Assembly: GCA_002385265.1 (NCBI GenBank)
Contig: DGDD01000018.1
Coordinates: forward strand, 1 to 37,655
DNA: 37,655 bases
Direction: 5' to 3'
Origin: Chitinophagaceae bacterium UBA3961
Lineage (GTDB): Bacteria > Bacteroidota > Bacteroidia > Chitinophagales > Chitinophagaceae
Part shown: positions 1-37,655 of the stretch, one piece after another
Layout of the letters: each line of letters opens with the position of its first letter
How positions within the stretch are numbered: position 1 is the first letter of the stretch
Notes under the pieces: generated by a model
Database searches by the model: none
What the model was told of the DNA's origin: nothing
The model's input: only the letters and a program-made list of their open reading frames with translations
Position numbers and translations under genes: made by a program

Positions 1-221
1 GCTTTGGTTTTTTTGTAGGTACAATGGATCACTGCGCCGTCTTGCACGTTAACTTTATTGCCCATTCGGATGCTGTTAACATCGCCTCTGATCACAGCAT
101 TGAACCATACGCTGCAGTCGTTTCCCATGATTACGTCACCAACTATGGTTGCATTTGGCGCAATAAAACAGTTTTCGCCATTCTGAGGGTATACTCCGTC
201 TACATGCATGATTACCGGCAT
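1..221 (-). CDS. gamma-carbonic-anhydrase-like / hexapeptide-repeat protein, partial
   Basis: Only the first 73 codons are present; the gene runs off the left edge. The N-terminus begins MPVIMHVDGVYP and continues with FIAPNATIVGDV, SVWFNAVIRGDV and IRMGNKVNVQDGAVIH. These are the successive turns of a left-handed beta helix as in the YrdA/PaaY/CaiE group of gamma carbonic anhydrases. The conserved Arg-Gly-Asp (VIRGD) and the DGAVIH segment, whose His is a usual zinc ligand, are visible. Later zinc ligands lie outside the window, so activity cannot be judged. It is divergent from the aminotransferase at 308. A -7-like box (CAAAAATT on the plus strand, 225-232) ends only three bases before the start codon. 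Confidence 0.85.
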   Translation of the reverse strand, partial: MPVIMHVDGVYPQNGENCFIAPNATIVGDVIMGNDCSVWFNAVIRGDVNSIRMGNKVNVQDGAVIHCTYKKTK

Positions 222-307
222 AGTCAAAAATTTGCTGCAATTTATCGTTTTTCTTTGCGGAAATTTGTATCAATTTTGAATCTTGAATTCAGCAAAACAG
301 AAGTGGA

Positions 308-1492
308 ATGAATAATAGAGCGTTGTTTTTCAAACATGTAGCGCAAACTTCTCCGGCTCCTTTGGCCTTGGAAATTGTGAAGGCCAAGGGATGTAAAATG
401 TGGGACAAGGAGGGTATGGAGTATATTGATCTTATTGCGGGTATTAGTGTGGCCAATGTGGGCCATAGCAATAAAAAGGTTATCAAGGCCATTCGCAAGC
501 AATCGGAGCAATACCTCCATTTGTTGGTGTATGGAGAATTCATTGAAAGCCCTGAAGTGAAGTATGCGCACTTGCTTGCAAGCAATTTGCCGGAACAGCT
601 TAATTCCGTGTACTTTACCAATTCGGGTGCTGAAGCAGTGGAAGGTGCGATGAAATTGGCGAAGCGGTATACCAATAGAACCGAGATCATTGCATTTCAT
701 CAGAGCTACCATGGAAGCACTCAAGGGGCATTGAGTATCATGGGAGATGAATATTGGAGAAATGCATATAGACCATTGTTACCCGACGTACGCCATGAAG
801 AATATGGTACGCAAGCGGCGATTGATGTGATTTCAGCAAAAACGGCCTGCGTTGTATTGGAAGCAGTTCAAGCCGAGCGGGGCGTATATGCGCCAACGGT
901 AGCATGGATGCAAGCGCTTCGGAGAAAGTGTGATGAAGTAGGAGCTTTGTTGATTTTTGATGAAATTCAAACCGGTTTTGGTAGAACGGGATCATTATGG
1001 GCATTTGAGCGCTATGGCATGGTGCCCGATGTGTTGATGTTGGGAAAAGCCTTGGGAGGCGGAATGCCCATGGGGGCGTTTATTGCGCGTAGAGAAGTGA
1101 TGAATGTGATTACAGAGAATCCGGTGCTGGGTCATATTACTACATTCGGTGGCCATCCGCTTTGTTGTGCGGCCGGTGCTGCTGCGTTTGAATATTTATT
1201 AGAGAAAGAGTTGGTAGCGCAAGTGGCAAGCAAGGCTGCCTTGTTTAAAGAACTGTTGAAGCATCCCAAAATTAAAGCGATTCGAAACGAAGGTTTATTG
1301 ATGGCAGTTGAGTTCGAGAGTTTTGATGTCAACAAACCTATTATTGATGCGGCGATCTCAAAAGGTGTTGTAACCGATTGGTTTTTGTTTGCGCCCCATT
1401 GCATGCGTATTGCACCCCCTCTGATTATTAGCGAGAAGGAAATCAAAAAGGCCTGTGCGGTGATTTTGGAATGTTGTGATTTGGTGGGGTGA
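308..1492 (+). CDS. class III PLP-dependent aminotransferase (aspartate aminotransferase family)
   Basis: This 394-residue protein is full length for the acetylornithine/ornithine/4-aminobutyrate aminotransferase group (fold type I, cytoplasmic). Visible motifs are the cofactor-phosphate segment TNSGAEAVEGAMK near residue 104, the Asp of LIFDEIQTGFGRTG that contacts the pyridine nitrogen, and the Schiff-base lysine K247 in MLGKALGGGMPMG. The substrate cannot be told from sequence. No arginine, lysine or GABA genes lie nearby, and the broad annotation used for Bacteroidota homologues is simply 'aspartate aminotransferase family'. The ATG at 308 gives the usual N-terminus. It is the last plus-strand gene before the REP cluster, whose first degenerate copy starts four bases after the stop codon. 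Confidence 0.9.
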   Translation: MNNRALFFKHVAQTSPAPLALEIVKAKGCKMWDKEGMEYIDLIAGISVANVGHSNKKVIKAIRKQSEQYLHLLVYGEFIESPEVKYAHLLASNLPEQLNSVYFTNSGAEAVEGAMKLAKRYTNRTEIIAFHQSYHGSTQGALSIMGDEYWRNAYRPLLPDVRHEEYGTQAAIDVISAKTACVVLEAVQAERGVYAPTVAWMQALRRKCDEVGALLIFDEIQTGFGRTGSLWAFERYGMVPDVLMLGKALGGGMPMGAFIARREVMNVITENPVLGHITTFGGHPLCCAAGAAAFEYLLEKELVAQVASKAALFKELLKHPKIKAIRNEGLLMAVEFESFDVNKPIIDAAISKGVVTDWFLFAPHCMRIAPPLIISEKEIKKACAVILECCDLVG

Positions 1493-1495
1493 TGT

Positions 1496-1552
1496 AGCAT
1501 CGATCGGAGCGATACGATCATTGAATGTTAATTCGAGCCATTCTCTCAATAG
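1496..1552 (+). repeat. Left copy of a long direct repeat within the REP cluster
   Basis: A degenerate REP copy is followed by GATCATT and then a 25-base block (1528-1552) that recurs with one mismatch at 2022-2046. The REP, the GATCATT and the tail keep the same order in both places. This suggests duplication of a REP plus its flank about 490 bases apart. Confidence 0.7.
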
Positions 1553-1985
1553 GTGCTACAATTATGCCGCCCCTAACGGGGCGACATGATGAAATCGTTG
1601 ATCACAATTATGAACGATTTGGTATTCTTACAATCTGCTACGAGTCTGAATTTGTTTTCCTATGCATGGAAATAGCCGGATTTTTTTTATGTCGCCCCGA
1701 TGGGGCTAGGAATGCGTGCGCCGGAATGAATTTTTGTTCCTACAATCATGTCGCCCCTAGCGGGGCTAGCGTTTCAATGGTTGAATATTATCGTTGAATC
1801 ATAAAGCTTGATTTCATTTTGCAGAATATAATCTGGGCTAATGCGCTGTTCATACCGGGTTCACAGCCCCTCTAGGTGTGGCATGGTTGTAACAAATCAA
1901 TAATATTGGTACAGCTAACATCCCAGCCCCTTTAGGGGCGGCATGATTGTAGAAAAGTACATGTTCGGTTCATTCCAGAATTATC

Positions 1986-2046
1986 AGCCCCATCGGGGCG
2001 ACATGATGGGATCATTTACGATTAATTCGAACCATTCTCTCAATAG
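1986..2046 (+). repeat. Right copy of the long direct repeat within the REP cluster
   Basis: This is the partner of 1496-1552: a well-preserved REP (1986-2007), GATCATT, then the 25-base tail at 2022-2046 that matches 1528-1552 at 24 of 25 positions. The REP here is intact while the left copy is eroded, so the two have diverged mainly in the palindrome. Confidence 0.7.
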
Positions 2047-2111
2047 TCTGCTGTGATTCTAATTTCGTTCTCCGATAATTTGAAATGACGTTGTTTTATT
2101 TATGTCGCCCC

Positions 2112-2570
2112 CTAAATCCAATCAAACAGGTATTTTTCATCATAAGCAATCTCATGTTCTTCTAACAATTCCAAATATTCTGCCTTGGATGTTTTGATTT
2201 TGTGATGCTGTTCCTGATTTTGAATGTATTGGTACACTCTGTCAATATCAGACCTCGAATAGCTAAAGGCCCCGTATCCCGTTTGCCATTCAAATTTGAA
2301 TCTAGACAAATGACGATCGTTTATAAATTTCGAACTATAGCATTTTATTTCTCGCACCAAATCGGGAATCGGATTCGACGGGTTGTATCCGAGAAACAAA
2401 TGAATATGATCTTTTACAGCATTTGTGATGATTGATTTGTGCCCCTTGCTTTGGATAATGGAAGCAGCATATCTGCACAGCTCATCCTTCCAAACAGATT
2501 CAATCAATGCTTGACGATTCTTAACCGCAAAAACGAGCTGCAGATAAATCCTAGAATATACATTTGGCAT
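2112..2570 (-). CDS. REP-associated tyrosine transposase (Y1/HUH, IS200-like TnpA family)
   Basis: Single-strand DNA nuclease of the IS200/IS605 TnpA superfamily, 152 residues from the ATG at 2570. The N-terminal MPNVYSRIYLQLVFAVKNR matches the family. DHIHLFLG carries the His-hydrophobic-His (HUH) metal site, and the late helix VYQYIQNQEQHH carries the candidate catalytic tyrosine. The tail EEHEIAYDEKYLFDW is typical of the stand-alone RAYT type. An upstream in-frame start exists at 2621 but would add an unsupported 17-residue extension. No TnpB/accessory gene and no classic IS ends are visible. Instead, the gene is bordered at its 3' side by REP palindromes, with a half REP touching the stop codon. 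It is therefore better read as a domesticated REP transposase than as an active insertion sequence. Confidence 0.9.
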   Translation of the reverse strand: MPNVYSRIYLQLVFAVKNRQALIESVWKDELCRYAASIIQSKGHKSIITNAVKDHIHLFLGYNPSNPIPDLVREIKCYSSKFINDRHLSRFKFEWQTGYGAFSYSRSDIDRVYQYIQNQEQHHKIKTSKAEYLELLEEHEIAYDEKYLFDWI

Positions 2571-2692
2571 GTTTTTGTTGTAAAATTCATAAACCTCTTT
2601 TGCCTTTTCGAACCTGTACAACCTCCTCTTTCAAACTTCAGTTGTACAACTGCAAATCATACTATTTCGTACCTTACAACAAACCAATCGCT

Positions 2693-3061
2693 ATGCAAAT
2701 TCAAAAGAAATCCCTTTCAGATAAATTCTCCCTATTTCACGATCATTGGAACCCACGAGTAGTTGCGCAGTTGAATGGACAATCCGTTAAACTGGTAAAA
2801 TTTCAAGGGGAGTTTGTGTGGCATCAGCATGAAACGGAAGACGAACTTTTTCTGGTTGTAAAAGGCTATTTTAATATGGAATTACGGGATCAAACCATTC
2901 GAATCAATGAAGGAGAATTCATTGTAATTCCAAGGGGTACAGAACACCGGCCTGTTGCCCCTGAAGAAGTACAAGTACTGCTTTTCGAGCCCGATACAAC
3001 ACTAAACACCGGAGATGCAGCCACTTCTGAATTAACCCGGAATCAACTCAACTCAATTTAA
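2693..3061 (+). CDS. Small cupin-domain protein
   Basis: A 122-residue single-domain cupin. The first cupin motif appears as GEFVWHQHETEDELFLVVKG: the HQH pair and the following Glu fit the G(X)5HXH(X)3-4E(X)6G pattern. The second motif is GEFIVIPRGTEHRP, with its His ligand. It therefore probably binds a divalent metal; substrate and reaction cannot be inferred. The ATG at 2693 starts the domain cleanly, although the reading frame is open further upstream. It is divergent from the RAYT gene. Between them TGTACAAC occurs twice (2615-2622 and 2643-2650), a possible regulator site. There is no obvious partner gene. Confidence 0.85.
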   Translation: MQIQKKSLSDKFSLFHDHWNPRVVAQLNGQSVKLVKFQGEFVWHQHETEDELFLVVKGYFNMELRDQTIRINEGEFIVIPRGTEHRPVAPEEVQVLLFEPDTTLNTGDAATSELTRNQLNSI

Positions 3062-3423
3062 AGCAGGTCTATCGTTTCTAACAGTGGCATTTTGTTGAGA
3101 TGCAATGAATTATACTCGCTAACTGAAACCCTAAACCGAAGCAGCCAACGCTCCATAGGTACAAGGTTTACTAAAAGGATGCACTAGTAAAGATAGCCTG
3201 AGTGGTCAAATTTGTTGTTTAAACTTCGGGTTTAAGGGGCTGATTTGCAATTCATACAACAAAATCAGCAGTTTACCACAAAGTGGTACTTTCCGTATTA
3301 ATTTCCGTTTTATTTTAGCGATCGAAGAATTATATGACAGATTAAAATATGTAAATATTGTTGTCATAAAAATTTCAGCATTTGAATCAATCTTTTATAT
3401 TTACTTCATTAAAAACTACTGTT
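3062..3423. other. Intergenic region, 362 bases, upstream of the TM2 gene
   Basis: I see no gene here. It has a small hairpin TTAAAC-TTCGG-GTTTAA at about 3220-3237, too AT-rich for a terminator. It also has a separated inverted repeat TATGACA (3333-3339) / TGTCATA (3362-3368) that could be an operator upstream of the TM2 gene. The last 50 bases contain a weak promoter candidate. Confidence 0.5.
3373..3403 (+). promoter_or_regulatory. Candidate promoter of the TM2-domain gene
   Basis: TTTC at 3373-3376, a 19-base spacer, then TATATTTA at 3396-3403. This is one mismatch from the Bacteroidota -7 box TAnnTTTG and has a good spacing to a degenerate -33 box. The start codon follows 20 bases later. 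Confidence 0.4.
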
Positions 3424-3885
3424 ATGAAGAAAGTTTTATTAAGCCTAATGGCGAGCACATTGATCGCCGTTTCCTCTTTTGCGTCTTTGAATCCGGAGCC
3501 AAAAACTGCTCCTGCTAAACAAGTTAACATCGGATACGGTGTGAGTGTTAGCCCTGAACAGTTAATGACCATGACTTCTAAGGAGTACAAGGAATTGACT
3601 GGTCACAGACTTGGATTCACTAAATCTATCGCTCTCAAAGCTGCACAAAAGCAAGGCAAGAAAATGCTGGCTGCTGACGGCGACAAAAGCCAAGTGGTAG
3701 CTTTGATTCTTGTTCTTTTAGTGGGCGGTTTGGGAATTCACCGTTTTTACCTTGGCTATACATGGCAAGGCGTGGTTCAATTATTAACTTTGGGTGGCTT
3801 GGGAATTTGGTCTTTGATCGATTTAATTCGCATCATTACCGGAAGCTTGCAACCTAAAGGTGGTCAATACAATCCTTCATTCTAA
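3424..3885 (+). CDS. Exported or membrane protein with C-terminal TM2 domain
   Basis: 153 residues. A clear signal peptide (MKKVLLSLMASTLIAVSSFA) is followed by a soluble stretch of about 70 residues and then a TM2 domain of two helices. The domain shows the signature GGLGIHRFYLGYTWQGVVQLLT followed by GGLGIWSLIDLIRI. The charged turn between the helices (HRFYLG) is the conserved core of PF05154. The function of bacterial TM2 proteins is not established. The start at 3424 is chosen because it gives a textbook signal peptide; an earlier in-frame start at 3382 would bury it. The gene stands alone, with its own candidate promoter and a strong terminator after it. Confidence 0.85.
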   Translation: MKKVLLSLMASTLIAVSSFASLNPEPKTAPAKQVNIGYGVSVSPEQLMTMTSKEYKELTGHRLGFTKSIALKAAQKQGKKMLAADGDKSQVVALILVLLVGGLGIHRFYLGYTWQGVVQLLTLGGLGIWSLIDLIRIITGSLQPKGGQYNPSF

Positions 3886-3910
3886 TTTTGTATTACACAT
3901 TTAATAGAAA

Positions 3911-3941
3911 AGCCGATGAATTTGATCATCGGCTTTTTTTT
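3911..3941 (+). terminator. Rho-independent terminator after the TM2 gene
   Basis: A nine-base-pair stem AGCCGATGA / TCATCGGCT (3911-3919 with 3926-3934), a six-base loop and a run of eight T. Read on the other strand the hairpin is followed by only four T, so it may weakly terminate the convergent glycerol operon too. Confidence 0.9.
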
Positions 3942-3961
3942 ATTAAGGTTTCTATTGTTTC

Positions 3962-4477
3962 TTATTCTACTTCAACAATTACTTCTACTTCAATTGCAAT
4001 ATTAAAAGGGAGTGCATACATTCCTACTGCACTTCGAGCATGTTTTCCTTTTTCACCAAAAACGGCGACCATCATATCACTGTAACCATTTACTACTTTC
4101 GGCTGGTCGATGAAATCCTGGGTGCATTTTACCATTCCCAACACTTTTACAATTCGTTTTACTTTGCTGAGGGATCCTAATTCGTCTTTCAAAACAGCTA
4201 TATGTTGCAAGGCCACAGATTGAGCCGCTTCATAACCTTGTTCAATGGTCATGTCTTTTCCGAGGGTTCCGGTTACGTCTTTTCCATCAGCCGATTTCGG
4301 GCCTTTGCCCGACAAATACAACAGATTCCCAACACGTACCACATTTACGTAGGTGGCTACCGGTTTTGAAACAGTAGGTAGGGTAATTCCCTTCGCAGCC
4401 AAGCGTTCTTCAGGAGTTTGTGCTGAAGCTTGCAAAGCGCCAACAATAAGTATCAAAAACAGAATTCCTTTTCTCAT
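3962..4477 (-). CDS. Exported RidA/YjgF-family protein
   Basis: 171 residues: a signal peptide of about 19 residues ending in LQASA, then one RidA (YjgF/YER057c/UK114) domain. Cytosolic RidA deaminates reactive enamine/imine intermediates using a conserved Arg. Here R148 in KHARSAVGM sits at the expected place, followed by the typical last strand AIEVEVIVEVE. A periplasmic member probably has a different substrate. The start codon lies three bases after the glpF stop, so it is likely translated with glpF as the last gene of the glycerol operon. The predicted export is unusual for the superfamily and no link between a secreted RidA and glycerol is established, so its role is open. Confidence 0.88.
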   Translation of the reverse strand: MRKGILFLILIVGALQASAQTPEERLAAKGITLPTVSKPVATYVNVVRVGNLLYLSGKGPKSADGKDVTGTLGKDMTIEQGYEAAQSVALQHIAVLKDELGSLSKVKRIVKVLGMVKCTQDFIDQPKVVNGYSDMMVAVFGEKGKHARSAVGMYALPFNIAIEVEVIVEVE

Positions 4478-4480
4478 AAT

Positions 4481-5194
4481 TTATGGTTGAATGGTTTTGA
4501 ATACAATGGCAGCAATAACGCCCCCAATAATTGGTCCCACAACAGGCACCCAACTGTAAGACCAATCACTGCTCCCTTTCCCCGAAATCGGCAATAAGAA
4601 ATGAGCGATGCGCGGTCCCAGATCACGGGCAGGGTTTATAGCCCAACCGGTTGGTCCACCCAATCCCAATCCAATTCCCAATACTAATAATGCTACAGGT
4701 AGCGCGTCCAAACTTCCTAAAGTAGCGGTTGGAGCGCTGATCATCAAAGCTCCAAATACCAAAACAAAAGTGCCGATCGCTTCTGTTATTACATTGTACC
4801 CATAACTTCTTATGGATGGTCCTGTTGCGAATACACCCAATTTATCTGCCGAACTTGATGTAACATCAAAATGTTGTTTGTAAGCCAACCAAGCTAAAAT
4901 GGCTCCGGTAATAGCACCAGCGAACTGCGCTATTATATACCAGAAGGCCAGATTGGTATCGATGTTTCCAAGGACCAATTGTGCAATGGTAACGGCTGGA
5001 TTTAAATGACCTCCGCTTCCTAATTTGGTAGCCGTATACACTCCTACAAAAACAGCAATGCCCCATGCAAAGCAAATGCTGATCAAACCACCACCATTTC
5101 CTTTAGTGTCTTTAAGAACTACATTACAAACAACTCCTTGTCCTATTAGAATAAGGAGCAGGGTGCCGATGTATTCGGCGAGAAAAATATTCAT
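4481..5194 (-). CDS. glpF: Glycerol facilitator (aquaglyceroporin, MIP family)
   Basis: Inner-membrane channel of 237 residues with six hydrophobic helices. Both pore motifs are intact: NPA at 65-67 (GGHLNPAVT) and NPA at 187-189 (WAINPARDLGPR). The Asp right after NPAR and the following GPR are the signature of glycerol-conducting rather than water-only channels, consistent with glpK and glpD upstream. I place the start at the ATG at 5194, 12 bases after the glpD stop; a TTG two codons earlier is less likely. Third gene of the glpK-glpD-glpF-ridA operon. No glpR-type regulator is seen near it. Confidence 0.93.
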   Translation of the reverse strand: MNIFLAEYIGTLLLILIGQGVVCNVVLKDTKGNGGGLISICFAWGIAVFVGVYTATKLGSGGHLNPAVTIAQLVLGNIDTNLAFWYIIAQFAGAITGAILAWLAYKQHFDVTSSSADKLGVFATGPSIRSYGYNVITEAIGTFVLVFGALMISAPTATLGSLDALPVALLVLGIGLGLGGPTGWAINPARDLGPRIAHFLLPISGKGSSDWSYSWVPVVGPIIGGVIAAIVFKTIQP

Positions 5195-5206
5195 AAGCAA
5201 TCGTGT

Positions 5207-6760
5207 TTATAGGGGTAAGTACTGTTTTGCCAGTATGGTGTAAGATACAATTTGTTCGTCAATCCAATTTTGCGGTTTTTTCAATTCTTTGGCGAGAATT
5301 TTAGCAACAGTGGGAGAGGCTTCTATAGATGCTTTCGCATCCAATAACAAAGCTCTTGTTCTTCTGCTCAATACATCTTCTACCGTATGCGCATATTCTT
5401 CTCTTGCGGCCCATACTACCATGGCCTCTGTATAAGGTAGATCCGGGTGGATTTTTTTCTGAAGTTGCGGGTATTTGAAAACAAGATCTTGCAATGCCGG
5501 ACGATCACTACCGTAGTAGTAATCATCCGAATTAAAATCATCAACGGGGTCAGCTCCGTGAATTAATAGGTTATGTGTTACAGATTCCGCATAAGGCAGG
5601 CCTGCTTGAATAGCAGCAATATTGATCACGTCTTCACCCATTTTTCGATAGGTAGTCCATTTTCCACCAATGATACTCACCAATCCGGTTGGTGAAATGG
5701 TTACAGAATGATCTCGGCTAAGTGCTGCAGTATTTTTTGCTGATGCTTTCACCAAGGGGCGTAAGCCGGCAAACATACTTTTAATATCGGAGTAGGTAGG
5801 ATCTTGTGTTAAATAGCGAGCAGCGTGATTCAATACAAATTTCACTTCTTCTTCCAATGGCTTGGGTTCGGTTTCAATAGTTGAAACAGGAGTATCAGTT
5901 GTACCGATAATTACTTTTTGATGCCAAGGCACAGCAAATAAAACGCGTCCATCGTCGGTATGTGGAATCATGATAGCAGTATCACCTGGAAGAAAGGCTT
6001 TGTCGAGTACGATATGTATCCCTTGACTCGGTGCAATGGTGGTTTCATGTGCCGCATCATCCATTTGTTGGATGCTGTCTGAAAAAACACCGGCTGCGTT
6101 GATCACTACCTTTGCCTGTACTTCATAATCACTATAGAGAATGGTATCACGCAGTTTTACGCCGATCACTTTCTCTTGATGCTTGATGAGTCCGGTTACT
6201 TCTGCATAATTCAACACCACAGCGCCCGATTCTATGGCTGTCTGCGCCAAGTTGATCGCTAACCTACTATCGTCGAACTGACCGTCGTGGTATAAGACTC
6301 CACCTTTCAAACCTTCAGGATCAAGCGTTGGGGTATAGTATTGCACTTCTTCTGTTGACAGCCATTCGCTTTCACCCAGGCCCAGCTGACCACTCATCCA
6401 ATCGTATACTTTTAACCCCAATCCATAATAGGGGCCTTCCCACCATTTATAGTTTGGAACAATAAAAGACTGATTTTTTACGAGGTGTGGTGCGTTTTGC
6501 TTGAGGATGCCTCTTTCGCGAAGCGCTTCCATCACCAACTTGATATTGCCTTGTTGCAAATAGCGAACACCTCCATGCACTAGTTTTGTTGAGCGAGAAG
6601 AAGTACCTTTTGCGAAATCATATTTTTCAACTAACAATGTTCTATACCCACGAGTAGCCGCTTCTACTGCAGCTCCTAAGCCGGTGGCTCCGCCTCCGAT
6701 TATGATGATGTCGAACGAATTGCTTAATTGATTGCAAAGGTCTGTTCTTGATAGTGCCAT
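5207..6760 (-). CDS. glpD: FAD-dependent glycerol-3-phosphate dehydrogenase
   Basis: 517 residues, usual length for aerobic GlpD. It oxidises sn-glycerol 3-phosphate to dihydroxyacetone phosphate at the inner-membrane surface and passes electrons to quinone. The N-terminal FAD site is GGGATG at 22-27, followed by the family signature KGTSSRSTKLVHGGVRYLQQG. IGGKWTTYRKMGED, near residue 365, is the conserved end of the DAO domain. The remaining residues form the helical C-terminal domain. Second gene of the operon, 86 bases after glpK. That gap contains a weak internal promoter candidate (CAAATATT at 6791-6798 with CAAA at 6822-6825, read on the minus strand). Confidence 0.95.
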   Translation of the reverse strand: MALSRTDLCNQLSNSFDIIIIGGGATGLGAAVEAATRGYRTLLVEKYDFAKGTSSRSTKLVHGGVRYLQQGNIKLVMEALRERGILKQNAPHLVKNQSFIVPNYKWWEGPYYGLGLKVYDWMSGQLGLGESEWLSTEEVQYYTPTLDPEGLKGGVLYHDGQFDDSRLAINLAQTAIESGAVVLNYAEVTGLIKHQEKVIGVKLRDTILYSDYEVQAKVVINAAGVFSDSIQQMDDAAHETTIAPSQGIHIVLDKAFLPGDTAIMIPHTDDGRVLFAVPWHQKVIIGTTDTPVSTIETEPKPLEEEVKFVLNHAARYLTQDPTYSDIKSMFAGLRPLVKASAKNTAALSRDHSVTISPTGLVSIIGGKWTTYRKMGEDVINIAAIQAGLPYAESVTHNLLIHGADPVDDFNSDDYYYGSDRPALQDLVFKYPQLQKKIHPDLPYTEAMVVWAAREEYAHTVEDVLSRRTRALLLDAKASIEASPTVAKILAKELKKPQNWIDEQIVSYTILAKQYLPL

Positions 6761-6846
6761 GAAAGAAAGTATTCAATACTGATACTGGTGCAAATATTAA
6801 ACCACAGTTCTATTGCTTTTACAAAAAGGTGGAATTAATTGTTCTC

Positions 6847-8349
6847 TTACTCGTTTTCATCGGCCCAAGCTATACTGGCTTTTACTGCGCGACGCCAACC
6901 CTTTATGAGATTGTTTGCTTCATTGCTTTGCATTAAAGGATGAAAATGCGCATCTGCCTGCCATTGATGTTGCAATTGATCGGTGTTCTCCCAAAAACCA
7001 ACGCCCAATCCGGCTAAATAAGCAGCGCCCAGCGCAGTGGTTTCATACACTTTCGGACGAATTACGGTTGTTTGAAGAAGGTCGGCCTGAAATTGCATTA
7101 GCATATTATTGATAGTAGCGCCACCGTCTACACGCAATTCTTTGATTGCTATTTTAGAATCTGCCGACATGGCTTGCAATACATCCATAGTTTGATAGGC
7201 GATGCTATCAAGTGCAGCTCTGGCAATATGTGCTTTCGTGCTGCCCCTTGTTAGTCCGAATATCGTACCTCGTGCATACTGATTCCAATAAGGTGCGCCT
7301 AATCCTGCAAAAGCCGGCACTATGTACACACCGTCACTTCCATTTACTTCTTTAGCTAAGGCTTCCACTTCAGATGAGTTACGAATGATGTGCAATCCAT
7401 CTCTCAACCATTGCACTACCGCCCCCGCTATGAATACACTTCCTTCCAATGCATAGGTAGTTGTATTGCCAATTTTCCAAGCAATGGTTGTTAAAAGATT
7501 ATTTGAAGAAGTAATTGCTTCTGTACCGGTATTCATGAGCATGAAACAGCCCGTACCGTAAGTGTTCTTTACCATTCCTGCTTGCGTACATTGTTGTCCA
7601 AACAAGGCTGCTTGCTGATCACCCGCAATTCCCGAAATAGGTATGTGCGCTTTCTTTACAATAGAATCGGTTACACCATATTGTTCACTCGAGGCCTTAA
7701 TGGTTGGGAGCATCGACGCGGGAATATCAAACAATTTCAATAATTCTTCATCCCAATCGCCGGTGTGTATGTTCATTAATAGTGTTCTTGATGCGTTGGA
7801 TACATCGGTGATGTGTAGTTGTCCCCCGGTAAGTTTCCATACCAACCAACTATCAATGGTTCCAAAAGCTAATTCGCCATGAAGGGCCGCAGCACGCGCA
7901 CCCGATACATTGTCGAGGATCCATTTCACTTTGGTTCCTGAAAAATAGGCGTCTAATACCAAACCTGTTTTTTGTTGTATCAAGGGTGCGTATCCCTCTT
8001 GTTTCAGTCTATCGCAGAATCCGGCGGTTCTTCTGTCTTGCCATACAATAGCATTGTATATGGGCTCTCCTGTTTTTCGATTCCATACAACCGTGGTTTC
8101 GCGTTGATTGGTAATTCCAATGGCAGCGATATCGGAGGTTTGACAATTGGCTTTGGCTAATACCTCTGCCAATACACCGTATTGTGTACTCCATATTTCA
8201 TTGGCATCGTGTTCCACCCAACCACTTTCCGGAAAAATTTGTCGAAATTCTTTTTGAGCCACACTAACAATTGCACCTTGTGCGTCAAACAAAATTGCAC
8301 GAGAACTAGTGGTTCCCTGATCAAGAGAAAGTACATACTTCGCAGGCAT
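6847..8349 (-). CDS. glpK: Glycerol kinase
   Basis: 500 residues, standard length of FGGY-family glycerol kinase, which makes sn-glycerol 3-phosphate from glycerol and ATP. The phosphate-binding loop is [11 protein letters not shown] (D10). The catalytic base is D244 in [27 protein letters not shown] and the ATP-site block [21 protein letters not shown] are also clear. It leads the operon and is 60 bases downstream of the DUF5686 gene on the same strand. I found no TAnnTTTG box in that gap, so it may use a degenerate promoter or be read through from upstream. Confidence 0.96.
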
Positions 8350-8409
8350 AGAAATCGTTTTCTGTGAAGTAGTAAGTTATGAGTTTTTGTGTAAACTAAA
8401 GATGAATTA

Positions 8410-10932
8410 TTAGAAGGCCAATCGGAAACTGAAAAATACTCCAAAGCGACTTACTTTTTCTACCGGCAGTGGTCTTGGAAACACGCGCCATACCAAATCC
8501 ATTCTAAATACTTTGAAGATATTGTCTACACCCGTTCCAATTTCCATATATGTTTTCCCGTCGAGGGTTGAAAATTTATAGGCAGAATTGGCTGGCATGT
8601 TCAATGCTTTATTGGCATCTGATAAGCTACCCCATAACAATTTGGTATTCCAGAATTGGCGGAATTTTAATTTTCTAGTCAATGGAATGTAACGGAACAA
8701 GCCGTTTCCAATATTATGTTCGAAATTGATCCCTGCATATTGATCGTGCAGAAATTCAAATCGGTTCATCAAACTAAACGCGTATTTATTGTAATAGTAA
8801 ATTTCATTACCTGGTGCCACATCCAAGAACATATAAGGAAGTGTACCATATGTTTTGCCGGCAAATACATTGTAATAGATACTACCCAGTGGTGGGATCT
8901 TCATGTAGTCGGAAACACTACCGGAAATTTTGGTGTAGTTGTAAGCACTGTTCAATACTCCCGACATTCCCTTCGTGAGTTTGATTTCCGATATTGGATA
9001 AGGACTTCCCAAACTTGTTCTGAAGAAGGTGTTCTCAAGGTACTTTTCCAAGTATGCAAAGCGCACTTGTATGCTTGTTTCAAAAGTATTCAAGGCCTCA
9101 CCTGACTTTACCGAGAATAATGACTTTTCAGGTAAGTTCATCACCGGATTGTAGATCTTTCTATCTGCACCCAAGGTTACACTAAAACCATTTTTCCACT
9201 GTTTGTATATCGATGCCTTTCCTTCTTCCATCATTAAGAATTTGATGGGCACTCCGGTTTTTCGAATGGCTAAGGCAAAGATGTTATCCTGACTAATTTC
9301 AGCATAATAGGTTTGTGCACGGTCGAAGTCTTTACTATAAGAAGCATATAGGGAAGTCCTTGGGCTTCGTTTGAGAATATACAATGCTTCTAATTTGCCT
9401 TTAAACTGTTTGTCTTTGAATCCATAAGCAACGTATCCATGTAAGTTCAATCGCTTGTTAAAGCCGGAGTTGGTTCCCAAGTCCCAACGCAAACGCATTC
9501 CTTCGTAAACGTTGGCATAGATCCAGTTTTGCCATGGACCGATTTGGTAATTACCGGTATTTAAATAGCCTGTTGCTAAGAAGTTCAGTAGCTTGGTAGT
9601 TTTTTGGAACGAAGGGAGCGATAGTAAAGTGTCAATTGTTTTATAGATCTTTTGCTCTGAAACGGTTAAGGGTTCATGCCTTGCTTCAACCCAAAAACTA
9701 TCCGGAGTATGTTTGGCGTTTTCGGTTACAATGGTTTCTTCAATCAGGTTGTTTTTGGCAAGTTCGTTTACAACGGAGCTGTCGTTGAAAACAATGTTTT
9801 CGTAGGTGGTTGTTTTTCTTCCGATAACAGAAAGTGTTTTCTCGCCGGTGAGAGAAAGATCAACTACAAATTTATCACGTGAGAGAAACCAAGTACCATC
9901 GGGCATTAATTTGAACTCTTGGATCAAGCTGAGTTTGTCAACATAGTTGATATTCGCTTCTTTTGATAGCCGCAGGTTCATTTTTTGAACAGCCCAAGTA
10001 GTATCATGAACCCAACAGTCGCCTTCGAAAGTATTTTCACCCACCCGTTTTGGTGTAAAGCTCATATGAATAAGCCGACGGTTGTTCACAAACTGACTGT
10101 CGAGCACTTTGTAGCGGTAGTAATTATCACCATTATCACTCAAGGGGCTAATAAAGAGTTTATCGAAAACCGGAATGAAATTGCTGTAGAAGTTTACGTT
10201 TTGGTCCATACCTCCCAGAAACTGCAATACACTTTCATTAGAAACTCCCAAAGTTTTCGTTCCTTTTATTATTTCTCTTCTTCGCTTGGGGTCTTTTTGA
10301 TAGTAGTAATCAGAAATGGCTTCCGTAAGATATACAGGTAGAAAAGGGCGGCCTTCTTCGGTTGTATCTACATTGTCGAATACGAATCCGAAGTTTTTAA
10401 TAATCGGGTATTTCTGCCATTTTTCTCGTTTTACATTCTTAAGGTCTATTTCCAATTTGTTATAGAGTTCATACGAGAAGTTTTCGAACCTGTAGCGATC
10501 GTTGAGTGGTTTCTTTTTTACAATTCTTCTCCACATCAATAAACCTCTATCAATTTTTTTCTTTACCACCACTTCGTTGGTGAATTTTCCTCTCACTAAA
10601 TGGATAGATATGTCGAGAACATTGTTTTTAACTCTACTGAGCAAGATTGAATCGAAGACAAGGAAATAGTCTTCATACCCAACATAGGTAATGACTAAGG
10701 TATCGGTGGGCCATTCTTGAAATCGGAAGGTGAAAGCTCCTGCAGAGTCGCTCAAACGGCCGGCGGTGCCATTTTTAAATTTCATAGACGCGAAGGGAAT
10801 CAGCTCTTCACTGTGCGCGTCCTTGATTGTACCTTTTAAGACTTTATTTTGTGAGAATAAGTTCTTGGTTGTGAGAAGGTTAAGGATAATGAAAAATGCT
10901 ATAAGTACTTTCTTAAGTAACGATCCTGCCAT
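8410..10932 (-). CDS. DUF5686 outer-membrane protein with N-terminal carboxypeptidase-regulatory-like domain
   Basis: 840 residues. The signal peptide ends near LTTKNLFSQ. Next is a CarboxypepD_reg-like beta sandwich (LKGTIKDAHSEELIPFASM ... VITYVGYEDY, about residues 33-110). A long DUF5686 region follows, rich in the aromatic/charged alternation of beta strands. It ends in a phenylalanine (FFSFRLAF), the usual mark of outer-membrane barrel proteins folded by Bam. Such proteins are common in Bacteroidota, without an established function. No SusD partner or TonB plug is present, so it is not a standard SusC. A TATTTTTG box lies four bases before the start codon. Confidence 0.87.
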   Translation of the reverse strand: MAGSLLKKVLIAFFIILNLLTTKNLFSQNKVLKGTIKDAHSEELIPFASMKFKNGTAGRLSDSAGAFTFRFQEWPTDTLVITYVGYEDYFLVFDSILLSRVKNNVLDISIHLVRGKFTNEVVVKKKIDRGLLMWRRIVKKKPLNDRYRFENFSYELYNKLEIDLKNVKREKWQKYPIIKNFGFVFDNVDTTEEGRPFLPVYLTEAISDYYYQKDPKRRREIIKGTKTLGVSNESVLQFLGGMDQNVNFYSNFIPVFDKLFISPLSDNGDNYYRYKVLDSQFVNNRRLIHMSFTPKRVGENTFEGDCWVHDTTWAVQKMNLRLSKEANINYVDKLSLIQEFKLMPDGTWFLSRDKFVVDLSLTGEKTLSVIGRKTTTYENIVFNDSSVVNELAKNNLIEETIVTENAKHTPDSFWVEARHEPLTVSEQKIYKTIDTLLSLPSFQKTTKLLNFLATGYLNTGNYQIGPWQNWIYANVYEGMRLRWDLGTNSGFNKRLNLHGYVAYGFKDKQFKGKLEALYILKRSPRTSLYASYSKDFDRAQTYYAEISQDNIFALAIRKTGVPIKFLMMEEGKASIYKQWKNGFSVTLGADRKIYNPVMNLPEKSLFSVKSGEALNTFETSIQVRFAYLEKYLENTFFRTSLGSPYPISEIKLTKGMSGVLNSAYNYTKISGSVSDYMKIPPLGSIYYNVFAGKTYGTLPYMFLDVAPGNEIYYYNKYAFSLMNRFEFLHDQYAGINFEHNIGNGLFRYIPLTRKLKFRQFWNTKLLWGSLSDANKALNMPANSAYKFSTLDGKTYMEIGTGVDNIFKVFRMDLVWRVFPRPLPVEKVSRFGVFFSFRLAF

Positions 10933-10936
10933 TGAA

Positions 10937-10944
10937 CAAAAATA
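10937..10944 (-). promoter_or_regulatory. -7 box of the DUF5686 gene, close to its start codon
   Basis: On the minus strand the bases read TATTTTTG, a perfect TAnnTTTG. The ATG at 10932 begins four bases further on, so the transcript would be leaderless or nearly so. The -33 region is poor. Confidence 0.5.
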
Positions 10945-11006
10945 CGCTTCGATTTCTTAAAAGGTTGGTAATAAATGGATGGATTGGCCGAAACTATGGA
11001 TGAAAA

Positions 11007-11038
11007 TTTGGTGGAATCAATCAATTTATCTTACTTTG
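11007..11038 (+). promoter_or_regulatory. Predicted promoter of the XrtN operon
   Basis: TTTG at 11007-11010, a 20-base spacer, and TTACTTTG at 11031-11038 (one mismatch to TAnnTTTG). Transcription would start near 11045, just before the ATG at 11057. The right half of the -7 box is also the left arm of the inverted repeat at 11033-11049. Confidence 0.6.
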
Positions 11039-11057
11039 AAACACAAAGTGCTTTTTA
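11031..11057 (+). promoter_or_regulatory. Candidate operator, copy 1 (ACTTTG-N5-CAAAGT)
   Basis: The inverted repeat ACTTTG / CAAAGT (11033-11038 and 11044-11049) is separated by five bases and followed by GCTTTTTA. The whole 27-base block recurs at 12035-12061 with three mismatches. It overlaps the predicted -7 box, so a bound protein would block transcription. The winged-helix protein encoded at 11720 is the obvious candidate ligand (inference). Confidence 0.6.
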
Positions 11058-11710
11058 TGCAAGAAAATCAGACTTCTTTGGATGCTTTACAAGACATCAA
11101 ACAGATGATGGAGCGATCTTCTCGCTTTATTTCTTTGAGCGGCTGGAGCGGGATTAGTGCCGGTTTGGCGGCTTTAGCGGGTGCTTTTATTGCCAATAGC
11201 CGAATGGCTCATTATATTCCGAGCAACCAACAATCGGATTATAGTTTGAGAGGCATGGCGGTAAATCAGTCTTCCTACTATGATCTATTGATAGAATTGA
11301 TCGCAATTGCCATTGGAGTGTTTGTGATAGCATTTGTAACAGCATTCTTTTTTACCTATCGAAGAAGTGTGTCTAAGAATACGCCAATTTGGAACAGCGT
11401 GTCGCAACGTATGGTGTGGAATGCTTTGTTGCCAATTTTGGTGGGAGGAATAGTAATTTTGCGCGTCCTATATTTAGAGTCCTATACTTTGGTAGCTCCA
11501 CTCTGTTTAATTTTTTACGGATTGGCCTTGTTGAATGCTTCTAAATATACCTTAGGGGAAATTCGCTGGTTGGGCTATGCGCAAATTGTATTGGGTTTGA
11601 TCAATCTCTGGAATCCCGGATGGGGCTTGGTTTGTTGGAGCATAGGTTTTGGAGTGATGCATATTGTATATGGTTTTATTATGTGGTGGAAATACGAGCG
11701 AGCCGATTAA
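11057..11710 (+). CDS. Multispanning membrane protein paired with a winged-helix regulator
   Basis: 217 residues with a soluble N-terminal helix (MQENQTSLDALQDIKQMMER, then SSRFISLSGWSG) and about five to six hydrophobic segments, including one pair near the C-terminus rich in Trp. I recognise the MMERSSRFISLSG segment as typical of uncharacterised Bacteroidota membrane proteins encoded next to small winged-helix regulators, but no function is known to me. I chose the ATG at 11057 because the predicted promoter and transcription start lie just upstream; the frame is open to a TTG-like start region near 10979, inside the promoter. It is followed nine bases later by the regulator. It may be a sensor or anti-regulator at the membrane (inference). 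Confidence 0.75.
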   Translation: MQENQTSLDALQDIKQMMERSSRFISLSGWSGISAGLAALAGAFIANSRMAHYIPSNQQSDYSLRGMAVNQSSYYDLLIELIAIAIGVFVIAFVTAFFFTYRRSVSKNTPIWNSVSQRMVWNALLPILVGGIVILRVLYLESYTLVAPLCLIFYGLALLNASKYTLGEIRWLGYAQIVLGLINLWNPGWGLVCWSIGFGVMHIVYGFIMWWKYERAD

Positions 11711-11719
11711 AATAGAAAC

Positions 11720-12019
11720 ATGAAGAATCCGATTTCACAATTAAACAAAGTGTTTGAGAGCAGGATCCGTTTGGGTGTCATGAGCATCTTAATGGTGAAT
11801 GAGTCTGTTAATTTCAATGATCTAAAGCAGATGTTGGAACTAACCGATGGCAACCTCGCGTCGCATCTTACCACTTTAGAAGAACAGGGATTCATACAAG
11901 TAACCAAGGGCTTCATAGGTAGAAAAACCAATACTACCTATACTGCTACAAAGGCCGGCCAACAAGCATTTAAAGACCATTTAACAGCCCTTGAAAACAT
12001 GATCAAAGGAGTAAAGTAA
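11720..12019 (+). CDS. Winged-helix transcriptional regulator (HTH_34 / MarR-ArsR-like fold)
   Basis: 99 residues, a single DNA-binding domain. SQLNKVFESRIRLGVMSILM is the first helical pair. NFNDLKQMLELTDGNLASHL is the helix-turn-helix with recognition helix DGNLASHLTTLEEQGFI. The wing is VTKGFIGRKTNTTYTATKAG. This matches the PF13601 group of small regulators that bind as dimers. There is no ligand domain and no cysteine set for metal sensing. It sits between the membrane protein and the XrtN substrate gene. A palindromic box before the first gene and again before the third suggests that it controls its own operon. Confidence 0.85.
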   Translation: MKNPISQLNKVFESRIRLGVMSILMVNESVNFNDLKQMLELTDGNLASHLTTLEEQGFIQVTKGFIGRKTNTTYTATKAGQQAFKDHLTALENMIKGVK

Positions 12020-12034
12020 ATTTTTTTTGTCATT

Positions 12035-12061
12035 TCACTTTGAAAAACAAAGAGCTTTTTA
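12035..12061 (+). promoter_or_regulatory. Candidate operator, copy 2 (ACTTTG-N5-CAAAGA)
   Basis: Matches the 11031-11057 box at 24 of 27 positions. CTTTG at 12038-12042 and CAAAG at 12048-12052 flank AAAAA, again followed by GCTTTTTA. It lies between the regulator stop and the ATG of the VIT protein at 12073. The left arm reads TCACTTTG, a poorer -7 box, and no -33 box stands at the right distance. It could be a second binding site or an internal promoter. Confidence 0.55.
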
Positions 12062-12072
12062 AATCAAAAAAC

Positions 12073-14517
12073 ATGAAACAGATAAAAACACCGGCTTTAG
12101 TGGGTTTTCTTTTCTTATTGGTATCTATTACGATGTATATCGTTGGAGGAACAGATCTTGCTAAATCCGATCAATCAGGTTTTGTAACTGTAAACTTCGG
12201 GTTGACCGGCATTTATTGGACTATTTACATGATTTCAGGGCGCGACTCCGACCAAAAATCATTGATCCAAAACATACTCATCGCCCTTTTCTTTTTCAGC
12301 GCGCATACTTTTAATAGAGAGCTTATTGTTTTCGATCATTGCACACCCTGGTTTATGGCGCTTCAGTTTTTAGGGGTGGCTGCGTTATTGCTTGACTTCT
12401 TCGCCGACCGATTTCCGAATTGGCTGAAATGGGTTCAATTTATAACATTGTCATTGGCGCTTTTGTGTTGGTTGTATATGACGGTATATGTTACCCCATT
12501 TTATTTGATTGGATTGATTGGTGTTATCGCACTAGGGCTAGGGCTGCATATTTTCGTTCCAATCTTACTGTTCATTCGAACCTTATTCATATTAAAAAAC
12601 AGATTCAATGAAAAGCAGTATCAGGTTGTGTTTTGGTCTATTTCAAGCACCGTAGTTTTGTTATGTGTTCTTTTTGTGATACAATGGAATTTACTGAGTC
12701 AAAGTATTGGCAGAACCGTTCGCGAGGCGAGGGCTTATGCTAAAGATGGAGTTCCGGCTTGGATATCTGTTGTGAAAGACTACCGAGATGAATGGTTATT
12801 TTCAGACTTCGTGAAAATGGATATTGAATACCAAGTATCAAAGAATAGTTTTTCACTTTGGGGTGAACCACGGTTCAACGACCAAATCGTGAAACTTCAC
12901 AATCCCTTAATTATGATCGCTTCTCTTTTCTCAACTGATCCTCTTCTGGAGTCGGATAAAATTCATATTCTAAAGGCGATCTATGGATATGTTGGTGTGC
13001 AAGAACTTCGGTTGTGGAGTGGTAAGGATCTCTATACTGAAGCTGTTACCACGTCAATTCAATTGTGGCCTAACAATGGCATTCAATATACAGAACATAC
13101 TTTTCAAGTAACCAATGGTTCAGAAGAGCGTTGGCAAGGACAGAATGAAGCGATCTATATTTTCCAATTACCCTCAGGCGGCACCGTTACTTCTTTGAGT
13201 CTTTGGGTCAACGGAAAAGAAGAAAAGGGTGTTCTTACTACCAAATCAAAAGCCGCCGAAGCATATAAAAATATTGTAGGGGTTCAACGTCGTGATCCAT
13301 CTTGGGTTGAATGGCGAGAAGGGAATAAAGTGGCAGTAAGGGTGTTTCCTGTTAACAATAAAGAAAGCCGTGTTTTCAAAATTGGTATTACAGCTCCCAT
13401 GAAAAAGGAGGCAATGCGATGGAGCTATCTTCCATCTACTTGGGAAGGCCCGGTGAAGAAAAGTACTCGATATCAAACTCGTGTTTTGTTTGCACAAGAT
13501 CCGGTAAACGTTCATGTAGCACATGCTTCGATGGTAGCAAAGAATCAATATGAAGTAGATGAGTTGCCTTCTTCCAATATCACTATTGAAATGGATGCTC
13601 CCGAAAAATTGCAAGCAGAATTTGGGTACGATCAACACCGTTACGTACTTAGTAACTATCTGCCCTCAAGAATGAGCTTCGATCCCCAAGATATCTATCT
13701 AGATATCAATGCCAGTTGGACCAACCAAGAGATCAGTGCCATGAAAACCTTGTTTGCAAATAAATCAATCTATGTGTATCAAAAGGAAATGGTGAAGTGG
13801 GAGCCTAAAAACGGAGACAAGGTCTTGAATCAATTGCGACAACAAACGATCAGTTGTTTCCCTTTTTTCTTGATTAAAGATCGAGAGCATTCATTGATTG
13901 TTACAAAGCCCTCTCTTTCCAATATTGCGATCGAAGACCTAGAAGAATCTGATTATGCAATTAAGTTGAAAGCAGATCGAAGCAATGGTCAGCCGGTGCG
14001 ATGTTTCTTGTTGAATGCTCAATCGTCCGGGTACTATAAAACACTGATTGATAGCCGCTATTTGATTCCTGAAATAGGGAATACAGATGATTTGAAAGAA
14101 TTGATAGTTCAAAAGCAGTTTGCAGTATCCGAAGAGTCGGATCAGAAAATTGTGATCCCTGAACTGGGGGTTCAAATACAAGAAGACAGTTTGCCTGTTC
14201 AGCATGCGGCTACTGATCATATTTATAGACTGTTTCAATACAATCAAATACTTCGAAGTGCCGCAACCGATTCTACTGCTATTGTAAGGGCTGAAAAAGC
14301 AAATGTGGTAAGCCCGGTATCAAGCCTAATCGTTTTGGAGTCGGCGCAAGATTACAAAGATCAGGGCATTGATACCGATCAAAAGGGACTCGGGAATGCA
14401 GGAATCCAATCAAAAGGGGCTGCCCCGGAACCCGAAGAGTGGTTGCTGATCATTCTTTTCTGTGGAACCCTGGTTTACTGGTACTTCAGGAAAAAGAAAC
14501 AGATTACAACTGCCTAA
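12073..14517 (+). CDS. XrtN-system VIT domain protein with PEP-type C-terminal sorting signal
   Basis: 814 residues. The first 200 or so form seven to eight membrane helices. A periplasmic part follows with a VIT domain at about 320-445 (AIYIFQLPSGGTVTSLSLWV ... KSKAAEAYKNIVGVQRRDPS ... NKVAVRVFPV). A later stretch beginning DIYLDINASWTNQEI resembles a degenerate von Willebrand A domain. The C-terminus is a tripartite sorting tail: PEPEEW at residue 785, a hydrophobic helix (LLIILFCGTLVYWYF) and a basic end (RKKK). This architecture matches the Bacteroidota family defined as the partner of exosortase N, which is encoded next. It is expected to be cleaved at the PEP-like motif. The ATG at 12073 is preferred over a TTG at 12040 that lies inside the operator box. 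The role of the mature protein is unknown. Confidence 0.88.
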   Translation: MKQIKTPALVGFLFLLVSITMYIVGGTDLAKSDQSGFVTVNFGLTGIYWTIYMISGRDSDQKSLIQNILIALFFFSAHTFNRELIVFDHCTPWFMALQFLGVAALLLDFFADRFPNWLKWVQFITLSLALLCWLYMTVYVTPFYLIGLIGVIALGLGLHIFVPILLFIRTLFILKNRFNEKQYQVVFWSISSTVVLLCVLFVIQWNLLSQSIGRTVREARAYAKDGVPAWISVVKDYRDEWLFSDFVKMDIEYQVSKNSFSLWGEPRFNDQIVKLHNPLIMIASLFSTDPLLESDKIHILKAIYGYVGVQELRLWSGKDLYTEAVTTSIQLWPNNGIQYTEHTFQVTNGSEERWQGQNEAIYIFQLPSGGTVTSLSLWVNGKEEKGVLTTKSKAAEAYKNIVGVQRRDPSWVEWREGNKVAVRVFPVNNKESRVFKIGITAPMKKEAMRWSYLPSTWEGPVKKSTRYQTRVLFAQDPVNVHVAHASMVAKNQYEVDELPSSNITIEMDAPEKLQAEFGYDQHRYVLSNYLPSRMSFDPQDIYLDINASWTNQEISAMKTLFANKSIYVYQKEMVKWEPKNGDKVLNQLRQQTISCFPFFLIKDREHSLIVTKPSLSNIAIEDLEESDYAIKLKADRSNGQPVRCFLLNAQSSGYYKTLIDSRYLIPEIGNTDDLKELIVQKQFAVSEESDQKIVIPELGVQIQEDSLPVQHAATDHIYRLFQYNQILRSAATDSTAIVRAEKANVVSPVSSLIVLESAQDYKDQGIDTDQKGLGNAGIQSKGAAPEPEEWLLIILFCGTLVYWYFRKKKQITTA

Positions 14518-14526
14518 TTCATCTCT

Positions 14527-15831
14527 ATGCAAACCATTTGGAAAAAAGGGTGGAGTTGGATACTACTTTTGTCTGCTATACCATCTGTGTATATCCTGCA
14601 CATTTATTTGAGTTGGACGAGTGCTTCCACTATTCTTGGGCTGATCTCTTGTTATATTGTTGGAGCAAATTCCAAAGAAAAGGGATGGGGCCGCGAGTAT
14701 GCGCTTCTAGCGATCGTTGCTCTTTTGCTGACGCTGTTTATACCTGTAAAGACCTTGTATTTTTTCAGTTGGTCATTTACTGTGCTATTCTTTTGGGCAA
14801 TGGTTACCGGACCGAAGTCACCTTTATTATTGCCGATTCTCTTTTTCATGTCGCCCTTTTTTCAATTCGTAGTACAGGTATTCAGTTTTCCCATTCGCTT
14901 GCAGCTTAGTAGCTGGGCGGGTTCTATACTGAAACACTTAATAAAAGATTTGAAGGTAGAAGGAAATGTGATCTCAAATTCCGGCACTGAGTTTTCAATT
15001 GATGAAGTGTGCATGGGACTCAATATGGTAGTTGTTAGTCTATTGTTAGGTGTTGTGATATGGAATCTAGGTGCTCGTTTTCAAAGAAAATCGCCTCCAC
15101 TTCATCACCTTCCATTCTGGCTTTATTTTTTGATACTGATGGTGTGTAATGTGGTGATGAATTTGTTTCGCATTGTTGCAATTGTATTATTTAAGTCGAT
15201 GCCGGGCACCTGGCATCATGAAGCAATTGGCCTGATTAGTTTACTTGTTTATGTGGTGCTTCCATTGATTTGGATGGCTCGTTTTAGAAAGCCAACAAAT
15301 TCGGTAGCCAGTAAAAGTAGCCCTACACACCATGCACTTAACTATGCTTTACCGCTCTTTTTAATTTTAGTGGCAGTTAAAGTGATTCAACGCGATCAGC
15401 AGGCTTCTATTCCAAATCCCCTTTCGTCGAAAAACTTTGAAGGGTACCAAGTGAATTCCGTTAACAACACCACTTTGGAATTAATGGATCAGTCAAGTTT
15501 GGTGTATGTAAAAGCGAATCCCAATTGGTATCAAGCAGATCACAATCCTCAAATTTGTTGGAAAGCAAGTGGGTATGTACTTGGCGATATCAAGTATGTG
15601 TCCATCAATGGGAAAAAATGCTATCAGGGTGTACTGAAGAAGGGAGCTGAATTGATGTACACCGTATGGTGGTATTCAAATAAGAAAGACCGCACTTTGA
15701 GCCAATTCGAATGGCGGTGGAAGCAATTTACCGGAGCGCCGCCTTTTAACTTAATCAATATAACGGTTAAAAGAGAAGCGGATTTGCAAGCTGCCTGCTT
15801 GAAATTTGAACAAGTAAAAGAACTTAATTAA
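14527..15831 (+). CDS. xrtN: Exosortase N with fused C-terminal EpsI-like domain
   Basis: 434 residues. About eight membrane helices carry the exosortase triad: C162 in DEVCMGLNMVVVS, R215 in NLFRIVAIV and H231 in WHHEAIGL. Exosortases are inner-membrane cysteine transpeptidase-like enzymes that cut PEP-CTERM-type tails and probably hand the protein to an acceptor. After one more helix near residue 275-290 there is a periplasmic part with HNPQICWKASGY (H339, C344). This resembles the H-x-P-E-x-C-x-x-x-x-G-W motif of EpsI/DUF3485, and YTVWWYSNK resembles the later YYWY motif. It starts nine bases after its presumed substrate gene. Calling it XrtN rests on the partner's architecture and on the Bacteroidota context. 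Confidence 0.87.
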   Translation: MQTIWKKGWSWILLLSAIPSVYILHIYLSWTSASTILGLISCYIVGANSKEKGWGREYALLAIVALLLTLFIPVKTLYFFSWSFTVLFFWAMVTGPKSPLLLPILFFMSPFFQFVVQVFSFPIRLQLSSWAGSILKHLIKDLKVEGNVISNSGTEFSIDEVCMGLNMVVVSLLLGVVIWNLGARFQRKSPPLHHLPFWLYFLILMVCNVVMNLFRIVAIVLFKSMPGTWHHEAIGLISLLVYVVLPLIWMARFRKPTNSVASKSSPTHHALNYALPLFLILVAVKVIQRDQQASIPNPLSSKNFEGYQVNSVNNTTLELMDQSSLVYVKANPNWYQADHNPQICWKASGYVLGDIKYVSINGKKCYQGVLKKGAELMYTVWWYSNKKDRTLSQFEWRWKQFTGAPPFNLINITVKREADLQAACLKFEQVKELN

Positions 15832-15841
15832 AACGTTGTAT

Positions 15842-16069
15842 ATGAAACTAAACATTCATGGTCCTTGGTTTAAAGAAACCGGCCTCGGGTTTCTGCCCGT
15901 TAATTTGGCAGGAATGGTAGTGGCAATTGCCGTCCTGATTTTCAATGGCATCTATTTTATGGCGGTCGATAAAAACTCCCATAGTGCCAGTGATACCTTG
16001 ATCAACTTTTTTGTGGGATTTACCTGCGCTGCTTTTTGGTATCAATGGATTGCCAAAAGAACTTCTTAA
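15842..16069 (+). CDS. Small membrane protein of the XrtN operon
   Basis: 75 residues with two predicted helices: NLAGMVVAIAVLIFNGIYFMA, and DTLINFFVGFTCAAFWYQWIA near the C-terminus. The sequence HGPWFKETGLGFLPVN precedes the first helix. I do not recognise a named family. It begins ten bases after xrtN and ends eight bases before the lipid kinase gene, so co-translation with both is likely. It may be a subunit or stabiliser of one of them (inference). A TTG two codons earlier is a less likely start. Confidence 0.7.
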   Translation: MKLNIHGPWFKETGLGFLPVNLAGMVVAIAVLIFNGIYFMAVDKNSHSASDTLINFFVGFTCAAFWYQWIAKRTS

Positions 16070-16077
16070 TTTCGGAT

Positions 16078-16443
16078 ATGGTAAAATTCATCTTGGCAAG
16101 ATTTCAAAGTTTCGGACCTGCTTTTAAAGGGCTTTTTGCCTTTGTAAAGAAAGAGGGACAAGCTAAAATTCATCTCTTAGCTACCATCGTTGTAATAGCT
16201 GCGTCCTTTTATTTTCAAATAACAAAAGCAGAATGGATCGCTGTTGTATTTGCCATAGCGTTGGTATGGGCTACCGAAATGTTGAATACAGCCATTGAGA
16301 AACTGGTTGATTTTTGTTCAGATGAACGATTGCCAATTCTGAAGTTCATAAAAGATGTGGCAGCGGGTGCGGTGTTGGTTGCAGCTTTTGCAGCTATTGC
16401 AGTAGCACTGATTATTTTTCTACCTTATTTATCGCAATTATGA
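16078..16443 (+). CDS. dgkA: DgkA-type diacylglycerol / undecaprenol kinase
   Basis: 121-residue integral membrane kinase with an N-terminal amphipathic helix (FQSFGPAFKGLFAFVKKEGQAKIH) and three membrane helices. The conserved catalytic block is EMLNTAIEKLVDFCSDE, and KDVAAGAVLVAAFAAI completes the third helix. Gram-positive relatives phosphorylate undecaprenol and proteobacterial DgkA uses diacylglycerol; the substrate here is undetermined. The ATG at 16078 is used; an in-frame start at 16036 lies inside the preceding gene. Its stop overlaps the next start (ATGA). Its place in an exosortase operon is worth noting, since lipid carriers are possible partners of exosortase processing. Confidence 0.88.
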   Translation: MVKFILARFQSFGPAFKGLFAFVKKEGQAKIHLLATIVVIAASFYFQITKAEWIAVVFAIALVWATEMLNTAIEKLVDFCSDERLPILKFIKDVAAGAVLVAAFAAIAVALIIFLPYLSQL

Positions 16444-17114
16444 AACTTCTAGTAAACTTCGTTAAAGACCTTTGGGCCACACCCGTTTTTCGAAATCTAT
16501 TTTGGAATGTGGTGGTAGCCATTTTGTTTGTTGCTTTTCGGATTTGGTATACCACTAGCAATGCCTATTCTATGTTGCTGTGGAATTTGTTTCTCGCTTT
16601 GATTCCATATGGGGTTTCGCAATGGTTGCAATTAAGGCCGGCATTAGCTTCCAACAAAGCCTTATTTGTTTTCTTTTTTGCAGTTTGGTTGGCCTTTGTG
16701 CCCAATACTTTTTATCTGGCAACCGATATGTACCATCTCGGTGAAGTGTCGGGAATTTCATTGTGGTACGATCTTATCATGTTGATCCTTTTCGCATGGA
16801 TTGGAATTTATGTGGGATTCGTAAGCATGTTGCAAATGGAAAGCTTAACTATTTGTTACTGGGGGCAATTCTGGAAAAGAGCGTTCATGCCAATTATGAT
16901 TGTACTGAATGCTATCGGAATCTACTTAGGCAGGGTTTTACGATTCAATAGTTGGGATGTGATTCATGAGCCTATGCAGTTGGTAGCAGCTTTGCTAGAC
17001 TTGTTCAATCATCCGCTTCAACACAAATCGGCTTGGGTATTGATCGCCGGGTTTTCTGTTTTTATTGGACTTGTATATAAAAGCATTCGGACCAGTTCGG
17101 TGTTCCAAAAATAA
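16440..17114 (+). CDS. DUF1361 integral membrane protein
   Basis: 224 residues with six to seven hydrophobic segments. The DUF1361 hallmark is seen in AVWLAFVPNTFYLATDMYHL, followed by SLWYDLIMLILFAWIGIYVG and IGIYLGRVLRFNSWDV. The biochemical role of the family is unknown. It overlaps dgkA by four bases and is the last gene of the XrtN operon, ended by the terminator at 17113. Whether it takes part in sorting is unknown; it may just share transcription. Confidence 0.88.
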   Translation: MKLLVNFVKDLWATPVFRNLFWNVVVAILFVAFRIWYTTSNAYSMLLWNLFLALIPYGVSQWLQLRPALASNKALFVFFFAVWLAFVPNTFYLATDMYHLGEVSGISLWYDLIMLILFAWIGIYVGFVSMLQMESLTICYWGQFWKRAFMPIMIVLNAIGIYLGRVLRFNSWDVIHEPMQLVAALLDLFNHPLQHKSAWVLIAGFSVFIGLVYKSIRTSSVFQK

Positions 17115-17143
17115 AAAAGGCGTCTCAACGAGACGCCTTTTTT
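17113..17143. terminator. Bidirectional terminator between the XrtN operon and the TolB-like gene
   Basis: Stem GGCGTCT / AGACGCC (17119-17125 with 17131-17137), a five-base loop, six T on the right and six A on the left. It can therefore end transcripts from both convergent genes. Confidence 0.92.
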
Positions 17144-17159
17144 ATTATAGTTTGTTTTT

Positions 17160-20100
17160 TTAGAAGTCAACTCCAATTGCGAAGTAAACCAATGGTTTGC
17201 CTCTGAAGAATCCGCTCATATCCCAACCTGCATCTAATTTCATGAAATATCCCAAGAGCATACTTCTAGCACCAAAACCATATCCTCCAACAAAGGGTCC
17301 AATACCACCTGCTCTAATTCTGATCTCGGTAGAACCATCAGTGTTTGGATAAATGATCTCAGGTCTTTTGATACTTCCATAAGAACCATTCCAAGCAGAA
17401 CCCATATCAATGAATTGCACCAATTGGAAGTTTCTCAAGAATGCATTATTGATAGGCTTGTTAAACAAGGTTTGGAATACAGGGAATCTGAATTCTGAAT
17501 TGAATACCACTGCATTGTTTCCGTTCGCTACGTTTTGATTGAAACCACGCATGTTTACGGCCAATGATTGATACGCATAGTAATCATTCGATGGCTGAGG
17601 ATCTCTGCTATAGCGTGGGAACATCCAACCATCTACACCACCCAAGTAATACAAGATCTTTTGATCGCCCCAACTGAAATCAGCTGCTGCACGACCGGCC
17701 CAAATGAAGTTGCGATAAATAGGGTAGTAGTATCTGAAATCGGTACCGAAGTTGAAAGAAACACGCCCTTTAGGAGGATTCACACTGTTCTTTGGATCGT
17801 TCATTCTGCTCATGAAATCGGCGTACACTTTAAAGCGCATACCGTTCCAGATATTCTGCGTTTTCAAAATGGCATTGTCGTGAACGTATTCCAATCGAGC
17901 CAATGCATAGGTTTGCTTGTTAAGATCTTTTGTTGTTAAAGCCGAAGTGTCAAAGTCACTGGCTCTAACTACAATCTTGTCATAGCGTATACCGGCAGAA
18001 ATCTTCAAGCTTCTTACTTTATCGAAAGGATATTTGATGATACCTTGATACAAGTTAGAGAATTGCTTTCCTTCGTAAGGCTTGGTAGTATTGTTGATAC
18101 CGGTTACTTGACCAATATTGGTTTGACGATAATACACCAACGAATAATCCATTCTCTTTTTCAAATAGTCGATTCTCGCAAACCATTCACCACCACCGTC
18201 AAAAAGCGATTGATTGATGGATACGAAATTAGTTCCTACACCGCCGCTGCCTACACTCACTCCGGCTCCATTTCCACTTAATAGCGGCAAACGTAAACCA
18301 CCGGTGAAACGAATGTCTTCAAACAAGTCGAACACAGAAGCTTTCAGCATACTGTTAAAGCTGCCACCGCTTTGCAATACTACCGGTAATGAACCAGTGT
18401 AAGGTTGAAGGCGGTTGATCAATACATCGTTATTGAACAAGGCGGCACTAAAGTTATCGGCAGAGAATTTCAAATTGTAGTCAAAACGCTTTGCCTTCTT
18501 CACCAAAGGAATTTCCGCGGGTTCAGGGTTTTTCTTTGCGTCCGTTTTTTCTTTAGCCTCTTCTTCCTCGAATCCGGTATCGAAGAAACTACCCGATTTC
18601 TTAGTAGTATCCTGCCCTTCCGGCGCATCCCTAAACTCTATTTTTTCAGCCTCTTGTAATTGTTTTTCCGTTATTGTTTTCTTTCGATATTCAGTAGGAC
18701 GCGGATTCACGTTCCTGCGCTTCAATGTAGCTTCGTCTACCTTCAATCGATATAAGTATTTTGCAGTTCCTTGCTGACGCACTTCACTTACCATTCCATT
18801 GTCACCGGCAATTTTTGTTTCTTTTAAACTGCTTTGATAATTGGTTAAAGAGAATACATAAGTAGAGTCGTTGGTTACCGAATAAGTAAAAACTGTATCC
18901 GGAGCATCTTTACCCCAGGCTTTTAAAGTAGAATCTAATTCTTTGTCGGATGGATTTCTTAAGCGTTCGTCACCTACCACATATACGCTGTCTAAGCCCG
19001 CTCTTTCAGTAGTAAAGAAGCCGGCAAAACGGTTTCCAATACCACTTTCATCTGTTACAAACGTGAAGTGATTCACATTGTACTGCATCGGATAGCGAGC
19101 ATTGCCGTATTTCAAATTGGTAAGCTGACTTACTTGGCGGAACTCGCTTTTATTGTAGATATCAGTCAAGAATACATTGTAACGATCGCCGGGTACCGTG
19201 GTATCTGCACTCTTTGCATAAGGTGAAGGGCGGTTAGAAACGAAGATGATTCCTTGCTTGTTTGGAAAAGCTACAAAGTTAGGATCAAGATCGGCAAATA
19301 CGTCGTTGGTTACTTGTTCGAATGTGTTCTTATCAAGTTTGTAAATAAAAATATCTGACTGGCCTTTGCGAACGGCACTCATCAACAGGGTGTTTTCGTT
19401 CAACATGTATTTCATGTCTTGAACCGTCTCGAATTCAGGCAGGTCAATTTTGATGCGTTTAAAACGGGCCACGGCATCGTATACAAACAACTTCACTTTT
19501 CCTTCTGCCCAATACACTACCGCTAAGCGAGTACCTTTTCCATCCCATGCCAATAGTGGATAGTTTGGATTTTTTTCACCATCAGGCGTGCGTATACCTG
19601 TTTTCAATAATACTTTTCTGTCGATCATGTTTTCATACAACACCACACATGATTGGCCCTTGATGTATTCAACTACGGCATAGGTCTGGCTTCTAGGCGC
19701 CGGATTGGGCGTGAACTTCAAGAAGTCGTGATTGTCTTTCACTTCTTCCACCAGCGTTACATTCCCTTTTGGGATATCTCTTCTGCCTTTCAAATCCAAT
19801 TCGTATTGTTCTTCAAAGTATTTCATGAAATTCTTCACGAAATCTTTAAACTTCATTTTGCAAATACGGCTAGAGGCACTGTTCAAGTTTCTGTAAACGC
19901 GAGCGAGGTATAAAAAGTAGGTAACGTTTTCTTTCTTGTGTTTTAGTTCGAAATAATGCCAGAAAGCATGTCCTGCTAAATCCGGTTTTTTATAAGCGAA
20001 CTGATAGAAGTTTTTAAACTCGCCACTTAGAATAGCTGATTTCAGTTGATCGTCAAGGTCGGCGCTCCAATTCTCAGCCACATATTGTACATAACCATCT

Positions 20101-20636
20101 ACCAGCCATTTAGGAAGATCAAGTAGGGCTTGGTTGGTAGCGAATTCGCCTAAGTCGTCTCCAAAAAGAATGTTTTCAACCAATATGCGAGCAATGCCCT
20201 GACGAATTTGCTTGCGCAAATGGGCGTGATCACCATCGAAATAAACGATCATCTTATTATTAACCAGCTTTGTAACGCCACCGGTGGTTTGCCAATCGAT
20301 CGACAATCCAATATTGGATTGCTCCATTTCGTTGAAATTATTATAGATCACGATGTTGGCGCGGCGTTGCAAACCGTATTCTACAAACTGCTCAATTCCG
20401 GGTAATTCTTCTTCAGCTACTTGCATTACAAAATCGGCTAATGGCTTTCCGTTTTCGTAGTAGTAAGTGTTGAAATTAGACGTTTGAAGGTATTGCCACT
20501 TGAATTTGCGGTATTGAACCCGGTTCTTTCCAAACTCCACAGTATTCACCTGACCCACAGCAGTAGCTGACACAAACAAAAGCATCAAAATCCCAAAAAA
20601 ATGTTGTGCGCTTAACTTAATCTTTTGAACTTGCAT
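17160..20636 (-). CDS. TolB-like propeller protein with C-terminal outer-membrane barrel
   Basis: 1158 residues. A signal peptide ends near VSATAVGQ. Residues about 35-300 resemble the MA-type metallopeptidase fold: LPKWLVDGYVQYVAENW looks like the second zinc-site segment. No HExxH is visible, and the equivalent helix reads RKQIRQGIARILVEN, so it is probably inactive. Residues about 330-640 are WD40/TolB-like propeller blades (LLAWDGKGTRLAVVYWAEGK, DPNFVAFPNKQGIIFVSNRP). An acidic linker with EEEEAKEK follows. The last 400 or so form a surface-antigen-like barrel with terminal PLVYFAIGVDF. Bacteroidota annotations call such proteins 'translocation protein TolB', but no Tol-Pal genes are here and the function is unproven. 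Confidence 0.82.
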   Translation of the reverse strand: MQVQKIKLSAQHFFGILMLLFVSATAVGQVNTVEFGKNRVQYRKFKWQYLQTSNFNTYYYENGKPLADFVMQVAEEELPGIEQFVEYGLQRRANIVIYNNFNEMEQSNIGLSIDWQTTGGVTKLVNNKMIVYFDGDHAHLRKQIRQGIARILVENILFGDDLGEFATNQALLDLPKWLVDGYVQYVAENWSADLDDQLKSAILSGEFKNFYQFAYKKPDLAGHAFWHYFELKHKKENVTYFLYLARVYRNLNSASSRICKMKFKDFVKNFMKYFEEQYELDLKGRRDIPKGNVTLVEEVKDNHDFLKFTPNPAPRSQTYAVVEYIKGQSCVVLYENMIDRKVLLKTGIRTPDGEKNPNYPLLAWDGKGTRLAVVYWAEGKVKLFVYDAVARFKRIKIDLPEFETVQDMKYMLNENTLLMSAVRKGQSDIFIYKLDKNTFEQVTNDVFADLDPNFVAFPNKQGIIFVSNRPSPYAKSADTTVPGDRYNVFLTDIYNKSEFRQVSQLTNLKYGNARYPMQYNVNHFTFVTDESGIGNRFAGFFTTERAGLDSVYVVGDERLRNPSDKELDSTLKAWGKDAPDTVFTYSVTNDSTYVFSLTNYQSSLKETKIAGDNGMVSEVRQQGTAKYLYRLKVDEATLKRRNVNPRPTEYRKKTITEKQLQEAEKIEFRDAPEGQDTTKKSGSFFDTGFEEEEAKEKTDAKKNPEPAEIPLVKKAKRFDYNLKFSADNFSAALFNNDVLINRLQPYTGSLPVVLQSGGSFNSMLKASVFDLFEDIRFTGGLRLPLLSGNGAGVSVGSGGVGTNFVSINQSLFDGGGEWFARIDYLKKRMDYSLVYYRQTNIGQVTGINNTTKPYEGKQFSNLYQGIIKYPFDKVRSLKISAGIRYDKIVVRASDFDTSALTTKDLNKQTYALARLEYVHDNAILKTQNIWNGMRFKVYADFMSRMNDPKNSVNPPKGRVSFNFGTDFRYYYPIYRNFIWAGRAAADFSWGDQKILYYLGGVDGWMFPRYSRDPQPSNDYYAYQSLAVNMRGFNQNVANGNNAVVFNSEFRFPVFQTLFNKPINNAFLRNFQLVQFIDMGSAWNGSYGSIKRPEIIYPNTDGSTEIRIRAGGIGPFVGGYGFGARSMLLGYFMKLDAGWDMSGFFRGKPLVYFAIGVDF

Positions 20637-20715
20637 ATCCGGTCTTTAATAATTTTAAAGGTACTACAAATTGGCCTTTCCGGTATATTTTTAACAGGAT
20701 GAAACCATCGCAAAA

Positions 20716-21366
20716 ATGCTGAACATTCAACAGTTTACTTTCAGTCCCTTTCAGGAAAATACATACGTAATTTATGACGATAAAGGTTGGTGCGCGATCG
20801 TTGATCCGGGCTGTTATTTTGACTATGAAAAGGCCCAACTGAAAGCCTTTATACAAGATAATCAGTTGACCCCTAAACTTTTGTTAAATACCCACTGCCA
20901 TTTAGACCATGTATTTGGCAATAAGTTTACTTATGAAACCTGGGGTTTGATTCCACACTTACACGAATTAGAGCTGCCTGTGCTCCAAAGAGCAGGTGAG
21001 GCAGGAGTGAAATGGGGAGTCCCTTTTGATGCGTATTCAGGAGAAGTGGCCTTCGTGAAAGAAGGTGAGGAGGTGGTATTGGGAGAAGAGCGTCTACAAG
21101 TATTACTCATGCCCGGACATTCGCCCGGTAGCGTGGGCTTCTACAAAGAAGACCAAGAGTTTATTCTATCGGGCGATGTATTGTTTAGAAACAGCATTGG
21201 CCGAACCGATTTGCCGGGGGGCGATCATGATACGCTATTGAACAGCATTCGCACCAAATTATGGCCCCTGCCGCCCAAAGTGCAAGTGTACTCCGGTCAT
21301 GGCCCTATAACCACTATCGGCTACGAAAAGCAATACAATCCTTATGTGAATGAAGGGTTGTTTTAG
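20716..21366 (+). CDS. MBL-fold metallo-hydrolase (glyoxalase II-like)
   Basis: 216 residues. The dinuclear metal site motif is THCHLDH at 59-65. Further ligands are supplied by MPGHSPGSVGFY, by the Asp of LSGDVLF and by the His of YSGHGPITTIGYEK near the end. The length and the short C-terminus fit the GloB-like hydrolases that lack the long substrate domain of classical glyoxalase II; substrate is unknown. The gene is divergent from the TolB-like gene. A TATATTTT box at 20684-20691 may be its promoter. Its stop overlaps the stop of the convergent flippase gene. Confidence 0.9.
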   Translation: MLNIQQFTFSPFQENTYVIYDDKGWCAIVDPGCYFDYEKAQLKAFIQDNQLTPKLLLNTHCHLDHVFGNKFTYETWGLIPHLHELELPVLQRAGEAGVKWGVPFDAYSGEVAFVKEGEEVVLGEERLQVLLMPGHSPGSVGFYKEDQEFILSGDVLFRNSIGRTDLPGGDHDTLLNSIRTKLWPLPPKVQVYSGHGPITTIGYEKQYNPYVNEGLF

Positions 21367-22877
21367 AGAAATCTGCCAACATAGGGCAGTTTTTTGAGTT
21401 CTTGTCGCTCTACTGTTAGAATGAGTAATCCAAATAAACTCATTAAAGCCAGCCCCGAAACCAGATAAACCGGCATGAAGTAACCCGATTTAGCATTCAT
21501 GAATGCTTTAATGGCTTCATGAACAGCGAACAAGAGGGTGCAAATCACCAAGTACGCTATCAACTTTTTCTTCGCATAAGGCACCGGATAGTACTTCTGC
21601 CCCTGCGTATAACTCACTACCATCATGAAGGCGTAACATACGAAAGTGCCCCATGCGGCTCCGTAGTAATGGAACTTCGGAATCAGGAGAATGTTCAACA
21701 CAATAGTGATAATGGCTCCCGCCACAGTAATGTATGCACCAAACATGTTTTTGTTGGTGAGTTTGTACCACACTGATAGGTTGTAATAAATACCCAAGAA
21801 TACGCTCGCCATGGCAAGAATTGGAACAATATAAATACCCTGCGCGTATTCGGGGTGAGTGCGCGCAATCAAATACTTCCAAACATCTAAGAATAGCACC
21901 ACAGTTAGAAACATGAAGCAACAGGCTATTACGAAAAGCTTCATTACTCGGGCATATGTTTTCTGCGCATTTTCATTTTTCGATTGATTAAAGAAGAAGG
22001 GCTCCGCGGCCAATCGAAATACCTGAATGAAGATGGTGATCAGTACCGCCAACTTATAACAGGCCCCAAAAACGCCCAGTTCAAATTGTTCTTGTTTTAC
22101 GGGAAGTGAAAGCACGCGCTGATACACCAGCCTGCTCAGCATTTCATTGATCATACCTCCAAATCCCACAATGATCAGCGGATAAGAGTAGTTCATCACT
22201 TCTTTCCATAATCCCCAATTGAATCGGAACTTGAAAGCAGAAAATTCTTTGTAGAGTAAGAGTAATGAAATAGCACTGGCAAATAAATTCGCCAATACAA
22301 AATAGCCGATACCCACTTTGGGATCATACAATTGACCTAAGAACGTATAAGGTGTTTTTTCATGCGCCGGTTTTGCTACATAATAGAAAAACAACACAAT
22401 GGCGATGTTCAGTAAAATACTGAATACGTTTACAAAAGCATATTTCCTGGGCCTTTCTTCCAAACGAAGCTTGGAAATGGGTAGGGTATAAAGGGTATCA
22501 AAAAACAAGATCCCAATCATCCACAACATATACTCCGGATGATCACTCATTCCAATAAAGTCGGCTAAAGGCGAACGCAGCCAATAAAGAATCAAGGAAA
22601 GAACTGTGGTGGTAATAAGAACTGATACCATCAAGGTATTGTACAATTCACTTCTGTCTTTATTCTGTGCAAATCGGAAATAGCTGGTTTCTAAGCCGTA
22701 GGTAAATAAAATATTTAAAAAGGGAATAACGGAATAGATCTGGGTATAGGCATAAGACCCGTTCGGATCAAATAACTGGAAACCGAGTAAACTAATCGCG
22801 AAATTTAGAAATCGGGCCATGATACGGGGTAGACCGTACCATACTGTTTGCCCTGCTAATTTTTTTATGCCGCTCAA
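21363..22877 (-). CDS. MOP-superfamily polysaccharide flippase (Wzx-like)
   Basis: 504 residues with 12-14 hydrophobic helices. The N-terminal KKLAGQTVWYGLPRIMARFLNF is typical of oligosaccharide flippase/polysaccharide biosynthesis membrane proteins, which move lipid-linked sugar units across the inner membrane. No glycosyltransferase genes are nearby, so its substrate is unknown. The start is a TTG at 22877: no in-frame ATG precedes the conserved N-terminus, and using a later ATG would remove the first helix. A perfect -7 box lies 16 bases upstream. The last bases overlap the convergent MBL gene. Confidence 0.88.
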   Translation of the reverse strand: MSGIKKLAGQTVWYGLPRIMARFLNFAISLLGFQLFDPNGSYAYTQIYSVIPFLNILFTYGLETSYFRFAQNKDRSELYNTLMVSVLITTTVLSLILYWLRSPLADFIGMSDHPEYMLWMIGILFFDTLYTLPISKLRLEERPRKYAFVNVFSILLNIAIVLFFYYVAKPAHEKTPYTFLGQLYDPKVGIGYFVLANLFASAISLLLLYKEFSAFKFRFNWGLWKEVMNYSYPLIIVGFGGMINEMLSRLVYQRVLSLPVKQEQFELGVFGACYKLAVLITIFIQVFRLAAEPFFFNQSKNENAQKTYARVMKLFVIACCFMFLTVVLFLDVWKYLIARTHPEYAQGIYIVPILAMASVFLGIYYNLSVWYKLTNKNMFGAYITVAGAIITIVLNILLIPKFHYYGAAWGTFVCYAFMMVVSYTQGQKYYPVPYAKKKLIAYLVICTLLFAVHEAIKAFMNAKSGYFMPVYLVSGLALMSLFGLLILTVERQELKKLPYVGRFL

Positions 22878-22893
22878 ATCATCTATATTTTGA

Positions 22894-22901
22894 CAAATTT
22901 A
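22894..22901 (-). promoter_or_regulatory. -7 box of the flippase gene
   Basis: Reads TAAATTTG on the minus strand, a perfect TAnnTTTG, 16 bases before the TTG start. It supports transcription beginning just upstream of that start and so supports the TTG. Confidence 0.5.
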
Positions 22902-22924
22902 ATGGATGGCCGTAAGAAATCAGC

Positions 22925-22953
22925 TTTCTTAACATACTGCTGCCTTAAATTTG
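22925..22953 (+). promoter_or_regulatory. Promoter of the secreted coiled-coil gene
   Basis: TTTC at 22925-22928, a 17-base spacer and a perfect TAAATTTG at 22946-22953. The ATG follows 23 bases later. Confidence 0.5.
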
Positions 22954-22976
22954 TTGAACGCATTTAAAGCCTTCTT

Positions 22977-23639
22977 ATGTTAAAGAAACTATACTTTACG
23001 GTTTTTGCTTCCCTGGCCTGTTTGATTTCTTTCGGACAAGCCCAATTGGGAAGAATTGAATTGCAAAAAGTGGACCGACAAGCAGTGGTCGTCTTCACCC
23101 AATATCCGCAAGAAATTGTGGAGGGCGCTATTAAGCAGAAAATGGATCAGTTGGGAAACAAAGGAAAAGAAAGCCGAGGCTTGATCAATTTGAACAAGAG
23201 CAATTTTTATGTTTACAAAGGAGCTCGACTTCCGGAATGGGACCAACCGGTAGATCTTTATTTCAAAACCGAACAAAAGACCCAACGCGATGTAACAGAA
23301 TCTACTGTTTACTTGGTAATTCAAAAAAATGCCACCGATTTCGCCACCAACGAAACCGACCCATCTTTAATTGAGGCAGCTAAGAAATTTCTCAATAACC
23401 TTCTTCCTCAAATTGAAGCCTACAACTTGGAAGTGGAGATCAAAAAACAAGAAGACGCCATCATTAAGATTCAAAACAAGATCAACGATCTCACTGACGA
23501 TTCCACCAGTTTGGTTCGAAGAATAAAAAATCTCGAGGAAAAACTGCAAGACGCTACCAAGGAAAAATCGAAACAAGTAACTGAATTGGCGAAGCAACGA
23601 TTGGTGTTGGAAGCCATGCGTAACAAACGCAAGACCTAA
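22977..23639 (+). CDS. Secreted protein with C-terminal coiled coil, unknown function
   Basis: 220 residues. A signal peptide ends near CLISFGQAQ. A domain of about 120 residues follows with strand-like segments (RQAVVVFTQYPQEIVEGAIK, STVYLVIQKNATDF). The last 70 residues are a long charged coiled coil (KKQEDAIIKIQNKINDLTDD, then RIKNLEEKLQDATKEKSKQ). I do not recognise the family. It has its own promoter and no co-directional neighbour. Its stop codon overlaps that of the convergent MbnH-like gene. Confidence 0.75.
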   Translation: MLKKLYFTVFASLACLISFGQAQLGRIELQKVDRQAVVVFTQYPQEIVEGAIKQKMDQLGNKGKESRGLINLNKSNFYVYKGARLPEWDQPVDLYFKTEQKTQRDVTESTVYLVIQKNATDFATNETDPSLIEAAKKFLNNLLPQIEAYNLEVEIKKQEDAIIKIQNKINDLTDDSTSLVRRIKNLEEKLQDATKEKSKQVTELAKQRLVLEAMRNKRKT

Positions 23640-24679
23640 AATCCTTCCGTAAAGCGTTTGTTCTTTAAAAGCGTAGAATCTGTTAGCGTGTAAAAGAATT
23701 GCGTCAGATAGAACTTATCCAATGCGGTGAGGGGAATTTTATTGGCCACCAAACTATCTGTGGTAGGACCATTTATTACGCCATCACTGTAATGATCCAT
23801 TACATTTCTTACTGAATAGAATCGACCATCATGACCATAGGGGAAGGTCAGCATCACATTTCGTAAGCTGGGTACTTTGAATTTCAACGAGTCGGTCGAT
23901 TTGCCGGTAATGCGCATTCTTCCCAAATCATTGATGGTTGGGTTAAGCGCCATTCCAATATTGCGGTAGCTATTATCAGTAAGCAGAGGCTCTACGTGAC
24001 AAGAGGTGCATTTTTTTGCTTTGAAAATAGAATATCCCATGGCCTCAGCATCGCTGAAAATGGCCGTTCCTTTTCGCACTCTATCATATTTGCTATCGGC
24101 TGAAACCATACTCCCAACAAATTGAGCGATGGCTTTCAATATGCGTTGACTGTTAATACTGCGGTCGCCAAATGCTTTTCTGAAAAGTTCAGGATACGTA
24201 CTGTCTGCTTCTAATTTTTTTACCACTGTTGCGATGTCTTCCGCCATTTCATTGGGAGCAGTGATGGGAGAAAGCGGTTGTACTTCGAGGTTGTTTACGC
24301 CTCCATCCCAATGCAATTCTTTTTGCCAGGCCATATTAAAAATGCCCGGAGCATTTCGAGTGGTAAACTGATTATTGAATCCATGGCTAAGATCGTGGTC
24401 GAAAGTAGCAAATCCGGCAAATTGCTGATGACAAGAGGCACAAGGGAAGTTTCCGTCTTTAGAAAGCTTTCCATCGTAAAACAATTTCTTTCCTAATTGA
24501 AACCCCTCTTCTGTTAATGGGTTGGTGCTAAAATTGTATACAGGCGTTGGAAAGCCATCGGGTACCGTAAAACTAATGGGGGTAGTAGCGGGTGCTGTAT
24601 CTTTTTTGCTGCAAGCATAAATGAGTAAACTCCCTATGAGCAGTACTGCCGAAATTCGTATGGTCCATCTTATGGTCAT
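23636..24679 (-). CDS. MbnH/MauG-like dihaem cytochrome-c peroxidase family protein
   Basis: 347 residues, periplasmic or lipid-anchored: the N-terminal helix ends at C23 (LIYACSKKD), a loose lipobox. Two c-type haem sites are present, C80-A-S-C83-H84 and C224-T-S-C227-H228, with segments typical of the bacterial cytochrome-c peroxidase/MauG superfamily (LGKKLFYDGKLSKDGNFPC, FKVPSLRNVMLTFPYGHDG). It is encoded directly after an MbnP-like protein, and the two genes share a TAATG stop/start. By analogy with studied MbnPH pairs, it probably oxidises a tryptophan of that partner (inference) instead of detoxifying peroxide. The conserved Tyr or His at the second haem should be checked by alignment. 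Confidence 0.87.
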   Translation of the reverse strand: MTIRWTIRISAVLLIGSLLIYACSKKDTAPATTPISFTVPDGFPTPVYNFSTNPLTEEGFQLGKKLFYDGKLSKDGNFPCASCHQQFAGFATFDHDLSHGFNNQFTTRNAPGIFNMAWQKELHWDGGVNNLEVQPLSPITAPNEMAEDIATVVKKLEADSTYPELFRKAFGDRSINSQRILKAIAQFVGSMVSADSKYDRVRKGTAIFSDAEAMGYSIFKAKKCTSCHVEPLLTDNSYRNIGMALNPTINDLGRMRITGKSTDSLKFKVPSLRNVMLTFPYGHDGRFYSVRNVMDHYSDGVINGPTTDSLVANKIPLTALDKFYLTQFFYTLTDSTLLKNKRFTEGF

Positions 24680-25440
24680 TATTGAGCACTGCTTACGGTG
24701 AACAATTGTTGGTAGTTATCGGCATACAACATAGCCAAGGCACCCGGTGTGGTACACAGAGGATTGCTGGCTATTTTTAAGGGATGAGCGCCGTCAAACC
24801 ATTTATTGATGTTAGCACTTATGGTAATTACTGAATTTCCTTTTTCGGTTACTGAAAGAGCGGCACCGGAAGGAAAACCGAGTGTGGTCGATCGAATCAC
24901 ATTCTCACCTGCTTTATAACCACCAATATGGTATTCGAATGCGTTGTTACTTGCCGTTGAAACAGGCGAATTGCCCTCTAGTTTCGCCATAATATAGCCG
25001 GTATTCCAGGTCCAGAACATACCGTTCGTTGGGTCCAGAGCTCCTGTTTGGGCCCCACTGAAATTGCGTGTACTGTCTACCCCTATTTTAAATGAAATAG
25101 AGGTATATTCTTTTGCAGTTACACTTAAAGGAATTCGCAAGCTGGCGGTATCAGCGAAATTCACGAAATAATGAACCGTACTTCCAATTGGAAATTCAAC
25201 GCCACTAGCGGTTTTCAGCACAATGTCGTGTATATAAAACTTGAAGGTTTTTACGGTATATGATTCTCCCAACCCATTCGTATAAGTGGTGCCAAAACTG
25301 AACGGATTGGCATCAACGCTCGCTTCAAACTTTAGTTGAAGATTGGTTGTTCCTTGGGTTGATTTGGGTTCTTTTTGGCAAGAACACAAAAGACTTACTA
25401 CTATCAATACCAATATTGGTAGTTTTTGGAAGAAACGCAT
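24679..25440 (-). CDS. MbnP-family lipoprotein
   Basis: 253 residues starting at the ATG at 25440. A lipoprotein signal ends at CSCQKEP. The mature part begins with a beta-rich domain (LQLKFEASVDANPF ... SYTVKTFKFYIHDIVL), and its central signature MFWTWNTGYIMAKLEG covers residues 141-156 with W143 and W145. This is the MbnP pattern (PF20243-like), in which a Trp may be converted to kynurenine for copper binding. The His in YIHDI and FEYHIGGY are plausible metal ligands. An upstream in-frame start at 25461 would run into arfB; with the chosen start only one base separates it from the arfB stop. No methanobactin precursor gene is visible nearby. Confidence 0.85.
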   Translation of the reverse strand: MRFFQKLPILVLIVVSLLCSCQKEPKSTQGTTNLQLKFEASVDANPFSFGTTYTNGLGESYTVKTFKFYIHDIVLKTASGVEFPIGSTVHYFVNFADTASLRIPLSVTAKEYTSISFKIGVDSTRNFSGAQTGALDPTNGMFWTWNTGYIMAKLEGNSPVSTASNNAFEYHIGGYKAGENVIRSTTLGFPSGAALSVTEKGNSVITISANINKWFDGAHPLKIASNPLCTTPGALAMLYADNYQQLFTVSSAQ

Positions 25441-25441
25441 A

Positions 25442-25849
25442 TCAAAAGTCAGAACGATCAATTTTTCTTCTTTGTTGTTTGTTTTCAGATTGCTTTTTCT
25501 TGGTTGTGAGTCGCTTTTCTTTCGCGGCCTTGCTCACTTTGGTGGCAATTCTTTTCTTGGGTTGTTTTAAAGCGGCTTCAATCAATTGATTGGCTTTCTT
25601 GATTACCGCTTCTTTGTTCTCTAATTGACTTCTGTATTCCTGACTTTTAACCTGCAGGATACCATCAGTAGAGATTTTGGTAGCTAGTTTCTCCAATATC
25701 CTACTTTTTTGGTCGGCATCCAATAGGGCGCTGTTAACAATATCAAAATACCCCAACACCATGGTTTCCACCTTGTTAACGTTTTGTCCGCCTTTCCCTC
25801 CGCTTCTAGCGGTGGTAAAACTGATTTCTTTGGAAACATCTATCTTCAT
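25442..25849 (-). CDS. arfB: Peptidyl-tRNA hydrolase ArfB (ribosome rescue factor)
   Basis: 135 residues, full length for ArfB/YaeJ. The class I release-factor GGQ loop is RSGGKGGQNVNKVET with GGQ at 20-22. The C-terminal 50 residues are highly basic (KKRIATKVSKAAKEKRLTTK), forming the tail that enters the empty mRNA channel of stalled ribosomes. It hydrolyses peptidyl-tRNA on non-stop complexes. It is first in a minus-strand operon with the MbnP and MbnH genes. It is divergent from dtd with only 17 bases between start codons, so its promoter lies within dtd. Confidence 0.93.
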   Translation of the reverse strand: MKIDVSKEISFTTARSGGKGGQNVNKVETMVLGYFDIVNSALLDADQKSRILEKLATKISTDGILQVKSQEYRSQLENKEAVIKKANQLIEAALKQPKKRIATKVSKAAKEKRLTTKKKQSENKQQRRKIDRSDF

Positions 25850-25853
25850 GTTT

Positions 25854-25885
25854 CAAAGTTACATTTATGCGCGTTGTTATACAAA
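25854..25885 (-). promoter_or_regulatory. Promoter of arfB-mbnP-mbnH, inside the dtd coding start
   Basis: On the minus strand: TTTG (25885-25882), a 20-base spacer, and a perfect TAACTTTG (25861-25854). The arfB ATG starts four bases later at 25849, so the transcript would be leaderless or nearly so. The -33 box lies within dtd codons. Confidence 0.65.
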
Positions 25886-26319
25886 GGGTGAAAGAAGCCT
25901 CCGTAACCATCCACAATGAAATACGATCTGCCATTGGAAAGGGTTTGTTGGTGTTGGTAGGAATTGAAGATGCGGATACTACGGAGGATATTGAGTGGCT
26001 CAGCCAAAAAATCACCCAGTTACGCATATTCGACGACGAGGCCGGCGTCATGAATCTCTCCTTAAAAGACATCAATGGCGACCTTATTCTGGTAAGTCAA
26101 TTTACCTTACATGCCGCCACTAAAAAGGGTAACCGACCTTCTTATATCAAGGCTTCAAAGCCCCCGATAGCCATTCCGTTGTACGAGGCTATGATCAAGC
26201 AACTTGAAACCGATCTCGGAAAGCCAATTGGAACAGGCGAATTCGGGGCCGATATGAAAGTTGCTCTCATCAACGACGGTCCCGTAACCATTATCATCGA
26301 TTCCAAAAACAAAGAATAA
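25867..26319 (+). CDS. dtd: D-aminoacyl-tRNA deacylase
   Basis: 150 residues, the normal length of DTD. It removes D-amino acids (and glycine mischarged on tRNA-Ala) from tRNA using the cross-subunit Gly-cisPro site. Both signatures are present: SQFTLHA at 77-83, and the GPVT of NDGPVTI with P139. The N-terminus MRVVIQRVKEASV is typical. It overlaps the next gene by one base (TAATG), so the two are translationally linked. Its own promoter must lie inside the divergent arfB gene. Confidence 0.97.
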   Translation: MRVVIQRVKEASVTIHNEIRSAIGKGLLVLVGIEDADTTEDIEWLSQKITQLRIFDDEAGVMNLSLKDINGDLILVSQFTLHAATKKGNRPSYIKASKPPIAIPLYEAMIKQLETDLGKPIGTGEFGADMKVALINDGPVTIIIDSKNKE

Positions 26320-26651
26320 TGCAGGATATTACGCTCCAAGAAGCCCAGAACAGAGTAGACGAATGGATCAAAACCATTGGGGTTCGCTATTTCAGTGAGC
26401 TCACCAACATGGCCATTTTAACCGAAGAAGTGGGCGAATTGGCCCGAATTATGGCCCGCACTTACGGAGATCAAAGCTTTAAAAACGAAGAAAAAACCAA
26501 ACAACTACCCGATGAAATGGCTGATGTTCTATGGGTTCTCATTTGTTTGGCCAACCAAACCGGCGTGAACCTCACAGAAGCTTTTGAGAAAAACATGGCC
26601 AAAAAAACAGCCCGCGATGCGGACAGGCATAAGAACAATCCGAAGCTGTAA
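26319..26651 (+). CDS. MazG-like nucleotide pyrophosphohydrolase
   Basis: 110 residues, a single all-alpha NTP-PPase (MazG/dUTPase-like) domain. The metal-binding acidic set is TEEVGELARIMA on one helix and PDEMADVLWVLICLAN on a later one, the E-x-x-E ... E-x-x-D pattern of the family. Such enzymes hydrolyse (d)NTPs to the monophosphate as house-cleaning; the exact nucleotide is unknown. The next helix ends with a basic patch (KKTARDADRHKNN) as in YpjD-type members. It shares a TAATG overlap with dtd. Confidence 0.9.
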   Translation: MQDITLQEAQNRVDEWIKTIGVRYFSELTNMAILTEEVGELARIMARTYGDQSFKNEEKTKQLPDEMADVLWVLICLANQTGVNLTEAFEKNMAKKTARDADRHKNNPKL

Positions 26652-26656
26652 GTAGT

Positions 26657-26820
26657 TAACAATTAATAATTAAAAGAAAGGCATTAGGCCTTAGGCTTTG
26701 GGCTTTTGATGCATTTAAATAATATCTTTTCACCCCAACCGCCTCAAATAGACTGGAATCCCAATCATCTTGACTTTGGCTGTTTCATTATTAATTATTA
26801 ATTATTAATTTTTAATTATT
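26657..26820. repeat. AT-rich inverted-repeat block between the MazG-like gene and glyS
   Basis: Repeats of the type AATTAATAATTAA at 26657-26676 are mirrored by TTAATTATTAATTATTAATT at 26786-26820. Between them is a stretch with short GGCNTTAGGC-like units (26680-26708). I see no gene in the 194-base gap. The same AT-rich phrase appears after mfd at 37443-37480. Confidence 0.6.
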
Positions 26821-26829
26821 CCCCCTTCT

Positions 26830-26837
26830 TATTTTTG
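26830..26837 (+). promoter_or_regulatory. -7 box of glyS
   Basis: TATTTTTG, a perfect TAnnTTTG, with the ATG eight bases further on. The -33 region is inside AT-rich repeats and shows no clear TTTG. Confidence 0.45.
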
Positions 26838-26845
26838 CACCACTT

Positions 26846-28294
26846 ATGGCAACAGAAACAAATAAATTTCAGGCGATTATCTCACATTGTAAAGAATACG
26901 GATTTATTTTCCCCTCTAGTGAGATTTATGATGGTTTGGCAGCAGTGTACGACTACGGCCAAATGGGTAGTGAATTGAAGAAAAACATTCGTGATTATTG
27001 GTGGAAGAGCATGACCCAAATGCATGAAAACATTGTAGGGATCGATGCAGCTATTTTTATGCACCCAACCACCTGGAAAGCAAGTGGACACGTTGACAAC
27101 TTCAACGATCCAATGATCGATAACAAAGACAGTAAAAAGCGCTATCGTGTAGACCATTTGATTGAAGGGTATGCCGACCAACTCAAAGCCAATGGTGATG
27201 AGGCCGGTGCCGCAACCCTCATTTCAAAAATGGAAGCCCTTCAAGCCCAAGATGATTTGGCCGGTTTGAAAGCGTTGATCGAAGAATACAAAATAGCTTG
27301 TGCTATTAGTGGAACAGTGAATTGGACCGACGTGCGTCAGTTCAACCTGATGTTTGCTACTGAGTTTGGCTCTACTGCTTCATCTGATGATGCCGATAAC
27401 AAAGTTTACCTCCGTCCGGAAACCGCTCAAGGTATTTTCGTGAACTTTTTAAATGTTCAGAAAACGGGAAGAATGAAAGTGCCTTTTGGGATCGCTCAAA
27501 TTGGTAAGGCTTTTAGAAACGAGATCGTGGCACGCCAGTTCATTTTCCGCATGCGCGAATTTGAACAAATGGAAATGCAATTCTTTGTTCGCCCCGGTAC
27601 AGAAGGCGAATGGTATGAATACTGGAAAGAAGCTCGTATGAAATGGCATTTAAGTTTAGGCATTTCACCCGATCGCTATCGTTTCCACGACCACGTTAAA
27701 CTGGCTCACTACGCCAAAGCCGCTTGTGATATTGAGTACGATTTCCCGATTGGTTTCAAAGAGGTAGAAGGTATTCACTCAAGAGGTGATTTTGACTTAA
27801 GTCAGCACCAGCTTTACAGCAAAAAGAAGATGAACTATTTTGATACCGAGATAAATCAAAACTATGTTCCATATGTAATTGAAACTTCTATTGGTTTGGA
27901 TAGAACGGTTATGATGGTGTTGAGTGAAGCATATGAAGAGCAAGATTTAAGCACTGCAGAGAAGCAAGACAGTCGTGTAGTGTTGAAATTCCCTGCAAAA
28001 CTGGCCCCAATAAAACTAGCAGTATTGCCACTCACGAAGAAAGATGGACTTCCGGAAATTGCACGCCAAATCATGGACAATTGCAAGCCGCATTTCCGTT
28101 GTTTCTATGAGGAGAAAGATACCATCGGTAAACGTTATAGAAGAATGGATGCTTTAGGAACTCCTTTCTGTGTAACCATCGATCACCAAACGAAAGAAGA
28201 CAATACTGTTACCATCCGTTACAGAGATTCGATGCAACAGGAACGCATATCCATCGATTCGATACTCACATTGGTTAATAAAGAAATTTTCTAG
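26846..28294 (+). CDS. glyS: Glycine--tRNA ligase, homodimeric type
   Basis: 482 residues. Class II aminoacyl-tRNA synthetase of the alpha-2 (eukaryote/archaea-like) type, used by Bacteroidota in place of the alpha2-beta2 enzyme. The N-terminal YGFIFPSSEIYDGLAAVYDY is diagnostic. Motif 2 is GKAFRNEIVARQFIFRMREF, motif 3 is ETSIGLDRTVMMVL, and the anticodon-binding domain starts near KLAPIKLAVLPL. The upstream -7 box suggests a very short leader. It attaches glycine to tRNA-Gly in the cytoplasm. Confidence 0.97.
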   Translation: MATETNKFQAIISHCKEYGFIFPSSEIYDGLAAVYDYGQMGSELKKNIRDYWWKSMTQMHENIVGIDAAIFMHPTTWKASGHVDNFNDPMIDNKDSKKRYRVDHLIEGYADQLKANGDEAGAATLISKMEALQAQDDLAGLKALIEEYKIACAISGTVNWTDVRQFNLMFATEFGSTASSDDADNKVYLRPETAQGIFVNFLNVQKTGRMKVPFGIAQIGKAFRNEIVARQFIFRMREFEQMEMQFFVRPGTEGEWYEYWKEARMKWHLSLGISPDRYRFHDHVKLAHYAKAACDIEYDFPIGFKEVEGIHSRGDFDLSQHQLYSKKKMNYFDTEINQNYVPYVIETSIGLDRTVMMVLSEAYEEQDLSTAEKQDSRVVLKFPAKLAPIKLAVLPLTKKDGLPEIARQIMDNCKPHFRCFYEEKDTIGKRYRRMDALGTPFCVTIDHQTKEDNTVTIRYRDSMQQERISIDSILTLVNKEIF

Positions 28295-28318
28295 GCTTCA
28301 AAAGCTTGGGTACTTTTG
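28288..28318 (+). promoter_or_regulatory. Promoter of the small coiled-coil membrane gene
   Basis: TTTC at 28288-28291, a 19-base spacer and a perfect TACTTTTG at 28311-28318. The -33 box overlaps the last codons of glyS. The leader would be about 60 bases. Confidence 0.5.
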
Positions 28319-28383
28319 CAATGTGATATTGAATTACAGTTTGGTATCATCCTAACCCCATATTAAACCTTCTAAATGTAATT

Positions 28384-28653
28384 ATGTACGTTAGTCCTTA
28401 TCTTGGAGCCGGCCTTTTATTATTTGCTGTAATAGTTGGCTATTTCATTAGAACCCGTAATGAGAACAAACTGAAAAGACGTATCAAGGATGTTGAAACA
28501 GACTTGCTGCGCAATCACGATCAAATCCTGCAGTTACAGAGAGAGAAAATTGAATTGCTGCGTCAATTAGACAATCCTGGAATTCCGGTTATTTCAATTG
28601 CACAAGGCAAAGATGAACAGAAGACCAAGAAGCAGGGAGCGTTGGTAAAGTAA
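28384..28653 (+). CDS. Small membrane-anchored coiled-coil protein
   Basis: 89 residues. One N-terminal helix (AGLLLFAVIVGYFI) is followed by a charged coiled coil (ENKLKRRIKDVETDLLRNHD, then QILQLQREKIELLRQL) and a basic, Gln-rich end. This is the shape of small cell-envelope proteins, but I do not recognise a family and assign no role. It has its own promoter after glyS and a strong terminator, so it is probably a single-gene unit. Confidence 0.7.
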   Translation: MYVSPYLGAGLLLFAVIVGYFIRTRNENKLKRRIKDVETDLLRNHDQILQLQREKIELLRQLDNPGIPVISIAQGKDEQKTKKQGALVK

Positions 28654-28682
28654 TTGTTTCCTGAAGTAATATTTAACTAAGT

Positions 28683-28710
28683 GAGGCTGTTTTTACAGCC
28701 TCTTTTTTTT
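28683..28710 (+). terminator. Terminator after the small coiled-coil gene
   Basis: Stem GAGGCTGT / ACAGCCTC (28683-28690 with 28695-28702), a TTTT loop and eight T. The T run touches the stop end of the convergent flavoprotein gene. Confidence 0.93.
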
Positions 28711-29431
28711 ATCCATAAATTTCGAAATGAATATCTTTCTTGTCGTATCCAAGTGCTGCCAGCTTCGTTCTGGCCTCATCAATCATGTTCTTCCAACCAC
28801 ATAAATAGAAGCTTGCTTCTTTATTTTCAGACTGTGCGATCAATTCTTCATATACCTCATGTACGTATCCTTTTTTTCCCGACCATTCTTCTCTCGACAA
28901 AACCGGGTGATAATGAAATGAAGGCCATTCTTGCTGCATTTTTTCAAATTCAGCTCTATACAATAAATCTCCTTGTGTTCTGGTGCCGAAGATGAGGTGC
29001 AACTCTTGATGTTCAAGTCCCTTTTGTCTTATTTCTTGTAGCATTGCTCGGAACGGTGCTACGCCGGTGCCGGTGCAAATAAAATAAATTGGCTTGATGA
29101 TGGGTTGATGCAAAAGAAAAACACCCTGTGGTCCTCTGAATTTCAACTCCGAACCAATTTGAATTTCTTCAAAAAGATATTTTGAACCTGCTCCATCGGG
29201 AAGTTGAACAATCAATAATTCAAAACTATTGGAGCCATCAGCAGCATTAGCGATGGAATAACTTCTCAGTCTTTTGTTCGGACGCTCGTGTATGGGCAAA
29301 TCGAAGGTTACAAATTGTCCGGCTTTGTAGTCAAAACTTTCAGGTTCCGGAACACGAATCCAAAAGCGGCGCGTGTGTGCGGTTAAATTTTCAAACTTCT
29401 CTACAATTCCGGTTCGCCACGGTAATAACAT
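28709..29431 (-). CDS. FAD-binding ferredoxin-NADP reductase-type oxidoreductase
   Basis: 240 residues: an N-terminal FAD beta-barrel followed by a C-terminal NAD(P) domain. The FAD motif is R56-S-Y58-S59 (RLRSYSIAN). The NAD(P) pyrophosphate motif is CTGTGVAPFRAML, and FYLCGWKNMIDEA carries the late C-G pair. There is no 2Fe-2S domain, so electrons must go to a separate partner. It resembles the phenol-hydroxylase/benzoate-reductase type of FNR. The gene lies downstream of the protease gene on the same strand, separated by a terminator, with a second hairpin in its leader. Confidence 0.9.
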   Translation of the reverse strand: MLLPWRTGIVEKFENLTAHTRRFWIRVPEPESFDYKAGQFVTFDLPIHERPNKRLRSYSIANAADGSNSFELLIVQLPDGAGSKYLFEEIQIGSELKFRGPQGVFLLHQPIIKPIYFICTGTGVAPFRAMLQEIRQKGLEHQELHLIFGTRTQGDLLYRAEFEKMQQEWPSFHYHPVLSREEWSGKKGYVHEVYEELIAQSENKEASFYLCGWKNMIDEARTKLAALGYDKKDIHFEIYG

Positions 29432-29458
29432 ATCTTCTTATTTTTCGTAAAAATAGTT

Positions 29459-29479
29459 GAGGCCGTTGAAAACGGCCTC
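29459..29479 (-). other. GC-rich hairpin in the leader of the flavoprotein gene
   Basis: Perfect eight-base-pair stem GAGGCCGT / ACGGCCTC with a five-base loop. On the minus strand a short T-rich tract follows (ACTATTTTTACG) and the start codon is about 30 bases away. It may be a second terminator for the protease transcript or a leader structure of the flavoprotein gene. Confidence 0.5.
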
Positions 29480-29564
29480 GAAAAAATAAGCATGCCTTAA
29501 TGGCTAGCAATCGTTGCTGCAATCTAACTAAAAAATCAATAAAAAGTACAATTGTACTATTAAA

Positions 29565-29598
29565 ATAAAAAAACCTCTCCATGAAATTTGGAGAGGTT
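29565..29598 (-). terminator. Terminator of the secreted subtilisin-like protease gene
   Basis: On the minus strand the stem AACCTCTCC / GGAGAGGTT (29598-29590 with 29580-29572) is followed by a run of T broken by one A. It starts about 20 bases after the protease stop codon. Confidence 0.88.
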
Positions 29599-29620
29599 TG
29601 AGGCATTTGACAATTATGGT

Positions 29621-32600
29621 TTATTGAACGATTACTTTCTTCAAGTAAATTCGATCTCCTTGTTGAATTTTCAATAAGTAGATTCCTTTTGATTTTCCGG
29701 GAACCGTGAGCGTTTCATTGTATTTACCTATAAAATCAGGATATGATTTTTCATACAATTCCTGACCCGTAGCATTCAACAAGCTTACTACTGTGGTTCC
29801 TTTTTTCTTCATTTCAAAACTAACATTGAACACTCCATTACTTGGGTTCGGTGTTGCTTTCAATGTAATAATAGATCCATCAATTTCAGTAACCGCAGTA
29901 ATTGTTAAACTGATTTCATTTGATGTTAGGCTACATCCAGCTGCATCACTCACCACAACCTTATAAGTGCCACTGGAAGTAGCTGTATAAGTTTGATTGT
30001 TGGCGCCAATGATCAACGTGCCATTTTGATACCATTGGTACGAGCCGGCTGCAGTGCTGCTCAATGTGTTGCCACTTGCACTGATTGTTGGTGCAGTTGC
30101 ATTGGTAGCAACCACAGCTGTTCTTGAAGTAGCGCAATCACCGAGCGCAATCTTCATATCATAGAAGAAATAGTAGAACTTCTGATATAAAGTTGCATCT
30201 GTTGCTGAAGTGGCACTGTTTCCGGTTATTGAGAATACTCCGGGAATTGTAAACGGATAAGGATTGGTGGTAAGATTATTGTTTCTGAACAAAGTAGCAC
30301 CATTCGCACACTGTACAATTATTATATGATCTCCGGTAGTTTCAACAGGTAGGTTCAATGTAAATACAGCTCCAAGGTCGGCAGGGTCATTTCCGGTTTG
30401 TGCACCTGCTTGAGGAGTTGGATCGGTTGCCCAAACATCAATAGTTGTTGATGCCAAAGGCTGATAAGAATAGGAACCGGTTGACTCGTTGAAGCTCACA
30501 AGGTTTGCCACAATGAAGGTAATTTGACCGGCATTGCCCGTATACAATTTTGCCGATTGAATCATTACCGGCACGCTGTTACTAAAGCGAATAAAGTTAC
30601 CAGCAAATGCATTATATCCTCCATCGGTATACACCATTTTGTTTGCCGGCCCTACTTTAGTAGTTGTGGGTTCATTTGTAGCCAGGTAATAAGTTTTATT
30701 TGCCGTTATTGTAGATGTATTCAAAGTACTACCCACGCCTAAAGGAGTAGTTCCATTCGCTGTTTCATACCATGAATACAAATTACCCGCTACCGGATTG
30801 GTTACTTTTAGAATTGCCTGAGTGGGCGAACAGATCGCACCTGTTCCGGCAGATCCTGAACCTACAGATGAAATGGTAACAGATGAAGTAGCTAAATCAT
30901 TCGACGCATTTTGGTCGCCGCTTAATCCCGTAGTTACTGTAATAGTGTATGTGGCACCGGCAACTGCAGTGAATGGTGTTTGGAAGGTATATCGAACAGA
31001 AGACAAATCAGCAATGCTGCTTGGATAGGTTTCTGTGATGGTTGCAATGGTAGTTGCTCCATTCTTTACAACAGCAGTTAGAGGAATGCTAGATTGTGCA
31101 ACGCGACCAAAGTTTTTGATGGTGGCCACAATGTATTGTGAGCCGCTAGCGCAATCACCTGAACTTGGTGATACGATATCAAATACCCCAACATCCTTCG
31201 ATGAGGTCACAAACTTCACTTTGTAATCTTGTGTTTCTCCATTGGTATAAGTGCCGCAAGCTACTACTGATGCTGGATTCGATGTTTCCTGTACAATGAT
31301 GCGCATAATGCTCGCATTATTGGTAGTGATGCCTGAAGGAATGGTTGCATTACCGGAGAATACCCCGTTACCATTGATAACAGCACTTGTTGCAATCAAT
31401 TCATTCGCATCTGCGAAATCGCCATCACTGTTCAAATCAATGAAAATTTTAACCACTTTATTGGTGGTAGTGGCATCACAGCTAGAAACTTTCACATAAT
31501 AGGGCAGTGTAGAATTGGCTTCAATTTCTGCTGTTTGTGAAGTATAATCGGTATATCCGGTACAACCTGCAGGATTGCCTTTGCGAAGGGTAGCACCAAT
31601 TGACACACTGTCTATACGACTACCGGTTGTACTTGTTGGCGCAGAAGCACAATAGGCTGTTCCTCCCACTCCCGATACAATTAATGAAAATGCTTGTGTT
31701 CCTCTTTCTAAAGTACCCTTATGTTTCACTTCAATAGTATAAGTGGCTCCGGGAACTGCATCTGAAACTTCAACTTTTTCAACGTTGTCGCGAATATTAT
31801 CACCGGCTACCGCTGCAGATGCAGGAGCTGCCGGATTCAATGTCCATGGTTGATAAGTAGTAGCTCCTTTTTTGATGCGAATATCCAAGTCGTTGATTAG
31901 CTTAATTGCCGGGTTGTCTAACAAACTAACCGTTTCAACCGCCCCTTTTGGATCCGTCCAACTAATAGTAGCTGCAAATGGACCATCACCGGAAACCACA
32001 ACCGGTAGCGTGAACGTGCCTCCGTTGTTCAATACCTCTTCTCTTATTAATTGTTTTGTATTGTTTGATTTAATGATGTTAGCTGCAGCAGGGATGTTTA
32101 CCAAGCCCCATCCATTCACATAATCAGGTCCGGGGTCCGATCCTGCTTCACTTGCTGTATGAATTACCAACCCTTTCAAAGTGGCCGCTCTCATAAAAGA
32201 TCCGCCTTTCAAACGAGCATAGTATTCTTGCAATAGATAAATTGAACCGGAAACTGAAGGGGTTGACATAGATGTACCGCTTAAAATTGCATAAGCATTG
32301 TTAGCAGTACCATAGGTAGACAATAGGTTTACGCCATCTGCAACCACATCGGGCTTAATACGACCATCATCGGTAGGTCCCCAGCTACTGAAATCCGAAA
32401 TCAATACATCGGATGCCTTGCTGTAACCTGTTTCCAATGCTTCCGTTGCGCCTACAGTTAAAATGTTTTTTGCCACACCGTAAGTGGGGATAATATCATA
32501 TCCGTCGTTGTCACTGATGCCTGCAGGTCGATTACCCGAAGAAACCATGTTCCCGCTTGCATCATAGCGCCAATAAGGCGAACCAACCGTGGGGCCATTT

Positions 32601-33394
32601 TCGCTACGGTTATTACCGGCCGATTTTACAATCAAATAGTAAGGAGCGTTGTAGGCAATAGAATCCCATACCTGCGCTTCATTTGAGTAGTATCCAAATT
32701 TGTAATCTTCATTGGTGTTGGCTTGACCCCAAAACTCCCAACGGCTTTGTGCATCGTTGTACCTCCAACCTGCGATCGAGCCATAGGAATGGTTCGATAC
32801 AAGTAGGCCACCGGATGCAGTGAACATTTCAGACAAATGATTATTAAAATCGTAAGCCATTAACTGCTGAGCACCAAAAGCCATTCCTTTTGCCAAGGGA
32901 TACAATCCACTGGCAATCATGGTTCCGGCAACGTGTGTAGCATGGTCGCTTACATCGGTAGGAGCATCTACTTGTGAAATTCTTGTTCCAAATTCTTGGT
33001 GGGTAGCCAACACTTTTCCGCCATCCCAAATACCTAATTTTCCTTTTACACTATTGTCGGAACCACTGAGATTGAGGCCACTCAGTCCACCAGGCCATAA
33101 CTGGTTGGTTCCAATGGTAGCAGCGGCCACCGTGTTATTGGTTGTAGTGGTGTACATGGGGTAACCCTGAAAATCGGTTCCCACAAGGATGGCATACTGT
33201 CCTTTGCTATTTTGAATGGTTAAAGGCCAATTCTTTTGAATTGCCAACTTCAACAACTCTTCTTTCGTCTTAGCTTCAAGGGCGGCTTGCTTTTGAGCGG
33301 CTTCCCGTAAAATTTTAGTTTGAGTGGTTACCTGAGCAAAAACCGTAAAAGGAAGGCTCACTAACAACAGAACTAGCACTCGAATTCGACTCAT
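29621..33394 (-). CDS. Subtilisin-like (S8) protease with GEVED domain and type IX secretion tail
   Basis: 1257 residues, secreted. The signal peptide ends at FTVFAQ. The S8 peptidase domain (about 100-450) has an intact triad: D124 (GIWDGGKV), H154 (DHATHVAGT) and S375 (SGTSMSTP). A proprotein-convertase-P-like beta sandwich follows, then a GEVED domain (YCASAPTSTTGSRIDSVSIG; FIDLNSDGDFADANELIATS), a CARDB-like Ig module, and an Ig-like module with SGNTLSSTAAGSYQWYQNG. The C-terminal 80 residues are a type A T9SS sorting domain (ATPNPSNGVFNVSF ... KSKGIYLLKIQQGDRIYLKK). It is expected to be exported by Sec and then released or anchored by the type IX system. Substrate unknown. Confidence 0.95.
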   Translation of the reverse strand: MSRIRVLVLLLVSLPFTVFAQVTTQTKILREAAQKQAALEAKTKEELLKLAIQKNWPLTIQNSKGQYAILVGTDFQGYPMYTTTTNNTVAAATIGTNQLWPGGLSGLNLSGSDNSVKGKLGIWDGGKVLATHQEFGTRISQVDAPTDVSDHATHVAGTMIASGLYPLAKGMAFGAQQLMAYDFNNHLSEMFTASGGLLVSNHSYGSIAGWRYNDAQSRWEFWGQANTNEDYKFGYYSNEAQVWDSIAYNAPYYLIVKSAGNNRSENGPTVGSPYWRYDASGNMVSSGNRPAGISDNDGYDIIPTYGVAKNILTVGATEALETGYSKASDVLISDFSSWGPTDDGRIKPDVVADGVNLLSTYGTANNAYAILSGTSMSTPSVSGSIYLLQEYYARLKGGSFMRAATLKGLVIHTASEAGSDPGPDYVNGWGLVNIPAAANIIKSNNTKQLIREEVLNNGGTFTLPVVVSGDGPFAATISWTDPKGAVETVSLLDNPAIKLINDLDIRIKKGATTYQPWTLNPAAPASAAVAGDNIRDNVEKVEVSDAVPGATYTIEVKHKGTLERGTQAFSLIVSGVGGTAYCASAPTSTTGSRIDSVSIGATLRKGNPAGCTGYTDYTSQTAEIEANSTLPYYVKVSSCDATTTNKVVKIFIDLNSDGDFADANELIATSAVINGNGVFSGNATIPSGITTNNASIMRIIVQETSNPASVVACGTYTNGETQDYKVKFVTSSKDVGVFDIVSPSSGDCASGSQYIVATIKNFGRVAQSSIPLTAVVKNGATTIATITETYPSSIADLSSVRYTFQTPFTAVAGATYTITVTTGLSGDQNASNDLATSSVTISSVGSGSAGTGAICSPTQAILKVTNPVAGNLYSWYETANGTTPLGVGSTLNTSTITANKTYYLATNEPTTTKVGPANKMVYTDGGYNAFAGNFIRFSNSVPVMIQSAKLYTGNAGQITFIVANLVSFNESTGSYSYQPLASTTIDVWATDPTPQAGAQTGNDPADLGAVFTLNLPVETTGDHIIIVQCANGATLFRNNNLTTNPYPFTIPGVFSITGNSATSATDATLYQKFYYFFYDMKIALGDCATSRTAVVATNATAPTISASGNTLSSTAAGSYQWYQNGTLIIGANNQTYTATSSGTYKVVVSDAAGCSLTSNEISLTITAVTEIDGSIITLKATPNPSNGVFNVSFEMKKKGTTVVSLLNATGQELYEKSYPDFIGKYNETLTVPGKSKGIYLLKIQQGDRIYLKKVIVQ

Positions 33395-33425
33395 AATGGC
33401 TTAATTTGGATATTCTAACAAAAAA

Positions 33426-33456
33426 ACGGTAACACCGTCTTATATTATACGTATAA
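33426..33456. promoter_or_regulatory. Palindromes in the divergent promoter region of the protease and a small secreted protein
   Basis: Two palindromes lie in the 81-base gap: ACGGT-AAC-ACCGT (33426-33438) and a perfect 12-base TTATACGTATAA (33445-33456). TAAATTTA at 33454-33461 is a one-mismatch -7 box for the plus-strand gene. They may be binding sites shared by the two divergent genes. Confidence 0.4.
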
Positions 33457-33475
33457 ATTTAGAAAAACGATAGCT

Positions 33476-33940
33476 ATGAAGGCGAAAAAAATCATACTAT
33501 TTGTAATCTTGATTTCAATTTCGGTTGTTTCAAGTTCCTTCCGGTCTTTTTTCTGTAAAAAACAACAAGGAATTCAAGGGATAGTAACGCAAGTGTCTGG
33601 AAATCAGATGCCCTCTCCAGATATCAAACGTTCTGCTCCTGCGCCTTTTCCAACCAAAGTTTTTATATACGAGCGCACGCTTTTGTCTCAAACCAAAGAA
33701 GCAGGGAAACCTACTTTCTATTCTTCAGTTATTACCAAATTGATCAAAACAATTGCTACAGACAGCGCCGGTCGTTTTAAAGTTACGTTGCCTCCGGGTG
33801 AGTATTCCCTTTTTGTAGAAAAGAACGGTTTACTCTATGCCAATTCTTTTAACGAGCATGGTGCCATTAATACGGTTGTAGTGATAAAAAAGAAGTGGTC
33901 TGAATTGAATATACGAGTGAACGATGGAGCAGTTTACTAA
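33476..33940 (+). CDS. Small exported protein with carboxypeptidase-regulatory-like fold
   Basis: 154 residues. A signal peptide or anchor (IILFVILISISVVSSSF) is followed by one beta-sandwich domain with the order IQGIVTQVSGNQMPSPD, FPTKVFIYERTLL, TDSAGRFKVTLPPGEYSLFV and GLLYANSF. The DSAGRFKVTLPPGEYSLFV segment is the core of the CarboxypepD_reg/Big domain type. These domains bind no known ligand in general; function is unknown. It is divergent from the protease gene and ends 69 bases before mfd. Confidence 0.78.
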   Translation: MKAKKIILFVILISISVVSSSFRSFFCKKQQGIQGIVTQVSGNQMPSPDIKRSAPAPFPTKVFIYERTLLSQTKEAGKPTFYSSVITKLIKTIATDSAGRFKVTLPPGEYSLFVEKNGLLYANSFNEHGAINTVVVIKKKWSELNIRVNDGAVY

Positions 33941-33979
33941 ACCACAACGCTTTCTACCTTTCCTTTCCCGAATTTCTCG

Positions 33980-33987
33980 TAATTTTG
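33980..33987 (+). promoter_or_regulatory. -7 box of mfd
   Basis: TAATTTTG, a perfect TAnnTTTG, 22 bases before the GTG start. No -33 box at the normal distance is clear. Confidence 0.45.
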
Positions 33988-34009
33988 CAGCCTAATTACA
34001 GATCGGAAA

Positions 34010-37000
34010 GTGGTTACGAGTTTGGACGAACTTTTACAGCATTATCAGCAATCACCCCTCCTTTTTAAGCTGGCGGACAGGCTAACTATGTCCGGGCCTC
34101 AACAGATCACGCTGAAAAATTTGCAAGGAAGCGCGCCCGCCTTCACCTTATCAGGAATTTTCAATCATCCTTCTTGTGCTCAATTGAACCATGTGGTGGT
34201 GTGCGAAGATGCGGAAACGGCGGCTTACATGCACAACTCGTTGGAGAATATCACCAACGCACTCAATATTTTTTACTTCCCTTCCAGTTTTAAAAACCGT
34301 AAGAACTTTGAGTTACTCAATCCCTCTCACGTAATGCTTCGAACAGAGGCATTGACCAAATTTGCCACACAAACAGGGAATAGAATTGGGATGTTGGTGA
34401 CCTATCCGGAAGCATTGTTCGAAAAAGTAGTATTGCCGAGTGCGCTGAGTAAAAACATGATTCACATCAAACAAGCCGATGTGTTGAATGTGGAAGGAGT
34501 AATGCAACAATTGGTGGATTATGGATTTGAGCGAACCGATTTTGTATACGAACCCGGCCAATTCGCTTTGCGAGGTGGTATCTTGGATATCTATTCCTAC
34601 GGGAATGAGAAACCGTATCGTATTGAATTGTTTGGAAACGATGTAGACTCCATTCGAATCGTGGATCCTGAAACGCAGCTCAGTGAACGGAAATTATTAC
34701 AAGTAACCATCATCCCGAATGTTGAAACCCAATTCGATTCGGGTGAGAAAGCATCGCTCTTCGATTTCTTGCCGGAACAAACTATTTATTGGTTTGCCAA
34801 CACTTCCTTGAGTTTCGATCGCTTGTTGCAACAAGAAGAGGACTTACAAATTTTCTTGGAAGTAAAAGACCAACGAGCTACAGAAGCTGCTTCTAGTCGA
34901 AAGTCAAAATTTGTAGAGGAAGACGATAAGATTCACAAGGCCGATCTAACCACGAACGATTTTATTTCCACTCAATCGGCAATTGATTTTCTTTCCAAAT
35001 CGATTGTAGTTACCTACGGTCAAAGTTTCGAAGGCGAATCAAAACCTTTGGAAGTGGCGGGTCCTCATGAATTCATCTCCTTTCAAACAAAAGCGCAACC
35101 GGCTTTCAATAGACAGTTCGATTTGTTGATCAAGGATCTAAAATCGTGGATCGCAAAAGGATTTACTCTTTGCTTGTTTGCTGAAAACCCGCGCCAATTA
35201 GAGCGCTTGTACAGTGTATTTGAAGATCTGAAAGCAGAGATACAGTTTACTCCGATCCCCATTTCAGTTCACGAGGGATTTATTGATGAAGAACGTCAAC
35301 TGGTTTGCTATACCGATCACCAAATATTCCAACGCTATCACAAATACAAGGTTAAACAAGCCTACAATAAGAACAAAGCGCTTACCCTTCGAACCTTGCG
35401 TGAATTGCAGCCGGGCGATTATGTAACCCATATCGATCATGGCGTAGGAGTCTACAGCGGCTTGCAAAAAATTGAAGCGAATGGAAAACTTCAGGAAGCA
35501 GTGAGAATTATTTACAAAGACAGCGATATCCTCTATGTAAACATTAACTCGCTTCACAAAATTTCTAAATACACCGGTAAAGAAGGGCAGGTTCCCAGAG
35601 TCAATAAATTAGGAAGTGATGCTTGGGCGAAATTGAAAGAAAAGACGAAAACCAAGGTTAAAGAGATCGCCTTCGATTTGATCAAATTGTACGCACAACG
35701 TAAAGCCGAACAAGGTTTTGCATTTACGCCAGACAACTACATGCAAACCGAATTGGAAGCTTCCTTTATATATGAAGACACACCCGATCAGAGCAAGGCT
35801 ACTGCCGATGTGAAGAAAGATATGGAATCGCCTTCGCCGATGGATCGACTGGTGTGCGGTGATGTTGGCTTTGGTAAAACTGAAATTGCAGTACGCGCTG
35901 CTTTTAAAGCCTGCATTGATGGGAAGCAAGCAGCTGTTTTGGTTCCAACCACCATCTTGGCGTTCCAGCACTACAAAACATTCAAAGAACGATTGAAAGA
36001 TTTTCCGGTAACGGTCGATTTTATCAATCGTTTCAAAACCTCCAAAGAGAAAAAAGAAACCTTCCAAAAACTTGCAGAAGGAAAGATCGACATATTGGTA
36101 GGAACTCACGCTATTTTGGGAAAAGAAGTGAAGTTCAAAGATCTTGGGATTTTGGTTATTGATGAAGAACAGAAATTTGGAGTGGCACATAAGGAAAAGA
36201 TCAAAACCTTACGGACCAATATTGATTGCTTAACGCTTACTGCAACGCCTATCCCAAGAACCTTACAGTTTAGTTTGATGGGTGCCAGAGATTTGAGTAT
36301 CATCAATACACCGCCGCCCAACCGTCAGCCCATTCAAACCGAAGTACACGTGTTTCAGGAAGATTTTATACGCGATGCCATTTATTATGAAACAGAACGG
36401 GGAGGTCAGGTTTTCTTCATTCACAACAGGGTGCAAGGTTTACCTGAAATGGCCGGACTCATTCAAGGTCTTTGTCCGGATCTGAGTATTGGATACGCCC
36501 ACGGTCAAATGGAAGGGCATGAATTGGAAGAACGCATATTCGATTTCATCGATAAAAAATACGATGTACTTATTTGTACCAATATTGTGGAGAGTGGAGT
36601 TGATATTCCGAATGTGAATACCATTATCGTAAACAATGCCCACCAATTTGGGTTGAGTGATTTGCATCAATTGAGAGGTCGAGTGGGTAGAAGCAATAAA
36701 AAAGCATTTGCTTATTTGCTAGCTCCACCAATGAGCACCTTGCCAACCGATTCCAGAAAGCGTTTGCAAACCTTAGAGCAACACAGTGAATTAGGGAGCG
36801 GCTTCCAGATAGCGATGCGCGACTTGGATATTCGAGGGGCGGGTAACATGTTGGGTGGTGAACAAAGCGGTTTCATGGCGGAGATAGGTTTTGAAATGTA
36901 TCAGAAAATTTTGGACGAAGCCATCAAAGAATTGAAGCGTACAGAATTTAGAAGCTTATTCAAAGAAGAAATTTCCAAGCAAGAAGATTTTGTACAAGAC

Positions 37001-37456
37001 TGTACCATCGATACTGATCTTGAAATTCTCATACCGGATTCTTATGTAGAAAGTATTACTGAGCGACTGAGTTTGTACAGTCGACTAGATAACTGTGATA
37101 CGGAGGAAGAATTGATCGCCTTTCATGCTGAATTAAAAGACCGTTTCGGTCCTGTTCCCAAACAAGTAGAAGATTTGTTTGATACCGTTCGAAGCAGAAA
37201 GATTGCGATCAAATTGGGCTTCGAAAAAATGTTGTTGAAAGACGACACCTTGAAATGTTACTTCATCAATAAACCCGATTCGCCTTATTTCGAATCGGAA
37301 GTGTTCAAACAATTACTAAACTTCATTCAAAAAGGCACCAGCCAAGCCAGACTAAAACAAGTGGGTAAATTGTTCCTGTTGGTAGTAGAGGATATTAAGA
37401 ATATGGAGAGTTTGTTGCGGTTTTTGAGGAGAATGGAGAAAGCAATTAATAATTAA
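34010..37456 (+). CDS. mfd: Transcription-repair coupling factor Mfd
   Basis: 1148 residues, normal length. Mfd is a DNA translocase that removes stalled RNA polymerase and recruits UvrA. The N-terminal third is UvrB-like ([20 protein letters not shown]). The RNA-polymerase-interacting domain starts at [20 protein letters not shown]. The RecG-like helicase has Walker A G617-DVGFGKT (K623), the DEEQ box at 718-721, [12 protein letters not shown] and the late motif [18 protein letters not shown]. The C-terminal TRCF domain ends the protein. The start is a GTG preceded by GGAAAG; no in-frame ATG lies at a suitable place. No repair partner is adjacent. Confidence 0.97.
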
Positions 37457-37480
37457 TAATTAAGAATTAATAGTTAATAA
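37443..37480. repeat. AT-rich AATTAATAATTAA repeat block after mfd
   Basis: Tandem AATTAAT units begin within the last codons of mfd and continue past its stop. The same units border the 26657-26820 block. The rest of the region to 37586 shows nothing I can name. Confidence 0.5.
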
Positions 37481-37586
37481 CGCGTTGTGCTATTGGATAA
37501 TCAAGAAAAACTGATGGTATCAAAAGGAAGGATTCCTTACTCTTACATTTACTCCGTTGCATACTTTTTATTTATCTTAAACGATT

Positions 37587-37655
37587 TCATTTTGTAAGTA
37601 TCATTCGTCCTTCTCTGCCGAAAACGATGTTCGAAGCCATTTCGAGCATGCTTCG
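37587..37655 (-). CDS. Possible C-terminal end of a gene running off the right edge
   Basis: Minus-strand reading frame of 22 codons entering from the window edge, ending ASNIVFGREGRMILTK and TGA. It is too short to identify. Its bias towards ordinary residues and the lack of a stop up to the edge make it plausible. A plus-strand start at 37627 (MFEAISSM) in the same bases is the alternative. Confidence 0.25.
   Translation of the reverse strand, partial: RSMLEMASNIVFGREGRMILTK

What the first reader, a model, noticed from the sequence alone, without database searches (positions are those of the whole stretch)
11007..17143. Compact exosortase N operon with its own substrate, regulator and lipid kinase
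Seven plus-strand genes sit with gaps of 8-53 bases or overlaps between a clear promoter and a bidirectional terminator. The set includes an exosortase with intact Cys/Arg/His and, directly before it, a VIT-domain membrane protein ending in PEPEEW, a helix and RKKK. Known: XrtN and its VIT partner are defined as Bacteroidota families, but the physiological role, the acceptor of the cleaved protein and any accessory subunits are, as far as I know, undescribed. Inference: the flanking membrane protein, winged-helix regulator, 75-residue membrane protein, DgkA and DUF1361 protein form one functional unit, a dedicated one-substrate sorting system with transcription control.
Basis: partly seen in the sequence, partly recalled or inferred. 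Interest (0 to 1): 0.75.

Follow-up and report, generated by a model that had tools for sequence, protein, structure and literature searches.

The report
Exosortase N under a winged-helix regulon
A bacterial protein-sorting enzyme and its single predicted substrate appear to be switched by a widespread, apparently undescribed DNA-binding regulator that also controls other membrane genes, which gives a first handle on what this sorting system is for.

Summary
In detail: seven plus-strand genes with gaps of 9, 53, 9, 10, 8 and -4 nt, a TIGR04477 VIT protein ending PEPEEW-helix-RKKK, a TIGR04476 exosortase N with invariant C162/R215/H231, and a bidirectional terminator. VIT-XrtN is the constant core (VIT in 90 of 91 loci) and the one-substrate claim holds (one tail match in each of 42 genomes). 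But the neighbours are not an XrtN-only unit: membrane protein + HTH_34 lie beside XrtN in 34 of 91 loci, DUF1361 in 11, the 75-residue protein in 2, and regulator-CreD-DgkA-DUF1361 blocks exist without XrtN. What recurs is control: a palindrome ACTTTG-N5-CAAAGT overlaps the regulator's own promoter and also precedes VIT or its block in 40 of 48 intact loci with no adjacent regulator; 37 of 38 such genomes tested carry the regulator elsewhere. In 98 family genomes operator and regulator coincide (62 of 68 with, 1 of 30 without). Best reading: XrtN-VIT is one target of a broader HTH_34 envelope regulon. DNA binding and tail cleavage are unshown.

The parts
11007..11038 (+). Promoter of the cluster: TTTG (11007-11010), 20 nt, TTACTTTG (11031-11038), Bacteroidota -33/-7 type
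   Evidence: sequence; TTG 25 nt before ACTTTG in 51 of 120 homologous sites; sigma-A consensus TAnnTTTG seen in a passage of PMC9723704; the -33 box is recalled
11033..11049 (.). Operator palindrome ACTTTGAAACACAAAGT, overlapping the -7 element; 7 nt lie between it and the start codon of gene 1
11057..11710 (+). Gene 1: unnamed 217-aa membrane protein, predicted N-terminal helix plus six long helices; found paired with HTH_34
   Evidence: no Pfam or NCBIfam family
11720..12019 (+). Gene 2: HTH_34 (PF13601) winged-helix protein, 99 aa, proposed binder of the palindrome
12037..12053 (.). Second operator copy (1 mismatch) between gene 2 and the VIT gene
12073..14517 (+). Gene 3: XrtN-system VIT protein (TIGR04477), N-terminal helices, VIT plus VWA-like domains, C-terminal sorting tail. 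ATG 12073 preferred over TTG 12040, which lies inside the operator (inference)
14425..14499 (+). Sorting tail PEPEEW - hydrophobic helix - RKKK
14527..15831 (+). Gene 4: exosortase N (TIGR04476); C162 codon 15010-15012, R215 15169-15171, H231 15217-15219
15842..16069 (+). Gene 5: 75-aa membrane protein, found at only one other of the XrtN loci (L115)
16078..16443 (+). Gene 6: DgkA-type lipid kinase (PF01219)
16440..17114 (+). Gene 7: DUF1361 membrane protein (PF07099)
17110..17146 (.). Bidirectional intrinsic terminator shared with the convergent gene at 17160-20636

Best explanation
The locus is an exosortase N/VIT-substrate pair carried as one target of a broader winged-helix regulon. Shown by comparison: gene 1 (membrane protein) and gene 2 (HTH_34) form a fixed pair; a palindrome ACTTTG-N5-CAAAGT(-RCTTT) overlaps the -7 region of their own promoter and precedes the VIT-XrtN genes at most loci, whether or not the regulator is adjacent. 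Inferred: HTH_34 binds the palindrome as a dimer and represses its own operon, VIT-XrtN and other envelope genes (CreD, DgkA-DUF1361, an unnamed ~168-aa membrane protein, MpaB-like, DUF2809, DUF4153); the membrane protein is the sensor or anti-repressor that relieves repression on an envelope signal. Induced XrtN then cuts the one PEP tail in the cell, that of the VIT protein. Because this substrate is also held by predicted N-terminal transmembrane helices, cleavage cannot release it; it would instead free the C-terminus of a periplasmic VIT-VWA domain for joining to an envelope acceptor (acceptor unknown, inferred from exosortase models).
Against: No binding, expression or cleavage data. 8 of 48 intact loci without an adjacent regulator show no operator at the threshold (one of them, L093, has two regex copies). 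In the window alone, matches with up to 2 mismatches are not in excess (4 against 2.96 expected). The window's VIT-proximal copy has one mismatch, and with up to two mismatches the own-genome count (3 forward, 3 reverse) is below its reversed control (5, 9). For the 17-mer alone the own-genome count equals its control (2 and 2). 6 of 68 regulator-bearing genomes lack an exact 22-mer and one regulator-less genome has two. Regulator and operator share ancestry in the sampled genomes, so the profile is not a set of independent events; near-identical loci remain (83 clusters at 85% among 90 XrtN sequences). Repression rather than activation rests only on overlap with the -7 region; the sensor role of gene 1 rests only on pairing. 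Whether CreD is elsewhere in this genome was not searched.
Confidence: 0.78

Rival explanations
1. Dedicated system: all seven genes serve XrtN and form one functional operon.
For: Tight spacing and one strong terminator; all 11 loci with DUF1361 beside XrtN also have the adjacent regulator pair.
Against: Gene 5 in 2, DgkA in 10, DUF1361 in 11, regulator pair in 34 of 91 loci (2, 9, 9 and 30 of 72 with long flanks). Regulator's membrane partner in 68 of 98 family genomes, XrtN in 7. Regulator-CreD-DgkA-DUF1361 blocks in genomes without an XrtN hit.
Confidence: 0.1
2. The palindrome is a site for another regulator or a general promoter decoration, and HTH_34 merely shares neighbourhoods with it.
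For: No binding data; the half-site CTTTG resembles the -7 consensus TAnnTTTG; one regulator-less genome (G331) has two sites and six regulator-bearing ones have no exact 22-mer.
Against: 62 of 68 against 1 of 30 genomes; palindrome within 110 nt before gene 1 in 33 of 34 loci and before it in 52 of 60 further reads, by a strict window; rare elsewhere: 118 sites in 98 genomes, reversed control 1.
Confidence: 0.12
3. The VIT tail is only a membrane anchor and XrtN has another role or substrate; no cleavage of VIT occurs.
For: The substrate already has predicted N-terminal membrane helices, unlike ordinary exported PEP-CTERM proteins (recalled); cleavage has not been shown.
Against: Invariant G, P-E-P and W columns in 54 aligned tails; exactly one such tail in each of 42 XrtN genomes; adjacency in 90 of 91 loci.
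Confidence: 0.15
4. VIT-XrtN is a passive cargo that landed downstream of a regulated promoter; operator association is a by-product of insertion.
For: The block exists without XrtN, and VIT-XrtN occupies the place of CreD in this window.
Against: Operator directly before VIT in 38 of 48 loci without any adjacent regulator.
Confidence: 0.08

Closest known systems
Exosortase N (NCBIfam TIGR04476) with XrtN-system VIT protein (TIGR04477)
   Same: Both proteins score far over the curated cut-offs; the pair is adjacent in 90 of 91 loci.
   Different: The model names seen speak only of the pair; the operator, the regulator and the link to CreD and DgkA genes are added here.
MSEP-CTERM protein (TIGR04286)
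   Same: The VIT region matches it weakly (60.9 bits).
   Different: Below its cut-off of 150.
CreBC-CreD envelope system of gamma-proteobacteria (abstract of PMC4689548)
   Same: A CreD family (PF06123 on the one member scanned) is in the neighbourhood of 11 of 91 XrtN loci and follows the same regulator in relatives without XrtN (by BLAST).
   Different: No two-component system: a one-component HTH_34 protein with a membrane partner; no CreD in this window's cluster.
Inter-alpha-inhibitor heavy chain 1 (PDB 6fpy)
   Different: About 12% identity; the bacterial protein has N-terminal membrane helices; the metal-site DxSxS (recalled) is replaced by D-x-N with an invariant W (66 of 66); coupling chemistry unknown.
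XrtF of Flavobacterium johnsoniae (passages of PMC10936215)
   Same: A Bacteroidota exosortase with a neighbouring system protein; deletion reduces surface colonisation and biofilm.
   Different: Different exosortase family; that paper leaves its substrates to future work.

Membership tests
Exosortase N (TIGR04476) | Score over the curated cut-off | tested here: met
   306.5 bits, cut-off 200
Exosortase N (TIGR04476) | Catalytic Cys, Arg and His of exosortases | tested here: met
   C162, R215, H231 invariant in the 9 aligned sequences, window included; the catalytic roles are recalled
Exosortase N (TIGR04476) | Cleavage of the partner protein's tail | not testable with these tools
   needs mass spectrometry
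XrtN-system VIT protein (TIGR04477) | Score over the curated cut-off and VIT domain | tested here: met
   708 bits, cut-off 250; PF08487 47.3 bits, cut-off 26.5
XrtN-system VIT protein (TIGR04477) | PEP motif, hydrophobic helix, basic end | tested here: met
   helix in the model, though the hydropathy scan did not flag it at its threshold
Canonical VWA domain with MIDAS | VWA fold | tested here: met
Canonical VWA domain with MIDAS | DxSxS metal motif (recalled) | tested here: not met
   D544, N546 and W549 invariant in 66 of 66; S548 in 45 of 66
CreBC-CreD system | CreD in the cluster | tested here: not met
   no PF06123 hit among the seven proteins; CreD elsewhere in the genome not searched
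CreBC-CreD system | CreB/CreC two-component regulator in the cluster | tested here: not met
   the only regulator hit among the seven proteins is HTH_34
HTH_34 winged-helix regulator (PF13601) | Score over the gathering cut-off | tested here: met
   100 bits, cut-off 27
HTH_34 winged-helix regulator (PF13601) | Binds the palindrome | not testable with these tools
   inferred from co-occurrence
EpsI-like domain (PF11984 DUF3485) at the XrtN C-terminus | Profile match | tested here: inconclusive
   3 of 9 members match at E <= 10, best E 0.025

The most novel reading that the evidence does not exclude
Bacteroidota possess an undescribed envelope regulon run by a membrane-protein/HTH_34 pair acting on ACTTTG-N5-CAAAGT, in which VIT-XrtN, CreD, DgkA-DUF1361 and several unnamed membrane proteins are interchangeable or shared targets; within it XrtN converts a membrane-held VIT-VWA protein into a form covalently tied through its C-terminus to an envelope polymer or lipid, a bacterial parallel to the sugar-coupled heavy chains of inter-alpha-inhibitor.
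Probability: 0.35. Interest if true: 0.8.

Novelty: new variant of a known kind. Interest (0 to 1): 0.62.

Why it matters
XrtN seems to be known by name only: in the held library, full-text searches for XrtN with exosortase, exosortase N and its two model accessions found no paper. Placing it in a defined regulon with a 17-bp operator turns 'what is it for' into tests: find the signal by measuring one promoter, delete one small regulator to switch the system on, and read the tail by mass spectrometry. It links a sorting enzyme to CreD, an envelope-integrity protein in Stenotrophomonas (abstract of PMC4689548), and to a lipid kinase, and it offers an operator that groups otherwise unnamed membrane genes.

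Tried and rejected
Gene fusion of gene 1 and HTH_34 in L152: rejected, the open frame runs through a stretch of N. A second XrtN substrate in G393 (112-aa frame): rejected as a separate protein; it is the end of a VIT gene cut by the contig edge, directly before XrtN. Sigma-70 promoter scan: uninformative, 19 found against 22.1 expected. Solved-structure search for gene 1: no match better than E 0.96. Terminator between HTH_34 and VIT: only a weak fold, -5.9 kcal/mol, not claimed. EpsI-like domain: inconclusive. Paper searches: CreD with Bacteroidetes listed papers matched mostly through words like 'credit', judged from titles and counts; HTH_34, motif strings, XrtN and VIT-domain terms gave none; two searches showed 10 of 76 and 10 of 214 papers, none on this subject by title; one search listed 8, of which I saw passages of two. 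The 25 of 296 phylum hits to the XrtN model were not all used as XrtN, since only 4 pass the cut-off.

Rows dropped before counts: L073, L074, L075 and L080, duplicates of L083, L093, L096 and L086, leaving 91 of 95 loci; near-identical ones remain. Absences include contigs that end too early: 75 of 91 loci have 6.5 kb before XrtN. In one search, eight loci with cut or short VIT genes, and L142 without one, were left out, giving 82. The tree has 90 of 91 loci. The scan of genome contigs kept the best 80 of 166 relatives. Tail profile A3 used 53 of the 83 tails listed plus L163, and was run on 42 chosen XrtN genomes; one search took 38 chosen genomes without an adjacent regulator. Trans-operator neighbourhoods were read for sites I chose, not all 118; L266 gave no gene there. 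Family names for neighbours rest on clustering with Pfam run on one member each or on BLAST. An earlier count said 35 of 36 for the palindrome before gene 1; the count is 33 of 34.
Full report
1. The observation. Gene 3 is a TIGR04477 protein (708 bits, cut-off 250) with a VIT domain, gene 4 a TIGR04476 exosortase N (306.5, cut-off 200), gene 2 an HTH_34 winged helix, gene 6 a DgkA-type kinase and gene 7 DUF1361; genes 1 and 5 hit no family. The own genome holds one XrtN and one TIGR04477 protein. C162, R215 and H231 are invariant among the window's XrtN and eight relatives of 21-34% identity to it. A 17-pair terminator with tracts on both sides closes the cluster.

2. Neighbourhood. VIT lies next to XrtN in 90 of 91; the exception is a 3-kb contig. 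Gene 1 and gene 2 occur together in 34 of 91, never one without the other; DgkA in 10, DUF1361 in 11; gene 5 in 2. Restricted to the 72 loci with long flanks on both sides: 30, 9, 9 and 2. A CreD family is in the neighbourhood in 11 loci, an unnamed ~168-aa membrane protein in 13, DUF4153 in 8 (Pfam on one member each). On a tree of 90 XrtN sequences the adjacency of genes 1-2 needs 11 changes, at least 8 forced by well-supported branches, and 9 when loci with short upstream flanks and no pair are set aside, so the link has been made or lost repeatedly.

3. The operator. Across the 91 loci (1.69 Mb) there are 120 copies with the end bases relaxed (97 strict), against 0.7 per shuffle, and all 120 lie 2.3 to 7.2 kb before XrtN, where the VIT gene and its block start. 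They occur in 34 of 34 loci with and 41 of 57 without an adjacent regulator (the 57 include cut contigs), among the latter Chitinophaga, Dyadobacter and the two loci L069 and L071 from another family. To avoid circularity I trained a matrix only on the 30 sites before gene 1 and tested other regions: at least 10 bits before VIT in 38 of 48 loci without an adjacent regulator and 17 of 34 with one; 0 of 82 shuffled; 17 of 784 other genes, the top 16 of which are CreD, the 168-aa protein and other genes of the block before VIT. Counting the first gene of the block, 40 of 48 loci without an adjacent regulator have it (74 of 82 in all, where the remaining 34 contain the training sites). A TTG stands exactly 25 nt before ACTTTG in 51 of 120 sites, the place of a -33 box.

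4. Who reads it. Of 98 genomes of the same family, 68 have gene 1 and 63 have the extended operator ACTTTG-N5-CAAAGT-N-CTTT: 118 sites, against one for the reversed pattern. Operator and regulator coincide: 62 of 68 with, 1 of 30 without (my tally; Fisher p 7e-18; related genomes, so not independent). In 60 gene-1 loci read (30 each, the window among them) HTH_34 follows gene 1 in 59, the other being cut by a contig end; an operator stands before gene 1 in 52 by a strict window, and a further one after HTH_34 in 47. Of 38 XrtN genomes chosen for lacking an adjacent regulator, 37 have exactly one gene 1 elsewhere. HTH_34 is the DNA-binding protein of the pair; its motif DGNLA-x-H is invariant in 29 aligned sequences. 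Binding itself is inferred. Within this one genome the operator is not statistically striking: 17-mer 2 against control 2, up to two mismatches of the 22-mer 3 and 3 against 5 and 9, window 4 against 2.96 expected. The case rests on comparison.

5. The regulon beyond XrtN. Unlinked operator sites that I chose in relatives, most of them without an XrtN hit, stand before genes that elsewhere flank XrtN: the 168-aa protein (L261, L277), MpaB-like proteins (six loci), DUF2809 and DgkA-DUF1361 (L279), and also before a serine hydrolase (PF00144 in L262) and small proteins that look membrane-bound; some other targets (a radical SAM protein, an ABC transporter) fit less well and may be chance. In five genomes without an XrtN hit (L275, L289, L290, L291, L294) the block holds operator, gene 1, HTH_34 (for L291 seen in L186), operator, then CreD-like, DgkA and DUF1361 genes, in varying order and sometimes with others, and ends at the same convergent long gene as the window's cluster. 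VIT-XrtN-gene 5 stands here where CreD stands in L275, L289 and L294. In this genome three sites match within one mismatch: before gene 1, before VIT, and before a ~110-aa membrane gene on another contig.

7. Mechanism and doubts. Most likely the HTH_34 protein represses its own operon and VIT-XrtN at the -7 box, and the paired membrane protein relieves this on an envelope signal. CreD loss damages the envelope in Stenotrophomonas (abstract of PMC4689548), and loss of another exosortase, XrtF, reduces biofilm in Flavobacterium (passages of PMC10936215), so an envelope or surface role is plausible. Direction of control, signal, acceptor and cleavage are all unshown. Not in print as far as these searches reach: searches found no paper; most subscription papers and all preprints are outside that library.

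Noticed in passing
L163:1-3983 (G393:C295): XrtN preceded by the cut end of a VIT gene whose sequence before the PEP tail resembles ordinary VIT-VWA proteins (by eye, recalled) rather than TIGR04477, suggesting a swapped substrate lineage.
   Followed up: partly
L076, L077, L093, L094, L098, L099, L107, L162 upstream of VIT: Two operators about 55-70 nt apart with, by eye, a hairpin and T-run between them, as if a short leader with its own terminator precedes the VIT gene.
   Followed up: no
L117 and L114: VIT gene broken: in Chitinophaga costaii (L117) two pieces are separated by about 1.6 kb; in L114 only a C-terminal piece and an antisense fragment match.
   Followed up: no
window 14527-15831, residues about 325-411 of XrtN: A second invariant set (H339, P341, C344, W345, W381-Y383) in the C-terminal half, possibly an EpsI-like domain fused to the exosortase.
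   Followed up: partly
L169:1146-1514 (G000:C229): An unlinked ~110-aa membrane gene of this genome carries the operator shortly before its ATG; no Pfam family.
   Followed up: partly
L083 and L150: XrtN loci titled Williamsia and Beijerinckiaceae group inside Bacteroidota on the XrtN tree; probably mislabelled or contaminated assemblies.
   Followed up: no
window 8410-10932 and 17160-20636: Divergent DUF5686 gene and convergent 1158-aa gene have relatives near XrtN in 12 and 11 of 91 loci; the latter also borders the block without XrtN.
   Followed up: partly
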